This document shows, piece after piece, positions 1 to 64,000 of a stretch of DNA of 64,000 nt. Position 1 is the stretch's first letter; the number at the start of each line of letters is the position of its first letter. Below the pieces are notes generated by a model. It ran no database searches. It had not been told where the DNA came from and saw nothing but the letters and a program-made list of their open reading frames with translations. The stretch is from positions 62,001-126,000 of the forward strand of contig NC_014253.1 in NCBI RefSeq assembly GCF_000196655.1, in the 5' to 3' direction. Made by a program: the position numbers and the translations under genes. The DNA comes from Methanohalobium evestigatum Z-7303. GTDB taxonomy: Archaea; Halobacteriota; Methanosarcinia; Methanosarcinales; Methanosarcinaceae.

Positions 1-920
1 TTGCAGGCTTCCATGTAGCACGTGCGGCTCTTCGCGATATCTATGTCATGGGTGCAAGACCGGTAGCGTTGCTTTCTGATATCCATGTGGCAGATGATGG
101 GGACGTAGCAAAGATATTCGATCATATAGCAGGTATTACAACAGTATCAGAACTTATTGATGTTCCACTTGTCACAGGTAGTACTCTCCGCATAGGTGGA
201 GATATGGTTATTGGAGACAGGATGACAGGCGGGGTTGGTGCAGTAGGTGTGGAATCTCACCTCACATCACGTGTTCAGGCAAAAGCGGGTGATGTAATAC
301 TCATGACTGAAGGAGCAGGGGGAGGCACAGTATCCACTACTGCACTTTATCATGGAATGCATGAGGTTGTTGATGAAACGATAAATATCAAATTCCTTGA
401 GGCGTGTGAAGCTCTTATTGAATCGGGGCTTACATCTGATATCCATGCCATGACAGATGTGACTAATGGCGGAGTTCGTGGAGATGCACAGGAAATATCC
501 AGAACTGCCGGTTTAAAACTGGTTTTTGATGAATCACGTATGAGTAAATTGGTAAATTCTCCTGTAATGGAAATGCTTGAATCTCTTGGGATTGATTATC
601 TGGGTGTATCCCTGGATTCACTTCTTATCATATCACCGGAAGAATATGCCGAAGATATAATAAATACAGTAAAAAGTTCGGGTGTGGATATCGATATTGT
701 AGGAAATGTGGAAGAAGGAAGTGGATCAGAGTTGATAATTGATGGAGAAAGGCGCGATTTTACACCTCGGTTCAGGGAATCAGCATATACACCAATCAAA
801 AAAATGGTAGGAGAGGATGAACCACTGGATTTTGAAAATATGAAATCTGCAATCAATAAAGCTGCTGATGAATCATTGGATAAGAAGAAGAAGATAGTTG
901 ATAGAATTAAAAAAGGTTAA
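1..920 (+). CDS. AIR synthase-related protein (PurM/HypE superfamily), 5' truncated by window edge
   Basis: The reading frame is open from base 3, upstream of the first ATG at 48, so the gene begins outside the window; about 305 residues are visible. The glycine-rich stretch GDVILMTEGAGGG and the later MTDVTNGG are typical of the ATP-binding PurM/HypE/SelD fold. The family also includes archaeal HypE-like proteins of unknown substrate, and this member looks like that group rather than true PurM or SelD. The C-terminus is lysine-rich. Its stop sits 1 nt from the convergent nfeD stop. The substrate cannot be told from the sequence. Confidence 0.75.
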   Translation, partial: AGFHVARAALRDIYVMGARPVALLSDIHVADDGDVAKIFDHIAGITTVSELIDVPLVTGSTLRIGGDMVIGDRMTGGVGAVGVESHLTSRVQAKAGDVILMTEGAGGGTVSTTALYHGMHEVVDETINIKFLEACEALIESGLTSDIHAMTDVTNGGVRGDAQEISRTAGLKLVFDESRMSKLVNSPVMEMLESLGIDYLGVSLDSLLIISPEEYAEDIINTVKSSGVDIDIVGNVEEGSGSELIIDGERRDFTPRFRESAYTPIKKMVGEDEPLDFENMKSAINKAADESLDKKKKIVDRIKKG

Positions 921-921
921 A

Positions 922-2229
922 TTATTCTGCACGCTTTACGACAAGGGTTGGACCCTCTTTATCTATAATTTCTACTTTAACACCTTTATCAATTTCTTCA
1001 TCGGATTTTGCTTTCCAGTATTCTCCTTTATATTTAACGTATCCTTCTTCTCCACGTTTTATCTTTTCATTGGTTATTGCAGTGTTGCCTACAATCTCTC
1101 CGATAATAGGTTTCCTGTGTCGTACTTCTATAATTTTGTAGACAATAAACAGCATGAACACGCCCATAATTATTGAAGGGGTTACGATAGCAATTATTAT
1201 CTCCTGCTGAATTTCTGCTGGGGTATAAAAGTCAGGATAGTCGGTGGGTACTATGAATATGCTTCCTACTATAAGACAAATTAATCCTCCGATACCGAAC
1301 GCCCCAATACCGGGTGATTGAATTTCAAGGAATATCAGCCCCATACCCACAATAATAAGGAATATAGCAGCAATATTAACATCAAATCCTGAACCGATAA
1401 GTCCAAGAGCAATTGCGATTGTACCAAAAATTTCTGCACCAAAACCGGGGTTGGATAAACCAATGACAATCGAATATAATCCAATAATTAACAACAGGGA
1501 TGCAATCAATGGGTCTGAAATTATACTCATAATGGCGATGTTTATTGATGGCTCATAACGGTCAATCTGGGCACCACTAACATTGAGCTGTTTGCCCTTT
1601 GCGACATCTCCATCAACTTGTGAGAGTAAATCGCCTATTGAAGGAGAAGTATATTCGATTACATTGTATTCTAAAGCAGTTTCAGCATTAATATTCAGAT
1701 TTTTTGTAATAAATTCTTCAGCGGCAGTAACGTTTCTGTTATTCTGGCGTGCCTTTTCTCTTGTATATTCGACAATGGCGTTAATAGTTTTTGAATCGTT
1801 TATCGGCTGACTTCCTCCTCCAGTTAGTTGAACTGGTTGTGCTGATCCTATAACTGAAAAAGGAGCCATTGCAGCGATATCTGTGCTTATCAGTATAATG
1901 GTACCCGCAGACCAGGCTTTTGTACCTTCTGGATATACATAACCTATAACAGGGACATTAGTACTTTCGATAGATTCTATAATATTAAATGTTTCACTAA
2001 GTTTCCCACCGGGTGTATTTAATGTGAGAACAATAGCATCATAATTTTCATCCTCTGCCACCGATATCGCATTGGTTACAAGATCATCACTGGCAGATGT
2101 GATAGAGTCAGAGATTTCTACTACAAGTACTTTCTCTTCCTGTGCAATGGCACAGGGAGACATCATTACTATAAAAAAGAAAAGAGATATAATAATGAGA
2201 AAGTATGTATTGGGTCTGATATCCATCAT
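922..2229 (-). CDS. nfeD: NfeD-type membrane-bound serine protease (ClpP class)
   Basis: 435 residues with an N-terminal signal peptide (about 1-30) ending in ...CAIAQ. A ClpP-like protease domain follows: LTLNTPGG near 69-75 and the catalytic-type WSAGT with Ser107; a lysine about 40 residues later (K147) could complete a Ser/Lys dyad. A block of hydrophobic helices spans about 230-370. The C-terminal NfeD OB-fold domain carries EGYVKYKGEYWKA. Family knowledge: NfeD proteases cleave hydrophobic stretches of partner stomatins. Here the stomatin gene lies 33 nt upstream on the same strand, the classic stomatin-NfeD operon, which points to membrane quality control. Confidence 0.9.
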   Translation of the reverse strand: MMDIRPNTYFLIIISLFFFIVMMSPCAIAQEEKVLVVEISDSITSASDDLVTNAISVAEDENYDAIVLTLNTPGGKLSETFNIIESIESTNVPVIGYVYPEGTKAWSAGTIILISTDIAAMAPFSVIGSAQPVQLTGGGSQPINDSKTINAIVEYTREKARQNNRNVTAAEEFITKNLNINAETALEYNVIEYTSPSIGDLLSQVDGDVAKGKQLNVSGAQIDRYEPSINIAIMSIISDPLIASLLLIIGLYSIVIGLSNPGFGAEIFGTIAIALGLIGSGFDVNIAAIFLIIVGMGLIFLEIQSPGIGAFGIGGLICLIVGSIFIVPTDYPDFYTPAEIQQEIIIAIVTPSIIMGVFMLFIVYKIIEVRHRKPIIGEIVGNTAITNEKIKRGEEGYVKYKGEYWKAKSDEEIDKGVKVEIIDKEGPTLVVKRAE

Positions 2230-2262
2230 ACACCTGCTTTTATTTGTTTGTATATTTGTTCA

Positions 2263-3159
2263 TTATTTTTCGCCCATTTCTCCTGACTCTTGTTTAGAGG
2301 ATTCAACCAGTTCATCAATCCTTGTCTCTGATTTTGGCTGTGTTTCCTCCCTTCTTGGAGTGGATGATTTATATTGCTCTTTTTGACCACTGCTTCCTTT
2401 TACAACTGCGTTTGAAAGCGCAGCAATCTTGCCGGTATCAACATTTGTAGTATCAGTCACTACAATCATGTTCTTTTCACGTGATATTTCAGCATATGTT
2501 TGCAGTTCACGTAATTTAAGACCAGCAGGCATTTCTTGGTATAACTCACCAGCGTCTCTATTTTTCTGAGCGGCTTTAAATTCACCATCGGCAAGGATAG
2601 TACGGGCACGTTTCTCACGTTCTGCTTCTGCTTGTCTTGCTATGGCGCGATACATGGATTCAGGCAATACAACATCTCTTATGGTAACATTTGTAACTTT
2701 GATACCCCACGGGTCGGTCAATGAATCCAATACATTCTGTATTTTCTGATTAATTTCATCTCGTTTTGAAAGTACATCATCGAATTCAACTTGCCCCAGT
2801 ATATCTCTCAATGTGGTCTGGGAAAGCATTGCTGTAGCATATTTATAATTCTCCACAGCAGTCACGGCGTCCCCGGGACTTGTGACCCTGTAATAAACTA
2901 CAGCATCCACATCTATGGTGACATTGTCCAGTGTGATAACTGCCTGTTTAGGTACATCAATAGTGACTACACGTAGGTCTACTTTAACGACAGTATCAAC
3001 AATAGGTATTATAATAAACAGTCCGGGTCCTTTTTCCCCGAGAAATCTTCCTAACCTGAAAACAACAACACGTTCATATTCTTTGACAATTTTGATAGCT
3101 TGTGACAATATTATAAGCACAACTATTATTGCAGGAATTAATATGGTATAATCAACCAA
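2263..3159 (-). CDS. SPFH/band 7 stomatin-like membrane protein
   Basis: 298 residues. One N-terminal membrane anchor (about 4-22) is followed by the band 7 core, with EYERVVVFRLGR, GPGLFIIIPIVD and later AEAEREKRARTILADGEFKAA, all hallmark stomatin segments. The C-terminal 45 residues are polar and low-complexity. The most upstream start is a TTG at 3159 preceded by GGAG and GGGT sequences. It is first in a two-gene operon with nfeD, its likely protease partner. Stomatins form oligomers that organise membrane microdomains; no specific client is visible. Confidence 0.9.
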   Translation of the reverse strand: MVDYTILIPAIIVVLIILSQAIKIVKEYERVVVFRLGRFLGEKGPGLFIIIPIVDTVVKVDLRVVTIDVPKQAVITLDNVTIDVDAVVYYRVTSPGDAVTAVENYKYATAMLSQTTLRDILGQVEFDDVLSKRDEINQKIQNVLDSLTDPWGIKVTNVTIRDVVLPESMYRAIARQAEAEREKRARTILADGEFKAAQKNRDAGELYQEMPAGLKLRELQTYAEISREKNMIVVTDTTNVDTGKIAALSNAVVKGSSGQKEQYKSSTPRREETQPKSETRIDELVESSKQESGEMGEK

Positions 3160-3297
3160 TTTGACCCACTCTCCTAAAATGAAATTAATTTTAAGACTTA
3201 AAAAGCTATTGGTTTAAAAATTAACGTAACAATTTTAATTTTTAATCATTGAATCAATACAAATAAATTCTACATAAACAATTATAGTATTGATAGA

Positions 3298-5433
3298 ATG
3301 AGTGAAGAATGTATTGAATGTGAAGGCAGAGGTTATCAAATAATATCAGTAGAAAAATGCCCCGAATGTAAGGGCACGGGGAAAACCAAATCAGTAGATC
3401 TTATGAAATTAACAGAACAAGATGTTGATGATTTTCTTTCTGATGGTTCTTATTGCCCAAAATGTGAAGGTAGCGGTCAAATAGAAACAACAAAGTATTG
3501 TGAGACCTGTAAAGGTCGCGGTATTTTTTATAAGTGCAAGGTATGCGGAACATCTATCGATGAGCCTGTAGATGATGAGGAGATTTGTCGGGTATGTGCC
3601 AAATCACAGGTTGTTTATGCTCTTGACAATTCCTGTGACTTGGATGAAGTAGAGGTAGGACAGCTCTATCACGGAATCGTTGACGGTATAGCGGCGTTTG
3701 GTGTTTTTGTAAACTTAAACGCCCATATCAGAGGTCTGATTCATATAAAGAATCTAAAAGAAGAACTTGATATCGGAGACCCTGTAATAGTTTATGTAAA
3801 GGAGATAAAATCCAATGGCAATGTCGACCTTGTACCAAAAAACATCAAAGAATTCCATACTGTAGAACTTGAAAAAGAATTGCCTATTAAACTATCATCT
3901 CAAATACCAGATTTTATAGGAAGAGTCGTAAGAATTGAAGGGGAAGTTATACAGGTAAAACAAACAGCAGGTCCGACGATTTTTACTATATCTGATGAAG
4001 CTGGATTGATTACAGGTGCTGCATTTGAGAAGGCAGGAGAACGTGCTTATCCACACATAGATTCCAACATGGTAGTGACTGCTACAGGAGAAATCACATC
4101 CCGGGGTGACGAGGTTCAGCTTGAAATCAAGAGCATGAAAAGGCTTTCGGGAGAAAAAGAATCTGCAGTATGGGAGCGTATTGAAAAGGCTATCGATGAA
4201 AGAGCCGAACCCTATGAATCAGAATTCTTGATTGAAAGTGAAATACTGGATAAATTGAAACCTGGTATGAAAAAGGTTGCCAAGGAAATCAGGAAAGCTG
4301 TTATCAAGTCAAAACCGATTGTTATCAGGCATCATGCTGATGCAGACGGTATGACATCAGCGGTTGCACTTGAAAGGGCAGTGCTTCCACTAATAAGTGA
4401 AGTCAGTGGTTCTGATGCAGAATATTATCTGTACCGGCGTTCTCCTTCCAAAGCACCGTTTTATGAACTTGCTGACGTAACAAAAGACTTATCGTTTGCA
4501 CTTGAGGATATGGAACGCCACGGTCAAAAGTTCCCGCTAATTCTTCTGGTAGATAATGGTTCAACCGATGAAGATACACCTGCTATGAGACAGGCGAGAG
4601 TGTATGGCATTGACATGATAGTTGTTGACCATCACAACCCTGATGAAGTAGTTGACCAGTATCTTCAATCTCATATAAATCCCGCTCATGCAGGTGGTGA
4701 CTTTGGTATTACCACAGGAATGTTGTGTACAGAAATAGCGAGTATGATAAACCCTGATGTTAAAGATGAAATATATCATCTTCCTGCGATCTCAGCAGTA
4801 GGAGACCGTTCAGAAAGGGAAGAAGCTACTAAATACATAAATATTGTTTCGGACAAATATTCACTTGATCAATTGAAAGATATCGCTTTGGCTCTTGATT
4901 TTGAAGCTTTCTGGCTGAAGTTTAGTAGTGGTAAAGGTATAGTGAACGATATTTTGAATTTTGGCGACCCAATGGTACATAAAAACCTTGTATCCATACT
5001 TTGTGAACAGGCAAATGATTTGATATCATCCCAGATGGAGACATGTCTGCCACATGTAAAATCTACAACGCTTCCCAATGGAGCAATAATGAACGCACTG
5101 GATGTAGAGAATTATGCCCATAAATTCAGTTTTCCACCACCTGGTAAAACAGCAGGTGAGGTACATGACAGGATGTGTCAGGAATATGAAAATAAACCAG
5201 TGATAACAATAGGTTATGGACCGGACTTTACGGTAATTCGCTCTAAAAATGTTAAGATGAACATCCCCCAGATAGTAAGGGAACTTCATAACGAGGTTAA
5301 AGGTGGGGGTGTCAATGGTGGAGGACACCTTGTTGTTGGTAGCATAAAATTTGTAGAGGGAATGCGTAAAGAAGTGCTTGAAAAACTGGCTGAAAAATTA
5401 GGTCAGGCAGAAATAGAGGAAGGTCTGGGATAA
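3298..5433 (+). CDS. RecJ-like DHH phosphoesterase with Zn-finger, S1 and OB domains
   Basis: 711 residues. Domains in order: a DnaJ-type cysteine-rich Zn-finger region (about 5-105) with repeated CxxCxGxG; an S1 RNA-binding domain (about 120-185) with LYHGIVDGIAAFGVFVNL; an OB-fold domain (about 205-280); then a DHH domain with HHADADG and VDHHNPDE, whose Asp/His residues bind metal; and a C-terminal DHHA1 region with GGGVNGGGH. This is the long archaeal RecJ-like family that acts on single-stranded DNA or RNA. The Zn-finger and S1 modules suggest RNA contact as well as DNA. Transcribed divergently from the stomatin operon. Confidence 0.88.
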   Translation: MSEECIECEGRGYQIISVEKCPECKGTGKTKSVDLMKLTEQDVDDFLSDGSYCPKCEGSGQIETTKYCETCKGRGIFYKCKVCGTSIDEPVDDEEICRVCAKSQVVYALDNSCDLDEVEVGQLYHGIVDGIAAFGVFVNLNAHIRGLIHIKNLKEELDIGDPVIVYVKEIKSNGNVDLVPKNIKEFHTVELEKELPIKLSSQIPDFIGRVVRIEGEVIQVKQTAGPTIFTISDEAGLITGAAFEKAGERAYPHIDSNMVVTATGEITSRGDEVQLEIKSMKRLSGEKESAVWERIEKAIDERAEPYESEFLIESEILDKLKPGMKKVAKEIRKAVIKSKPIVIRHHADADGMTSAVALERAVLPLISEVSGSDAEYYLYRRSPSKAPFYELADVTKDLSFALEDMERHGQKFPLILLVDNGSTDEDTPAMRQARVYGIDMIVVDHHNPDEVVDQYLQSHINPAHAGGDFGITTGMLCTEIASMINPDVKDEIYHLPAISAVGDRSEREEATKYINIVSDKYSLDQLKDIALALDFEAFWLKFSSGKGIVNDILNFGDPMVHKNLVSILCEQANDLISSQMETCLPHVKSTTLPNGAIMNALDVENYAHKFSFPPPGKTAGEVHDRMCQEYENKPVITIGYGPDFTVIRSKNVKMNIPQIVRELHNEVKGGGVNGGGHLVVGSIKFVEGMRKEVLEKLAEKLGQAEIEEGLG

Positions 5434-5466
5434 ATATTCCAATCAGACCATAACTATTTCTGGTTT

Positions 5467-6078
5467 TTAATCTACACGGACAATACGTACCATTGATTTA
5501 ACAGGCACATCAGATATTTTCTCTGACCCTTTTTTATCGATAATAACAGTAACAACAACAGGGTTTGCGCCAAAATCTCTTAGTTGATTAATAACTTCAG
5601 TAATTGTAGCTCCTGATGTTATAACATCATCGACGACAACACAATTTTTGCCTGTAACCTCTCCAAAATTTCTGCTAACGGTTCCTGGTACTCTTTTATC
5701 TTCGTTCTGTTTGGTTGTGCCGTGGAATATTGCAAGTTCTTTGTCCAAATCATCTGCAATATGACTTGCAAGAGGGACTCCGCTAAGACCGATACCAACT
5801 ATTGTATCAATTTCTGAATCTGTTTCACATGCAGATTCCATTGTCATGTCAGCCAGTGCATTCGATATGTATCTGAGTCTGCAGGAGTTTTTTCCAACCA
5901 TACTCCAGTCAACGGAAATGTCTTTTGGAGCGGGACTTTTTGAATCTTTCTTTGCTCTTGTAAGTAGCCAGGTAATAGTTTCACGTGATACATTCAATTC
6001 GTCTGCAATCTGTCCTGTCACAAGCCCCTTGGATTGTAATTCTTCTGCTTTTTCTATCATGTCATCTATGTTCTTCAT
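5467..6078 (-). CDS. gfcR: PRTase-type transcriptional regulator (GfcR/PyrE-like)
   Basis: 203 residues. The N-terminus (about 1-45) is a helix-turn-helix with [18 protein letters not shown]. The rest is a type I phosphoribosyltransferase domain with the PRPP loop [15 protein letters not shown] (about 145-160). This HTH plus orotate-PRTase-like fusion is a known archaeal family; a haloarchaeal member (GfcR) controls sugar catabolism genes. In methanogens it is usually annotated as an orotate-PRTase-like protein. It should act as a DNA-binding regulator sensing a phosphoribosyl metabolite rather than as PyrE; that role is inferred. Sits 39 nt downstream of nob1 on the same strand. Confidence 0.85.
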
Positions 6079-6117
6079 GGTATCCGCGCCTAAATTAATT
6101 ATAAGTCATCTAAATAA

Positions 6118-6609
6118 TTATACTTTTCTTTTACTTTTCCTTTTAAGTTTTGAACCGCAGATGGGACATGTATCACCACATTCAAACCGTTTTTTACATC
6201 CTATACATTCTTTTTCCCATACAAGTTTGTCTTTAATCTTTTTTTGAGCAACAGGCTCTATATTAATCTTTAATAGTTCTGCAACATTTTGTACTGCATA
6301 ATCATCGGTAAGAAGTGTTATGTTTTCTTTATCTCTGTATTCCAGTGCTTTTGCCAGTATATCTATATCAGCCTTTGACAGCTCATTAAGGTCTCTGGTG
6401 TATCGGGCGGTTTCAATAACACTATTTCTTTTATCAGGTTCTGGTACTTCGACAATTATACCGTTTTCTCTGGCGATGTCATACCTCATAACAGCTTCAT
6501 CGCTTTTTAATTCCTCTGTAACCGAGGCAACTGTTATAAAGGATGAATAGTTGATATTTTTAAAACCGTCCATGATAAATACAGCAGAATCTGCAATGTA
6601 ATATTTCAT
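6118..6609 (-). CDS. nob1: Ribosome maturation endonuclease Nob1 (PIN domain and zinc ribbon)
   Basis: 163 residues. The PIN nuclease domain starts at YIADSAVFI (Asp7 acidic ligand), with TVASVTEELKS and the later ADIDILAKALEY and LLTDDYAVQNVA supplying conserved acidic residues. The C-terminal zinc ribbon has CIGCKKRFECGDTCPICG. The tail is basic. Nob1 cleaves the 3' end of pre-16S rRNA in late small-subunit assembly. Divergent from the carotenoid oxygenase and co-oriented with the PRTase regulator. Confidence 0.93.
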   Translation of the reverse strand: MKYYIADSAVFIMDGFKNINYSSFITVASVTEELKSDEAVMRYDIARENGIIVEVPEPDKRNSVIETARYTRDLNELSKADIDILAKALEYRDKENITLLTDDYAVQNVAELLKINIEPVAQKKIKDKLVWEKECIGCKKRFECGDTCPICGSKLKRKSKRKV

Positions 6610-6698
6610 AATAAATCCTTATATCGGTCTTTATTTTAACTATGTGGATATACCAATATTAATAAGTAGATGTTACAATTAGATTTCTATAGATTAAT

Positions 6699-8186
6699 AT
6701 GGACGATAGTGAACCACTGGATAATACATCATTTCCATCACTTGATGAACAGGATACTCCATCACCACTGGGACTGGCGACTTCTGTTGACGGGGAATAT
6801 TCCTATGAAGCAGAAATTGAAGGTACAATACCTAATGATTTGAAAGGTACCCTGTATCTCAATGGTCCCGGATTGTTTGACCGTGGGAATTTACGTAAAC
6901 GATATATATTTGATGGAGACGGAATGATACAGTCATTCCATTTCCATGAAGGAGGAGTATATTATCAAAACAAATTTGTAAGAACTGATAAGTTTGTTGA
7001 TGAACAAGAAAAAGGTAAACTTTTATACGCTTCATGGACAACGCTGGCACCGGGTGGACCAATATCGAATATATTCGGCAGAAAACTTGAAAGTCAGGCA
7101 GGGGTAACAGTAATTGAAAGAAATGGAAAACTCTATGCCTTTGATGATGGTTCTTACATCTATGAATTGGACCCTGATACACTGGAGACAAAAGGTAAAA
7201 CTCAGCTGGGATTAAACAAAAGTAAAATTCCTGTAAATTTCATGGCTCACTCAAAGATTGACGGTCAGACAGAAGAATGGATTCTTGTAAGTGGTCTAAA
7301 AGATAAACTAAATATAACCACAGTGGACAAGAATGATAACCTTGTAAAATTCCAGAAAGTCAAAATTCCTAAAAACTCCTATATACATGATTTCTTTGTT
7401 TCTGATAATCATATCATTTTAAATTTCCAGCCTGCAGAACCCTATGTCTTTAAGTTCATGAGCGGTTTATCAAGTTTTTTGGAATCACTTTACTGGAGAC
7501 CCAAACAGGGTAATATTTTGTTAGTATTAAATCGTAATGAGGAAGGCGAGGTAGAACCTTATCAGTTTTCGGTTGAATCTTCATGGATGTGGCATACATT
7601 AAATGCTTATGAGGAAGGAAACAAGATTGTAGCTGATTTTGTCGGTTATAGGTATCCTGAACAGATATTTGGTGATGACCCCACATTTTATGCCATAATG
7701 GAGGGAAGAGAAAAGAAAAGTGATTATCCGGGTGAAATAAGAAGATATATAATAGATCTTGATAAGGAAACTGTACAACAGCAAGTACTGGATGGAGCAA
7801 ATTATGAATATCCAGTGGTGAACCAGTATCATTCTTGTCGCAAACACAAATATGGATATTTTGTCAGGGCTCATAAACCAGAGGATGTTTTCTGGTCTTC
7901 GGTTGTAAGAATGGATATGGATACAGGTCTTCCAGAATTCTATGATTTTGGAAAAGGGTATTATTGTACTGAACCGGTTTTTGTACCAAAACCAGGATAT
8001 AATTATTCATCAGATATAAACGATGAACCTGGGTGGATATTAACTGAGGTATATGACAGTTATTTAAAAAAGAGTTTTCTGGCAATACTACAGGCTGATA
8101 ACCTTGAAAGTGGTCCTGTGGCAAAAGTACACCTAAAGCATCATGTTCCATTAAGTTTCCATGGGTTCTGGAAATCTTCCCAGTAA
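6699..8186 (+). CDS. Carotenoid cleavage oxygenase family protein (RPE65/CCD-like)
   Basis: 495 residues, full length for the family. The N-terminal signature IPNDLKGTLYLNGPGLF (about 45-60) and FDGDGMIQSFHF (71-82) are typical. The four iron-ligand histidines can be placed at H184 (NFMAHSK), H230 (YIHDFF), H299 (MWHTLNA) and H488 (SFHGFW), so the seven-bladed propeller active site appears intact. Such enzymes split conjugated double bonds of carotenoids or stilbenes with O2, which is odd in a strict anaerobe. No carotenoid gene lies nearby. There is no clear Shine-Dalgarno, so the transcript may be leaderless. Acquisition by transfer is plausible but not shown by composition. Confidence 0.88.
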   Translation: MDDSEPLDNTSFPSLDEQDTPSPLGLATSVDGEYSYEAEIEGTIPNDLKGTLYLNGPGLFDRGNLRKRYIFDGDGMIQSFHFHEGGVYYQNKFVRTDKFVDEQEKGKLLYASWTTLAPGGPISNIFGRKLESQAGVTVIERNGKLYAFDDGSYIYELDPDTLETKGKTQLGLNKSKIPVNFMAHSKIDGQTEEWILVSGLKDKLNITTVDKNDNLVKFQKVKIPKNSYIHDFFVSDNHIILNFQPAEPYVFKFMSGLSSFLESLYWRPKQGNILLVLNRNEEGEVEPYQFSVESSWMWHTLNAYEEGNKIVADFVGYRYPEQIFGDDPTFYAIMEGREKKSDYPGEIRRYIIDLDKETVQQQVLDGANYEYPVVNQYHSCRKHKYGYFVRAHKPEDVFWSSVVRMDMDTGLPEFYDFGKGYYCTEPVFVPKPGYNYSSDINDEPGWILTEVYDSYLKKSFLAILQADNLESGPVAKVHLKHHVPLSFHGFWKSSQ

Positions 8187-8193
8187 GAAACAA

Positions 8194-8204
8194 TTTATAT
8201 ATAT
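8194..8204 (+). promoter_or_regulatory. TATA box for nadE
   Basis: An AT-only TTTATATATAT stretch lies about 55 nt before the nadE ATG, predicting a transcript start near 8226 and a leader of roughly 28 nt. It lies just after the carotenoid oxygenase stop, so nadE probably has its own promoter. Confidence 0.5.
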
Positions 8205-8253
8205 CTGATAATTTGTCTATGAACAACATTCAACATCAACGATATAGGATAAC

Positions 8254-9045
8254 ATGGATTACGACAGAGCCAGAAGTATAATTGTCAATTTTATCCGTTC
8301 AAAAGTAAAAGAAGCGGATTCAACAGGTGTTGTAATAGGGCTTAGTGGTGGTATAGATTCGGCTGTAACAGCTAATCTTGCAGTAGAAGCACTTGGAAGT
8401 GAAAATGTGCTTGGTATCCATCTGCCGGAAGAAGGTGTAACATCAACAAAGGATTCCAAAGATTCAGAAATTATTGCAAATAGCCTTGGCATCAACTTCA
8501 AAAATATAGATATTTCCAGGATTTTAAATTGCTTCATTTCAGAAATTCCAGATGAATCGGGTGAAAAACCACCTGTTGTAGGTAATTTAAAATCCCGGAT
8601 AAGGATGTGTCTTTTATACTACTACGCAAATTCATTCTATAAAATGGTCGTGGGTACAGGTAACAAGAGCGAAATAATGCTTGGATACTTTACAAAATAT
8701 GGCGATGGTGGAGTGGATTTAGAACCAATAGGTGACCTTTACAAAACAGAAGTGTTTGAACTTGCGAAACTTCTCTCGATTCCTGAACACATTATCAATA
8801 AAAAACCATCTGCAGGTTTATGGTCAGGACAGACTGATGAAAATGAACTTGGTCTGCCCTATGAGATTATAGACAGAATCCTTAATTTGGTGTTTCATGG
8901 TGAAAAACCTGAAAATCTGCAGGAAATATTTGATTTAACACCGGATCAAATAGATTTATTGTTGTCCCGTATGAAATCAAATATTCACAAGCGCAAAGTA
9001 CCTCCCATTGCAATAGTTGATGCTGCCCGCCATTATATGGAATAA
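8254..9045 (+). CDS. nadE: NH3-dependent NAD+ synthetase
   Basis: 263 residues. The PP-loop SGGIDSAV at 31-38 binds ATP, and GTGNKSE and GDLYKTEVFELA are conserved synthetase segments. There is no N-terminal glutaminase domain, so it uses ammonia rather than glutamine. It catalyses the last step of NAD biosynthesis, amidation of deamido-NAD. SAGLWSGQTDE near 188-198 covers the substrate loop. The gene has its own TATA box and ends 6 nt from the convergent tiaS. Confidence 0.95.
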   Translation: MDYDRARSIIVNFIRSKVKEADSTGVVIGLSGGIDSAVTANLAVEALGSENVLGIHLPEEGVTSTKDSKDSEIIANSLGINFKNIDISRILNCFISEIPDESGEKPPVVGNLKSRIRMCLLYYYANSFYKMVVGTGNKSEIMLGYFTKYGDGGVDLEPIGDLYKTEVFELAKLLSIPEHIINKKPSAGLWSGQTDENELGLPYEIIDRILNLVFHGEKPENLQEIFDLTPDQIDLLLSRMKSNIHKRKVPPIAIVDAARHYME

Positions 9046-9051
9046 AACAGT

Positions 9052-10335
9052 TCATCTGCTTGGGAATATATTATAGTTGGACGACATGAACCGGACAAGT
9101 GGTTTTGCCAGATGACGTCTGGCAGAAGGTGGTACTTCGTAAAGACCGGTTTCAATTTCTCTGTCGATTTCTACCAGTACAGAAGATCCAGCTTTGGTTT
9201 TGCATTTTCTGCACTTGAATCCCTGATTTTTCCCTGCTGATTTCATTCTTTTGTTACATATCGGACAGGTGGGATTTCTGGTTTCATATATTGGAACAAG
9301 GCGGTTTATTTTGAATTTTTCAATATTTAATGTCTGGTTTTTAACACTTCCATATACAGTAATATTGTCTCCAGTCTTCAGTTTTCTTACCAGATATCTG
9401 AAATTCTTGGTGGGTTCATAGGCGGCACAATCAATTGTATTACCAGAATTATCACCAAGTGTAAATATAGTATGTCCACCTTCTATGGTGTATGGATGAT
9501 TTTTAACTGTGCCCTGAACAATATAGGACTGCATATCAGTGACCTCTTTTATACTGGATACATTTATCAGGTGCATATCTGTACCTTGATTTGTTTTGTA
9601 CACAGCACTTCTTTCAACAGTTTCGGATTTTATATCCTCTGTTGCACTTTTAACTGTATGGTCATCTTTCCCTCTGATTCCATATAGTACAGGGTCGGGT
9701 GATTTGGGAACACAGACGATTACATAGTTTTCCCAATCCACAGTATCCCATGTATCCGGATAAAAATCAAGGTCACTTTTGTATATACTGTTTTCATCGA
9801 CTACTCTGGATAAACCCCATTTCTCTTTTTTCCTGTATGTTAGATACTCATAGGTAGAGTCCCATTCACTATCAAGCATTGCACCTGTAGCTGCAAGTGC
9901 ACCTATAAGACCCCTCTCTTTTTTGTATCCTTTTGCAATGAGACCAAGTTTTGATATCAGGTTTTTTGCATTTTCAATTGCCATGACATTATGGACAGTA
10001 TCGTAAAAAAAATCTTTTAAAGCAGATTTTGATTTGTTATACTCTCTATCATGAACAAAAACTACACCTGGGTTAGTTTTCTCACTTTGCATTTCTGCAA
10101 GGGATTCAATTTTTGATATAACATATTCTATGACTTTATCAGGGTATTTTGTATCAATCTGAATTGCAATAGCTGCATTACCGCGTGTTTTGTAGGGGAT
10201 TGTTGGGTTCAGGCGAACCAGTATAGGATATCCACGAATGCTTCCATATACAGTAAGTTCTTCAATTAATATCGCACCAAGATACGTGGTGCACATTCCC
10301 TCTCTGGAATCTGTATCATCAATACCAATTATCAT
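9052..10335 (-). CDS. tiaS: tRNA(Ile2) 2-agmatinylcytidine synthetase TiaS
   Basis: 427 residues. Begins with the diagnostic GIDDTDSREGMCTTYLG. The central domain contains NPGVVFVHDREY and the conserved AIENAK helix. An OB-fold (about 265-345) precedes a C-terminal zinc ribbon, CPICNKRM then CRKCKTKAGS. TiaS attaches agmatine to C34 of the AUA-decoding isoleucine tRNA so that it reads AUA and not AUG. That is relevant here because two genes in this window appear to start at AUA. Divergent from the HTH regulator with a 67-nt shared promoter region. Confidence 0.95.
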   Translation of the reverse strand: MIIGIDDTDSREGMCTTYLGAILIEELTVYGSIRGYPILVRLNPTIPYKTRGNAAIAIQIDTKYPDKVIEYVISKIESLAEMQSEKTNPGVVFVHDREYNKSKSALKDFFYDTVHNVMAIENAKNLISKLGLIAKGYKKERGLIGALAATGAMLDSEWDSTYEYLTYRKKEKWGLSRVVDENSIYKSDLDFYPDTWDTVDWENYVIVCVPKSPDPVLYGIRGKDDHTVKSATEDIKSETVERSAVYKTNQGTDMHLINVSSIKEVTDMQSYIVQGTVKNHPYTIEGGHTIFTLGDNSGNTIDCAAYEPTKNFRYLVRKLKTGDNITVYGSVKNQTLNIEKFKINRLVPIYETRNPTCPICNKRMKSAGKNQGFKCRKCKTKAGSSVLVEIDREIETGLYEVPPSARRHLAKPLVRFMSSNYNIFPSR

Positions 10336-10361
10336 ATTTGTTACGCATATACAATGGATAA

Positions 10362-10373
10362 ATTATATATATA
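10362..10373 (+). promoter_or_regulatory. TATA box for the HTH regulator in the tiaS divergent region
   Basis: A 12-nt alternating A/T run lies about 36 nt before the ATG at 10403. With the usual TATA-to-start distance the leader would be about 10 nt. Because the run is nearly palindromic, it could also serve the divergent tiaS gene. Confidence 0.45.
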
Positions 10374-10402
10374 AATATACATAAATTAGTGTTAGGATAA
10401 GC

Positions 10403-11389
10403 ATGACCAAAGATATCTTAATACATCAGATAGTTGATGTATTAAAACGTGCAAATTTTGTTGTTTCAAAACGGTGTAATATCAGACCTCGAAGTTTTGA
10501 TATAACCGCAAGAAAGGATGATATTCTCATATTTTGCAAAGCTTTATACAACATTGACGGTCTGAATGAAGAAACTGCCCAAGAGATGAAATCTCTGGCT
10601 AAATACCTCGATGGTTCAGCATTAATTGTAGGTGCAAAGACACGTAATCAAATGCTTGAAGACGGAGTAGTGTATATAAGGTATGGTATACCGGCTCTAA
10701 ATGTGCAAACTTTATATGATTACTTTGTGGAATCAGTTCCCCCGTTGGTGTCAGCAGCACCAGGAGGATTGTATGTTTCAATAGATGGAGACGTATTAAG
10801 AGAAGCAAGAATGTCGGTCTCCATGTCAATAGGAACTATTGCATCCCAACTTGGAGTGTCCAGAAGAACAATCAGCAAATATGAAGAAGGAGGCATGGAT
10901 GCATCTATCGATATTGCCCTCCAGCTTGAAGAGCTGTTTGATGTTGCACTTGCTAAATCCATAGATGTACTGGAATTTTTTGATAATAAGTTACAGGAGG
11001 ATGAAGAAAATAATGAATACGAAACCAAACCTCCCGAAGATAACATATTAAATTTAATATCAACACTCGGATACGATGTGCTTTCTACAAATCAAGCACC
11101 GTTTAGAGGTGTATCCAAAAAAGATACAGATGTGATTCTGACAGGAATAAGTAAATACTGCAATTCCATGATAAAAAGGGCTGAACTTATGAGTAGCATT
11201 TCCAATGTAACAGGTTCACAATCGGTATTCATAATAAAAGACCAGTGCAATTTAAAATCCGAGTCTTTCGACAGTACAGTGTTTATCAAAAGGGATGAAC
11301 TCAATAAACTGTTAGATCCTGAAGACCTGCTACAACTTATAGAAGAGAGAATGAAAAATAACAATAAAAGTAGAAGTGAAAGCAATTAA
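10403..11389 (+). CDS. Archaeal HTH (XRE-type) transcriptional regulator
   Basis: 328 residues. The N-terminal 120 residues are a conserved nuclease-like or ligand domain with NIRPRSFDITARKDDILIF. A Cro/XRE helix-turn-helix sits at about 140-190 with SQLGVSRRTISKYEEGG. The C-terminal third is conserved among euryarchaeal homologues but has no clear motif. This matches the widespread archaeal family of putative HTH regulators (MJ0173-like) with unknown targets. The end overlaps an upstream extension of purN, but the likely purN start lies 77 nt after its stop. Confidence 0.85.
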   Translation: MTKDILIHQIVDVLKRANFVVSKRCNIRPRSFDITARKDDILIFCKALYNIDGLNEETAQEMKSLAKYLDGSALIVGAKTRNQMLEDGVVYIRYGIPALNVQTLYDYFVESVPPLVSAAPGGLYVSIDGDVLREARMSVSMSIGTIASQLGVSRRTISKYEEGGMDASIDIALQLEELFDVALAKSIDVLEFFDNKLQEDEENNEYETKPPEDNILNLISTLGYDVLSTNQAPFRGVSKKDTDVILTGISKYCNSMIKRAELMSSISNVTGSQSVFIIKDQCNLKSESFDSTVFIKRDELNKLLDPEDLLQLIEERMKNNNKSRSESN

Positions 11390-11435
11390 CTTTTTCTATT
11401 TTCTATCTTGTATATCTACACTACCCCAAAACTCT

Positions 11436-11447
11436 AAATATATAAAA
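11436..11447 (+). promoter_or_regulatory. TATA box placing purN transcript start at its ATG
   Basis: AAATATATAAAA is centred about 25 nt upstream of the ATG at 11466, the archaeal TATA-to-start distance. The purN message is therefore probably leaderless. This also argues against the in-frame ATG at 11376, which would lie upstream of the promoter. Confidence 0.6.
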
Positions 11448-11465
11448 AATCCTTACAAACCACCA

Positions 11466-12044
11466 ATGGTTGTAAATATTGCAGTTCTGGCTTCGGGAAG
11501 AGGTACAAATCTACAGTCGATAATCAATAATGTGGAGAATGGCTACATTCATGACGCCAATATTAAGGCGGTTATCAGTGATGTTAGAGATGCCCATGCA
11601 CTGGAACGTGCAAAAAAATATGGGATTAGTGCAGTTTTTATAGATCCATCAGAGTTTTCAGACAAATCAGAATATGAAAAAGAGCTAATTAAAAAATTAG
11701 AAGAATTTAACACCGACCTTGTTCTTCTGGCAGGATTTATGCGTATTCTTGGGAATAAATTTGTACGGTTTTATAAACACAGGATTCTTAATATTCATCC
11801 TTCATTATTGCCAGCTTTTAAAGGTCTTAGAGCACAAAAACAGGCACTTGATTACGGTGTAAAAGTATCTGGATGCACAGTACATTATGTTACCGAAGAT
11901 ATGGATTCTGGACCTATTATATTACAGGAATGTGTACCTGTTTATGAAGACGATACTGAAGAAACACTGGAAAACAGGATACTGCAAGAGGAACATGAGA
12001 TTTACCCGGAAGCTGTAAAGTTGTGGGTTGAGGGTAAAGTTTAA
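11466..12044 (+). CDS. purN: Phosphoribosylglycinamide formyltransferase (10-formyl-H4folate dependent)
   Basis: 192 residues from the ATG at 11466, chosen because the conserved N-terminus VVNIAVLASGRGTNLQ starts there and a TATA box sits 25 nt upstream; an ATG at 11376 would add 30 unrelated residues. Catalytic residues are in NIHPSLLPAF (Asn, His) and DMDSGPI (Asp). It formylates GAR in purine synthesis using 10-formyl-tetrahydrofolate. This fits the folate cluster that follows (glyA, folD, DHPS, metV, metF). Confidence 0.93.
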   Translation: MVVNIAVLASGRGTNLQSIINNVENGYIHDANIKAVISDVRDAHALERAKKYGISAVFIDPSEFSDKSEYEKELIKKLEEFNTDLVLLAGFMRILGNKFVRFYKHRILNIHPSLLPAFKGLRAQKQALDYGVKVSGCTVHYVTEDMDSGPIILQECVPVYEDDTEETLENRILQEEHEIYPEAVKLWVEGKV

Positions 12045-12088
12045 TATTAAAGGGACACTTTATACCCCTTAAAAAATCGATTTAATTC

Positions 12089-12096
12089 ATTATATA
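12089..12096 (+). promoter_or_regulatory. TATA-like box upstream of glyA
   Basis: An AT-rich TATATAG element lies about 40 nt before the glyA ATG and predicts a leader of about 15 nt that still contains the AAGGAAGG ribosome site. This would be the promoter of the glyA-cofE block. Confidence 0.4.
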
Positions 12097-12133
12097 GTAT
12101 TACTTTTATTATTCAACAAAAAGGAAGGATAGT

Positions 12134-13369
12134 ATGTCATATATTTCAGAAATTGACCCAGAAATTGCTGAAGCAATGGAATTAGAAGCAAAACGTCAGG
12201 ATTATAAATTAAACTTAATAGCATCTGAAAATTATACAAGCCGCGCTGTGATGGAAGCGCAGGGCTCTATTATGACCAATAAATATGCAGAGGGTTATTC
12301 TGGCAAGCGCTACTATGGTGGATGTGAGTATGTAGACATCGCTGAAAACCTTGCCATTGATAGAGCCAAACAGATTTTTGGTGCTGAACATGTAAATGTA
12401 CAGCCACATTCAGGTTCTAATGCCAATATGGCTGTATATTTTTCAGTACTTGAATATGGTGACACCATAATGGCGATGGACCTGAGTCAGGGAGGTCATC
12501 TTTCTCATGGAAGTCCTGTTAATTTCACAGGTAAATTCTACAATGTTGTACCCTATGGTGTGAACAAAGAAACAGAAACGATTGACTATGATGAATTGAT
12601 GGATATTGCAAAGGAAAACAAACCTAAAATGATTGTTGCAGGTGCTTCTGCATATTCAAGAGAGATTGATTTTAAACGTTTCAGAGAAATCGCAGATGAG
12701 GTAGGTGCCTACCTGCTTGCAGATATTGCTCATATAGCAGGACTGGTGGCAGCAGGTGTGCATCAGAATCCAGTGCCATATGCTGATTTTGTGACTACTA
12801 CCACCCATAAGACACTCAGGGGTCCCAGGGGTGGTATGATTATGTGTAGTGAAGATTACGCAAAAGCTATTGACAAAACAGTGTTCCCAGGTATACAAGG
12901 AGGACCCCTGATGCATGTGATTGCCGGGAAAGCTGTAGCTTTTAAGGAAGCACAGACTCCTCAATTCAAAAAAGACCTAGAACAAACAGTTAAAAATGCA
13001 AAAGCATTGTGTAAAAACCTGGAGGACAGAGGATTTACCATCGTATCAGGGGATACGGATAACCATATGATGCTTGTAAACCTCAATGACTTTGATATAA
13101 CAGGTAAGGATGCTGAAACAGTGTTTAGCAAGGCTGGAATTGTTTTAAATAAGAATACAATCCCGTCTGAAACACGAGGACCGTTTATTACCAGCGGAGT
13201 AAGGGTAGGTACTCCTCCTATTACAACAAGAGGTATGAAAGAGTCTGAGATGGAGGATGTTGCAGATTTCCTCAAACAGGCGATTGACAACAGAAATGAT
13301 GATTCAGAACTTGAGAAGATATCTGCAGATGTCCAGCAATTTGCCAGCAGTTACCCGATTTATAAATAA
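12134..13369 (+). CDS. glyA: Serine hydroxymethyltransferase
   Basis: 411 residues with a strong AAGGAAGG ribosome site. Conserved elements: [41 protein letters not shown] and the PLP lysine K226 in [13 protein letters not shown]. It interconverts serine and glycine while charging tetrahydrofolate (or a pterin analogue) with a methylene group. In the Methanosarcina group a tetrahydrofolate-specific GlyA is established, and the folD, DHPS and metF neighbours support folate rather than methanopterin here. First gene of a probable operon; folD starts 15 nt after its stop. Confidence 0.96.
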
Positions 13370-13384
13370 TCACAGGTGACTCAA

Positions 13385-14251
13385 ATGCCGGAAGGGCAAA
13401 ATTACGACCCAAAAATAATCGATGGACGCTCATTGTCCAAAAAAATAGAATCAGAAGTAAGTTCTAAAGTTCAGAATTTAAAAGACCGGTATAATATAAC
13501 CCCCAGTCTCTCTACTATTGTAGTGGGAGATGACCCGGCATCCAAGATGTATGTTAAATTAAAACATAAAGCCTGTGACAGAGTAGGAATAATTGCAGAG
13601 GATCACTTCCTTTCCGAAGATACAACACAGGATGAACTTATTGAACTGGTTCATAGTCTAAACAGCCGTGACGACATTCACGGTATACTTGTGCAGCTCC
13701 CTCTGCCTGAACACATCAATGAGCAGAAAGTAATGATGGAAATCGACCCTTTAAAAGATGCTGATGGCTTCCATCCTCAGAATATGGGCAACCTTTTAAT
13801 TGGAAATGAGGAATTTGTTCCCTGTACCCCAAAAGGGATAATGACCGCACTTGAGGAATACGATGTTGGTATTGAAGGAAGTGATGTGGTTGTGGTAGGT
13901 CACAGCAATGTGGTAGGTAAGCCAATGGCAACCATGCTTTTAAACCGGAATGCAACAGTTTCGGTTTGTCATGTATATACCAGTAATCTCAACCGATATA
14001 CAGTAAACGCTGATATACTTATAGTAGCAACCGGTGTAAAACATCTTATAAAATCTGATATGGTAAAAGAAGGGGTAGTGGTAATTGATGCAGGAATATC
14101 AAAAGAGGGAGACAAGGTCTATGGAGATGTTGATTTTGATAATGTAAAACAGAAAGCATCACTTATAACACCTGTTCCCGGTGGAGTGGGTCCGTTGACC
14201 ATTGCCACTTTGATGCAGCATGTTCTCAAATCTGCGCAAAATAAAATCTGA
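13385..14251 (+). CDS. folD: Methylene-H4folate dehydrogenase / methenyl-H4folate cyclohydrolase
   Basis: 288 residues from the ATG at 13385; an in-frame GTG at 13376 overlaps the GGTGA that is better read as the ribosome site of the ATG. Motifs: MYVKLKHKACDRVGI with catalytic Tyr/Lys, ILVQLPLPEHI, KDADGFHP, the NADP-binding VVVGHSNVVGKP, and the terminal PVPGGVGPLTIATLM. It oxidises methylene-H4folate to formyl-H4folate, linking GlyA to PurN. Confidence 0.96.
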   Translation: MPEGQNYDPKIIDGRSLSKKIESEVSSKVQNLKDRYNITPSLSTIVVGDDPASKMYVKLKHKACDRVGIIAEDHFLSEDTTQDELIELVHSLNSRDDIHGILVQLPLPEHINEQKVMMEIDPLKDADGFHPQNMGNLLIGNEEFVPCTPKGIMTALEEYDVGIEGSDVVVVGHSNVVGKPMATMLLNRNATVSVCHVYTSNLNRYTVNADILIVATGVKHLIKSDMVKEGVVVIDAGISKEGDKVYGDVDFDNVKQKASLITPVPGGVGPLTIATLMQHVLKSAQNKI

Positions 14252-14316
14252 ATCAACGGTTAATTTTATAATATTCTATATTCTATTTTTTCCTTATAAA
14301 ATCTTCAATATTTTAA

Positions 14317-15561
14317 ATGGATGGAACCGGTAAAATCATGGCTGTTGATTCTGATATATGTGGACTTAAGGTTGGAGATGAGCATCCTGTACGTTTAATG
14401 GGCGTTATAAATCTAAGTCAGGAATCTTTCTATAAAAACTCGGTAATCGATAAAGATTCTATAATTAACACTGCTCAGGATATGGTTGATAAAGGAGCAA
14501 CCATGATTGATGTGGGCGGACGTTCCACATGGCCGCTGGCTGAAAAGATAACCAAGAAACAGGAAACAGAACGGTTGCTTCCAGCACTGGAAGAACTTAA
14601 AGGTAATGTGGATGCTGTTATTTCTGTAGATACCATGTTTGCAGACATTGCCGAAGAATCATTGAAACGGGGTGTAGACGTTGTAAATGATGTTTCAGGT
14701 TTAACTGCTGATTCCAGGATGGTAGATTTGATTGCTGATTATGATTGTCCTGCAGTTGTAATGGCATCCTATCAAACACCCGGTGACCCTTTCGGTATGG
14801 ATGCAGTTATGGATTCGCTTAGTTCGATAATAAAAAAAGCAGAATCAAAAGATATTGATCCCAATAAACTAATACTTGACCCGGCGTTTGGTAAATGGGT
14901 GCCTGAAAAAGACCCAATATATGATTTTGAGACCGCTGATCAGTTTGAACGCCTCAAAATATTTGAAAAGCCGCTACTTGCAGCAGTATCACGTAAATCC
15001 ATGATAAAGGCAGTAACAGGAAAACCTGCAGAAGAACGTCTGTATGGTAGTCTTGCAGCTACATCTTTGGTAGTACACAAGGGTGCGGATATAATAAGAA
15101 CTCATGATATACACCAGACAAAAGATGTTGTTGATGTAGCAAAAGCAATACGAAGCCGTAGTCCATATGTCAGGAAAAACGGGTTTGAAGTATCGGTCCT
15201 GGACGTAAATCATCCATCGGATGCGGCTTACCTGATTCAATCAATCGGTGCTACTACATCGGGTTCCAACGTTATGAAGAAAAAATCAGTTTACCGCGTG
15301 CTTAGGATTAACAACATCACAACCACTGAAGCGCTTATTATAAAACAGGAAATGCTTGCAAGGGGAGCAGATGCAGCAATCTCTCGTGATGCGGTATCTC
15401 ATGAGGATGAATCTACTGATGTGATACTTATGGGAACATTGTTGCAGATAGAACAACTTGTGGACAAACTGTCCTGTCAGGCACGGAATCTTCCCTTAAT
15501 TGCGGATATGATTGAAGAGACACTGGAACAGTATACAGATACAAAGTACCTCTATCAATAA
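14317..15561 (+). CDS. Dihydropteroate synthase-family protein with C-terminal extension
   Basis: 414 residues. The DHPS TIM barrel covers about 20-275: LMGVINLSQESFYK, MIDVGGRSTWP (the pterin/sulfa loop), VISVDTMFADIAE, VVNDVSGL, LILDPAFGKW, and LAAVSRKSMI with GSLAA. About 130 extra residues follow, which most bacterial FolP proteins lack. It should join a pterin diphosphate to p-aminobenzoate or a related aryl moiety, making the folate used by its neighbours; the exact substrate in archaea is uncertain. Start is uncertain: an ATG at 14338 is an alternative. The next gene begins 10 nt after its stop. Confidence 0.85.
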   Translation: MDGTGKIMAVDSDICGLKVGDEHPVRLMGVINLSQESFYKNSVIDKDSIINTAQDMVDKGATMIDVGGRSTWPLAEKITKKQETERLLPALEELKGNVDAVISVDTMFADIAEESLKRGVDVVNDVSGLTADSRMVDLIADYDCPAVVMASYQTPGDPFGMDAVMDSLSSIIKKAESKDIDPNKLILDPAFGKWVPEKDPIYDFETADQFERLKIFEKPLLAAVSRKSMIKAVTGKPAEERLYGSLAATSLVVHKGADIIRTHDIHQTKDVVDVAKAIRSRSPYVRKNGFEVSVLDVNHPSDAAYLIQSIGATTSGSNVMKKKSVYRVLRINNITTTEALIIKQEMLARGADAAISRDAVSHEDESTDVILMGTLLQIEQLVDKLSCQARNLPLIADMIEETLEQYTDTKYLYQ

Positions 15562-15571
15562 CAAGGTAAAT

Positions 15572-16195
15572 ATGATTATCTCGTCATCCAAATCATTTGA
15601 AGAAATACTGGAATCCTTAAAAGGTGAAAATAAAATATTTGTTATCGGATGTGATGTATGTGCAGCCAAAATGCACACAGGAGGGGAACCTGAAGTAAAA
15701 GATATGTGTGCACGTCTTGAAAAAGCAGGTAAAAATGTTGTAGGCTGGGCCCTACCAACCGGAACCTGTAGTATCCATTCATATGGTTCCCTTGTGGAAA
15801 AAAACACCAATATAAAAAAAGCAGATGCCATTCTTGTGATGGCATGTGGAAGCGGGACCTCAATAATTGCAAAACTTGTAGATGTACCAGTATATCCCGC
15901 AAACAATACTGATTCACTTGGAGGTATCTATCAGGGTAATGTGTTTCATGCCCAGTGTGCCATGTGTGGTAATTGTACAATCGCTGATTTTGGAGGTATA
16001 TGTCCAACGGCTCAATGTCCCAAGGGGCTTTTAAACGGACCCTGTGGAGGTTCAATGAGTGGTAAGTGTGAAGTAAATTCTGATATGGACTGTGTCTGGG
16101 AACTCATATATCAAAGACTTGAAAAACTTGGTAGGCTCGATTTACTGGAAAAAGTAATTGAACCAAAGGATAACGTGGAAGATAATAGTGTATAA
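15572..16195 (+). CDS. metV: MetV-like methylenetetrahydrofolate reductase C-terminal zinc/Fe-S domain protein
   Basis: 207 residues from the ATG at 15572, preceded by AAGGT; an in-frame ATG at 15512 lies inside the upstream gene. Cysteine-rich: GCDVCAAK near the start, CSIH, then CAMCGNC, CPTAQCPKG and NGPCGGS. This is the MTHFR C-terminal family (MetV), which partners MetF in acetogens and delivers electrons to its flavin. MetF follows 20 nt downstream, so the pair is likely a MetVF complex that reduces methylene-H4folate without NAD(P)H. The partnership is inferred from order and family. Confidence 0.85.
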   Translation: MIISSSKSFEEILESLKGENKIFVIGCDVCAAKMHTGGEPEVKDMCARLEKAGKNVVGWALPTGTCSIHSYGSLVEKNTNIKKADAILVMACGSGTSIIAKLVDVPVYPANNTDSLGGIYQGNVFHAQCAMCGNCTIADFGGICPTAQCPKGLLNGPCGGSMSGKCEVNSDMDCVWELIYQRLEKLGRLDLLEKVIEPKDNVEDNSV

Positions 16196-16215
16196 TCTTT
16201 GCCTTTTAAAAAGGA

Positions 16216-17103
16216 ATGATTGATAATATGCCATCATTTGGACAAAAACTCAAATCCGGTGAATTTGTAGTAACATCGGAAATAACACCTCCCAAAGGAA
16301 GCGATATATCTTCAGTTCTAAAAATATCTGATACCCTCAAGGGATGGGTTGATGCGATTAATATCACCGATAATAATCGTGCCGTCATGCGTATGTCTCC
16401 CTTAGCACTTGGAAAAATCCTTGCTGACACTGGTCATAATGTGATTATGCAGATGACCTGTAGAGACCGTAATCGTCTGGCTATCCAGTCTGACCTTCTC
16501 GGTGCCAATGCATTGGGTATTGACAGCATCTGTATAATGACTGGAGACCACACTACAAAAGGAGACCATCCGGGAGCAAAACCAGTGTATGACCTTGATT
16601 CTGTCCAGTTGTTGTCTATGGTTAAAAAACTGACACAAGGTTATGATTTTTCTGGTAACCAGCTTGAAGGTACACCGCATTTTACAGTGGGTGTAGTATC
16701 AAACATCGATATATCCCAGAAAATGCAGATGATGAAACTTAAAAAGAAGGCTGAAATGGGTGTTGATTTTATCCAGACACAGGCTGTTTATGATGTAGAC
16801 CAGTTCAAAGAGTTTACAGAATCTGTAAAACATCTGAGTGTACCAATAATTGCTGGTATTATCCCTTTAAAATCGGCTAATATGGCACGTTTTATGAACA
16901 ATAATATACCCGGTATAAAAATTGGCGATGATATCATATCCCGTCTGGAAGAGGCTAAAGACCCAGTATATGAAGGTCTTGCTATAAGTGCAGAAACCAT
17001 TAACGAAATTAGAGATATTTGTAATGGAGTTCATATTATGCCGATTGGAAAAAGTTTAAATACGGTAACTCTACTTGAAATGGCTGGTTTTTCTCCTGAA
17101 TAA
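16216..17103 (+). CDS. metF: Methylenetetrahydrofolate reductase
   Basis: 295 residues. MTHFR TIM barrel: FVVTSEITPPKGSD with the catalytic Glu, NITDNNRAVMRMSP, IMQMTCRDRNR, NALGIDSICIMTGDH and later DFIQTQAVYDVDQF. It makes methyl-H4folate, presumably for methionine synthesis or entry of C1 units. Two starts are possible: ATG 16216 abuts the AAGGA sequence, while ATG 16228 is 12 nt from it and may be the true one. Follows metV and precedes thiC by 12 nt. Confidence 0.93.
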   Translation: MIDNMPSFGQKLKSGEFVVTSEITPPKGSDISSVLKISDTLKGWVDAINITDNNRAVMRMSPLALGKILADTGHNVIMQMTCRDRNRLAIQSDLLGANALGIDSICIMTGDHTTKGDHPGAKPVYDLDSVQLLSMVKKLTQGYDFSGNQLEGTPHFTVGVVSNIDISQKMQMMKLKKKAEMGVDFIQTQAVYDVDQFKEFTESVKHLSVPIIAGIIPLKSANMARFMNNNIPGIKIGDDIISRLEEAKDPVYEGLAISAETINEIRDICNGVHIMPIGKSLNTVTLLEMAGFSPE

Positions 17104-17115
17104 AAAGTAACTACT

Positions 17116-18387
17116 ATGGAAGATGTTATGAGCGCCACACAAATAGACTGTGCACGTGATGGAATATTAACTCCTGAAATGAAATACGTTGCAGAGGCAG
17201 AAAATCTTGATGAAACAACAATCCTTTCGTATGTGGCAAATGGCAAACTTGTCATAATGACAAGGGATAAAAATCCACCAGTAGCCATAGGAAAAGGTGT
17301 AACCACCAAAATAAATGTTAATCTTGGCACTTCATCAGCCAATGTTGACCCGGGTTCTGAAATTGAAAAAGTAAAAATTGCAGATAGGTATGGTGCAGAT
17401 ACAATAACCGATCTTTCAATGGGCGGAAACATCTCATATATACGTAGTAGAGTATTTGAAAACACAACCATCCCTATTACAACAGTTCCTATTTATCAGT
17501 CTATAGTGGAACACGGAATGAATAATGTGACATCTAAGGATATATTCTCTACACTTGAAAAACATGTGGATGAAGGAGTAAGTTCCGTTGTTCTGCACTG
17601 TGTAGACAATAATACACTTGGTAAACTAAAGGGTTCAGAAAGAGTTATGGGTATGGTCTCAAAAGGTGGATCATTTACCAGTGTATTTATGCTGACCAAT
17701 GAATGTAAAAACCCATTCATTCAAAATTTTGATGCTGTCCTTGAAATCCTGAGAAAAAATGATGTGGTGCTTTCACTCGGTAATACCATGAGAAGCGGAT
17801 GTATCCATGACCTTTCTGACGATGCACAAATGTCGGAAATAGAAACCAATATCCATCTTGCAAACAGGGCAAATGAAAAAGGTGTACAGGTGATTGTGGA
17901 AGGTACAGGTGGACATGTTCAGGCAAATGATATTCCTGATACAGTTAGATACTACAAATCCCTGTCTGAATACCCTCTTTTTGTGGCAGGACCTCTGCCT
18001 ATAGATGTAGCTCTTGGATACGACCATATAGCAGGTTCTGTAGGTGCCAGTATGGCAAGTGGAGCAGGAGCTGATTATCTCTGCTACATAACACCATCTG
18101 GACATCTTGCACTGCCCACACCGGAACAGGTCAGAGAAGGACTGGTTGCGTTTAAAATCGCTGGTCATATAGGGGATACAATAAAATACGGTATGAGTGA
18201 CAGAGATTTGATGCTGTCTGTGAAACGGAGAAAGTTTGACTGGGACGGTCAAATAGAAATGGCGATTGATCCGGATAAACCTAAAGAAATGTGTCCAATG
18301 GAAGGTCCCTGTACAATGTGTGGGGAATATTGTGCTATAAAAATCATGCAAAACTATCTCTCTGGAGATAATAGATATGGAAATTAA
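17116..18387 (+). CDS. thiC: Phosphomethylpyrimidine synthase ThiC
   Basis: 423 residues, the short archaeal form. Motifs: VNLGTSSA, GADTITDLSMGG, TVPIYQS, the conserved VEGTGGHV, CYITPSGHL (usually CYVTPxEHL), and the C-terminal CX2CX4C cluster CTMCGEYC that binds the radical-SAM 4Fe-4S centre. It rearranges AIR into HMP phosphate for thiamine. The glutamate of the usual PxEHL motif is replaced by glycine, as expected for the archaeal paralogue group, so activity on AIR is likely but not certain. ATG 17128 with upstream GGAAG is a possible start. Overlaps cofE by 11 nt. Confidence 0.88.
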   Translation: MEDVMSATQIDCARDGILTPEMKYVAEAENLDETTILSYVANGKLVIMTRDKNPPVAIGKGVTTKINVNLGTSSANVDPGSEIEKVKIADRYGADTITDLSMGGNISYIRSRVFENTTIPITTVPIYQSIVEHGMNNVTSKDIFSTLEKHVDEGVSSVVLHCVDNNTLGKLKGSERVMGMVSKGGSFTSVFMLTNECKNPFIQNFDAVLEILRKNDVVLSLGNTMRSGCIHDLSDDAQMSEIETNIHLANRANEKGVQVIVEGTGGHVQANDIPDTVRYYKSLSEYPLFVAGPLPIDVALGYDHIAGSVGASMASGAGADYLCYITPSGHLALPTPEQVREGLVAFKIAGHIGDTIKYGMSDRDLMLSVKRRKFDWDGQIEMAIDPDKPKEMCPMEGPCTMCGEYCAIKIMQNYLSGDNRYGN

Positions 18388-19177
18388 TTGCCCTAACATG
18401 CAAATGTTTGGAATAAAAACACCGATTATAAAATCCGGAGACGATATTTTAAAAGCTGTTGGAGCTGGGTTTGAAAATGCAGGAATTAGCCCACAGGATA
18501 ATGATATACTTATACTGGCAGAATCAGCGGTTGCAACTGCTGAACATCGAATGATAAAACTTAGTGATGTCAAAACCAGTGAAATGGCTAAAGAATACGC
18601 TCAAAAATATGAAATTGACCCCAGAGAAATGGAACTTATTCTTCAGGAATGTGATGAAATAATAGGTGGTGTACCTGGTGCTGTACTTACCATTACAAGG
18701 GGAAATCTCTCACCAAACGCGGGAATTGATAGCTCTAATGCACCTGATGGTTATGTAATACTTTTGCCGGAAAACGCACAAAAAAGTGCAGAATCAATCA
18801 GGGAGGGTATAAATAAACAATTTTTCTGCAATTTAGGGGTTATCATAGGAGATAGCAGAACCCAGCCGATGAGGCTTGGATGTGTAGGAATTGCACTTGG
18901 TACATCTGGTATTGTGCCTGTAGAAGATGCTCGAGGATGTCAGGATTTATACGGCAAGTCTTTAAACATTACACATAAAGCAACAGCTGATAACCTCGTA
19001 TCTGCTGCCCAGATTATTATGGGTGAGGCGGGAGAATGTACCCCTGCTATCCTTGTAAGAGGTGCACCTGTAGACATTGTGAACGAATCGGTAGAAATGC
19101 ACCTTTTTTCAAGAAACGAATGCATGTATTACAGTAATATAAGTAAAAACAACAAATCTCTGTCTAAATGTCAATAA
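18377..19177 (+). CDS. cofE: Coenzyme F420-0:L-glutamate ligase
   Basis: 266 residues. It starts inside the thiC 3' end with GGAG 10 nt upstream, so translation is probably coupled. Family segments: MQMFGIKTPIIKSGDD, DILILAESAVATAE, GAVLTITRGNLSPNAGID, IIGDSRTQPMRLGCVGIALG and HKATADNLVSAAQIIMGEA. It adds glutamates to F420-0 in a GTP-dependent way, the final step of F420 synthesis. Strong evidence that the host makes F420. Confidence 0.94.
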   Translation: MEINCPNMQMFGIKTPIIKSGDDILKAVGAGFENAGISPQDNDILILAESAVATAEHRMIKLSDVKTSEMAKEYAQKYEIDPREMELILQECDEIIGGVPGAVLTITRGNLSPNAGIDSSNAPDGYVILLPENAQKSAESIREGINKQFFCNLGVIIGDSRTQPMRLGCVGIALGTSGIVPVEDARGCQDLYGKSLNITHKATADNLVSAAQIIMGEAGECTPAILVRGAPVDIVNESVEMHLFSRNECMYYSNISKNNKSLSKCQ

Positions 19178-19290
19178 CTTATTTATATGAAGAGAACACT
19201 GGTTTTGTATAATAATTGCAATACCAAAATGTTATTGTAAAGTTAAAATACCGTTTTGAATTTTGATATAAACATAAAAAGGTGAACAAA

Positions 19291-19560
19291 ATGGGTAAAC
19301 CAATATTATTAGATTTCAGTGCCACATGGTGTGGACCGTGTAAGATGCAAAAACCAATTATTGATGATCTTAAAGAAAAATATGGAGATCAGGTAGACAT
19401 CAAAGAAGTAGATGTTGATGAAAATGGTGAAATGGCAAGGAACTACAATGTTATGGCAGTACCTACCATTGTAATCGAAAAAGATGGTGAAGAAGTCAAA
19501 CGATTCACAGGATTAAAACAGGCAGATGTCCTGAGTGCAGAACTGGATAAACTTTTATAA
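19291..19560 (+). CDS. Thioredoxin
   Basis: 89 residues from the ATG at 19291; an in-frame GTG at 19282 overlaps the GGTGA ribosome site and is unlikely to be used. Active site WCGPC at 13-17 and the cis-proline loop AVPTIVIEKDG define a small cytosolic thioredoxin. It has its own upstream AT-rich region of about 110 nt, so it is probably monocistronic. Confidence 0.92.
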   Translation: MGKPILLDFSATWCGPCKMQKPIIDDLKEKYGDQVDIKEVDVDENGEMARNYNVMAVPTIVIEKDGEEVKRFTGLKQADVLSAELDKLL

Positions 19561-19652
19561 CCCTTTCTTTTGTTACTTTTTTGATATTAAATTGCACCCT
19601 TTCTAATCAGAATATGTATATATCTTAATATTATTCACCTGATTTGAGAGGG

Positions 19653-20681
19653 ATGAAAATATCAGAACAATTAATAGATCTTGGAATTTTTGTTTACCGG
19701 CAAAAAAACGCAACAGGCACATTTAAACCGCACCTTTCCATAAGTTTCAGGTCCAAAAAGGGGAGGTTACATACTTTTTCTATTGATACAACCCGAATAC
19801 CTGAAAAATATACACAGCCTGATGCATATCTTATAACACATGCACATGGAGACCATCACGGCAAATCTGCAATGCTTTCAAACCGTTCATTATGTTCTGA
19901 TAAGACAGCACTTGCACTGGAAGCCAGATATGGTAAGAAATTCAATGGTAAATCGGTTAAAATAGGTGAAACAATAGATGTCGGTGATGTGTCCATCTAC
20001 ACCTATCCCACCGAACATACGGTAGGTTCAACTGCATTTTACTGGGAAAATGATGTAGGTACACGTATATTGGTAACAGGTGATGTAAAAGATGCATCCT
20101 CTCTACCAGATTGTGATGTCTTGATAACAGAGGCAAATTATGGAGACCCTGCGGATTTAAAGTGCCACTTTAGTGATGATCTGGATGGTTTTAGGGATAT
20201 TTTTGAAAGCTGTAATCGGGTAGCCTTCGGTGCATATGCATTTGGAAAAGCCCAGAGAACCGTAGAACTTCTTAGAAACGTGGGATATAACGGAGCCATA
20301 GAAATGGAGGAGAATACTCTGAACCTGACACAGCTTTTACTTGATAATCCGGGTGAACTTTCAGGTATCGGAGAGTCCGACAATAATGAGGTGTGTGTAG
20401 TTCCTCCTCACTATTTGGATGACCTGCCGGAAGATATATCAAAGTACAATGTAACCGGAAGAATAAACAAAAATCAGGTGTATCCGTCAATCCAAATAAG
20501 CGATCACCTTGATGCGTTTGGACTTGTTGATATGGTAAAATCAATAAACCCTGAAATTACTATTGTATATCATCCAAAGGGACACAGACCATCAAAATTT
20601 TCGGATTATTTGAATTCCATAGGTATTGATTCTATATCCATTGATAACATCAACAATGTTTTGAGCAATGAATTTATTTAA
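19653..20681 (+). CDS. MBL-fold (beta-CASP-like) exonuclease-family protein
   Basis: 342 residues from the ATG at 19653; a TTG 9 nt upstream is an alternative. The metallo-beta-lactamase motif HAHGDHHG (H63, H65, D67, H68) is intact, with YPTEHTVGSTAF and LVTGDVKDA supplying later ligands. The last 100 residues include a short beta-CASP-like part ending in VYHPKGHRPS. This resembles archaeal proteins annotated as exonuclease or mRNA 3'-end processing factor homologues. The substrate is probably nucleic acid, though other MBL hydrolases cannot be excluded. Confidence 0.75.
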   Translation: MKISEQLIDLGIFVYRQKNATGTFKPHLSISFRSKKGRLHTFSIDTTRIPEKYTQPDAYLITHAHGDHHGKSAMLSNRSLCSDKTALALEARYGKKFNGKSVKIGETIDVGDVSIYTYPTEHTVGSTAFYWENDVGTRILVTGDVKDASSLPDCDVLITEANYGDPADLKCHFSDDLDGFRDIFESCNRVAFGAYAFGKAQRTVELLRNVGYNGAIEMEENTLNLTQLLLDNPGELSGIGESDNNEVCVVPPHYLDDLPEDISKYNVTGRINKNQVYPSIQISDHLDAFGLVDMVKSINPEITIVYHPKGHRPSKFSDYLNSIGIDSISIDNINNVLSNEFI

Positions 20682-20797
20682 CTGGTAGATATTTATCTGG
20701 GACAATAAATGTTTATATAGCTTCCAATAATTCATGGTATTCTACTTACAAAACCGTTTATCTATTCATATTAACTCATTCAGGAGACTGGAACAAT

Positions 20798-21190
20798 TTG
20801 AGTGAATCAACCCCCCAAAAACAGGGAAAAGGAAAAAAAGAAGGAACAGAGGAACAGGAAAGTACCAGTAAAGTGAAGAGTCCTGAAGCATTTGAAAAAA
20901 CACCGGAACAAAGAAGAAAAGACCGGGTAGAAGGAATTATTAAAACTGCAGTTGCGTCAATACTTGGTATAATAGCAGGAGTTGTTGCTGAGTATATTTT
21001 GGGAACCGGTGAAGGTACCACATGGTATGCAATAATAGTCATAATAGCGATTGTTACCTATTATATACAGCGTGTTATCTACCCTCAGATAAACATCAGC
21101 ACAAAAGAGTTTGGACTTAAAGATTGGTTTTATGTGGAGTTTCTCGTAGTAGATTTTGCACTGGTCACCTGGGTATTGATGCTGAATTAA
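20798..21190 (+). CDS. EMC6-like small membrane protein
   Basis: 130 residues starting at TTG 20798, with GGAG 11 nt upstream. The first 45 residues are highly charged (Lys/Glu/Gln). Three hydrophobic segments follow at about 46-66, 73-92 and 111-128. Charged cytosolic N-terminus plus three helices matches archaeal EMC6-type proteins, proposed partners of Oxa1-superfamily insertases. The assignment rests on topology and overall resemblance, not on a catalytic motif. Lies between the MBL protein and ABCE1. Confidence 0.6.
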   Translation: MSESTPQKQGKGKKEGTEEQESTSKVKSPEAFEKTPEQRRKDRVEGIIKTAVASILGIIAGVVAEYILGTGEGTTWYAIIVIIAIVTYYIQRVIYPQINISTKEFGLKDWFYVEFLVVDFALVTWVLMLN

Positions 21191-21263
21191 ATATATAGGT
21201 TAATTTAAAGACTTCCTTTTTACAAACAGATAAATTCAGGTTTCTAACAGGGATTGGTTGGTT

Positions 21264-23042
21264 ATGAGGATAGCAGTATTAAACTATGATAGATGTCAGC
21301 CCAGAAAGTGCAGCAAAGAATGCCATAAATACTGTCCCAGAGTAAGGACAGGTGATGAAACAATCTATTTTGGTGAAAAAGGAAAACCTATAATTTCTGA
21401 GGAACTTTGTGTAGGCTGTGGTATTTGTGTTGATAAATGTCCCTATAAGGCTATAATGATTATCGGATTACCGGAAGCACTTAAAGAACCTCCGACACAC
21501 AGATATGGAACAAATGGTTTTGTGCTTTATGGACTTCCTACCCCACAGGCAGGAAGAGTTACAGGTATTCTTGGTCCAAACGGTATAGGTAAAAGTACCG
21601 TAGTCAATATACTATCCGGTACACTTGTTCCAAATCTTGGTGAATACAAAGAGGAATCCAGCTGGGACAGGGTTATTGAGAGATATTCAGGTACACAGAT
21701 TCAGGACTATTTTAGAAAACTGGTAAACGGCAAAGTAAATGTATCTCAAAAACCACAATACATTGATAAAATACCCAAAGCATTTAATGGAAATACCCGT
21801 GAACTACTTGAAAAAGCAGATGACCGTGGAGTACTGAATCAACTGATTGAAAGACTTGACCTGGATGAGATAATAGATCGTAATATAAATGAGTTGAGTG
21901 GGGGTGAACTCCAGAGAGTTGCAATTGCGGCCTGTATGGTTAAGGATGCAGAATTCTATTTCTTTGATGAAATAAGCCCCTACCTTGACATCTATCAGCG
22001 TATAAATGTTGCACAACTTATACAGGAACTTGCACAGGAAAAAGCTGTTCTTGTTGTTGAACACGACCTCGCTATCCTTGATATGCTTGCAGATGTAGTT
22101 CATGTTGCCTATGGAGTTCCCGGAGCATATGGTGTAATCACCTATCCTAAAGGTGTGCGTATAGCCATTAACCAGTATCTAAAAGGTTATCTTCCTGAAG
22201 AAAATATTCGCATTCGTCCAGAACCAATCGAGTTTGAGGTTCATCCCCCGAGAGCTGAAGCAGAAGTTGAAACACTGGTTGAATACGGAAAATTCTCTAA
22301 ACAATACAAGGATGGTTTTTCGTTAACATCTGATGGAGGTTCATTAAAACAGGGCGAGGTGCTTGGTGTAGTTGGACCCAATGGTATTGGGAAATCGACT
22401 TTTGTAAAGGTACTTGCGGGAGAAATAGAACCTGATGATGGTGAACTTGATTTTGACATCAATATTTCTTTTAAACCCCAGTATGTCAAGGGTGATATCA
22501 ATCTCAGGGTACAGGATTTTTTGAGAAGTATCACCAGTAGGTTTGATACCAGTTATTATCAGGGAGAAATTGCAAGACCACTGCAGATTGAAGAGTTATA
22601 TGATAAGATGCTCCCCAATTTAAGTGGAGGAGAACTGCAAAGAGTTGCAATCGCTGCCTGTCTAAGCCGTGATGCGGATATGTATATCCTTGATGAACCA
22701 AGTGCACATCTGGATGTAGAACAGCGTTCACTGGCAACAAAAGCTATCAAGCGTTTTGCTGAAAATAATAAAAAGACCGCTATGGTGGTTGACCATGACA
22801 TTTATATGATTGATATGTTGAGTGAGCGGTTGATTGTATTTGAAGGTAAACCGGCTGTATATGGTGTAGCAAAAAGACCATCCAGTATGCAGGAAGGTAT
22901 GAATAAATTCCTTTCCAACCTTGATATAACTTTCAGAAGGGATGATGATACATCGCGTCCCAGAGTAAACAAGCCGAATTCCCGATTGGACAGGGAACAA
23001 AAATCAGCAGGAGAATATTATTATTACGGTTTTGATGAATGA
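21264..23042 (+). CDS. Ribosome recycling ATPase ABCE1 (RLI)
   Basis: 592 residues from ATG 21264 (a TTG at 21258 is an alternative). An N-terminal two-cluster Fe-S domain (CQPRKCSKECHKYCP and CVGCGICVDKCPYKA) precedes two ABC domains, each with GPNGIGKST and LSGGELQR, and Walker B FFDEIS and ILDEPS. ABCE1 splits ribosomes after termination and is universal in archaea and eukaryotes. Full length, with no oddities seen. Confidence 0.97.
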   Translation: MRIAVLNYDRCQPRKCSKECHKYCPRVRTGDETIYFGEKGKPIISEELCVGCGICVDKCPYKAIMIIGLPEALKEPPTHRYGTNGFVLYGLPTPQAGRVTGILGPNGIGKSTVVNILSGTLVPNLGEYKEESSWDRVIERYSGTQIQDYFRKLVNGKVNVSQKPQYIDKIPKAFNGNTRELLEKADDRGVLNQLIERLDLDEIIDRNINELSGGELQRVAIAACMVKDAEFYFFDEISPYLDIYQRINVAQLIQELAQEKAVLVVEHDLAILDMLADVVHVAYGVPGAYGVITYPKGVRIAINQYLKGYLPEENIRIRPEPIEFEVHPPRAEAEVETLVEYGKFSKQYKDGFSLTSDGGSLKQGEVLGVVGPNGIGKSTFVKVLAGEIEPDDGELDFDINISFKPQYVKGDINLRVQDFLRSITSRFDTSYYQGEIARPLQIEELYDKMLPNLSGGELQRVAIAACLSRDADMYILDEPSAHLDVEQRSLATKAIKRFAENNKKTAMVVDHDIYMIDMLSERLIVFEGKPAVYGVAKRPSSMQEGMNKFLSNLDITFRRDDDTSRPRVNKPNSRLDREQKSAGEYYYYGFDE

Positions 23043-23045
23043 AAT

Positions 23046-23303
23046 TTAACCGGTCTGGATTTCTCCCCTGTTCATTTTAACTGCATCGGTGTATGCATCG
23101 TACATATTGTATATCCAGAATATGGGATAAAGTACAAATCCAACAGCAGCAAACATTGTAACTATTAATATTATAGCAATTACAAAAAACATCTGACCTT
23201 TTTTAACCTGCTGGTTATATATTTGACCAAGTCCTGGAAATATTAATGAAAGCCCTAATGCAGCCAGAGGGTTTTTTAATCTCTCTTCATTTGTATTATC
23301 CAT
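23046..23303 (-). CDS. Small TM2-like membrane protein
   Basis: 85 residues. Begins with a short acidic segment, then NPLAALGLSLIFPGLGQIYN, characteristic of small membrane proteins with a PGLGQxYN turn, then a second hydrophobic helix at about 38-66 and an aromatic loop FWIYNMYDAY. Two to three membrane passes are likely. The function of this family is unknown. Convergent with abce1, with 3 nt between stops. Confidence 0.75.
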   Translation of the reverse strand: MDNTNEERLKNPLAALGLSLIFPGLGQIYNQQVKKGQMFFVIAIILIVTMFAAVGFVLYPIFWIYNMYDAYTDAVKMNRGEIQTG

Positions 23304-23391
23304 GATTAACCTCCACTTCCCGTCAAATATTTATGTAGTTTTTAGTATAAGTGCTTTTTCAATCTTTTTATAAAAAGTAACGTAAATAATT

Positions 23392-24786
23392 TCATCTGGT
23401 ACCTTGTGGGATTTCGTATTCATATCCGTTATCAGGAATATGCCCTTTAAGAACCTTAAATTCCCTGTTCATCATAAAAATACTAAGCATGAAGGATAAA
23501 AATCCGGCAATTGGGAATGCTATCCATACTCCTTTTAAATCGAAAAATCCAGGCAGTATAATAACCAGAGGTATCAGAAAAAGAATCTGGCGCGATACAG
23601 ACAGAACAAATGAAGGTTTTGCTTTACCAATAGCCTGATACAAAGTGGCTCCTATAAATTCAAAACTTGCAAGCGGTACAACCAGTACCATAATTCTTAT
23701 TGCGGATTTTCCAGAGTTTATAAGATTTGGGTCATTACTAAAAACACCAAAAAGTTGTTCAGGGAATGCATAAAATATTGCAAAACCGATGGATGCCATT
23801 ACAGTAGTAACAATAATCGATAATCTTACAGATTCCATCACTCTCTCAAAGTTTCTGGCACCGTAATTGAATCCCACAATAGGTTGTAACCCCTGAACAA
23901 TTCCTATCATCGGCATGAATATAAACATGAACAGTCGGTTTATAATTCCAAAAACAGCGATTGAAACGTCTCCTCCATATATTGCAAGAACATTGTTAAG
24001 TACCACCACCATCAAACTGCTGGATGATTGTCTGGCAAAAGGTGACAACCCTATGGTAATGTTTTCTTTTATGATATCATATTGTGGTATCAGATTTTTA
24101 ATATGAAGTTTCAGTATGCTTTTTCCGCTGAACAGATAATATACAAGGAATAATGAACCGATAAGCTGTGAAATAATAGTAGCAGAGGCTGCACCTTTAA
24201 CACCCCATCCAAACCCAAATATAAAAATGGGGTCAAGGATGATGTTTGTCACTCCCGCGATGACCATCGTAAACATTGCCATGTTGGCGTTGCCTTCTGC
24301 ACGCACGACATTGTTTGTAGCCATTGCAAAAATAAAGAATATACATCCATAGGTGATGATACGAAGGTAATCTACAGCATATGGGAGGATTGTATCGGTT
24401 GCACCGAAGGCTTTCATTATAGGATTAATATAAAGACTTACTGCAACAGTTATCAGGGCACTGAAAACAAAAATAAGGAATATGACATTTCCAAGCGTTT
24501 TTTCAGCTCTGTCTATATTGTTCGACCCGAGATTACGGGATATAATCGAGGCTCCGCCAATACCAATTATAAGACCCAAACCAGCCATAATCATCTGCAC
24601 AGGAAATGCAACGGTTAGCCCTCCGATGCCCTGGGCACTGGCTTCCCCAAGGGCTTTTCCCACAAAAATAGTATCAACTATATTATAGAGAGCCTGAATC
24701 ACCATGCCTGCAATGGCAGGAGCTGATAATTTTAATAGGAGGTTACTGATTTTTTCATTATTCAGTAATTCTCTTCTATCATTCAA
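23392..24786 (-). CDS. MATE-family efflux transporter
   Basis: 464 residues with about 12 hydrophobic helices. MATE hallmarks: LSAPAIAGMVIQALYNIVDTIF-like first helix, GLTVAFPVQM, IIGIGGASIISRNLG and the repeat-half GIVQGLQPIVGFNYGARNFER. It exports drugs or metabolites by cation antiport. Start has a good GAGGAG site. An inverted repeat straddling its TATA box (24853-24894) suggests regulated expression. The substrate is unknown. Confidence 0.92.
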   Translation of the reverse strand: MNDRRELLNNEKISNLLLKLSAPAIAGMVIQALYNIVDTIFVGKALGEASAQGIGGLTVAFPVQMIMAGLGLIIGIGGASIISRNLGSNNIDRAEKTLGNVIFLIFVFSALITVAVSLYINPIMKAFGATDTILPYAVDYLRIITYGCIFFIFAMATNNVVRAEGNANMAMFTMVIAGVTNIILDPIFIFGFGWGVKGAASATIISQLIGSLFLVYYLFSGKSILKLHIKNLIPQYDIIKENITIGLSPFARQSSSSLMVVVLNNVLAIYGGDVSIAVFGIINRLFMFIFMPMIGIVQGLQPIVGFNYGARNFERVMESVRLSIIVTTVMASIGFAIFYAFPEQLFGVFSNDPNLINSGKSAIRIMVLVVPLASFEFIGATLYQAIGKAKPSFVLSVSRQILFLIPLVIILPGFFDLKGVWIAFPIAGFLSFMLSIFMMNREFKVLKGHIPDNGYEYEIPQGTR

Positions 24787-24852
24787 TATAACTCCTCTCT
24801 ATTAACAGGATTAGTATTCCAGTAAGTATTCAGACGGCTGGTTTAAAAAATC

Positions 24853-24894
24853 TGTAATCTTCATCGATATATAAAAATGTATATCAAGATTACA
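24853..24894 (-). promoter_or_regulatory. Inverted-repeat operator around the MATE promoter
   Basis: TGTAATCTT at 24853-24861 and AAGATTACA at 24886-24894 form a perfect 9-bp inverted repeat. Between them, GATATA and TATATC pair around the TTTATATA box read on the minus strand, about 85 nt upstream of the MATE start. A repressor bound here would cover the TATA box. No regulator gene is adjacent. Confidence 0.45.
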
Positions 24895-24981
24895 ATATGT
24901 ACTCTACTGTTTTTGTGGATTAATCCCTAAAGTTTTCATCTTTATAAGGGTTTTGAATGATGTATATTGTGATATGTGAAT

Positions 24982-25284
24982 TTAGGCTTTGTTTCTTGAG
25001 AGATACCACGTCAAAAATTCCGTATACAGTATAAGTCCTATAAGGGTCGACCATATAATAAGCAATATATGGAAATTATTTACAGGAACCAGACCGTTTG
25101 CAAGAACCATGTGTTGGTATGTTAGGAACCCTATAACTGTTTCCGGTATAAGAAGTACCAAAACCACAGGCGCAGAAACAAGTAACAGTATAGCCATCAT
25201 GGATGATACATTAATAAGTAAAAGGAGAGCAAGTAACGAAAATATTCCGAATATAAGTATTGATGTGATGGTTATCATTTCCAT
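24982..25284 (-). CDS. Small polytopic membrane protein, unknown function
   Basis: 100 residues, very hydrophobic, with three predicted helices: about 5-25, 29-52 and 71-94. No motif is recognised. It begins 15 nt after the stop of the 586-residue surface protein on the same strand, so the two are probably cotranscribed and may act together at the cell envelope. Ends with a basic YLSRNKA tail, presumably cytosolic. Confidence 0.6.
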   Translation of the reverse strand: MEMITITSILIFGIFSLLALLLLINVSSMMAILLLVSAPVVLVLLIPETVIGFLTYQHMVLANGLVPVNNFHILLIIWSTLIGLILYTEFLTWYLSRNKA

Positions 25285-25299
25285 AAAATCCCTCTTTTA

Positions 25300-27060
25300 T
25301 TATTCCTTTCGTTTTATATTTATATAGGCGGATATTGGAGCTAATGAGAGTAGTGCAAGAATCGCCATAAAGGCTGTAACCATGAATTTGGTTGCATCAA
25401 TTCTTGTTATTATAGGTTCTTCATGTTTCTGTTCTGTGACTACACCTTTGTCCACATAAAGTATTGCGGAATTCGAAATAGCCTTTGTCTGGTTGTTATT
25501 TATATCAACTTCCAGTTCAGGTAAAACATATCTTCCGGATTCATTGGTTGTTATTGTGTATGTTATTTCTTTATCTGCTTTTGGACCTACTTTACCACTC
25601 CATTGTAAATCACCAGAAACCAGATTTAGCCCTTCAGGGATGCTGTCTGTGAAACTGATATTTGCTATTCGGTTGCCGGTGTTTTCAATATTTATTGTCA
25701 CTTCTACATTGTTACTAATGTTTATAGAATCAGAACTTAATGATTTGTCCACTTGTACCCATGAACTATGTACATCTATTTCCTTTTCACTGGATTCAGT
25801 AGTATATTTATTACCTTCGTCAACCCATTCAAGTACTGCAGGTTTTAATGTATATCTTCCGGGTTTTGTTGGTTTGATTTGATAGGTTACTTTTTTCGTT
25901 GAATCAGAATTAACTACCACTGATTTTTCCAGTGAATCGTTTCCAATGAGTGTGAATGAGTCAGGGATTTCATCGGTAACATCTAACAGTTTTTTGGACT
26001 TGCCCATGTTGTGTATTATTAAACTAACCTGGACAGTATCATTTTTGTTTTCCCTGTACAGTGTAACATCTTCTTTGCTAATTTCTTTTTCTATTTTCAT
26101 GTATGAGTTAATATGAGTGCTGACCGTTTTTGAATCGGTATAGGTGTTACCGCGATAATCACGCCCTGAAACTACAAAACTGGTAGCCATATTTTCCCCG
26201 ATTGGGTTATTTGGAGGGTCGATCATAACAGGGAAAATTTTGCTCTTGTTTTGGTCTATTACATTGCGCACCATTACTGGTTGGGCAATTTTTCCGTTGT
26301 TTGATGAACTTTCAAGTTTAACTTCCTGTACAGGAATGTTGCCTATGTTTTCTACAAGGACTTTGTATTCAATAGTTTTATTTGGGTTATAGCTGTCTTT
26401 ATTGTTTAAAATGTCAATAGAAAAGTCTGGATTTCCGGGTCTATATGTTTCAAGATATACAATTCCCTTTTCAGGGTATAGACTCGCAACTCTTACCATA
26501 AACTCATTGTAATATTTTCTGGATTCAGCTTCTTTGTAATTGTCTGTGAATATATTTTTCTTATAAGGGTTGGAAACTTCAAGCACAACTTCCTTTTTCT
26601 TAAATTCCTTTACTTGTACAGTATAGTTTCCGTTTTTTAGTTCATCCCCTTTATGGAATCCCTTTCTTTCGGTATCTTTAACCCATGCCTTTTTATAAAC
26701 ATGTCTGTAAAGCTCAACAGAAACGTTATTCCTGTTTATATCATGAATCTTTATTTTCAGGTCATCTTCATATGTATTTTCACTGTTGGCTTTTGTATCA
26801 AAAAATAACTTCTCTTTATATACATTGTTCTGGTAAATAAGGACATTTGCAGAAGGTGGGTTTGTGCCGGGGTTTATTTCATGAATTTTGATAGTGTAGG
26901 GTCCAACTTTTGCACGTTCATCCTTTGAGAGTTTATATTCTCCTCCATATTCCCATATGAGCTCATCCTGAAAAGAGTAGGCAGATACAGCCGGAACTAA
27001 CTGGAAAATTAAAAAGACTAACATTAGCAGGATAATTATTCTGGAGGCTTTTATCATCAA
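25300..27060 (-). CDS. Secreted, membrane-anchored protein with CARDB/DUF11-like repeats
   Basis: 586 residues. Signal peptide at 1-27 ending in ...VSAYS, and one C-terminal membrane helix (about 560-580) followed by NIKRKE, giving an external protein with a C-terminal anchor. Residues 30-215 hold two related beta-rich units (GPYTIKIHEINPG and NGNYTVQVKEFKK). Residues 215-550 contain three repeats around VENIGN, IHNMGK and IENTGN, the pattern of CARDB/DUF11 adhesion or scaffold domains. Probable cell-surface component; partner unknown. Cotranscribed with the following small membrane protein. Confidence 0.75.
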   Translation of the reverse strand: MMIKASRIIILLMLVFLIFQLVPAVSAYSFQDELIWEYGGEYKLSKDERAKVGPYTIKIHEINPGTNPPSANVLIYQNNVYKEKLFFDTKANSENTYEDDLKIKIHDINRNNVSVELYRHVYKKAWVKDTERKGFHKGDELKNGNYTVQVKEFKKKEVVLEVSNPYKKNIFTDNYKEAESRKYYNEFMVRVASLYPEKGIVYLETYRPGNPDFSIDILNNKDSYNPNKTIEYKVLVENIGNIPVQEVKLESSSNNGKIAQPVMVRNVIDQNKSKIFPVMIDPPNNPIGENMATSFVVSGRDYRGNTYTDSKTVSTHINSYMKIEKEISKEDVTLYRENKNDTVQVSLIIHNMGKSKKLLDVTDEIPDSFTLIGNDSLEKSVVVNSDSTKKVTYQIKPTKPGRYTLKPAVLEWVDEGNKYTTESSEKEIDVHSSWVQVDKSLSSDSINISNNVEVTINIENTGNRIANISFTDSIPEGLNLVSGDLQWSGKVGPKADKEITYTITTNESGRYVLPELEVDINNNQTKAISNSAILYVDKGVVTEQKHEEPIITRIDATKFMVTAFMAILALLSLAPISAYINIKRKE

Positions 27061-27192
27061 ATTTCTTTACGTAGTCATATTTTTTAAATGTTATTATTTT
27101 ATATTTATTTTTGACATAAAAATATTTTATTTAATCTGGCTGAGGTTAATTTTTTATACTTCATCACCCTAAAACCTTTCAAGGGTATTCTT

Positions 27193-28008
27193 ATGGGGAA
27201 TGGTCTATTATCTCAAAATATACCATACACAGAATTGTTTGTATCAGATCTGGTTTTTGCAATTGCAGTTTTGTTGGCAGGTTTTATATTTGCTCGGATT
27301 TTAATATCACTGTTTAATAAAGGGTTAAAAAAGACGCATTTACCGGGTCTTGTAATTGAATTTTTATCCAGATTTTTGTCTATACTATTATATGTGCTTG
27401 TAATTCTTGCATTTGCAGGTGCGCTTGGTTTTGCAGTGGGATCGGTATTTTTGGGTCTTTCAGCAGTTATTGGTTTGATTCTTGGATTTGGTATGCAGGA
27501 TACCCTGACAAACTTAACGGCAGGGATATGGATAGCGACCTTACGGCCCATTGATAAAGACGATTATGTAACTATAAATGGAATGTTTGGAAAGGTGGAA
27601 GCAGTAGGTATGATGGCGACTGAAATCCTTACTCCTGATAATCAGTTTATTACAATACCCAATCAACTTGTATGGGGAAGTGCAGTAATTAATGATACCC
27701 GTATGCCAATAAGAAGAGCAAGAGTGGATGTAGGAGTAAGTTATGACACTGACCTTGATAAAGCAATCCAGGTGGCTTTTGATGTTATGAAAAACAACTC
27801 AATGGTACTTGATGACCCTGCACCTGCTGTAATAACATCAGAACTTGGTGATTCTTCGGTTAATCTCCAACTGCGTGCATGGGCAAACAACGAAGATGTC
27901 TGGACTGTTAAATGGGACATTACCAGTGAAATATTCAAAGCTTATAGAAAAGAAGGAATTGAGATTCCATATCCACAGATGGACGTTCATCTGGATAAAG
28001 AAGGGTAA
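27193..28008 (+). CDS. Small-conductance mechanosensitive channel (MscS family)
   Basis: 271 residues. Three N-terminal helices end in the pore helix GSVFLGLSAVIGLILGFGMQ, followed by the beta domain with PIDKDDYVTINGMFGKVEAVG and TILTPDNQFITIPN-like sequence, then the alpha/beta cytosolic domain. Such channels release solutes on osmotic downshock. That would matter in a salt-adapted methanogen, but nothing here shows its regulation. Ends at a bidirectional hairpin terminator. Confidence 0.93.
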   Translation: MGNGLLSQNIPYTELFVSDLVFAIAVLLAGFIFARILISLFNKGLKKTHLPGLVIEFLSRFLSILLYVLVILAFAGALGFAVGSVFLGLSAVIGLILGFGMQDTLTNLTAGIWIATLRPIDKDDYVTINGMFGKVEAVGMMATEILTPDNQFITIPNQLVWGSAVINDTRMPIRRARVDVGVSYDTDLDKAIQVAFDVMKNNSMVLDDPAPAVITSELGDSSVNLQLRAWANNEDVWTVKWDITSEIFKAYRKEGIEIPYPQMDVHLDKEG

Positions 28009-28017
28009 TAATAAGTT

Positions 28018-28041
28018 AAATGCACCTTAAATGGTGCATTT
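28018..28041. terminator. Bidirectional hairpin terminator between mscS and leuB
   Basis: AAATGCACC, loop TTAAAT, GGTGCATTT: a perfect 9-bp stem with T-runs on each strand, exactly filling the gap between two convergent genes. Confidence 0.7.
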
Positions 28042-28042
28042 T

Positions 28043-29179
28043 TCATAAATCTTCTCTTATAATTCTTGCAATATTATCTCCAACTTCAGATGTCTTGGAA
28101 CTTCCACCCATATCATAGGTTTTGATTTTGTTCTCAGCAATGCTTTTTTCGATTGCTGACAAAATATCATTTGAAGCTTCAGTTTCACCAAGTTGATCAA
28201 CAAGCATTGACCCTGCCCATATGGTTGCAATAGGGTTGACCTTGTCCTGTCCCTTATATTTGGGAGCAGACCCATGTATTGGTTCAAACATACTGGTGCC
28301 TTCAGGGTTGATATTGCCTCCGGGAGCAAGTCCAAGACCACCCTGAATCATTGCACCAAGGTCGGTGATAATGTCACCAAACATATTCGGAGTTACAACA
28401 ACATCGTACCATTCAGGGTTTTTGGCAAACCACATTGTAATGGCATCCACATAATTGAAATCGGTATCAATTTCAGGATAGTTTTCTGAAATATCGTTAA
28501 ACTGCTCTCTCCAGAAACCATAGATATCAGACAAAACATTTGCCTTGTCTACAGATGCGACATGTTTGTCTTTGTTTCTCTTCATGGCAAGGTCAAATGC
28601 ATATTTAATAACCCTGCGAGTCCCTTCTTTTGAAATCATGCCTATCTGGTAGGCGATTTCTTCACTGTCGGTTTCTATATCCAGACCGAACTTTGTGCTG
28701 TACATAGACCTTGTTACTTCGAGTTCTTCTTCACTGATTCCTTTCTTTGCTCTTCCGCCGATTCCGATGTAGAAGTCTTCTGTATTTTCTCTGACAACTG
28801 TAAAATCAATATCTTTGGGGTTCTTGTTTTTAAGCGGTGTCCAGACACCATCCAGAAGTTTGACCGGTCGCAAATTTATATACTGGTCAAAGTAAAATCT
28901 GGCTTTAAGCAGTATACCTTTTTCAAGTACACCTGGAGCAACTCTTGGATCTCCTATAGAACCCAGATATATTGATTTATAATTGGAAAGTTCTTTGAGT
29001 GTATCTTCTGATAACAGTTCACCAGTTTCTAAATAGTGGTCTGCACCATTTGGAAATTCTATCCAGTCAACATCGAATCCGTGTTTTTCTCCGGCTGCAT
29101 CAATGACTTTTCGCCCTTCTGCTATGATTTCGGGACCTACACCGTCTCCCGGTATAACTGGAACTTTGTATTGTGTCAT
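28043..29179 (-). CDS. leuB: 3-isopropylmalate dehydrogenase family protein
   Basis: 378 residues from the ATG at 29179, which has GGAGA 7 nt upstream; an in-frame ATG at 29206 would add nine residues. Isocitrate/isopropylmalate dehydrogenase signatures: [58 protein letters not shown] and [13 protein letters not shown]. It follows leuD by about 55 nt on the same strand, so leucine synthesis is the likely pathway. It is some 40 residues longer than the shortest archaeal LeuB; tartrate-dehydrogenase-like or 3-methylmalate activity cannot be excluded. Confidence 0.87.
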
Positions 29180-29233
29180 ATTTGTCTCCTGTAATTTATT
29201 TATCATTTTAATGGTCTTTTTATCTGTTTTGGA

Positions 29234-29725
29234 TCAGTTAACAAGCTTTTTTGTGTATTCTATCAATCCACCAGCATCTACGATTTCACGGACGAAATCC
29301 GGAAGTGGAGTTGCCTGATATTTTTCATTCTTTGTTTTGTTTTCTATAACACCAGTGGAAAGTTCGACTTCGATTTCATCCTCCTCTTCAATCTTGTCTG
29401 TTTCTGAACATTCAAGAAGAGGTACACCTATATTGATTGCGTTTCTAAAAAATATACGTGCAAAGGATTTGGCAATTACACACCCGATTTTTGTACCTTT
29501 AAGAGCAAGGGGTGCGTGCTCTCTTGAGGATCCGCATCCAAAGTTGCTACCTGCAACAATGATATCGTTTTCTTTTACATTTTCAGCAAAATCAGGACGT
29601 ATTCCTTCAAACGCATGTTTTGCAAGTTCTTCAGGAGTATTAAAAATTAGATACCTCCCTGGAATTATAGCATCAGTATCAATATCCTCTCCAAATTTCC
29701 AAACTTTTCCTTTCATATCTATCAC
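29234..29725 (-). CDS. leuD: 3-isopropylmalate dehydratase small subunit
   Basis: 163 residues. Swivelling-domain signature VWKFGEDIDTDAIIPGRYL and AGSNFGCGSSREHAPLALKG. It forms a heterodimer with a LeuC large subunit that is not in this window. A homoaconitase or dimethylmalate role is possible because small subunits are hard to tell apart, but the leuB neighbour favours leucine. Start has GGTGAT upstream. Confidence 0.9.
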   Translation of the reverse strand: MIDMKGKVWKFGEDIDTDAIIPGRYLIFNTPEELAKHAFEGIRPDFAENVKENDIIVAGSNFGCGSSREHAPLALKGTKIGCVIAKSFARIFFRNAINIGVPLLECSETDKIEEEDEIEVELSTGVIENKTKNEKYQATPLPDFVREIVDAGGLIEYTKKLVN

Positions 29726-29912
29726 CGGATAACTAAATTTTACATTTATTAAATACGTTATTGTGTAATGATTGTTTTAATAGAATTTAGAAACTAATAA
29801 TCCTAAATAATAGTTGTTACTGTTTATTTAATAGAGTGATAATTTCCCTGAAATTCTCTATCCTGATATACTTTTGGTTTTTGATAACATAAAATTTTAA
29901 AGATTAGATATA

Positions 29913-31109
29913 ATGACTGCACCAATACCCAAATTCAGCAGAAAACGGCAGATGTTTTTACTATCAATTGGGACGTTTTGTGTATTTCTGGGAATCCTTT
30001 CTCTTATACCACTTCTTCCAGATATATCAGAGGATTTGAATATATCAAAGTCACATCTTGGCTGGGTTGCAGGAACATTCCTTATATTCATGGCTCTTTT
30101 GCAGGTTCCATTTGGGTTAATATCGGACAGGTTTGGCAGAAAAGTTCTGATATTTTCCGGAATTTTCATTTTCGGAACTGGCGTGGGTATACTATCATTT
30201 GCTTCCAATTTTATTACTTTGCTGTTTGCCAGAGCAGTATCAGGCACAGGGGCAGCAATATTCTTCCAGACTTCTTTTACAATGGTGGGTGATATGTTTA
30301 AGTATCAGGAACGTGGGAGAGCCATGAGTGTACTGGCTGTAGCAACCGGTTTTGGGACAATATCCGGCTACTCAGTAGGTGGGATATTTGGAGGTATATA
30401 CGGCTGGAGAGAAGTATTCATGGCGCTTGCAGGGATAGCGTTTTTTGTGTCATTTTTGTCACTTTTTATGCGTGAGACCCGGGTTGAAATTACAGAAAGA
30501 AAAACAACATCCAATGTCCTTCAGTTCTCCTTTGATATGTTCAGGAAAAGAACCATTGTATTTATAACACTTATTGCGATGTTGTGCGATATGGCAGCGA
30601 TAGGAGCATCTTATGTAGTACCGTTTTTTGCCAAAGATGCGGGTATTACAACAGCAATTACCGGTTTGATATTTATACCACACGCTGCCGTTAGTTCACT
30701 GGGAGCATCATTTAGTGGTTGGGTATCAGATATAGTTGGCAGGAAAAAACCACTTGTTATAATAGCAATACTGGGTGGATGTGCACTGTTTCTACTCTCA
30801 CAGATACCGCCTATTTCTTTGATTATAGCATTTAATTTTGCATTTGTAGGTTTATGTTTTGGTCCAGTGGTTACACTGACCTCTACGTTACTGGTGGATG
30901 AAGTGGTAAAAGTGGATTCATCAATTATTGCCACTACAATGGGTACTTTCAATATGGTTCGATGGTTAGGTTCAGCTGCAGGACCGGTTATGGCAGGTAT
31001 ATTTCTGGAATTTTACGGTACAAGAATAGCGTTCATACTTCTTTCGGTGACAGTTTTTGTTTCAGTGTTACTTGCAGTAGGTATAAAAGAAAAAAGAGAA
31101 TATTATTAA
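29913..31109 (+). CDS. Major facilitator superfamily transporter
   Basis: 398 residues with 12 predicted helices. The loop 2-3 motif GLISDRFGRKVLIF and its counterpart GWVSDIVGRKKPLVI in the second half are the MFS signatures, and the N-terminal half contains RAVSGTGAAIF (motif B). It resembles drug/metabolite proton antiporters (DHA type). The substrate is unknown. Convergent with the flavoprotein; the genes overlap by 4 nt. Confidence 0.92.
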   Translation: MTAPIPKFSRKRQMFLLSIGTFCVFLGILSLIPLLPDISEDLNISKSHLGWVAGTFLIFMALLQVPFGLISDRFGRKVLIFSGIFIFGTGVGILSFASNFITLLFARAVSGTGAAIFFQTSFTMVGDMFKYQERGRAMSVLAVATGFGTISGYSVGGIFGGIYGWREVFMALAGIAFFVSFLSLFMRETRVEITERKTTSNVLQFSFDMFRKRTIVFITLIAMLCDMAAIGASYVVPFFAKDAGITTAITGLIFIPHAAVSSLGASFSGWVSDIVGRKKPLVIIAILGGCALFLLSQIPPISLIIAFNFAFVGLCFGPVVTLTSTLLVDEVVKVDSSIIATTMGTFNMVRWLGSAAGPVMAGIFLEFYGTRIAFILLSVTVFVSVLLAVGIKEKREYY

Positions 31110-32524
31110 ACCATCTCTTCAGTTTTTAAAATTCCTCTTGCAGCCATTACCCCCGTAGCAGCAGCGTTAACAATGTCTCTTGATAACCCAGTTCCATCAC
31201 CTGCTGCATAAAGGTTTTTGATGCTGGATTCCATGTTTTGGTTAATCTGCACCTGCATGGCGTAGAATTTTATTTCGGGGGCATATAATAGTGTTGAATC
31301 AGACGCAACACCTGGTATAATCTGGTTTAGGGTTTCAAGACCTTCGATGATGTCCATCACAATTCTGTGGGGCATTGCCATGGAAATATCACCCGGTGTA
31401 ACATCTTTTAATGTATTGACAACTGGATTACGTGCAAGTCTCCCATCGGTAGACCTTCTACCGCGCCTTAAATCGCCCATCCTCTGGAGTACAGGTTTGC
31501 CCCCTCCAATAGTTGTGGCTAATTTGGCTATGGAACGAGCGTATTTTGTAGTGTTTTCTATGGGGTGGGTCAGTTCTATGTGTACAAGGAATGCAAAATT
31601 GGTGTTTTCGGAAGTTTTTTTGCGCAGAGAATGTCCGTTAGTAGCGATAAAATCCTCATATTCTTCTTTGACCACAAATCCATGTTCATTTGTACAAAAA
31701 GTACGGACAAAATCGTCATATCTTTGGGTCTGTATGTGGAATTTGGGGTCGCGGTTGATATTTGTAACAGGGTCCATTATAATAGCTGGGACTTCTACAC
31801 GGACACCTATATCGATACCACCATATTTTGCAGAAATTGAATGTTTACTGACGATATTGTTGACCCATTCTCCACCGACACGTCCCGGGGCAAGCATTGT
31901 GTAACGGGATTTTATAATTTTATCATTGTCAAGTACAATACCTCTGCATTCATTATTTTCAACCAATATATCCTGTACTTTGGTATTTAATAAAAATGAA
32001 ACGCCTTTATCATCCAGACCCTTTTTGAATCTGGATATTAATGCAGGGGTATTGTCAGAACCGATGTGTCGCTGTTTAATTTCAATAAACTGGGCGCCAA
32101 CGGATGCAGCCCTTCGTTTTAATTCCTCTATTTCCTGTGTTTTGTAGGATGGTATAATTTCAGGAGCGCCGTATTTTAAAAACACATCATCCACATAATC
32201 TACCAGTTTCCAGGCACTGTCCTGGTCACCTGTCAGTTTAGCAAGGTTTCCTCCTATATCGGGTCGTAAATTAAGCGTTCCATCTGAATATGTTCCTGCT
32301 CCACCAACACCACACATAATGTCACACGGTGCACAGTGTGTGCATTGCTGAACCGAGTCCATAGAACATTGTCTATTTTCAATGTCCTGACCCATTTCAA
32401 CGACCAGTACTTTCAGGTTCTGGTCGCTTAATTCATTCGCAGCAAACATTCCTGCTGGACCAGAACCAATTATTATCACATCGTATTCCACATCTGGGTC
32501 TATTTCTTCTTTGTCCAAATTCAT
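31106..32524 (-). CDS. Uncharacterised FAD-dependent dehydrogenase (COG2509-like)
   Basis: 472 residues. N-terminal dinucleotide-binding fold DVIIIGSGPAGMFAANEL, then a cysteine cluster CTHCAPCDIMCGVGGAGTYSDG (about 62-83) unusual for simple oxidoreductases, and the C-terminal FAD signature LYAAGDGTGLSRDIVNAAATG. This matches the COG2509 flavoprotein family whose reaction is unknown. The cysteines could bind an Fe-S cluster (inference). Located 52 nt beyond purP on the same strand. Confidence 0.8.
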   Translation of the reverse strand: MNLDKEEIDPDVEYDVIIIGSGPAGMFAANELSDQNLKVLVVEMGQDIENRQCSMDSVQQCTHCAPCDIMCGVGGAGTYSDGTLNLRPDIGGNLAKLTGDQDSAWKLVDYVDDVFLKYGAPEIIPSYKTQEIEELKRRAASVGAQFIEIKQRHIGSDNTPALISRFKKGLDDKGVSFLLNTKVQDILVENNECRGIVLDNDKIIKSRYTMLAPGRVGGEWVNNIVSKHSISAKYGGIDIGVRVEVPAIIMDPVTNINRDPKFHIQTQRYDDFVRTFCTNEHGFVVKEEYEDFIATNGHSLRKKTSENTNFAFLVHIELTHPIENTTKYARSIAKLATTIGGGKPVLQRMGDLRRGRRSTDGRLARNPVVNTLKDVTPGDISMAMPHRIVMDIIEGLETLNQIIPGVASDSTLLYAPEIKFYAMQVQINQNMESSIKNLYAAGDGTGLSRDIVNAAATGVMAARGILKTEEMV

Positions 32525-32576
32525 GGGATTGTACCAGCCATTTAAATCGGTAGCACTATTTTTGTATGACAGATTT

Positions 32577-33644
32577 TTAGGATAGGATCTTTTCTAATTT
32601 ATCCATTGATTTTGCAAGTTTGATTTCCTGGGCTATTCTTCTGCCTGTGGATAAATCAGATTCTATAAAATCAGAATATGGAGAACCTGAAGGGTAGAGA
32701 TTTGTGCCTGCAACTATACGTGCTGATATTTCAAATACTTTAATCTCTAATTTATCGGTAACTACAGTTTCAAGACAGAACGGTCCTATCATACCGCCAA
32801 AGAGGCTTAATGATTCCTCAACAACTTTTTCTCCAAGTGAAAATACATGCGGCAAAAGTGATTCACGTGCAACAAGCGGTACGTTTCCTGTAACAACATA
32901 TGTTGGATTGATACCTGCATCTTCGAGTTCCTTTGATGAACCCAGTCTAAAGATTTCATCAGCATTGGATTCGACCCTTCTGTCCATGCTGAGCATTTCA
33001 AGAGTTCCTTTGCTTAATTTATATCCTTCTTCCCTTAATGGTGAATAGAAGAAATGGAAATAGTACCTTGTACCTACTATAAATTCCTGAACAACATAAT
33101 TTTCGTTGGGGTCTACATTTTCTTTAAACTCTTCGTAGTTTTTGGCAATAAAGAAACCGCGACCGCCTTTAGCACCCTGATATTTGACCATTACCGGTCC
33201 ATTGATATCTTGGGGATTGATTACTCTGGGCATATGGATGCCAGCTCTTTCAAGCCATTCTCTTTCTTTTGTCCGATTTGATTCCCAGTCAAGAACATCC
33301 CGGTTTCCAAATGTAGGGATTTTAAGGTTTGCAAAATTATCGGCACCTACATACTCCACGAAAGAACCGTGGGGTACAAGTATTGCATTTTTTTCTATGA
33401 ATTTATCGGTCATGTTAGGGATGTCTTTGTAACTATCAACGATGATAAACTCATCAGGTTTTGCTTTCGGGAATGCGTCATAATATTTGGGAGGATTTCC
33501 TACACAAATACCGATTGTCTTGAACCCTTCTTTACGGGCGCCGTCAAAAATCTGCAGGCTTGAATGTGAACATACTGTTGCGATAGCCAGATTGTCAAAA
33601 TCATAGTTTTGCAGAATTTCTGAAATTTGTTCTTCTGTGACCAT
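32577..33644 (-). CDS. purP: Formate-dependent FAICAR synthetase PurP
   Basis: 355 residues from the ATG at 33644; upstream in-frame ATGs give 37 unconserved residues, while GGTG sits 8 nt before 33644. ATP-grasp fold: TVCSHSSLQIFDGARKEGF, VMVKYQGAKGGRGFFI, VVQEFIVGTRYYFHFFYSP, and the C-terminal FEISARIVAGTNLYP. PurP forms FAICAR from AICAR, formate and ATP, replacing the folate-dependent step of PurH. It coexists here with folate-dependent PurN. Confidence 0.95.
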   Translation of the reverse strand: MVTEEQISEILQNYDFDNLAIATVCSHSSLQIFDGARKEGFKTIGICVGNPPKYYDAFPKAKPDEFIIVDSYKDIPNMTDKFIEKNAILVPHGSFVEYVGADNFANLKIPTFGNRDVLDWESNRTKEREWLERAGIHMPRVINPQDINGPVMVKYQGAKGGRGFFIAKNYEEFKENVDPNENYVVQEFIVGTRYYFHFFYSPLREEGYKLSKGTLEMLSMDRRVESNADEIFRLGSSKELEDAGINPTYVVTGNVPLVARESLLPHVFSLGEKVVEESLSLFGGMIGPFCLETVVTDKLEIKVFEISARIVAGTNLYPSGSPYSDFIESDLSTGRRIAQEIKLAKSMDKLEKILS

Positions 33645-33804
33645 AATTAAACACCGGTGAATGACATTAAATAGTGCTGTACAGTATTTAAGTTTGTGTA
33701 GATGTTGATAATCTATATTATATATTTTTCCAATATCTAACTGTAAATAATGCACACAAATGTATTATATAAAAAAATCTATTAGATTATTATGGAGCCT
33801 GTTT

Positions 33805-34638
33805 ATGAAAAAAAGGATGGCATTAAAACTTGCATATATAGGAACTGAATATCATGGGTCACAAGTACAGCCCGAATTACCGACTATTGAGGGGGAACTG
33901 TTTAAATCTCTTAAAAATCTTGAAATTATAGATGATCCCAAATCAGCAAATTTTGTAAGTTCTGGAAGAACTGATACAGGGGTCCATTCACTTGGTCAGG
34001 TAGTGACGTTTGATACAGATAATCCAAGGCTTGCGGTACCCAGAGTAATCAATTCACAACTTCCGGAATCCATCTGGGCATGGGCATATGCTGTTGTTCC
34101 TGATGAGTTTAACCCAAGACATGGGGCTTTTAGTCGCAGATACCTGTATATAATGAGCGGTGAGGAGTACGATATATCAAGAATTAGAACGGCTTCTAAA
34201 TATCTAATAGGAACACATGATTTTGCCAATTTCTGTACACCTGTAAAGGGCAAATCTACTGTACGCACAGTACAAAGAATTAACATACGAGTAAAGGGAA
34301 CTCTCACTTTGATAGATATACAGGCGGACAGTTTCCTGTGGAAAATGGTACGAAAAATAGTAACAGCACTCATGATGGTCGGCTACGGAACAAGGGATAC
34401 TGAATGGCTGGAACAGATGCTAAATCCTGAATACTATGAGGAAGGTATAGAACCCGCTCCTTCATATGGGCTTATTTTGAAAGACGTGGATTACCTGCAG
34501 CCCATTGAATGGGAAGTGGATGATTATTCAATCCAAAAAGCACGCAACCAGTTACACCAGCATTTAATCCGCTACAGGGTGATGGCGGAAGTTCTTGAGC
34601 ATCTTGTACCACAGGAAAAACGTTATCATGAATTATGA
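33805..34638 (+). CDS. truA: tRNA pseudouridine synthase A
   Basis: 277 residues from ATG 33805, with GGAG 8 nt upstream; an ATG at 33760 adds 15 unconserved residues. The catalytic Asp57 lies in SSGRTDTGVHSLGQV, preceded by AYIGTEYHG. It makes pseudouridine at 38-40 of the anticodon stem. Divergent from purP. Confidence 0.94.
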   Translation: MKKRMALKLAYIGTEYHGSQVQPELPTIEGELFKSLKNLEIIDDPKSANFVSSGRTDTGVHSLGQVVTFDTDNPRLAVPRVINSQLPESIWAWAYAVVPDEFNPRHGAFSRRYLYIMSGEEYDISRIRTASKYLIGTHDFANFCTPVKGKSTVRTVQRINIRVKGTLTLIDIQADSFLWKMVRKIVTALMMVGYGTRDTEWLEQMLNPEYYEEGIEPAPSYGLILKDVDYLQPIEWEVDDYSIQKARNQLHQHLIRYRVMAEVLEHLVPQEKRYHEL

Positions 34639-34698
34639 TGAAAGTGATTTTTTATAATTATTACCCTTGAAGGTAACACATGTTGCCCAAATAAAGCC

Positions 34699-34707
34699 TT
34701 TTATATT
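34699..34707 (+). promoter_or_regulatory. TATA box of the candidate sRNA at 34729
   Basis: TTTTATATT is centred near 34703, about 26 nt upstream of the first base of the closing stem at 34729. It follows the truA stop by 60 nt, between two convergent genes, where no protein gene needs a promoter on this strand. Confidence 0.55.
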
Positions 34708-34728
34708 GTTGGAAAACCAACATTAAAC

Positions 34729-34840
34729 TTGCCCATTGTAATTACTTCCTCCTGTCCTCTATCTCGCCTAAAAATCTCCTGCCGCCTCTCTCAGGGGGAG
34801 TTATGTCCCATTATTTTTTAATTATATATGGGCAATTTTT
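34729..34840 (+). ncRNA. Candidate C/U-rich small RNA with anti-Shine-Dalgarno loop
   Basis: The ends pair: TTGCCCAT (34729-34736) with ATGGGCAA (34828-34835) and, after a small internal loop, TAATTA (34739-34744) with TAATTA (34819-34824). An inner hairpin pairs CTCCTG (34776-34781) with CAGGGG (34792-34797). The single-stranded part is C/U-rich and includes CTTCCTCCTG, the complement of a strong ribosome site. A TATA box lies 26 nt upstream and the oligo(T) run from 34836 would end transcription. Methanosarcina mazei has sRNAs that pair with ribosome sites; relation to any of them is untested. Confidence 0.5.
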
Positions 34841-34855
34841 ATTTTTTATACAGCA
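34836..34855 (+). terminator. Oligo(T) terminator following the candidate sRNA
   Basis: The T-rich run (TTTTTATTTTTTATA) directly follows the closing stem of the candidate sRNA. It overlaps the 3' end of the convergent trmG10 coding region. Confidence 0.45.
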
Positions 34856-35888
34856 CGGATATAACTCTTGTAAGACTTCGATGCACCCTCTGGTGATGTT
34901 CTTTATGAAGAACAAAACCTGCATCCTTAACAAGTTCTCTTACAGGATTACCTGTTACTATGACTGCATATTTTCCTTTTTTCAGGACACGATACATTTC
35001 TTTGAATGACATGGCATACAGATAGTTCATTGATTCGGCTTTTATCAGTGCTGATTTTCCGTATGGAGGGTCGGTAACAATCGCATCCATTGATTCATCT
35101 ACAAAGGGCAACCGGCATGCATCACCCATTAACAGCGAATAATCCAGATTCAGGTCATCAAGATTCATACATGCTCCTGCCATGATTTTATACTGGACTT
35201 CCAGACCAATGCAGTTAATACCCACAAGACCCGTTTCCATAAGAATACCTGCAGTTCCACAGAACGGGTCAAACAGTGTTTCTCCTGATTTGACCTTTGA
35301 CAGATTAACAACAGTTCGAGCCGTTCTCGGCATCAGTACACCGGGATAGAAGAATGGTCTTTTATGAGGTGCTCTGTCTTCAAAACAACTGCGGTCAACT
35401 TTTGCCACAACCGAGCCCATTATACATTTATCAGTAAGTATCAGACGGAATTCGATATCTGGATTTCTTAGATTCACACGATAGGATTTTTCATTGCCTT
35501 TCCTGTAGATACATCCTCCAACTTTTTTTTCAAGCTGTTCCCCGTTTATGGATGTATAATGTTTGACCTTATTTACACGTACTGCATATGTCTGTTCGGG
35601 TGTGATATGTTTGTTTATGTTGAGATTTTCAGTGGTTTTTATAATATCATCAAAATCGGTATCACAGATTCCAGCCACTTTTAGTATTGAATGCGACATT
35701 GCCAGACGATTTGAAACAGAATCCAGTTTATTAATAACCTCTTTATTGTTTTCTGAAATATCCACAACAAGGCACTGGTCAAAATGAGCATATTCACTAT
35801 ATTCAAGCTCTTCTACATCAAGGCATGCAAAAATTTCAAAGACAGGCAAGCTTTCATGCTCGCCCGATAATTCAAAAGCGTAAAGCAT
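34839..35888 (-). CDS. trmG10: tRNA (guanine(10)-N2)-dimethyltransferase
   Basis: 349 residues. An N-terminal ferredoxin-like/THUMP region (about 1-160) precedes a Rossmann methyltransferase with LFDPFCGTAGILMETGLVG (SAM loop) and catalytic TDPPYGKS. This is the archaeal Trm-G10/Trm11 family that methylates G10 of tRNA. Full length. Probably the first gene here on the minus strand after the DUF1805 gene 30 nt upstream. Confidence 0.92.
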   Translation of the reverse strand: MLYAFELSGEHESLPVFEIFACLDVEELEYSEYAHFDQCLVVDISENNKEVINKLDSVSNRLAMSHSILKVAGICDTDFDDIIKTTENLNINKHITPEQTYAVRVNKVKHYTSINGEQLEKKVGGCIYRKGNEKSYRVNLRNPDIEFRLILTDKCIMGSVVAKVDRSCFEDRAPHKRPFFYPGVLMPRTARTVVNLSKVKSGETLFDPFCGTAGILMETGLVGINCIGLEVQYKIMAGACMNLDDLNLDYSLLMGDACRLPFVDESMDAIVTDPPYGKSALIKAESMNYLYAMSFKEMYRVLKKGKYAVIVTGNPVRELVKDAGFVLHKEHHQRVHRSLTRVISVLYKK

Positions 35889-35918
35889 AAAAATAAAACA
35901 TTTTCAGTTTTTTGATAG

Positions 35919-36206
35919 TTAAAACATTTTCTCAAGCGCTTCTTTGCCTGTCATTCCTGTATCTATTCCCATCTCTTTTGCAGGCTGTGATGCTTCAATA
36001 ATTTTAGCGTTTAAGACATCTTCAAAGGAATTGACACCTTTAACCTTGGCAGCAGCATCACCAAGTTTGTTTGCAGCGTTGATATCCAGATATCCACACA
36101 TCACAAAGCCTTTATCGGCTTTTATAACAATGATTGGAGCATTATGCATATTAAAGTTTAAACCAAGACCTGTTCCATTATGTAGGTTTACCTGTTCGAT
36201 AATCAT
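35919..36206 (-). CDS. DUF1805 (YunC-like) small protein
   Basis: 95 residues. The pattern NAPIIVIKADKGFVMCGYLDINAANKLGDAAAKV is the core of DUF1805/YunC proteins, found in Firmicutes and methanogens, with no known function. No catalytic motif is evident apart from a lone Cys in VMCGY. Probably cotranscribed with trmG10. Confidence 0.85.
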   Translation of the reverse strand: MIIEQVNLHNGTGLGLNFNMHNAPIIVIKADKGFVMCGYLDINAANKLGDAAAKVKGVNSFEDVLNAKIIEASQPAKEMGIDTGMTGKEALEKMF

Positions 36207-36233
36207 ATTTTTAAAATAATATCCAATTTAGAT

Positions 36234-36318
36234 TAACTTTTTGGATAGAACCAGTTTTCTTTCCTTTGATTGTGTTCATATCATTATATTAATCAATGAC
36301 CAATAAACCAAAAAGTTA
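36234..36318. repeat. 11-bp inverted repeat in a divergent promoter region
   Basis: TAACTTTTTGG (36234-36244) and CCAAAAAGTTA (36308-36318) are perfect inverted copies, with TTGATT and AATCAA nested inside. They span the 152-nt gap between the DUF1805 gene and the toroid protein. Could be a shared operator or a folded leader. Confidence 0.5.
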
Positions 36319-36358
36319 GAATATATTCTGCTAATTTGTAAAAAGGTTGTAAACAGAT

Positions 36359-37072
36359 ATGTATTTTAGACCTTATATAAAAAAATCCTTAGAATGGTTA
36401 AAAAAACAAAAAATCGATAATGTAAAGGATTTGTCCAGATTAACAGTAGCCTGTGATTTATGGGGTATTGAAAACCACTATGCTGCAAAACTTATACATA
36501 AAAAACATAACAGTTCATGGAACAATTCTATAAGAGACACAAGTAGAGCATGTTCAGCACTGGCAAACATAGGTATAATTTTCCCGGATGCAAAAGAATG
36601 GCTTTTAAACCAGAAAACCGATGATTCATGGAACAAAGATGTATATGATACAGCCTATGCCTTAATTGCACTTTCTGATATGGATGTATCAGAAAATATA
36701 GGGTGTGACTGGCTTATTGAAAATTATGATACCAATTGGGAACATGTAGGAACCACCTCTCTTGTAATTACTGCTCTTGTAAAACAGGAAAAGTTATTGT
36801 CCTCAAATCATTACCAAAATTTCATCCAAAACCGTGCCGAGTGGATATTATCACAGTCAGATAAAGGGGGTGGATGGTCATATATATCAACCAGCAATCT
36901 GGCAATACAGGCATTAATGCTTGCGGGTTATAGGAATCAACTCAAGCCACATATACAATGGCTACTGGATAATTTTAATGAGAATGGTTACTGGGGATAT
37001 AACAACAAGAAGGTTATAGCTACAGCATGGTCTCTAATGACACTGGCATTGTATAATAGTCATGAATTCTAA
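36359..37072 (+). CDS. Alpha-alpha toroid protein (prenyltransferase/terpene-cyclase-like repeats)
   Basis: 237 residues, soluble, with five or more helical-hairpin repeats, each with an alpha-toroid signature: SLEWLKKQK, AKEWLLNQKTDDSW, GCDWLIENYDTNW, EWILSQSDKGGGWSYISTSNLAIQALM and HIQWLLDNFNENGYWGY. It looks like a half-size squalene-cyclase or prenyltransferase-beta domain, but has no DxDD cyclase acid motif or obvious zinc ligands. It may be a binding scaffold rather than an enzyme. Short leader after a TATA-like GAATATATTC near 36320. Confidence 0.7.
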   Translation: MYFRPYIKKSLEWLKKQKIDNVKDLSRLTVACDLWGIENHYAAKLIHKKHNSSWNNSIRDTSRACSALANIGIIFPDAKEWLLNQKTDDSWNKDVYDTAYALIALSDMDVSENIGCDWLIENYDTNWEHVGTTSLVITALVKQEKLLSSNHYQNFIQNRAEWILSQSDKGGGWSYISTSNLAIQALMLAGYRNQLKPHIQWLLDNFNENGYWGYNNKKVIATAWSLMTLALYNSHEF

Positions 37073-37086
37073 AAATTAAAAAGGGT

Positions 37087-37263
37087 TTATGGCCATAGAC
37101 CAAAACTGGCGTTTAATGCCAGAATGCCCACACCAACAGCTAAACCGAATATTACAATAGGTTTCGGGTCCAGATGGATGGCTCTTTTATCCGCCTCATA
37201 ATATCTCATAAGACCCGCAGACGACATCATTCCGCCTTCGTTACTTGATTTCTTTTTTGGCAT
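37087..37263 (-). CDS. Preprotein translocase subunit Sec61-beta (SecG homologue)
   Basis: 58 residues. Lysine-rich start MPKKKSS, then GGMMSSAGLMRYYE, then the membrane-proximal IHLDPKPIVIFG and one C-terminal helix ending in FGLWP. This is the archaeal Sec61-beta pattern. AAGGAGGA lies 5 nt before the ATG. It is the small tail-anchored subunit of the SecYE translocon. Convergent with the toroid protein, with 14 nt between stops. Confidence 0.9.
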   Translation of the reverse strand: MPKKKSSNEGGMMSSAGLMRYYEADKRAIHLDPKPIVIFGLAVGVGILALNASFGLWP

Positions 37264-37415
37264 TATATCCTCCTTTAATTATAATCGGTGATTGTTATAT
37301 ATAACAATTTATAACCTATTAGTGATTTAAAACTTTTCGTTAAATGTTTTTGTTTATACTTAAAAGTGATGTAAGTCTGAATTTACGAAAGTGGGGCAAC
37401 AGGGGTACGTGAAAG

Positions 37416-37436
37416 CCAACGGTTTCTAACCGTTGG
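37416..37436 (+). repeat. Left-end palindrome of the tnpB element
   Basis: CCAACGGTT, loop TCT, AACCGTTGG: a perfect 9-bp stem about 85 nt before the tnpB start, as expected of the subterminal hairpins recognised by Y1 (TnpA) transposases. Confidence 0.7.
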
Positions 37437-37521
37437 ATGAAACAACCCCGTTGGTTATTGATTTGTCAACCATAATTTTTTTATTATTTCAGTTCATATT
37501 TTTCTTTTGAGGCGATGATAT

Positions 37522-38526
37522 TTGATATTAACTTATAAAATCAAACATGATCAGGATTTCTCTGATGAACTTGCTAAGGCTAAGCAAGTGGCAGAATATG
37601 GTATCAAATATCGTACCCGTTCATCGAAAGATGTCAAGCATATTGGGCTGAAATCAGCTATTTCTAATCAGATTCTCAAGAAGTATGCTAATGACAAATC
37701 TGCCAAGAAAGTGACAAATGTCAAATTAACTATACCTAATCAAGGTATAACTCTAAAGAAAAAAGAAAGAAAGATAAGGATAACTCCTTTAAATTTAACT
37801 CTGAAATACCATTTCCCTGATAATTTTGAAAAAATCAACCAGATTGAAGTCGGTGAAAAATACGTTTATGTATCGGTGACCGTACCTGAAAGAGAGCAAA
37901 TCGAACCAGAGAATTATCTGGGTGTCGATTTGAATACAACCGGACATATAGCTGTGATGTCGAACCCAAAGACTGGTAAAATCTGGAAACTGGGTAAAAA
38001 AGCACAGCATATACATCTGAAATATAAAAACGACCGTAGGAAACTACAGGTCAAAGGAAAATACAAGAAGGTTAAACAGGTCAATGACAGAGAGTCAAGG
38101 ATTGTCAGGGATCTGAACCATAAAATCAGTTCCAAGATAGTGGAAACCGCCGCTGCCAATAACTGTGGTATCAGGATGGAGAACCTGGAAGGTATAAGGG
38201 ATTCTGCAAAATGTAAAAAATCGTTCAAATACTCCCTGCACAGCTGGTCGTTCTATCAACTACAATTTATGTTGGAATACAAAGCCAGGCTGCTTGGAGT
38301 CAAAATTGAATTTGTAGAACCCGAATATACATCACAGGATTGCAGTAGATGTGGTTATCTGGGTATTAGAAACGGTGAAGCGTTCAAGTGTCCCCATTGT
38401 GGACACGTTGATCATGCGGACGCAAACGCGGCGTTCAATATAGCTATGCGCTCCGGTGATCAATGCGGTGCAGACAGAGATGCATCGTACGGGAGTACTG
38501 GCGCCCCGCAAGTGGCAACGGTGTGA
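37522..38526 (+). CDS. tnpB: TnpB RNA-guided nuclease (IS605 OrfB family), compact
   Basis: 334 residues from TTG 37522 with GAGG 9 nt upstream; an in-frame stop lies just before, so no longer form exists. The RuvC-like catalytic acids are intact: D136 (GVDLNTTG), E220 (MENLEG) and D300 (DADANAA). The zinc ribbon is C274, C277, C290, C293. It is shorter than the roughly 400-residue ISDra2 protein. TnpB proteins cut DNA guided by an RNA from the element's right end. No frameshift is visible, so it may be active. Confidence 0.92.
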   Translation: MILTYKIKHDQDFSDELAKAKQVAEYGIKYRTRSSKDVKHIGLKSAISNQILKKYANDKSAKKVTNVKLTIPNQGITLKKKERKIRITPLNLTLKYHFPDNFEKINQIEVGEKYVYVSVTVPEREQIEPENYLGVDLNTTGHIAVMSNPKTGKIWKLGKKAQHIHLKYKNDRRKLQVKGKYKKVKQVNDRESRIVRDLNHKISSKIVETAAANNCGIRMENLEGIRDSAKCKKSFKYSLHSWSFYQLQFMLEYKARLLGVKIEFVEPEYTSQDCSRCGYLGIRNGEAFKCPHCGHVDHADANAAFNIAMRSGDQCGADRDASYGSTGAPQVATV

Positions 38527-38570
38527 CGCCCACCGACCACAGAACCCAACGGATTTATCCGTTGGAGTAC
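38400..38570 (+). ncRNA. Predicted omega (right-end) RNA of TnpB
   Basis: In studied TnpB elements the guide RNA overlaps the 3' end of tnpB and ends at the right end, with the guide taken from flanking DNA. Here the tnpB 3' end, a GC-rich stretch around 38490-38545 and the hairpin CCAACGGAT/ATCCGTTGG (38546-38565) fit that layout. The 5' boundary is unknown. Confidence 0.4.
38546..38565 (+). repeat. Right-end palindrome of the tnpB element
   Basis: CCAACGGAT, loop TT, ATCCGTTGG. It shares its outer arm with the left-end hairpin and lies 20 nt after the tnpB stop, 6 nt before the mtnA stop codon. Confidence 0.7.
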
Positions 38571-38571
38571 G

Positions 38572-39591
38572 TCAGATCAGTACTTCATCCAGTAAAAACG
38601 GCGGGTGGAATACCCCATTTTCTGTAATTATAGCACTGATGTTTTCCATAGGTGTAGCATCAAATGCAGGGTTGTAAACATTTACATTTTCAGGGGCTAT
38701 CTGGACATTTCCAAAATACCGCAGTTCATCAGCGTTTCGTTGCTCTATTTTTACACTTCCTTCCCATCCCTTAAAATCAAAGGTTGATGTAGGAGCGGCA
38801 ACATAAAATGGGATTTCATGTTCTTTTGCTAACACTGAATGAGTGTATGTTCCTATTTTGTTAAATACGGCATCTTCGGTAATCCTATCGGCTCCTACAA
38901 TAACTTTGTCTATAGCTTCATGCCTTATGACATGTCCGGCCATAGAATCCGAGATTAATGTAACAGGTATATTATCCTGCATCAGTTCCCATGTAGTGAG
39001 TCTACTACCCTGATTCAATGGTCTGGTTTCACATGCAACTACTTTGATATTTTTTCCAGACTCAATAGCTGACCGGATAACTCCGAGAGCAGTACCCCAG
39101 TCAACGCAGGCAAGTTTTCCGGCGTTACAGTGGGTTAATACAGTGTCTCCATCTTCCAGCAATTTTGATCCGTGTTCTCCAATTTTTTTATTAATAGCGA
39201 CATCTTCATCAGCAATTTGTTTTGCTTCTTCTATTGCAATATTTTTCATTCCTTCAAAGTCGTAGGCATCAGAGGTGGCTTTAATAACTCTTTCCACACC
39301 CCATGCAAGGTTAACTGCAGTAGGTCGGGTGGCTTTAATAGTTTCTGCGGCTGACTGCAGGTCTTTTGTTAGGTTATCCATGTTATCGGTTTTACTTAAA
39401 ACAGCAGCAAGGGCAATACCATATCCACCGGCTGCACCCAGCGCAGGAGCCCCTCTTATGCGTAGAGATTTTATAGATTCACATAATGATTCGATTGTTT
39501 TGCATTCTATAACCTTATATTCACTTGGAAGTAAGGTCTGGTCAATTAATTTTATTGTATTGGATTCATCATTCCAGTCAATTGTCCTCAT
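38572..39591 (-). CDS. mtnA: S-methyl-5-thioribose-1-phosphate isomerase (aIF2B-like)
   Basis: 339 residues. Signatures: LRIRGAPALGAAGGYG, TRPTAVNLAWGVER, catalytic C155 in LTHCNAGKLA, ACETRPLNQGSRLTTWEL and catalytic D235 in VIVGADRITEDAV. It isomerises MTR-1-P in methionine salvage; in archaea related enzymes act on ribose-1,5-bisphosphate or 5-deoxyribose-1-P, and the exact substrate is not settled by sequence. Its 3' end abuts the right end of the tnpB element. Confidence 0.9.
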   Translation of the reverse strand: MRTIDWNDESNTIKLIDQTLLPSEYKVIECKTIESLCESIKSLRIRGAPALGAAGGYGIALAAVLSKTDNMDNLTKDLQSAAETIKATRPTAVNLAWGVERVIKATSDAYDFEGMKNIAIEEAKQIADEDVAINKKIGEHGSKLLEDGDTVLTHCNAGKLACVDWGTALGVIRSAIESGKNIKVVACETRPLNQGSRLTTWELMQDNIPVTLISDSMAGHVIRHEAIDKVIVGADRITEDAVFNKIGTYTHSVLAKEHEIPFYVAAPTSTFDFKGWEGSVKIEQRNADELRYFGNVQIAPENVNVYNPAFDATPMENISAIITENGVFHPPFLLDEVLI

Positions 39592-39736
39592 GTTTACACC
39601 TTAATTGTTCAGTGATTGTGATAAACGAATTGTTTAAAAGCAGATAAAACAATAACCCAGTTATCTTTATTTGGATTTTAATATTATAGTCCCCCTTAAA
39701 AATCCTTACCATAGTTAATTATTGGGTGAATATAAA

Positions 39737-40489
39737 ATGGAAATAGGTGAGATAGTTTTACTAAAAACTGAATATATGGGAAAGTCACGGGAATATGTAG
39801 CAACGGTATCCTATGATAGTTTTCACACAGATCTTGGAATTATAGATATGGATATTCTTCTTGATAAAGAACCGGGTGACACCGTAACCTCGCACCTTAA
39901 TCATGAATTCCACATCAGAAAACTCAGAACACCGGATATTTTCAATCATGCAAAACGTACAGGAGCACCCATGATGCCAAGGGATATAGGTATCATTATA
40001 ACCAATACTGGAATCAATAAAAATGATGTAGTACTTGATGTGGGAACAGGTACCGGTATACTTGCCATGTATCTTGGCTCTGTTGCAAAAAGAGTGGTGA
40101 CCTATGAATCCAATGAGGAGTTTTTTAAAGTATCCAGAAAAAACATAAATTCACTGGGTTCAGACAATATAGAACTTCGTCACGGTAACTTTGTTGATGA
40201 AATAGAACATATCAATGAGCAATTTGATGTGATAACACTTGATACTGTGGATGCAGGAAAAATCGTTCCTTATACAGTAAATTTACTGCGACCCGGTGGG
40301 TACCTTGCTGCTTATTCTCCTTTTTTTGAACAGACAAAACAAATACGTGAAGCAGCAGATAATACAAATTTTATTGAAGTTTCAACTGTTGAATGTATTG
40401 AGCGAAATATATCCTTCACAGAACGTGGGACAAGACCAGCAAGTTCAAGGGTTGGTCACACTGGTTTTATAACTATAGCAAGAACTTGA
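39737..40489 (+). CDS. trmI: tRNA (adenine(57/58)-N1)-methyltransferase TrmI
   Basis: 250 residues from ATG 39737 with GGTGA 7 nt upstream; a TTG at 39722 overlaps that site. The N-terminal beta domain (about 1-75) precedes LDVGTGTGILAMYLG (SAM loop), then DVITLDTVDA and LLRPGGYLAAYSP. It methylates A57/A58 in the T-loop of tRNA. Convergent with radB, with 10 nt between stops. Confidence 0.92.
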   Translation: MEIGEIVLLKTEYMGKSREYVATVSYDSFHTDLGIIDMDILLDKEPGDTVTSHLNHEFHIRKLRTPDIFNHAKRTGAPMMPRDIGIIITNTGINKNDVVLDVGTGTGILAMYLGSVAKRVVTYESNEEFFKVSRKNINSLGSDNIELRHGNFVDEIEHINEQFDVITLDTVDAGKIVPYTVNLLRPGGYLAAYSPFFEQTKQIREAADNTNFIEVSTVECIERNISFTERGTRPASSRVGHTGFITIART

Positions 40490-40499
40490 TACAATCCAA

Positions 40500-41168
40500 T
40501 CATTTTAGGCCATCTGGACCTATCATAAATTCACAGGTTTCACCTTCTGGACGAGAGCGGTGTTTTTGCAAAATTGCTCTCCTTTTATTATTTCCTGTAC
40601 GTTCAAATTGTAGGATGGTTTTTGACAGGTGTTCTATCCCACTTCCTCCAATAGGTTTTACTTCTCCGGTTGATGCATCGGTATATATCTGATTGGTGAT
40701 AACTACCGATAAACTGTGTTTTCTGGCAAGTCCGTGCAGATATCCTATCTGATTTGATAATTCGCGCCTTGTCTGAATACTTGAATCCTCGTTCTCAAGT
40801 TCGAATCTATAGAAAGCGGTCGCAGAATCTACGATTATAAGTCCGATGTTTTCCTCACTTATTTTTTCGGTATCTTTTATTGCTGAATATTGTTCTTCAA
40901 AGTTGAAGGGTTCATAGATTATGATGTTTTGTGCAATTTCTTTGGAGTTGTCGCCTGCAATCTGTTTGAATCTGTCAGGAGACAGAGCTTCAGTATCAAC
41001 ATATATGACCTTTTTTTCCTGCTTCACACATTCAACAGAAAGTTGTATGCAGAGGTTGGTTTTTCCACTGCCGGGCTCTCCATATACTTGAGATACTATA
41101 CCGGTTTCAAATCCACCGCCAAGAAGGTTGTCCAAGGGTTTGCATCCAGAAGGTAGTCGTACGCTTAT
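40500..41168 (-). CDS. radB: DNA repair and recombination protein RadB, apparent AUA start
   Basis: 222 residues if initiated at ATA 41166-41168. Walker A GEPGSGKTN, Walker B LIIVDSATAFYR, and the N-terminal LPSGCKPLDNLLGGGFE are typical RadB. The only ATG/GTG/TTG before LLGGGFE is the TTG at 41135, which would delete the conserved LPSGCKPLD. An in-frame TAA lies just upstream of the ATA. GGGGTG ends 6 nt before the ATA, so initiation there gives a normal N-terminus MSVRLPSGCK. RadB is a RecA-family accessory of RadA. Confidence 0.88.
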   Translation of the reverse strand: MSVRLPSGCKPLDNLLGGGFETGIVSQVYGEPGSGKTNLCIQLSVECVKQEKKVIYVDTEALSPDRFKQIAGDNSKEIAQNIIIYEPFNFEEQYSAIKDTEKISEENIGLIIVDSATAFYRFELENEDSSIQTRRELSNQIGYLHGLARKHSLSVVITNQIYTDASTGEVKPIGGSGIEHLSKTILQFERTGNNKRRAILQKHRSRPEGETCEFMIGPDGLK

Positions 41169-41522
41169 TTCTTACACCCCGTTTTTTAAAATTTGTATGT
41201 AACTAATCTACAATAACAGCAATTGAAATATACATCTTTTGGGTAATATATACTCTGACCACAAATTTTAAAACATTTTTTATGTTATCATATCTGTTAT
41301 CATATTTGTAACTAATTTGTATCCATTAATATTTTTAGTATTCAAATTTGAAATGGAAAAGCATTATTAAACTGTAATTCGTTCTATTATTTACTACGAA
41401 TAAATGTCTTTAATTCGAGTATAAGACCTATTGACCATATGTTTTGAGCATTTCGAAACCACCATTCGGTGCCGCAAAATATCAGTATATAAAAACAAAA
41501 TTATATTAAAGGGTGTGTATAT
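41169..41522. other. Intergenic region between radB and the RNR operon
   Basis: 354 nt with no gene. It holds a tandem 12-nt repeat (41283-41294 and 41295-41306, TGTTATCATAT plus C or T), two copies of TGTAACTAAT (near 41199 and 41307), and an inverted repeat ATTCGT/ACGAAT (41377-41401). TATATAAAA at about 41486-41494 precedes the glutaredoxin start by about 30 nt and is its likely TATA box. The repeats could be operators for anaerobic ribonucleotide reductase. Confidence 0.4.
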
Positions 41523-41774
41523 TTGTCTGAAATTATTATTTACACAACAGAGACCTGCCCCAAATGCGAGCAGTTGAAAAAACTATTAAAGTCCAATAAT
41601 ATATCTTTCAAAGAAGCGGATATGTCCACTCCCGAAGCCCTGACAGAGTTAAGAGTTAATGGAGTATTCGATGTTACTGCTCCAATTCTGCAAATCGATG
41701 ATAAATTCCTCACAAATGATGAATTGTTCGATGGGGGAGAGGTAGACAGTAACGCAATAAGTGATATATTATAA
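41523..41774 (+). CDS. Glutaredoxin-like protein (NrdH-like)
   Basis: 83 residues from TTG 41523 with GGGTG upstream. Active site CPKC at about 13-16 in YTTETCPKCEQLKKLL, then the cis-proline TAPILQID and GGEVD. Placed 22 nt before nrdD, it probably supplies electrons to the ribonucleotide reductase; NrdD enzymes with glutaredoxin or thioredoxin donors are known. The role is inferred from position. Confidence 0.85.
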   Translation: MSEIIIYTTETCPKCEQLKKLLKSNNISFKEADMSTPEALTELRVNGVFDVTAPILQIDDKFLTNDELFDGGEVDSNAISDIL

Positions 41775-41796
41775 AATTAGATGGGAGGATTTTACG

Positions 41797-44127
41797 ATGG
41801 AGGCATATAAACTAAAATCAAAAACGGAAGATTCTGAATCATTTTCCCGGGGACAACAACAGGGTGTACAGCAAACACTTGACGGGGATATAGTCCCGGA
41901 AATGCCCAAGGTAAGAACTACCGAGGGGTACATGGTTGATTGGGACAAAAATGTAATTATTAAACAATTGACAAAAGAAACTAAACTGGCTGAGAAATTC
42001 TTCAATATCTCTCAGGTATCTTATGAAGATGCAAAAGAAATCGCAGACCTTGCTGAAGATAGAATTAGAAGCATGAATATTCAGTTTTTATCAGGACCTC
42101 TTATCCGTGAAATCGTGAATACCTTACTCATCGAAAAAGGTCATGTTGAATGGAGAAATATTTGTACCAGAGTGGGTACACCAGTTTATGACGCGTTTGA
42201 AATTGATACCGGTGCAGGATTTGAAGCCAATGATAACGCAAACCTGCAGGATAACGCTGAAACCTCCCATAAAAAGAAAGCCGATAAAATATCCAAAGAA
42301 CAGTATACTCTGATGCTTCCACCAAAACTGGCAGACCTCCATCTCAACGGAGACCTTCATATCCATGATCTTGAATACTTTGGAACAAGACCTTTCTGCC
42401 AGGACCATGATTTGCGTTATTTCTTCTACTACGGATTGATGCCCGACGGTTCAGGTACTAAAGCAAGCGTTGCAGGTCCTGCCAAAAATGCAGAAGTTGC
42501 AGTTTTGCACGCAGTTAAAGCGCTTGGAAGTGCTCAGACGAATTTTGCTGGTGGTCAGGGATTCTATAATTTCCTCACTTTCCTTGCACCATACATGGAA
42601 AACAAGGATTACAATGAAATCAAACAGCTCATGCAGATGTTTGTCTATGAGATGACGCAGATGATGGTTGCACGTGGTGGACAGCTCGTGTTCTCATCTG
42701 TACAATTATCACCCGGTGTACCGGAACTTTGGGTAGACAAACCTGTCGTATCACACGGAACAGTGCATGACGGATACTACGCAGAACATCGAACATACGG
42801 TGAATTCGAGAGAGAAGTAAGGCTCACATTCAAAGCACTCATGGAGGTAATGTTAGATGGTGATTACTGGGGCAAACCCTTCAACTTCCCGAAACCAGAA
42901 ATTTCGATAGAGCCGCAGTTCATGGAAGAAGATGAAGAATTCAATAAACAACACCCTGAACTCCCGACATATGAGGATTTATACGACCTCTCATTTGAAT
43001 TGGCAGCCAAATTCGGTACGCCGTATTTTGATAACCAACTCCCTCCATACAGAGGTGCAGGTAAAGGAATATCTTGCTACCAATGCTGTGCTTATCAATT
43101 CTCGGCTGATGAGGACAACGATGCGGATTTTGAAGATAAACTGTATTTCAAAGAAGGTAAACATTTCTCGATGGGCGCATGGCAGGTATTGACCCTTAAC
43201 TGTCCAAGGTCTGCATACAGGGCAAACGGTGATTATGATGCACTCATAAGCGACCTGAAACGTCTGATGAACAGAAGTGTAGAGGTTTTCCTTGCCAAAA
43301 AGCAGTGGATGGATTATATAATAGACAACAACAGAATGCCTTTTGCATCCCAAAGACCCAAAGACCCGATAACAGGTGAAAAAGGTTCAATACTTGTTGA
43401 TACTGACAGTCTGGTATATACCATCGGTATTATCGGAATCAATGAAATGGTTCAGTATTATACAGGTAATCAATTACATGAATCAAAAGAAGCTTTCAGG
43501 CTTGCAGTTCGTGTGATGACTGAACTTGAGATGTATGCAAAAGACCTAAGTAACAAATACGGTATGCAAATAGCACTTGCAAGGACCCCTGCAGAGACCA
43601 CAGGTCAAAGGTTTGCAGTGGCTGACCTTTTGCAGAAAGACTTTGCCAGTAAAGCAGAACAGGTCATCAAAGGTGATGTTGAATCAGCCAAACAGAAACT
43701 CAGCAAAGACCATGACCTTCCGGTTTACTATACAAACGGTACACATATACCACCCAGTGCAGATATATCCATCATTGACAGGATAAACTACGAACATACG
43801 TTCTTCCCTATTGTTGACGGGGGTAATATAATGCATATCTGGATGGGTGAGGCACATCCGGACCCTAAAGGGTTGAAGCAGTTTGCACTAAACATTGCGA
43901 AAAACACCCAAACTGGATACTTTGCGTTTACAAAGGATATGACCGTATGCATGGATGACTTCCATGTTGCAGACGGACTCAAAGATAACTGTCCAAATTG
44001 CGGTTCAGATAACGTAGAGTTCCTGTCAAGGGTTACAGGCTACATACAGGCTGTAGGAGGATGGAACGAAGCCAAAAAACAGGAGCTTGAAGACCGTAAA
44101 CGCTACGCTTCAGTAGATATGTTATAA
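41797..44127 (+). CDS. nrdD: Anaerobic ribonucleoside-triphosphate reductase
   Basis: 776 residues from ATG 41797, with GGAGG 9 nt upstream; an ATG at 41761 lies in the preceding gene. An N-terminal cone-like domain is followed by the ten-stranded barrel. The glycyl-radical loop RVTGY places the radical glycine at about 748. The zinc site appears incomplete: CPNC is present, but the partner pair reads CMDD. It makes dNTPs anaerobically from NTPs. Operon: glutaredoxin-nrdD-nrdG. Confidence 0.95.
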   Translation: MEAYKLKSKTEDSESFSRGQQQGVQQTLDGDIVPEMPKVRTTEGYMVDWDKNVIIKQLTKETKLAEKFFNISQVSYEDAKEIADLAEDRIRSMNIQFLSGPLIREIVNTLLIEKGHVEWRNICTRVGTPVYDAFEIDTGAGFEANDNANLQDNAETSHKKKADKISKEQYTLMLPPKLADLHLNGDLHIHDLEYFGTRPFCQDHDLRYFFYYGLMPDGSGTKASVAGPAKNAEVAVLHAVKALGSAQTNFAGGQGFYNFLTFLAPYMENKDYNEIKQLMQMFVYEMTQMMVARGGQLVFSSVQLSPGVPELWVDKPVVSHGTVHDGYYAEHRTYGEFEREVRLTFKALMEVMLDGDYWGKPFNFPKPEISIEPQFMEEDEEFNKQHPELPTYEDLYDLSFELAAKFGTPYFDNQLPPYRGAGKGISCYQCCAYQFSADEDNDADFEDKLYFKEGKHFSMGAWQVLTLNCPRSAYRANGDYDALISDLKRLMNRSVEVFLAKKQWMDYIIDNNRMPFASQRPKDPITGEKGSILVDTDSLVYTIGIIGINEMVQYYTGNQLHESKEAFRLAVRVMTELEMYAKDLSNKYGMQIALARTPAETTGQRFAVADLLQKDFASKAEQVIKGDVESAKQKLSKDHDLPVYYTNGTHIPPSADISIIDRINYEHTFFPIVDGGNIMHIWMGEAHPDPKGLKQFALNIAKNTQTGYFAFTKDMTVCMDDFHVADGLKDNCPNCGSDNVEFLSRVTGYIQAVGGWNEAKKQELEDRKRYASVDML

Positions 44128-44141
44128 AATCGAGTGTTAAC

Positions 44142-44897
44142 ATGCAGTTTAATCACGGAGCAACAGTACCTATATCGACTATCGATTGGCACGGGAAGGT
44201 GTCAATCGTTATATCTTTTAGAGGATGTCCGTTCAGGTGTCCATACTGCCATAACTACGAACTGTTAACAGGTTCAAATTTTGTTGATATCAGTGAAATC
44301 GAATCACAAATCAACAAGTCCAAAATTTTTGTAGACAATGTAGTGTTTACAGGAGGGGAACCATTCATGCAACCCGACGCTCTGAAACATTTGGTTGGTT
44401 TTGCTAAGCAGAATAATCTACTTGTAGGAATCAACACAAATGGTTTTTATCCGGAACGTATAAAAGAAATTATTTGTGAGGGAAAAGTTGATAAATTTTT
44501 TGTTGATTTAAAAGCTCCCCTTGATAATGTGGATTTATACAGAAAAATATCGGGTTATAATAGTTCAGATTATCCAGAGCCTGTAAACAGAGTGGCTGAA
44601 TCTTTAAAAATATTATATGAAAATGGGGTTGAATTTGAACTTCGGACCACTGTGGTTCGTGATTTTATAGGTAATTCCGATGACATAACAAAAATATCTG
44701 GATGGATATCCAAACATCTATCTAAAGATGTACCCTATGTTATCCAGAGAGGAATTCCTGAGCATTCAAAGGATTCGGATTTACATGGAATAAAACCGCT
44801 GGAAAGAGAGGAAATCCTGGGTCTTTCTGAATATGCCTGTAATTATTTGAATGATGTACGTATAAACACTGATTTAGGATATGAGAAAGTTTGTTAA
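44142..44897 (+). CDS. nrdG: Anaerobic RNR activating protein (radical SAM)
   Basis: 251 residues. Radical-SAM motif FRGCPFRCPYCHNYE (CX3CX2C), FTGGEPFMQPD (SAM amine site) and VGINTNGFYP. It installs the glycyl radical on NrdD, whose stop is 14 nt upstream. It is longer than E. coli NrdG (154 aa), as usual for archaeal forms of about 230-250 residues. Overlaps the convergent CoA-binding gene by 4 nt. Confidence 0.93.
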   Translation: MQFNHGATVPISTIDWHGKVSIVISFRGCPFRCPYCHNYELLTGSNFVDISEIESQINKSKIFVDNVVFTGGEPFMQPDALKHLVGFAKQNNLLVGINTNGFYPERIKEIICEGKVDKFFVDLKAPLDNVDLYRKISGYNSSDYPEPVNRVAESLKILYENGVEFELRTTVVRDFIGNSDDITKISGWISKHLSKDVPYVIQRGIPEHSKDSDLHGIKPLEREEILGLSEYACNYLNDVRINTDLGYEKVC

Positions 44898-45325
44898 TAT
44901 TTACCGGTAAGTTTTGCTATACTTCTATGTAATCCATGGATGCTGAAAGGGCTCCCCATATACATCATCGGGCATTTATCTGTTATAAATTCCATTTCCG
45001 ATTTTCTGGATGCCTCATCAAGTTCTGGAGTACTGGTTCTCCAGTGGACCCATACCCTTTTGACACCTTTGTCTTGTAAAGTATTGATAAAATCAGCCGG
45101 ATTGTATTTTGTCGTGCCTATGACTGCGTTTTCCATGCCATCAGGAATATCTGAAATATTTTTTAATGTATCAGGGTCGGGTTTATCAGACAAATCAACC
45201 ACATTGATATTTTTGTTCCGGTTGCCAAGTTCTTTTATGGTTAATTTCATTGCCGGTTTGGTTTTATCGGTGATTACTACAAAATTATCATAATTCCAGA
45301 ATTTTTCCTGTTCAAGTTCAGTCAT
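44894..45325 (-). CDS. CoA-binding domain-like protein
   Basis: 143 residues with a Rossmann-like pattern: DNFVVITDKTKPAMKLTIKELGNRN, then NVVDLSDKPDPDTLKNISDIPDGMENAVIGT and GVKRVWVHWRTSTPE. It resembles single-domain CoA-binding proteins (YccU type), although the first glycine loop is poor (TDKTKPA instead of GxSxxP). The C-terminal CPMMYMGSPFSIHGLHR contains Cys and His residues of unknown use. Ligand binding is uncertain. Confidence 0.65.
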   Translation of the reverse strand: MTELEQEKFWNYDNFVVITDKTKPAMKLTIKELGNRNKNINVVDLSDKPDPDTLKNISDIPDGMENAVIGTTKYNPADFINTLQDKGVKRVWVHWRTSTPELDEASRKSEMEFITDKCPMMYMGSPFSIHGLHRSIAKLTGKY

Positions 45326-45364
45326 ATAATCCCACTCCCTTGTCTAAATTTTGAAAAATGAAAA

Positions 45365-46054
45365 TCAATCCAGATTTTCAAGATATTTTTCTGTTATTTT
45401 GTCATGTTTTATGCCGTCAGATAACAGTTTGCTTTTGTCAATCCACATCTCTGATGGACTCTGCAACCCAGAGGATTTATGTTGCACACGGTCTATGGTA
45501 TTGGATGTGATATTCTCCTGAGAACCAAGAGAATCAAACTGGTTAATATCTCTGTCCTTTAAATCATTATTTTTGGTCTCGCTATGTTCTGGGTGTTTTT
45601 GGTTAATATATGGATTTTGTTCTGTTACATTGGTGACACCATCACTATCGAGCCTCATATCAGATGCACTATGAAGCCCTTGAGCATGGATGTCATCAAA
45701 ACCGGTTACAATACCTGTAACAGGAGATTCAAGTGTTTCAAGTCCTCTACCTATAGTAAAAAGTCCGTTTAATTTGTTGCACTCACCAGTTTTGTCAGTA
45801 TCTTCATTTTCATTAGGATTACTATATCCAATGTTATCGTAGAGGTTGTTTTTATCTATCCACATTTCTGAAGGGCTCTGTAATCCCTGTGCTTTATGTG
45901 GTGTATATTCGATACCTGCTATTAAACCTGTAAAAGGTGATGCTATAGTATCAAGTCCATTGCCGAAATTGCAAAGGTCACTGGTATTAACGTTTTTGTA
46001 CATATTCTCGTTGTTTGAATCTGTGTTATTTTTATTATCTGAATCCTCAGTCAT
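45365..46054 (-). CDS. Repeat protein of unknown function (three QGLxSxSxM units)
   Basis: 229 residues, acidic and Asn-rich, no signal peptide and no membrane helix. Three units end in the same box: KAQGLQSPSEMWIDK, HAQGLHSASDMRLDS and KSSGLQSPSEMWIDK. In two of them the box is preceded by GLDTIASPFTGLIAGIEY or GLETLESPVTGIVTGFDD. The linkers are low-complexity. I do not recognise the family. It lies between the CoA-binding gene and cbiP, 40 nt downstream of cbiP on the same strand, so cotranscription with a cobalamin gene is possible. Confidence 0.6.
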   Translation of the reverse strand: MTEDSDNKNNTDSNNENMYKNVNTSDLCNFGNGLDTIASPFTGLIAGIEYTPHKAQGLQSPSEMWIDKNNLYDNIGYSNPNENEDTDKTGECNKLNGLFTIGRGLETLESPVTGIVTGFDDIHAQGLHSASDMRLDSDGVTNVTEQNPYINQKHPEHSETKNNDLKDRDINQFDSLGSQENITSNTIDRVQHKSSGLQSPSEMWIDKSKLLSDGIKHDKITEKYLENLD

Positions 46055-46094
46055 TGTAATCCCGATTGGTTTTGTTTTATATTAATATCTTTGC

Positions 46095-47588
46095 TTAAAC
46101 CTTACCAGACCCTATACCCAGAATGTCGTATAATTTTTCCATGTCCAGTCCGTCAGAGACCATATCTCCCAGCATATTATAGGCTTCTTGTTGTGATATA
46201 ATTTTTTGTGGCTTAAATTCCAGCCCTTTTTTCTCACAGAGATATCTGACAAACGAGTTCCTGATATTTTCATTTTCAAATAAACCATGCAAGTAAGTTC
46301 CAAATACAAGTCCCGTATCGTCCATGCATCCATCATCATCAAAAACAAAATTTTGTGATGTTGTATCACCCATATGGATTTCATATCCTGATATTTTCTC
46401 TCCTTTGATGGGTTCCAGCAGTGGTCCGCCACATGTTATGGTTTTTGTAGTCTGCACAGTTGTCTTTTTGTAGGCATCAAATATGGTTTCAATATCCAGT
46501 AATCCCAGACCCTCGTACTCTGCTTTTTGTTCACCTTCGACACCGGAATCATGGATTTTTGTTCCAAGCATCTGGTATCCGCCGCATATTCCAATAATTG
46601 GTATTTTTCCGTGTAGTTTTTTAATCTGGTCATACATCCCGCTTTCTCTAAGGTCTACAAAATCACTGATGGTGTTTTTAGTACCGGGTATGATAACAGC
46701 ATCGGGATTGCCAAGGTTGTCTTCTAAATCTACATAATTTACCTTTGCAAGCTTCTCCAGCGGCTCAAAATCGGTAAAGTTTGAAATCCTTGGAAGTCTT
46801 ATAATTGCAATTTCTACATCATTGCTGCTATCATTGTTATTTGATTTGTCATTGATGGATACTGAATCTTCAGACGGAATGTTAATACTTGAAAACGGCA
46901 ACACTCCAAGAACAGGTATGCCTGTTCGTTTTTCCAGTTCCTCAAGACCGGGGTTAAGGATTTCCGGATCACCTCTGAATTTGTTTATAATAAAACCTGA
47001 TACTCTTTTGCGGACATCTTCTGGAAGTAGTTCAATAGTGCCGTAAAGACTTGCAAACACACCACCGCGTTCAATATCTCCTACAAGTATAATTGGTGCA
47101 TTTGTAGCCCTTGCAGTGCCGATATTGACAACATCCCTCTCATAAAGGTTGATTTCAGCAGCACCACCAGCACCCTCCATTACTATGATTTCATATTCAT
47201 CACTTAATCTATCCAGAGATCCTTTTAATATTTCATGAGTATCTTCAATAGAATCGTAATATTCTCCTGCGGTTTTATCAGCATACGGTTCCCCAAGAAT
47301 TATAACCTGAGATTGTCGATCACCCTTGGGTTTGAGCAGGATGGGGTTCATGTCTGCAGTAGGTTCAACTCCTGCAGCTTTAGCTTGTATTGCCTGTGCA
47401 ATACCAATTTCTTTACCGTCCTTTGTAATCCATGAATTCAGACTCATGTTCTGGGCTTTAAAAGGTGCTACTCTATAATTTCTGGAAAATACATTACATA
47501 ACGCGGTTACTATAGCACTTTTACCTACATGTGACGCAGTTCCCAGTATAAGCAAGCTTTTTGTATCGCCATTAGTTTTTGATTTCAT
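46095..47588 (-). CDS. cbiP: Cobyric acid synthase
   Basis: 497 residues. N-terminal dethiobiotin-synthetase-like fold LLILGTASHVGKSAIVTALC with FKAQNMSLNSW, then a class I amidotransferase domain with the nucleophile in IIGICGGYQMLG and the distal His in GTYLHGLFEN. It amidates adenosylcobyrinic diamide at four positions. Divergent from the cbiT operon across 87 nt. Confidence 0.96.
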   Translation of the reverse strand: MKSKTNGDTKSLLILGTASHVGKSAIVTALCNVFSRNYRVAPFKAQNMSLNSWITKDGKEIGIAQAIQAKAAGVEPTADMNPILLKPKGDRQSQVIILGEPYADKTAGEYYDSIEDTHEILKGSLDRLSDEYEIIVMEGAGGAAEINLYERDVVNIGTARATNAPIILVGDIERGGVFASLYGTIELLPEDVRKRVSGFIINKFRGDPEILNPGLEELEKRTGIPVLGVLPFSSINIPSEDSVSINDKSNNNDSSNDVEIAIIRLPRISNFTDFEPLEKLAKVNYVDLEDNLGNPDAVIIPGTKNTISDFVDLRESGMYDQIKKLHGKIPIIGICGGYQMLGTKIHDSGVEGEQKAEYEGLGLLDIETIFDAYKKTTVQTTKTITCGGPLLEPIKGEKISGYEIHMGDTTSQNFVFDDDGCMDDTGLVFGTYLHGLFENENIRNSFVRYLCEKKGLEFKPQKIISQQEAYNMLGDMVSDGLDMEKLYDILGIGSGKV

Positions 47589-47675
47589 TCATCACTACCT
47601 TCAAGTAATAAACTTTATGTGTAACAAGTTATATTTAGTAGATTCGAGTTTATTTAACTTTAACCAGGTGAAATA

Positions 47676-48242
47676 TTGTCTAATTTACTGTATATCAGTG
47701 GTGGTCCAACAAAACCGGAAGTTATCTCTGTATCGTTATCCAAACTCGATTTGCATGACGGGGATACATTTGTAGATTTGGGCTGTGGTACAGGTGCTGT
47801 ATCTATAGAGGCATCTAAAATGAGACAGGGACTTAAAATTTATGCAATTGATTCACGTTCTGAAGCAATTGATACCGCAGCCCAAAATTTTGAAACGTAT
47901 CAGTTACAGGATGTAAACCTGATTCATGGTGAATCTTCTAAGGTTTTAACCGAGAATGCAGATATTGATTCAATAGATTGTGCTTTTATAGGAGGCACAA
48001 AAAACATCAATCAGGTGCTTGAAATACTTGTAGACAAAGGTGTAAATAACCTTGTAATAAACGCAGTGCGGATGGAAACCGTTGTCAAAGCCATGCAGAA
48101 AATGCGTAATATGGATATATTTGATGAAGTGCTGCATCTGTCGGTTTCACACGGGACACCTATTGCAGGTGAAACCATGTTTAAACCTGACAATCCTGTT
48201 TATATAATAGTGGGTAAATCACAATCCAGACTAAATCAATAA
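47676..48242 (+). CDS. cbiT: Cobalt-precorrin-6B C15-methyltransferase (decarboxylating)
   Basis: 188 residues from TTG 47676, with AGGTGA ending 4 nt upstream. CbiT signature GGPTKPEVISVSLSKL, SAM loop FVDLGCGTGAVSIEA, and SHGTPIAGETMFKPDNPVY at the end. It methylates C15 and removes the acetate carboxyl of ring C. First gene of a seven-gene operon with spacings of 26 nt or overlaps. Confidence 0.94.
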   Translation: MSNLLYISGGPTKPEVISVSLSKLDLHDGDTFVDLGCGTGAVSIEASKMRQGLKIYAIDSRSEAIDTAAQNFETYQLQDVNLIHGESSKVLTENADIDSIDCAFIGGTKNINQVLEILVDKGVNNLVINAVRMETVVKAMQKMRNMDIFDEVLHLSVSHGTPIAGETMFKPDNPVYIIVGKSQSRLNQ

Positions 48243-48268
48243 TAAACGAAATTCCCAGAGAGATTACA

Positions 48269-48901
48269 ATGCTAATAGGAGTAGGATTAGGACCTGGAGA
48301 CCCAGAACTTCTGACATTAAAAGCAGTAAATACCTTGAAAAAGAGTTCCAAGGTCTATGTACCGGGCAGACTTGCTGCAGAACTGGTAGAACCGTATGCA
48401 GACCCTGAAATACTTGAATTTCCCATGCTCAAGGATTACGATGTTTTAAATGACGTCTGGAAACAAAATGCAGAGATTGTTGCAGAAGATGCAAGGGATG
48501 ATCTGGTATCTTTTGGGTTAATCGGCGACCCGAATTTTTTCTCAACTTTTTCACACCTTGAACGTGTTTTGAACAGACTCTATCCGGAAGTGGAAACTGA
48601 TACAATACCCGGTATAAGTTCCATCACAGCGTTTGCATCCAGAACCAGAACACCTGTTTATTCTTCTTTTGAAGTGAATGATGGTTCTGATATTGATTCA
48701 AAGGTTGTTCTGAAGGCAAAAAAACCCAGAGAGATAATGGGAGAAATGCGAAAAGAAGGGTTTAATGATTTTGCTTTTGCACAGCGTCTTTTTATGGACA
48801 ATGAGGTTGTCATCAAGGATGTAGATAAAATTCCCGAGAAAGGGAACTATTTTAGTATCATGTACGGTAGAAAATCCAATCAGGTGAATAATAATGAATG
48901 A
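48269..48901 (+). CDS. cbiL: Cobalt-precorrin-2 C20-methyltransferase
   Basis: 210 residues. Tetrapyrrole methylase fold: [35 protein letters not shown] and [14 protein letters not shown]. The GDPNFFSTF segment is the CbiL/CobI type. Adds a methyl at C20. Overlaps cbiF by 8 nt. Confidence 0.92.
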
Positions 48902-49625
48902 TAATAAGGTATATTTTGTGGGTTCAGGTCCCGGTGATGCAAAATTAATCACAGTCAAGGGCAAAGAACTCCTTGAAAATGCGGATACAGTAATATATGC
49001 AGGTTCGCTTGTAAATCCTGAAATCCTTGACTATTCAAATGGTGAAATGATGGACAGTTACGGGATGACCCTTGATGAAATCACCTCTAAGATAGTTGAT
49101 GATGTTAAATCCGATAAAATGGTAGTTCGCCTGCATAGTGGTGACCCTTCCCTTTACGGGTCGATATTGGAACAAATGGATGAACTGAAAAAACACGATA
49201 TAGATGTGGAAATTGTACCGGGTGTTTCGTCAGTTTTTGCATCTGCATCATCGCTTAAGACCCAGATGACCCTAAACGGGGTGTCTGATAGTTTGATTAT
49301 TACCCGACCTGCAGGTAAAACACTTGATGAAGATAAAATCAATGAATTATCCAAACATCATGAAACCATGGCAATTTTCCTCGGAACTCAAAAAATCGAC
49401 CAGATAATGGAAAAGGTGGATTATCCTTCAGATACACCTGTAGCTGTTATATATCATGCATCATGGGATGATGAGAAAGTTATCAAAGGAACTGTATCAG
49501 ATATATCACAGAAAGTAAAAGATGCGGGTGTTAAAAGGTCTGCGATGATTATCATTGGCGGAGTAGTAGACCCCATCGAATTCAGGAGGTCGTATCTATA
49601 CGGAGTACCACAGGAACCGCTGTAA
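48894..49625 (+). CDS. cbiF: Cobalt-precorrin-4 C11-methyltransferase
   Basis: 243 residues. [54 protein letters not shown] and ITRPAGKTL match CbiF/CobM. Adds the C11 methyl. Its last 28 nt overlap the proposed AUA-started cbiG gene. Confidence 0.95.
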
Positions 49626-50137
49626 TAACTTTCCAGAGAAATCTTGAAATTGCACAGCGTATAGCTGATCATTTAAACGCAGATGTACTTATATATGACA
49701 AAGACGTTTTTAAAAAAGCGTTTGAAGAATATGATATAATTGTAGCAGTGTTTGCAACAGGTATTGTTGTAAGAGATATTGCGCCTTTGTTAAAGGATAA
49801 ATGGACTGACCCGGCTGTAGTGGTAGTGGATTCAAATCTATCATTTGCCATACCTTTACTTGGTGGACATCATGGTGCCAATGACACGGCACGCAGGATT
49901 GCTTATCTTGGGGCGGTTCCTGTAATTACTACCGCCACAGAAGTGCACCAGAAAAATTCAGTGGAAGGAATTGCATCATCTATGGGATGCGATATAGTGA
50001 ATAAAGACTCCACCAAGACAGTTAACTGTGCACTACTCGAGCAGGATGTGGAAGTCCTGGAACTTAGAGGTCCCAAGATAGTAAAGGTTGATGATGATGT
50101 TTCTGTACTTAAAAGGAAAAGGCAGGATGACAATTGA
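49598..50137 (+). CDS. cbiG: CbiG N-terminal/central protein, apparent AUA start
   Basis: 179 residues if initiated at ATA 49598-49600. AGGAGGT ends 7 nt upstream, an ideal ribosome site. The frame is open from 49535 to the first GTG at 49748 without any ATG, GTG or TTG. Starting at 49748 would remove about 50 residues of the conserved CbiG N-terminus ([20 protein letters not shown]). [15 protein letters not shown] and [16 protein letters not shown] identify CbiG, which opens the ring A lactone of cobalt-precorrin-5A. The C-terminal domain is a separate gene overlapping by 4 nt. Confidence 0.88.
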
Positions 50138-50493
50138 CACTGGTAATTGGAATCGGAACTCGAAAGGATGTAACAACCCAGGAAGTAATTGATGCTGTTT
50201 CAAAAGCATTGAATGAGTCAGGTTATAATCTGGATGATATATCATTCATGGCATCCGCTAAAATGAAAGAAAACGAAACCGGTCTACTGGATGCTGCGAA
50301 TATAATGGATATAAAAATTCAATTTATACCTCATGATATACTCAATCAACACAAATCACCTACAAAATCACAGGCAAGCCGATTTGGGCTTGATGGAGTT
50401 GCAGAACCATCTGCAATAGCGCTTTCGGAAAAAAAGGAATTGTTGTTAAGGAAGAGAAAATATGGCAGAGTCACAATCGCAATCGCAGAATAA
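50134..50493 (+). CDS. CbiG C-terminal domain protein (CobE/GbiG_C-like)
   Basis: 119 residues from TTG 50134, overlapping the upstream stop by 4 nt with GGATGA as ribosome site. LVIGIGTRKDVTTQEVIDAVSKAL and FGLDGVAEPSAIALSEKK are the CbiG C-terminal (CobE-like) domain. In many organisms it is fused to the upstream domain. Overlaps cbiH by 32 nt. Confidence 0.9.
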   Translation: MTLVIGIGTRKDVTTQEVIDAVSKALNESGYNLDDISFMASAKMKENETGLLDAANIMDIKIQFIPHDILNQHKSPTKSQASRFGLDGVAEPSAIALSEKKELLLRKRKYGRVTIAIAE

Positions 50494-51256
50494 ACATGGT
50501 AAGCTCTATGTAGTAGGGATTGGTCCGGGTTCAGTAGAATATTTAACAATACATGCCAGAGATGTAATTCAAAATTCGGACTATGTTATAGGCAACGGTA
50601 CTTACCTTGACCAGATTGAAAGTTTGTTGAACGGTCAGGAAATAATACGTAGCTCTATGGGTAAAGAAGTAGACCGTGCCAGCAGGGCAGTTGAACTTGC
50701 CCAAAGTTCAGTTGTATCTATGGTAAGTGGTGGAGATGCCAATATTTATGGAATGGCAGGTCTGGTTCTTGAGGTTGCAGAAAATGCCAAACAGGATGTA
50801 GAGGTTGAAATAGTACCTGGGGTAACTGCCATAACTGCATCTGCAAGTATTCTTGGTTCACCGATTGTAAATGATTTTGCTGTTATAAGTCTTAGTGATT
50901 TGCTTACCCCATGGGATATGATAGAAAAACGTCTCGATTCAGCAGCATCAACGGATTTTGTTATATCTTTATATAATCCCAAAAGCAGAAAACGGAACTC
51001 TAATTTTGCACGAGCTATAGAAATAATCAAACAATATAGAGATGGTTCTGTACCTGTGGGGCTTGTCAAAAATGCACTTCGTGATGAAAAACAGGATTAT
51101 ATTGTAACAACACTTGATAATGTATTGGATTATGAAGACTGGGTGGACATGCGTACCACTGTACTTGTTGGCAACAGTGAATCACGTATCTGGAGCCAAA
51201 GCGGTTCGGATAGAATAATAACTCCAAGGGGGTATCACAGAAAATATGAATACTAA
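50462..51256 (+). CDS. cbiH: Cobalt-precorrin-3 C17-methyltransferase
   Basis: 264 residues. LYVVGIGPGSVEYLTIHARD, VSMVSGGDANIYGMAGLVLE, EIVPGVTAITASAS and ISLYNPKSRKRNSNF match CbiH/CobJ, which methylates C17 with ring contraction. The gene starts inside the preceding one and overlaps cbiC by 11 nt. Confidence 0.94.
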   Translation: MAESQSQSQNKHGKLYVVGIGPGSVEYLTIHARDVIQNSDYVIGNGTYLDQIESLLNGQEIIRSSMGKEVDRASRAVELAQSSVVSMVSGGDANIYGMAGLVLEVAENAKQDVEVEIVPGVTAITASASILGSPIVNDFAVISLSDLLTPWDMIEKRLDSAASTDFVISLYNPKSRKRNSNFARAIEIIKQYRDGSVPVGLVKNALRDEKQDYIVTTLDNVLDYEDWVDMRTTVLVGNSESRIWSQSGSDRIITPRGYHRKYEY

Positions 51257-51977
51257 AAGCAAAAACTCACAAGAGGATTCAGGGGACGACAATCTGGATG
51301 AGTTTGTGGAATTCACTACCGATATTGACCCTGAACTTGTAGAAATCTGTAATGATAGTGGTGCACAAACTAAAGAAGCAAAAGCCATCTACATGACAAG
51401 CCGCAACATTGCACGTAAAATAGTTGGAGATGAAACACCTGAAGACCGGATACGTCAAAGATGTGTAATATCCACTGGAGACCCATCAGTTGCAGAAATC
51501 ATGAAGTTTAAAAACGACCCCATTAACTCGGGAGTTGATGCCATTAAAAAAGGCTCTCCTATATTTGTAGATATCAGGATGGTTAAGGCAGGCATCACTA
51601 CAAAAGGACACAACTGTGATGTGATATGTGTTCTTGATAGGGATGAAAATGCAGAAATTGCTCATAAATATGGCATTACAAGGACTGCAGCAGGTTTCCT
51701 GAAATGTAAGGACGAAATTGAGGGGGCTATAATAGCAATCGGGAATGCACCTTCTGCCGCGATAACAGTTTGCCGGCTAATAGAACATGGTGTACGTCCT
51801 GCACTTGTAGTGGGTACACCTGTAGGATTTGTAAATTCAGCCGAATCAAAGGAAATGGTTCGGAATATGGATGTACCATCAATTACCTGTGAAGGTACAA
51901 GAGGTGGAACTCCAATTGCAGTAGCGTGTGTTAATGAACTTGTTTCTATTGCACACGAAAAACAGGAATGTGAATAA
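51246..51977 (+). CDS. cbiC: Cobalt-precorrin-8 methylmutase
   Basis: 243 residues. The first 30 are acidic and poorly conserved. The core has RQRCVISTGDPSVAEI, IFVDIRMVKAGITTK, AIIAIGNAPSAAITVCRLIE and GTPVGFVNSAESKE, clear CbiC/CobH. It moves the C11 methyl to C12 to give cobyrinate. Last gene of the operon; its stop abuts the convergent ccdA-like gene. Confidence 0.95.
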   Translation: MNTKSKNSQEDSGDDNLDEFVEFTTDIDPELVEICNDSGAQTKEAKAIYMTSRNIARKIVGDETPEDRIRQRCVISTGDPSVAEIMKFKNDPINSGVDAIKKGSPIFVDIRMVKAGITTKGHNCDVICVLDRDENAEIAHKYGITRTAAGFLKCKDEIEGAIIAIGNAPSAAITVCRLIEHGVRPALVVGTPVGFVNSAESKEMVRNMDVPSITCEGTRGGTPIAVACVNELVSIAHEKQECE

Positions 51978-52646
51978 TCACAGCATATAGGTTGAAATAT
52001 GATTGGTGTAAATCATCCAGAGTCCGATTGATATCAGCACTATACCAGCTGCTTTTTTCACATAAATTCCATATTTTGAAATTTTACCAAGTTTTGATGT
52101 TGTTATGTTTGCAGAGTAGGCTATTATCAGCATCGGAACTGCAAATCCCATCGAATATATAAAAAGTAAAAATCCACCCTGAATGATATTGCTACCTACA
52201 GCAACCATAGTAAGAATTGCTCCAAGTATAGGTCCTACACATGGAATCCATATAATCCCAAGAGATATGCCCAGAACCAGTCCACCCAATAATCCGTTAT
52301 TGTTTAAACGTTTACTGGAGAATTTATCCAGTAATGCATTATTGAATATGTTAAACTCAAGCAACATCACCAGTCCTAGCCCTATAATGACTATTTCAGC
52401 AACAAGGTAAATATAATCCCTATATGCCTGAAAACCAGCACTGAAAGCCGATGTTATTATTCCCATTAAGGTAAAGGATATCGATAATCCCAGTATAATG
52501 GCAATTGGTCTGTATTTTCCATTGTTACTGGAATATGCAAGTATTGCAGGTAATAAAGGTAGAACACACGGTGAAATGATACTGGCAATCCCTGCAACAA
52601 ACGCTGCAGCGGGACCGGCTGTTGAGGCAGATGTTATAAAATCCAT
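51978..52646 (-). CDS. ccdA: CcdA/DsbD-type thiol transporter
   Basis: 222 residues with six hydrophobic helices. The paired cysteines sit in IASIISPCVLPLLPA (helix 1) and IPCVGPILGAIL (helix 4), the CcdA hallmark. It carries reducing power across the membrane to an external thioredoxin-like protein. That partner is probably the lipoprotein encoded just upstream, whose stop lies 2 nt away. Methanogens of this group make multihaem cytochromes, for which CcdA is often needed. Confidence 0.92.
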   Translation of the reverse strand: MDFITSASTAGPAAAFVAGIASIISPCVLPLLPAILAYSSNNGKYRPIAIILGLSISFTLMGIITSAFSAGFQAYRDYIYLVAEIVIIGLGLVMLLEFNIFNNALLDKFSSKRLNNNGLLGGLVLGISLGIIWIPCVGPILGAILTMVAVGSNIIQGGFLLFIYSMGFAVPMLIIAYSANITTSKLGKISKYGIYVKKAAGIVLISIGLWMIYTNHISTYML

Positions 52647-52648
52647 AT

Positions 52649-53143
52649 TTAACCGGTTCTGTTTTCAATTGCATATTCAAGTGTTTTTACAAGTCTTTGT
52701 TTTTGAGTGACACCTAAAAATCTGGCTTTTTCGCGCTGGATGGTTGTATCACCGTTTTCTGTCATGTATACATATTCTCCACCGCTGTTGATATCAACAA
52801 CGACAACAGAATCAGGTATCGAACGAATATTGAATCTTTTGGCAATATCTGGTGTCATATCCACATTTACGTACATGACCTCTGCTTTATCCTTGTATTC
52901 ATTTGCGATATCTTCAATAATCGGTCTTTGTCTGTCACATGCAGAGCACCATTCAGCACCAAATTCAATCAAAACTGACTTGTTTTCAACTGTATTGTTT
53001 ATCTGCTGGATGCTGGTAACTCTATCTGAACCACCGGATGTATAACCATTATTGTTATTTTCAGCACCAGTATCACTTTCTATACAACCGATTGTAGATA
53101 GTATAAATATTGATAAAATTGTGAATAATACGAGTTTTTTCAT
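52649..53143 (-). CDS. Thioredoxin-fold lipoprotein
   Basis: 164 residues. Lipoprotein signal: MKKL start, hydrophobic core and a lipobox-like STIGC with Cys20. After a Gly/Asn/Ser linker comes the thioredoxin fold with active site WCSAC and the loop RSIPDSVVV (usual cis-Pro loop). It should act outside the membrane, re-reduced by CcdA encoded 2 nt downstream. Confidence 0.9.
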   Translation of the reverse strand: MKKLVLFTILSIFILSTIGCIESDTGAENNNNGYTSGGSDRVTSIQQINNTVENKSVLIEFGAEWCSACDRQRPIIEDIANEYKDKAEVMYVNVDMTPDIAKRFNIRSIPDSVVVVDINSGGEYVYMTENGDTTIQREKARFLGVTQKQRLVKTLEYAIENRTG

Positions 53144-53280
53144 ATACCCACCACTAAGTATGTGCTTTTATTTGATTTATTATTCTGCTGGTTTAAATTT
53201 TTTGTGCGTATTTGACAAAACCAAACAAAATATTTATCCATATTCAATTTAAGTTGAAAAATTAAAAGCATTCAGATTTT

Positions 53281-53985
53281 TTACTGTTTTTCAACTTGCC
53301 ATCTAACCAATAGACCATCATCCATCTGCTCAAAATCTACAAGTTTTAATTTAAGCATATCTGTTTCTGGAAACCCTGAACCACCAACAAGGCTTGGTGC
53401 GGTAGACCCACCTATAATGATATTACCTATAAAAGCATGAATTTCATCTACAAGTTTCAGGGATAAAAGGCTCCAGTTTAAGTTGGATCCCCCTTCAACC
53501 ATTAATTTTTCAATTCCCATATCTTTTAATTTTTCAACCAGTATTTTAAGGTCTACTTTATCATTACCGGCAACAATAATATCTGCTTTTTCTTTTAGTG
53601 TTTTTATCTTCTTCTCTGGTGCACATTTTGAGACAGCAATTACTCGTTTTCCTTCGCCTTTTTTAAAAATATCAGCATCTATAGGTGTTCTGCCATTGCT
53701 GTCTACAACTATCCGTGCAGGGTTTTCATCAAGACCATTATTCTTTCGGTATTTTTTTCGATTTTCGGATTTTATGGTAAGGCTCGGGTCATCAGCAAGC
53801 ACCGTTCCGATACCTACCATTACTCCATCAGATTCCTTTTTAAGTTCATCAACACGTTCAAAGTCATTGTCTCCTGATATCTTGACCTGCTTGCGTTCTT
53901 TTGTGGATATTTTTCCGTCTGCCGATACAGCAGCATTTAGAAAAATAAAGGGTCTATTAATGGTATTGGTTTGTTTTTCATTCAT
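53281..53985 (-). CDS. 2,5-diamino-6-(ribosylamino)pyrimidinone 5'-phosphate reductase
   Basis: 234 residues. RibD C-terminal reductase fold: PFIFLNAAVSADGKISTKER, SDGVMVGIGTVLADDPSLTI, NPARIVVDSNGRTP, LMVEGGSNLNWSLL and TAPSLVGGSGF. No deaminase domain is fused, as usual for the archaeal enzyme (MJ0671 type). It reduces the ribose in riboflavin and F420 precursor synthesis with NAD(P)H. Confidence 0.92.
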   Translation of the reverse strand: MNEKQTNTINRPFIFLNAAVSADGKISTKERKQVKISGDNDFERVDELKKESDGVMVGIGTVLADDPSLTIKSENRKKYRKNNGLDENPARIVVDSNGRTPIDADIFKKGEGKRVIAVSKCAPEKKIKTLKEKADIIVAGNDKVDLKILVEKLKDMGIEKLMVEGGSNLNWSLLSLKLVDEIHAFIGNIIIGGSTAPSLVGGSGFPETDMLKLKLVDFEQMDDGLLVRWQVEKQ

Positions 53986-54010
53986 AACTGGTCAACTACT
54001 AAATTAATGA

Positions 54011-54865
54011 TTAGTGTTCCAGTAACGCTTTTAAGAGGTCACGGTCTCTGAGAAGTCCCAGTAAGTCACCGTTACCATTGATAACAGGTATCTGGTCGAT
54101 GTCATGACGTTTCATGGATAGTGCGCATTCACTTACCCCAGACATCGGAGTGGCTGTGATTAAATCAGTAACCATTATCTCACTGGTAGCTACATTTGGT
54201 GCTTTTATTCTTGAAACACTATAGTAGATACTCATAGTATCTCTTATTGATTCCCATGTCCATTCATCTTCATCTTCTGCAGTTGCTGACATGTCCGATA
54301 CTTCAACTGAATCCTCAATAATACTGGCGCTTATAATATCTCTATCAGAAATCAATCCCACAAAACCGAGACTTTTGTCAAGTACTGGAGATACATTCAC
54401 ATTTGAAAATTCCATAATTTTTGCCACAACAGGTAGCGGGGTTTCATCCCATACAGGAACAAGTCCGCCATTAAGATACATATCAATCTGGTCAGTTATA
54501 TTAAGGTCAGCCATGCTTCCAACCACATCTGCAATGGTTACAAGTCCTACAAGCTGATCTCCATCTACAACAGGTAACCTGCGAACGTCATGGTCAAGGA
54601 GTAGTCTTGCAGCTACTGTAATATCAACATCAGGTGAAATAGTAACAGGGTCTCTTGTCATAAGAAGTGCAAGCTGTTCCTCTTCAGGATATTTGAGCAA
54701 ATTATTGCGGCTGACAATCCCCACTACTTTATTTTCTTTGATAACAGGCACCCCGGAAACCTGTTTATCTTTTAATATTTCAAGAACTTCTTCCCGTGAA
54801 CCGGGAATTGTTGCATATGCAACATCTTTAATCATTATGTCTCTTATTTTGGTATTTTTTGGCAT
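54011..54865 (-). CDS. Four-CBS-domain protein
   Basis: 284 residues made of two Bateman modules. Repeated features: IRDIMIKDVAYATIP, SGVPVIKENKVVGIVSRNNLL, RRLPVVDGDQLVGLVTIADVV, NVSPVLDKSLGFVGLISDRDI and DQIPVINGNGDLLGLLRDRDLL. CBS pairs bind adenine nucleotides or SAM and act as sensors. No effector domain is attached, so the target is unknown. It follows the Usp gene on the same strand by 33 nt. Confidence 0.92.
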   Translation of the reverse strand: MPKNTKIRDIMIKDVAYATIPGSREEVLEILKDKQVSGVPVIKENKVVGIVSRNNLLKYPEEEQLALLMTRDPVTISPDVDITVAARLLLDHDVRRLPVVDGDQLVGLVTIADVVGSMADLNITDQIDMYLNGGLVPVWDETPLPVVAKIMEFSNVNVSPVLDKSLGFVGLISDRDIISASIIEDSVEVSDMSATAEDEDEWTWESIRDTMSIYYSVSRIKAPNVATSEIMVTDLITATPMSGVSECALSMKRHDIDQIPVINGNGDLLGLLRDRDLLKALLEH

Positions 54866-54898
54866 CGTTTCCTCGAAACCTCCGTTTTATTTAATTAT

Positions 54899-55354
54899 TT
54901 ATTCTTTCTTTTCTTCTCCTCTTACTACCAGCACAGGTGCAGGAGAATTACGTATAACTTTTTCTGCAACACTACCAAGTAAAAACTTATCCAGACCGCT
55001 TTTACCCAGTGTTCCCATTACTATAACATCTATATCATTGTTTTTGGCAAAATCGATTATTTCATGACTTGGATGACCTTCAAGGACAGTAGGTTCACTT
55101 TCAAGTCCCGCTTCTTCCGCCAATTTAACTACTTGATCGGTTGCTTCTCTGCCTTCCTTTTTTATAAGGTCATACATCATTTCCCAGCCTGAATCCATAG
55201 GGATGGAGGAAAATGCAGCAGTATCAACTACATAGACAGGGTAAACCTTTGCATTGCTGATTTTTGCAAGGTCAACTCCGTATTCAATCGCTTTTTGATT
55301 TTGTTCTGAACCATCGGTAGCAATCAATATTTTTTTGTATAAATCACTATTCAT
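54899..55354 (-). CDS. Universal stress protein (UspA family)
   Basis: 151 residues from ATG 55354, with AAGGAGAA 6 nt upstream; a longer start would overlap the amidohydrolase. ILIATDGSEQNQKAIEYG and the ATP loop GTLGKSGLDKFLLGSVAEKV mark an ATP-binding Usp. Its role is stress-linked but unspecific. Part of an amidohydrolase-Usp-CBS gene row. Confidence 0.93.
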   Translation of the reverse strand: MNSDLYKKILIATDGSEQNQKAIEYGVDLAKISNAKVYPVYVVDTAAFSSIPMDSGWEMMYDLIKKEGREATDQVVKLAEEAGLESEPTVLEGHPSHEIIDFAKNNDIDVIVMGTLGKSGLDKFLLGSVAEKVIRNSPAPVLVVRGEEKKE

Positions 55355-55367
55355 ATATTGTTCTCCT

Positions 55368-56474
55368 TTATGCACGGATTATTGATAGTATATCGTCAGG
55401 TCTCCCACGTCTGACAATTCCGCTAATTGGATTGTTAATGTTTGATAGATTATTGGATTTGCCGTTAAGGACCATGAGACTTGCAAAGTTTCCTTCCTGA
55501 ATTGAACCGTTTTTTTCAAGTCCCAAAGCTGTTGCTCCCTTAAGAGTGCACATTTTAAATACTTGTCTGTCTTCTATTCCAAACAATTTTGATAACGTTT
55601 CCATTTCTGCAAACATATTTACAGAATTTAGCATGACATTATCAGTACCAACAGCTACATTAATTTCCTCTTCAAGCATATCTGCAACAGGCGGCATACC
55701 AACACCGGTTGTAAAATTAGAGCGAGGACAAACAACTACTGGTATGTTTTCATCGGATACTTCCTTAAGGTCCTGACGGTTTGCATGGGTTAAGTGTACC
55801 ATTAAATCAGGTTTAAGAGACAATGCCTCTGAGATATCAGAACGCTGTTTTTCACCAGCATGAATGGCAAAAAGCCCTCTGTTTTTTCTGGTATAGTCGC
55901 TGATTTTTTCCAATAACTTCATGTCCATATCATTAACACCGCTGATACCCAGTCCTTCAGCGTTTTTTAGTATCCTGTCTATTTCAGATATAGTGTTACT
56001 TTCAGGACCTTCGGTATCAGTGGGTCTCCCAAGAATAATGTTGTCAATGTCTGTATCATCTATGGCTTCTTTTAATGCCTGTATTCCTGTCACACCACTT
56101 TCTCTAAAATCTGCGAATGCACCTGTACCAGTGTTAATCATATCTTTTATACTTGACTTCATACTCTCCACGAGTTTGTTGTATGAAGTCCTGCGTAAAA
56201 TCTGATGTTTGAGACCATCGGGTGGTTTAACCAGTAAATCAAGGTCTCGTTCAAGTCTATACCCTCTGTATTTTCCCAGTGGTGGGTCTTTGAATACCGA
56301 ATCTCCGATATGGGTATGAGAGTTTACAAAACAGGGAGCGATAATATTGTCTGTTTCGCGTTTTTCTTCCCCTATTTCTTTTATAACCCCCTCTTTGACA
56401 CAGATATAGCCATCAACTGGTTCAAGTTCATCACCAACCAGAATGGTGCCAGATATTACCTGTTCTCCTGACAT
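55368..56474 (-). CDS. Amidohydrolase (cytosine/SAH deaminase-like)
   Basis: 368 residues. Metal-dependent hydrolase: APCFVNSHTHIGDSV (HxH), GLFAIHAGEKQ, MVHLTHANRQDL and VAVGTDNVMLNSV (final Asp). N- and C-terminal strands form the composite domain. This is COG0402-type; substrates range over cytosine, guanine, adenosine analogues and chlorohydrolase substrates, and nothing here discriminates. Start is the ATG shortly after a short AT-rich gap. Confidence 0.83.
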   Translation of the reverse strand: MSGEQVISGTILVGDELEPVDGYICVKEGVIKEIGEEKRETDNIIAPCFVNSHTHIGDSVFKDPPLGKYRGYRLERDLDLLVKPPDGLKHQILRRTSYNKLVESMKSSIKDMINTGTGAFADFRESGVTGIQALKEAIDDTDIDNIILGRPTDTEGPESNTISEIDRILKNAEGLGISGVNDMDMKLLEKISDYTRKNRGLFAIHAGEKQRSDISEALSLKPDLMVHLTHANRQDLKEVSDENIPVVVCPRSNFTTGVGMPPVADMLEEEINVAVGTDNVMLNSVNMFAEMETLSKLFGIEDRQVFKMCTLKGATALGLEKNGSIQEGNFASLMVLNGKSNNLSNINNPISGIVRRGRPDDILSIIRA

Positions 56475-56586
56475 GAAATCATATATGAGTGGTTATAATA
56501 ATTAATATAGTTAATTGTTAGAACAAGTTCAACATAAATTCTAATATTAAAAATCGGGAATCTAACTACATCTTGGTGTTCTGGAT

Positions 56587-56862
56587 TCACTTATTCCAGA
56601 GGAAAAAGGGAGTTAGATCTGATAAATCTAAAAGAATTTCGTCAACATTGATTTTATATTCGTCAATATAATCTATACAATTGGGGTTTCGGGACAATAA
56701 AAATAGCACCAAATCCTGAGAAAGACGTATAGGGGTTGTTGGCGAGTGGGGTTTAACTGTCCTGCAACTTACACTAATTATTCCATTTTTATTATAAACT
56801 CTTTTTGTGTTTGTTAAAATAGTTTCTATATTTTTTGGTTTTTTATTAACAGAAACAGACAT
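56587..56862 (-). CDS. Small protein of unknown function
   Basis: 91 residues. Basic N-terminus MSVSVNKKPKN, a central IISVSCRTVKPHSPTTPIR and an acidic leucine-rich end with NVDEILLDLSDLTPFFLWN. No family recognised. Codon use looks like the neighbours. No clear ribosome site is seen, so a leaderless start is possible. It stands alone between the amidohydrolase and a candidate RNA gene. Confidence 0.45.
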   Translation of the reverse strand: MSVSVNKKPKNIETILTNTKRVYNKNGIISVSCRTVKPHSPTTPIRLSQDLVLFLLSRNPNCIDYIDEYKINVDEILLDLSDLTPFFLWNK

Positions 56863-57109
56863 GATTATACATTATTGAAGTTACTGGTTAAACCCAAGCT
56901 CTTAGAGTCTGCTTGCTTTGGTTAAAACCACTCTCTGATGGATGTTATGATCTTTCAATTCGCTCATAATTTTTCTCGTTATCTACAAATATAGTATTAT
57001 CTCTTTGTATATATGTCTGGAACAGGTTCTTACCCCTTTCATGATATGGTCTGACTCTGTCAAAATCAAACATTATGCAATCTTGATGGGATTTGCTTAT
57101 GACGTTAAG
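56863..57109. other. Intergenic region upstream of the candidate RNA
   Basis: No gene is seen. Near 56887-56933 nested repeats GGTT...CCAAGC...GCTTTGG...AACC could fold, and they lie in the leader of the 91-residue protein on the minus strand. The remainder is AT-rich without further structure I can support. Confidence 0.35.
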
Positions 57110-57119
57110 TTTATATTTT
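57110..57119 (+). promoter_or_regulatory. TATA box of the candidate RNA at 57139
   Basis: TTTATATTTT is centred about 25 nt before 57139, the first base of the RNA's outer stem. Confidence 0.55.
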
Positions 57120-57138
57120 TTCTACACAATAATAGTAA

Positions 57139-57345
57139 TTGCGTATTGTAAAGTTCCTTACATGAGATCAGGGCTAAAAAAGCCTTTCTGTGAGTGTACA
57201 GATAACCCCAATACGCGACAATATGATAATGCGACAATGCCCGTCACGAGGGGTAACTGGAATTGACAGCGGAAAATCCAGAGGATGATATTCCGGAGTT
57301 AGTGCGTCGGGTTACAGCATTATCATAAAATCTCACAATTTTTTC
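57139..57345 (+). ncRNA. Candidate structured RNA of about 200 nt (or structured leader of the DUF167 gene)
   Basis: Two closed domains. Domain 1: GCGTATTG (57141-57148) pairs with CAATACGC (57209-57216), enclosing a GGCT-AAAAA-AGCC hairpin (57172-57184). Domain 2: TATGATAATGC (57222-57232) pairs with GCATTATCATA (57317-57327). Inside it CCCG (57240-57243) pairs with CGGG (57308-57311), and TAACTGGAAT (57254-57263) pairs with ATTCC and AGTTA (57290-57301) around a 2-nt bulge. A TATA box sits 25 nt upstream and a T6 run at about 57340-57345 follows. It does not look like tRNA, RNase P or SRP RNA. Confidence 0.5.
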
Positions 57346-57355
57346 TGGTGTGGAT

Positions 57356-57685
57356 ATGTCACTTGAAGACGCTGTAAGAAAATCAGATAATTTAGTTGTT
57401 ATTGATATATCTGTGACACCCAATTCTAAAACCATTAATGTACCTGATAATTACAACCAGTGGCGAAACCGCATAGAAGTAAAACTCACCCAGAAGGCGG
57501 AGAGTGGGAAAGCTAATAATCAGTTAATTGAAAACTTTTCAGAATTTTTCGGTGTTAATAAATCAAGTATAAAAATTACTAGTGGCGAAAAAAGCAGTCA
57601 GAAATCGGTTAGTGTCAAAGGGTTAAGTTATGATGATGCTGTATCAATACTCAAATCAGGGTTAAATGATTTAAATGATTTGTAA
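57356..57685 (+). CDS. DUF167 (YggU-like) protein
   Basis: 109 residues from ATG 57356, with GGTG 5 nt upstream; an in-frame GTG at 57350 overlaps that site. NLVVIDISVTPNSKTI, RNRIEVKLTQKAESGKANNQLIENFSEFFGV and IKITSGEKSSQKSVSVKG are the DUF167 pattern. The function of this widespread family is unknown. The gene begins 10 nt after the T-run of the structured RNA, so its expression could depend on read-through. Confidence 0.88.
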   Translation: MSLEDAVRKSDNLVVIDISVTPNSKTINVPDNYNQWRNRIEVKLTQKAESGKANNQLIENFSEFFGVNKSSIKITSGEKSSQKSVSVKGLSYDDAVSILKSGLNDLNDL

Positions 57686-57690
57686 AAATA

Positions 57691-57713
57691 AATTCCAGCT
57701 AAAAACTGGAATT
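57691..57713. terminator. Bidirectional hairpin terminator
   Basis: AATTCCAG, loop CTAAAAA, CTGGAATT: a perfect 8-bp stem between the convergent DUF167 and aldolase-like genes, with T-rich sequence after it on the plus strand. Confidence 0.65.
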
Positions 57714-57723
57714 ATTTCTGTAT

Positions 57724-58929
57724 TTATTTTATGCCATCTCTGACAATACTGGCTGTTCTTTCAGCATTGAAAGATTTCAGGAAATAGAGTGTTTCTGCAT
57801 AAGCCATTGCATCGATTGCTCGTTTTGTATCCTCATTTACAGAATATATTCTGTCAAAGAATTGTTTGATTGCGAATTTGCTATATTTGCCAAATATTTC
57901 GCTGTCTGTTTTATCTGGTGATTTTTGTTTGTAGTTTTCTACTGTCCAGTTCCAGATATCGTTATATAGTTCGGGTTCAAACAGTTTGAAAGCATCCCAT
58001 ACAAGGTTCATGTAGAAAGTACCCACATTTCCTTTTATTATCTCCCCATGTGGGAAATGGTCATGTATAAGTTCACGTGGTGTGCCGGTTATTCCGTGCT
58101 GTGCTATCCTAACTTTTAGGTTATTCTCTTTTAGAGCCTGTGCCACTTTTATGGTCTGGGGTATGTCGATTGATACCTGTTCTATGAGTCTCCCCTGTGA
58201 ATCATAGGTGTTTCCATGAGCACTTCCATTTGCTATCGCCAGTACTTGTGGATAAACTCCATTTTCATTTAGTGCTTTGATAAATGTGACAGCTTCTTCC
58301 GGATTGGTCAGCACTCTTCCATGCTCATCTTCTCTTCCAATTTCTCCTACTTCTACTTCAAGTCCGTATTCTCTGTCGTCCATCTGTTCTTCTATAAATT
58401 TTGCAATCTCAGTTGTTGCATCTATATTATCTTTCAATTCTTCACGAAGGTCTCCCCCTTGGAAATTGAACAGGTGTGATGCGTCAATAGCAAAAGATGT
58501 GTATCCTGCATCTATCTGGGCTTTTACCAGTTCTTTTGTTTTTTCTATGTCTTCTCTATCACCTTTTTTGATACCAATATGGTCGGCATGTAATGCCCAT
58601 ATATCATACCCTACATCTTTTGCTGCCTGATAACACTGTTCTGAAAAATCAGAAGGATATAATCCTGTATATCCATTTTCAAGGTTGCATTCAGACCTTG
58701 CAAGCTCCAGTATTATGGGAGCATCTGCATCCTTGGCTGCTCGCAGTATACCTCTTGTAACCAGACCTATTCTGGGGTTTGCAGCCATAACAATTGTTTT
58801 CTGGTTCTGTAAAATATTGAATATGTATTTACTGGGTTTTGGGTCATATTCACTTTCAAGCATTTGATTGCAATAATTTCTGAATTGTTCAGAGATTTCG
58901 CATATCGGTTCAAAATCTTCGTCAGTCAT
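57724..58929 (-). CDS. Class II fructose-bisphosphate aldolase family protein
   Basis: 401 residues with GAGGTAA before the ATG. Zinc aldolase pattern: IWALHADHIG (H114, D116/H117), FAIDASHLF, GLEVEVGEIG, LAIANGSAHGN and VRIAQHGITG. It is longer than bacterial FbaA (about 360), with an extra C-terminal helical part of about 80 residues. Methanogens normally use the bifunctional FBP aldolase/phosphatase, so the substrate here may be another sugar phosphate. Zinc ligands appear conserved, so catalysis is likely. Confidence 0.83.
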   Translation of the reverse strand: MTDEDFEPICEISEQFRNYCNQMLESEYDPKPSKYIFNILQNQKTIVMAANPRIGLVTRGILRAAKDADAPIILELARSECNLENGYTGLYPSDFSEQCYQAAKDVGYDIWALHADHIGIKKGDREDIEKTKELVKAQIDAGYTSFAIDASHLFNFQGGDLREELKDNIDATTEIAKFIEEQMDDREYGLEVEVGEIGREDEHGRVLTNPEEAVTFIKALNENGVYPQVLAIANGSAHGNTYDSQGRLIEQVSIDIPQTIKVAQALKENNLKVRIAQHGITGTPRELIHDHFPHGEIIKGNVGTFYMNLVWDAFKLFEPELYNDIWNWTVENYKQKSPDKTDSEIFGKYSKFAIKQFFDRIYSVNEDTKRAIDAMAYAETLYFLKSFNAERTASIVRDGIK

Positions 58930-58978
58930 AATTTACCTCGTATGAATATAGTGTAAATTTGATTTTTTACTTTATTAA

Positions 58979-59461
58979 TTATTCTGTAAATCTGCTATCG
59001 GATTTTTTTGTTTTAACTTTATGTATATTGTTTTCCAGCCAACCGATTTTAATATCTTTTTTGTCATCCACAATCATATCTGGTACATAGGGTTTGATAT
59101 CCAAAAGAGGTGTACCATCGACAATATCGACATCCTTAATATGTACAATGTTTTCATCAACATCTACAACACGAACTACAGAAATTCCTATAGGATTAGG
59201 TCGTTTTGGAGCTCTTGTTGCGAATAGCCCATGTTTTTTGGAGTCCATGAATGGCTTAACAGATAGAGAATAATCATTGGACAAATGGAAATGATATATA
59301 AGATATATATGTGAAAATCCTTCGAGGTCTTCTAATCCTTTTTCGTATTCGGGATAAATTTCTATATAACCTTTTATCCCTTTGGCACCTGCTGGTTGTA
59401 TGGGGCTCCTCTCACGTTCTTTTAAATCTGTATGAATCACTCCAATTGGTTCATATTTCAT
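58979..59461 (-). CDS. trmO: tRNA (t6A37-N6)-methyltransferase TrmO (TsaA/VirR family)
   Basis: 160 residues from ATG 59461, with GGAG 8 nt upstream; a TTG at 59476 overlaps it. YEPIGVIHTDLKERERSPIQP, LEDLEGFSHIYLIYHFH, GLFATRAPKRPNPIGISVVRVV and DIVDGTPLLDIKPYVP define the TrmO fold. It methylates N6-threonylcarbamoyladenosine in tRNA using SAM; archaeal substrates are assumed by homology. Confidence 0.92.
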   Translation of the reverse strand: MKYEPIGVIHTDLKERERSPIQPAGAKGIKGYIEIYPEYEKGLEDLEGFSHIYLIYHFHLSNDYSLSVKPFMDSKKHGLFATRAPKRPNPIGISVVRVVDVDENIVHIKDVDIVDGTPLLDIKPYVPDMIVDDKKDIKIGWLENNIHKVKTKKSDSRFTE

Positions 59462-59503
59462 TTGGTTCGTCTCCAATATTTCAGTAGGATTTAATTTAGT
59501 ATA

Positions 59504-60085
59504 TCAACATAATTTCTCATAACATGGTATACAAACATATTTTTCATTGATGGTTTTTGTTCTGGATGACATAACTCCTTCTCCACATTCATCACATATG
59601 ATAGTTTCAAATATCTGTGCTTTCTGTGGAGCTTTATCAGATACATTTTCTACGTGGAAAATTTCATTTTCTGGAGCTTCCAGTATGTTAACAGTTTTTT
59701 GTTCATGGATTTTTCTAAATTCTCTGATTTCTTCTTCAGTTGCTCTATTGTTTTGTATTTTTTTAAAAATTTCAAGATGACGTTCGCTGGCGGGGTCATT
59801 TTGGGGTTTGAGTGAAATCCTTATTCCTTTTTCATCTCCTCTTTTTATGAATGTATACACATGTTTCCCATAATCTTTGAATACAAAATTCCCTTTACCA
59901 AATGTACATCCTGTAAGCGCCTGTATTGCATCTACTGCACATGAATTGTTTTCCACTATGGCAACAAGTTCTTCATCTTCTGATCGGTTTTTGAATTTAT
60001 CAAGGGCTATTTGGGCTACTCTATATCCAATTGCAAGTCCTGGGCATTGATGGCCGTGAAATTCTGCTGCTTTTTCAAAACTCAT
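59504..60085 (-). CDS. FmdE-family protein (formylmethanofuran dehydrogenase subunit E-like)
   Basis: 193 residues with GAGGAG upstream. FHGHQCPGLAIGYRVA (Cys14), ENNSCAVDAIQALTGCTFGKGNF and KDYGKHVYTF are FmdE core motifs. The C-terminal treble-clef zinc finger has CDECGEG then CIPCYEKLC. FmdE copurified with molybdenum formylmethanofuran dehydrogenase, but many paralogues are unlinked to it, and none of the fwd/fmd genes are here. Role uncertain. Confidence 0.88.
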   Translation of the reverse strand: MSFEKAAEFHGHQCPGLAIGYRVAQIALDKFKNRSEDEELVAIVENNSCAVDAIQALTGCTFGKGNFVFKDYGKHVYTFIKRGDEKGIRISLKPQNDPASERHLEIFKKIQNNRATEEEIREFRKIHEQKTVNILEAPENEIFHVENVSDKAPQKAQIFETIICDECGEGVMSSRTKTINEKYVCIPCYEKLC

Positions 60086-60246
60086 ATATAAACTCCTCTT
60101 CTTATTTTTAATTTAATAATAAAATGTGAAGTGTTACGATTTTTAATATTGTTATGAACTAAATATTAATAATATTTTTCTGAAACATTTAAAAACTATG
60201 GAATCTATAATCACATGTATATACATTTATTCAATTTTCAAGTATT

Positions 60247-60254
60247 CTATATAC
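60247..60254 (+). promoter_or_regulatory. TATA box, leaderless Toprim gene
   Basis: CTATATAC is centred about 25 nt before the ATG at 60276, predicting transcription start at the start codon; no Shine-Dalgarno sequence is present. Confidence 0.5.
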
Positions 60255-60275
60255 ATTGGCTAACAAACGATTGAT

Positions 60276-60767
60276 ATGCACAATCAAAACAACCTTAAAA
60301 ACTCCATTTTTGAATATAGAAAACATCTGGAGCAAATTGAACAAATTCTTGATGTACTTTTTCAGCATTCAGAAGAAGGAGATATTTTAGTAGTAGAAGG
60401 CAAACGTGATATATGTTCACTGGAAAAACTCGGGATTGATGGTGATATTGAAACAGTATCCAACAAATCATTACTGGACTTTTCGGAAAATGTCGCTTAT
60501 ACTGGAAAAAGCGTAGTAATATTAACCGATTGGGACCGCAGGGGTGAAATTCTTGCGTCCAAATTATCAGAATACCTGCAAACGCTGGATACTGATTATG
60601 ATATAGAGATACGTGAACAACTTAAATCACTGGTAAAAAAAGAGATAAAGGATATTGAAAGCCTGTATACATATGTGGTTAAATTAAGGAGTATAACTGG
60701 CAGTACATCTGATTTTGCAGATATTGCAGATGAATTTGAATATTATTATCACCGTTCATATCGATGA
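60276..60767 (+). CDS. Toprim domain protein (small archaeal DnaG/RNase M5-like)
   Basis: 163 residues. The Toprim fold shows DILVVEGKRDICSLEKLG with the catalytic Glu, and VVILTDWDRRGEILASKL with the DxD motif. The first 30 residues are helical. Small archaeal Toprim proteins of this size are uncharacterised; OLD- or M5-like nucleic-acid cutting is possible. Stop is 3 nt from convergent DUF356. Confidence 0.85.
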   Translation: MHNQNNLKNSIFEYRKHLEQIEQILDVLFQHSEEGDILVVEGKRDICSLEKLGIDGDIETVSNKSLLDFSENVAYTGKSVVILTDWDRRGEILASKLSEYLQTLDTDYDIEIREQLKSLVKKEIKDIESLYTYVVKLRSITGSTSDFADIADEFEYYYHRSYR

Positions 60768-60770
60768 TAA

Positions 60771-61145
60771 TCACATGTTAATAGGTTTAGATTCGTGTTT
60801 GTTATTAAAACCTCTGTCAAAAACTGGATAATTTTTGGACTTGTTTATCAGTTCATTATATGCTTCATGTCTGGGACTGACAATAACAATATGTGCTGGT
60901 GGGTGTATTTTTTTTAGTCTACTAATTACTGCTCCAGCATTGTCATCTAACTCTACAAGTGCAGCAGATTTGCACCTAGCTTTTAGAGGGACTCTTAAAA
61001 CACTTACAAGGAGGTGGTCTGCATAATCTGGTTCTATCTGTTTGGGTTTAGCCTGAAACTGGAATTTACCATATTGTTCCAGATCATGAAGGGCAATCTT
61101 TACCTTGTCTGTGTTGTCCCCTCTTATTACTGCAAATGATTTCAT
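60771..61145 (-). CDS. DUF356 methanogen protein
   Basis: 124 residues from ATG 61145, with the purine-rich GGAAGTGGGG upstream. FAVIRGDNTDKVKIALHDLE, DHLLVSVLRVPLKARCKSAALVELDDNAGAVI and HPPAHIVIVSPRHEAYNEL match DUF356, a family nearly confined to methanogens, of unknown function. The fold looks like a ferredoxin-like alpha/beta domain. Confidence 0.82.
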   Translation of the reverse strand: MKSFAVIRGDNTDKVKIALHDLEQYGKFQFQAKPKQIEPDYADHLLVSVLRVPLKARCKSAALVELDDNAGAVISRLKKIHPPAHIVIVSPRHEAYNELINKSKNYPVFDRGFNNKHESKPINM

Positions 61146-61270
61146 TTTCCCCACTTCCAAAATAAAAATATCTCATACATGTTTTATTACTATCGTTATA
61201 ATATGTTTTCACTATAATAATCTTTGCCCTGAATTTATATGTTATTTATTATCAGGTAAAAAATATATAA

Positions 61271-62086
61271 TCATTTACCCAGTTCTCTTGAACGTTTGGA
61301 TGATTCTATAACTGCATCCATGAATGCAGACCTTATGCCATGTTCTTCAAGTTCATGAAATCCTCTTATAGTAGTACCTCCTGGAGAGGTGACCATATCT
61401 TTTAGTTCTGCAGGATGAGAATCGGTTTCAAGAACTAACTTGGCAGCACCAAGTACTGTTTGGGCTGCAAACGTCAACGCGTTTTTCCGATCAAGTCCTT
61501 CATACACTGCACCATCTGCCATTGCTTCAATAACAGGGAATATATATGCTGGTCCGCTTCCAGATACACCTGTAAAAGCGTCCATCAGGTATTCAGATAC
61601 AACACGTGCAGTTCCGACAGTTTTGAAAATTTCAAGGGCGTTTTCAACATCTTCGTTTGTTGTATTCCCACCGGGACATATGGCAGAAGAAGATTCTCCA
61701 ACAGTTGCAGCAATATTTGGCATGACCCTTATTAATTTAGAACCAGAATTTAGTTCATCCTCAATTTCTGATATGGGGACACCAGCAGCAATCGATATAA
61801 CCAGTTTATCTTCAGTCATTTCATCTTTAAACCCTGCAATCACTTTTCTTATTACTTGAGGTTTTACAGCAAGGATGATTATGTCAGAATTCATGACTGT
61901 TTGTTTATTATCATTGGATACATTAATCCCCAATTCATTCTGTAAATTTTCAAGCGATTGGTTGTATATATCACTTGCATAAACATTACTGCTGTCAACG
62001 ATATTTGATTTCAGGATTCCGCGAATGAGGGAACTCCCCATTTTTCCTGTGCCTATTAATCCTATGTTTTTATTTTTTAGTCCCAT
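61271..62086 (-). CDS. proC: Pyrroline-5-carboxylate reductase
   Basis: 271 residues from ATG 62086, with AAAGGT upstream; a longer in-frame start at 62176 adds 30 hydrophobic residues not seen in ProC. NIGLIGTGKMGSSLIRG binds NADPH, ILAVKPQVIRKV and MPNIAATVGES follow, and SGSGPAYIFPVIEAMADGAV and TSPGGTTIRGFHELE close the protein. It makes proline. Confidence 0.95.
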   Translation of the reverse strand: MGLKNKNIGLIGTGKMGSSLIRGILKSNIVDSSNVYASDIYNQSLENLQNELGINVSNDNKQTVMNSDIIILAVKPQVIRKVIAGFKDEMTEDKLVISIAAGVPISEIEDELNSGSKLIRVMPNIAATVGESSSAICPGGNTTNEDVENALEIFKTVGTARVVSEYLMDAFTGVSGSGPAYIFPVIEAMADGAVYEGLDRKNALTFAAQTVLGAAKLVLETDSHPAELKDMVTSPGGTTIRGFHELEEHGIRSAFMDAVIESSKRSRELGK

Positions 62087-62172
62087 ATCAATACCTTTTA
62101 AAATTTGAAGTAAAAAATTTGTTAAAATAATTGAGAGATAAACAATCTGATAAACTTTTTGAAAACCTGTAA

Positions 62173-62682
62173 TCACTCACGTTTTATTTTTACAATGTCT
62201 CCAAGTGTGGTATTTTTGGATTTATTATCTTCGCCAGTATCGACATCTTCAACCTTTTCAGTAAGCTTTATATTGAGAGTATGTTCAAGTTTTTTGCGTA
62301 CAGAATCTTCAGGAGTGATCTCTCCACGTTCTATCTTTTTGATAAGTGATTCTTTCTCTTTTATTTTGGCAGCCAATTCTTCCAGTGTCCATTCAAGACG
62401 TTCTCTTGTGTCTCTTATAATCTGGTCATAATCTTCTACCAGATCATATGCTGGACCTTCAAACCTGGTTTTTTTAGTTGCTGGTTTTTTCTCGGGTTTT
62501 TTGGTAGCCGATTTTTTGCCGGTGTTTGTTTGTTGTTTTGTTTGTGTTCTGGTCTCAACACTTGTGCCATACTGTGCACATATTGAACAAACTTCAAGTT
62601 CGCTTCCTTCAATATTTACTTTAGTAGGTTTGCCTTTGATTTCTGTACCACATATTTCGCATTGTACTTGTGTTGTTTGCAT
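62173..62682 (-). CDS. Archaeal multiprotein bridging factor aMBF1
   Basis: 169 residues. N-terminal zinc ribbon CEICG...CSICAQYG (about 8-39), a Lys/Thr/Gln-rich linker (about 40-75), then the Cro-type HTH with YDQIIRDTRERLEWTLEELAAKI and RKLEHTLNIKL. It links transcription or the ribosome to regulators; in archaea it binds the small ribosomal subunit. Confidence 0.93.
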   Translation of the reverse strand: MQTTQVQCEICGTEIKGKPTKVNIEGSELEVCSICAQYGTSVETRTQTKQQTNTGKKSATKKPEKKPATKKTRFEGPAYDLVEDYDQIIRDTRERLEWTLEELAAKIKEKESLIKKIERGEITPEDSVRKKLEHTLNIKLTEKVEDVDTGEDNKSKNTTLGDIVKIKRE

Positions 62683-62852
62683 TTCGTATCAACTCTACAA
62701 ACGTTCTCAAAATCCACTAAAAAAGGGTATATTACGTATATACTTAAATAATAATCGGAGCTTAATGTTAAATTTTCTACCGAGTAATATAAATATGTCC
62801 CTTCGCAATAACACAATTTGTCATGAATATTTATTAGAAACCATTCGAAAGG

Positions 62853-62860
62853 GATATATA
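62853..62860 (+). promoter_or_regulatory. TATA box for pan
   Basis: GATATATA preceded by the BRE-like CGAAAG predicts a start near 62882 and a leader of about 10 nt to the ATG at 62892. A second AT-rich run at 62871-62879 is too close to the ATG. Confidence 0.5.
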
Positions 62861-62891
62861 TCGTCTAATCTTATATAATAATTAGAGCTTT

Positions 62892-64000
62892 ATGAGCGAG
62901 ACTACTAATGAAGACATAGATGAAAATAAATACGAAATTACTGAAGAAAATATGAATGAGAATAATTACAAATACAATATCAACAAAGACAGATTTGATG
63001 AAAACGAAAATTCTTATGAATATTTGGCTGATAACGAGGGGGACTTTTCCAAATATCTACTGGACCGCATGAAACAACTTGAGCATCGGAACAGTCGTCT
63101 CAATGAGCAGTACAATCAAATTGAGTCTGAAAAACGTTATGTTGAAAATCAAAAGCTCAAATACGAACGTGAAGTTCGCAAATTACAGGCTGAAATAGAC
63201 CGGTTGAAATCATCTCCATTAATTATTGGAACAGTAATGGATGTACTCGATAATGGTAAATTAATGGTAAGAAGCAGCACCGGTCCGCAGTTTATGGTCA
63301 GTATGTCCAAATACTTGGAAGATGAAGAAATAGAACCAGGAACAACAGTAGCACTTAACCAGCAGACTTTTGCTGTTGTTGATGTAGTCCAGTCTACAGA
63401 GGAGCCAATGGTATCTGCTATGGAAGTTATTGAATCCCAACAGGTGGATTATGACCAGATAGGTGGACTGGATGAACAGATAAAAGAAATAATTGAATCT
63501 GTAGAATATCCACTTACAAAACCAGAATCCTTTGCAAGAATAGGAATATCTGCTCCTAAAGGGATTTTGCTTGCAGGACCACCAGGTACTGGTAAAACAC
63601 TGCTTGCAAAGGCTGTTGCGCACAGAACCGATGCAAGTTTTATCAGAGTGGTAGGTTCTGAACTTGTTCAGAAATATATCGGTGAAGGTGCAAAACTTGT
63701 ACGGGAAGTTTTTGAAATGGCACGCAAAAAAGCACCGAGTATTGTATTCATTGATGAACTTGATGCTATAGCTGCAAAGCGTTTGAATGATACCAATGGA
63801 GCGGATAGGGAAGTTCAGAGGACATTGATGCAGCTTCTTGCAGAAATGGACGGGTTCGATGAAAGAGGAGATGTCCGAATTATCGCAGCTACCAACAGGT
63901 CTGATGTCCTTGATCCGGCAATACTTAGACCTGGTAGATTCGACCGGGTGATAACAGTACCGATGCCGGATGTTGAATCCAGAGAAAACATATTGCAGAT
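62892..64000 (+). CDS. pan: Proteasome-activating nucleotidase PAN, 3' truncated by window edge
   Basis: 369 codons visible. Residues 1-50 are an unusually Asn/Asp/Glu-rich extension, followed by a coiled coil (about 52-108) and an OB domain (about 109-170) with the AAA domain after it. Walker A is GPPGTGKT (229-236), Walker B is [11 protein letters not shown], and [20 protein letters not shown] covers the second region of homology. PAN unfolds substrates for the 20S proteasome. The reading frame continues past the window end. Confidence 0.95.

Follow-up and report, generated by a model that had tools for sequence, protein, structure and literature searches.

A candidate C/U-rich small RNA between convergent genes of Methanohalobium, with predicted pairing to corrinoid-protein mRNAs of methylamine metabolism

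Between the convergent genes truA and a TIGR01177 methyltransferase on the chromosome of the halophilic methanogen Methanohalobium (2,242,317 bases, in a genome of 2.41 Mb) lies a gap of 200 nt, and the question raised by this locus is whether the gap houses a gene for a small RNA (sRNA) and, if it does, which mRNAs such an RNA might meet. An earlier note on the 64,000-nt stretch of DNA analysed here (the window) had described a TATA box 26 nt upstream of a stem, a T-run right after it and a pyrimidine-rich interior with CTTCCTCCTG and CTCCTGCCGCC, all placed between truA and a trmG10-type gene. This description is borne out, as the centre of a TATA-like box was measured at 25.5 nt before 34729, TTTTT was found at 34836-34840, both interior motifs are present, and the two neighbouring families (TIGR00071 and TIGR01177) are confirmed (Table 1). 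The interior has a GC content of 54%, against a noncoding mean of 30%, which puts it in the top 1%; two copies of CTCCTG arise in 0.2% of shuffles, and a single CCTCCT in 19%. The TATA-like box alone is weak evidence for a promoter, since TTTATAT turns up at a rate of about 1.2 per kb of noncoding DNA on each strand. On the whole, the element is probably a real, transcribed sRNA gene, with its transcription and both ends deduced from the DNA.

Table 1. Coordinates of the candidate sRNA gene, its parts, its neighbours and the segments predicted to pair with mRNAs (positions in the window)
Feature	Position	Strand	Basis or remark
truA (TIGR00071)	33760..34638	+	convergent neighbour; own T-tract near 34650, just past stop
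TIGR01177/Trm-G10-like methyltransferase	34839..35888	-	convergent neighbour
TATA-like box TTTATATT	34700..34707	+	kept in sister species
Candidate sRNA gene, about 107-112 nt	34729..34840	+	ends inferred: 5' by TATA spacing, 3' by T-run
Closing stem, 5' arm TTGCCCATTGTAATTA	34729..34744	+	predicted fold
Inner stem, 5' side UUCCUCCUG, anti-SD-like, predicted paired	34746..34754	+	fold, accessibility
C/U-rich apical loop, 37 nt, predicted open	34755..34791	+	same sequence in sister
Inner stem, 3' side CAGGGGGAG, sequesters first anti-SD motif	34792..34800	+	fold, accessibility
Closing stem, 3' arm TAATTATATATGGGCAA, one bulged base	34819..34835	+	predicted fold
T-run TTTTT, candidate 3' end	34836..34840	+	T6 in sister
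Segment nt 14-27, complementary to mtmB1 SD	34742..34755	+	duplex prediction; not specific, and weak once opening cost is counted
Segment nt 26-42, complementary to mtmC1 mRNA -10..+6 (SD and AUG)	34754..34770	+	duplex prediction
Segment nt 38-52, complementary to mtbC1 SD to codon 2 (12 bp perfect, 3 more after bulge)	34766..34780	+	duplex prediction

The predicted fold of the plus strand has a minimum free energy of -24.8 kcal/mol (z -3.2), a value matched by none of 200 shuffles, and the minus strand folds less well (z -2.0). A closing stem had been proposed with 14 bp and one internal loop; the stem itself stands, and in the minimum-energy fold it is somewhat longer, with 16 pairs and one bulge. 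Beyond it, nine further pairs form between UUCCUCCUG and CAGGGGGAG; the apical loop then measures 37 nt, and 18 nt bulge out on the 3' side. The first of the two anti-Shine-Dalgarno motifs is therefore predicted to be paired. In particular, CTTCCTCCTG pairs with CAGGGGGAG at 34792-34800 and is fully open with a probability of only 0.026, and segments of the apical loop (CUCCUGCCGCC lies within it) are predicted open with probabilities of 0.33-0.38. The suggestion of several anti-Shine-Dalgarno loops, CTTCCTCCTG among them, thus had to be given up in favour of the apical loop as the one open stretch. A z of -3 or lower is found in 2.8% of noncoding 108-nt segments across the 64 kb, and the candidate fold is therefore unusual and not unique. 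Two other noncoding stretches of the window are structured: 24793-24960, between divergent genes, has the strongest noncoding fold of the window (z -3.65, plus strand) and no Rfam match even at E 1, and 57109-57325, in a divergent gap of 487 nt, has z values of -3.6 and -3.3 on the plus strand, is indel-rich relative to the sister species and also lacks an Rfam match.

The sister species is represented by a single Methanohalobium MAG, so that two closely related genomes in all were compared. It carries the element at the same location beside truA, and its version is predicted to fold in the same way and more stably (-27.5 kcal/mol, z -4.3), with no compensatory stem changes to speak of between the two genomes. 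A stable structure presenting an unpaired stretch complementary to a ribosome site is thus predicted in both species. Substitutions number 6 in the 56 nt of the truA-side spacer, 3 in the 142 nt running from the TATA-like box across the stem (Fisher p 0.017) and none in the 37 nt of the apical loop, at a divergence where 11.4% of four-fold sites have changed. Since both neighbours are convergent, neither needs a promoter here that could account for the low rate of change from TATA box to stem. Other noncoding DNA, which is rich in promoters, has changed at 4% of positions on average, and by this yardstick the element is not significantly conserved (p 0.18 over the 142 nt and 0.07 over 106 nt ending at 34800). 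The same alignment is contiguous across a stretch of about 1.2 kb (37387-38581) that is absent from the sister, where 37386 joins 38582, which marks this stretch as an insertion confined to one lineage, the sister showing the empty site; it contains a TnpB-like gene at 37522-38526 (Pfam Cas12f1-like TNB and OrfB_IS605).

Outside Methanohalobium, neither BLAST nor a covariance model of the candidate recovered a homologue among 112 Methanosarcinaceae genomes; two weak covariance matches (E 0.14 and 0.84 per genome) lack the loop sequence and were judged to be chance. A pattern scan of the genome collection matched only the same Methanohalobium MAG, and Rfam gave no match at gathering score, the best permissive one (E 0.89) lying on the minus strand. 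This absence beyond the genus implies an element that is young or fast-evolving. Had close relatives lost the stem together with the CU motifs, this would, by the earlier note, have counted against the candidate; both are kept within the genus, while beyond it the whole element is missing. The synteny check proposed for truA/trmG10 gave a similarly divided answer: the element is in place in the sister, and in other genera, which keep the convergent pair, the gap is short and plain or holds another gene, so that an element tied to conserved synteny was rejected. In several of these genera the gap contains an ORF with an HExxH-like motif (HEMAH, HEMVH or HELLH), by eye apparently a YgjP/SprT-like metallopeptidase, which is missing from this position in Methanohalobium.

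Among the alternatives, the one that survives best, itself unlikely, is that hairpin and T-run are a mere 3'-end element for truA or trmG10 transcripts that run into one another, acting as a terminator or exonuclease barrier and devoid of any function in trans. Archaeal terminators are T-tracts, and the presence of convergent genes on both sides, together with the T-run past the stem, is what such an explanation would expect. Nevertheless, truA already possesses a T-tract of its own, a terminator scan, which covers short bacterial hairpins only, found none, and a 3'-end element would have no use for a loop of 37 identical nucleotides or for a TATA-like box. Slightly less probable again is the view that this is intergenic DNA without function, such as the remains of an insertion flanked by terminal inverted repeats, its stem and C/U content being due to chance. 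The restriction to one genus, a conservation within the average noncoding range and arms that look like terminal inverted repeats would all fit; against this stand the two fold scores (z -3.2 and -4.3), a density of changes clearly below that of the adjacent spacer, and the fact that no target-site duplication was seen. Moreover, the element is single-copy in the genome, and its arm sequences have 93 matches against 100 in a reversed control, which also rules out a MITE or dispersed inverted repeat.

An improbable alternative is that the transcript is a small mRNA, with a leaderless, UUG-started frame of 30 codons (34729-34821) encoding a peptide alone or alongside an RNA function, like sRNA154 of Methanosarcina mazei. 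The frame is open and of the same length in the sister, where the one indel in the RNA body falls past its stop, and translated small ORFs are common among M. mazei sRNAs, sRNA154 included (PMC11456600). Yet the start is a UUG, two of three substitutions alter the amino acid (S7P and C26S), and the peptide has no Pfam match, two sequences being too few for a coding test. Least probable of all is a functional minus strand, as the 3' UTR, rich in purines and carrying Shine-Dalgarno-like motifs, of the trmG10-type gene or as a short ORF, for although that strand contains AGGAGG-N11-ATG and the stem is symmetric, its fold is the weaker and the mini-ORF is frameshifted in the sister, a comparison in which the plus-strand AUG frame at 34803 was likewise discarded for the loss of its ATG. 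A plus-strand RNA with an open, pyrimidine-rich loop that could pair with ribosome sites, as the earlier note had it, remains the best reading on the strength of the fold and its conservation in the sister; the particular targets named at the time do not hold up.

Possible targets were sought among 429 gene starts (-50 to +15) from 464 kb, or about a fifth of the genome, using short duplexes and counting the cost of opening both RNAs; an unlimited duplex length gave unrealistically long pairings. The top target of the 429 is at G000:C1:1025779(-), with a net energy of -19.8 kcal/mol, all others reaching -15.6 or weaker. This gene matches the pyl_corrinoid family (TIGR02370) and is followed at G000:C1:1025102 by mtmB with the expected in-frame amber (pyrrolysine) codon, and it is on these grounds identified as mtmC1, encoding the monomethylamine corrinoid protein. 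When the loop was dinucleotide-shuffled with the stems kept, none of 93 RNAs (0/30 and 0/63) reached -19.8 against any of the 429 starts. A second match concerns the start of mtbC1 (NF041607), where AGGAGAUUUUUA is a perfect 12-nt complement to loop nt 41-52, followed by GGC past a bulge, and this target site has the same sequence in the sister. A 12-nt match to the methylamine gene set, for which corrinoid-protein paralogues were gathered by homology, is attained by 2% of shuffles, and the real loop does not exceed 8 nt against 427 background genes; these shuffle frequencies are guides and not strict tests, as the gene set was chosen after mtmC1 had been seen. In the sister MAG the contigs end at the mtmCB loci, so that neither copy is contained in it. 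Judged by predicted duplexes, it is doubtful, if quite conceivable, that mtmC1 and mtbC1 are the true targets.

Ranked on net energy, several other corrinoid genes are among the best 2%. For the corrinoid set, a mean as extreme was obtained with 10 of 130 loop shuffles, and as many energies of -12 or lower with 12 of 130; of the methylamine genes tested, only two gain much from the real loop over shuffled ones, mtmC1 and, starting from a weak value, mtbC2, and mtmB1 and mtmC2 gain nothing. Most of the wider enrichment of methylamine genes comes from the ease with which ribosome sites that are strong and open pair with any C/U-rich loop, and the notion that all of them are specific targets was dropped. 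The shuffle controls therefore leave mtmC1 as the specific candidate, mtbC1 as a good second and the rest as generic. The targets proposed within the window fared poorly: Sec61-beta ranks about 56th of 429 by net pairing energy, and of the AGGAGGT sites within the window, that before cbiG included, none ranks better than 141st, better candidates being found outside the window. Defining targets by a CAGGAG before an ATG was also abandoned, as such sites are far too common (190, against 57 in the control).

The reading preferred here is that of a trans-acting sRNA which masks ribosome-binding sites, to which we would give a probability of roughly 45%, its pairing being predicted and repression following by inference. 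The RNA would have a TATA promoter of its own in the gap that separates the convergent genes, and its long closing stem, lengthened by CUUCCUCCUG:CAGGGGGAG, would present the unpaired C/U-rich loop. This loop may base-pair with mRNAs across the Shine-Dalgarno sequence and the start codon, and the ribosome would thereby be excluded. Of the genes covered, mtmC1, which heads a monomethylamine methyltransferase operon, would most likely be a specific target, followed by mtbC1, and other methylamine genes could possibly be reached through generic Shine-Dalgarno complementarity. A bolder proposal, and an unlikely one, more so than mtmC1 and mtbC1 being true targets, is direct translational control by a single sRNA, restricted to the genus, of several methylamine methyltransferase operons (mtmC1B1, mtbC1 and perhaps mttC), whose ribosome sites it would mask with its one C/U loop. 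If it were true, methylotrophic methanogenesis would possess a post-transcriptional switch that acts on the enzymes themselves and not, as with sRNA162, via a transcription factor.

Targets are known for only a few archaeal sRNAs, and the literature search found no sRNA described for Methanohalobium. The type of RNA proposed is already known, and the candidate is a new one, confined to its genus. One parallel is provided by the rhizobial alpha-r14 sRNAs (NfeR1), in which unpaired anti-Shine-Dalgarno motifs block translation starts (PMC10746234). These are bacterial RNAs with three hairpins that each carry CCUCCUCCC, whereas the candidate has a single hairpin in which one such motif is predicted paired and another open, and the likeness is one of mode only. 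Within M. mazei, with whose sRNAs the candidate was compared by description and through the covariance search of the family's genomes, loop 2 of sRNA154 carries an anti-RBS sequence that masks glnA2, and sRNA41 masks ribosome sites within polycistronic mRNAs (both reviewed in PMC5867862); ribosome-site masking would be shared with the candidate, but the targets belong to nitrogen metabolism and to ACDS. Another counterpart is sRNA162, whose 39-nt unpaired linker masks the ribosome site of MM2441 and which is found only in close relatives (PMC3510493). Like the proposed RNA, it is an intergenic methanoarchaeal sRNA of narrow distribution with an unpaired stretch for a ribosome site and a link to methylamines, although it is built of three stem-loops and a linker, and the candidate of a single hairpin with a large apical loop. 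Moreover, sRNA162 alters methylamine methyltransferase expression indirectly, via an ArsR-type regulator, the methyltransferases not being among its own predicted direct targets (PMC3510493). Should the reading proposed here be correct, the candidate would be a second case of ribosome-site masking tied to methylamine use in the Methanosarcinaceae, one that acts directly on corrinoid-protein mRNAs through exact base pairs that can be mutated.
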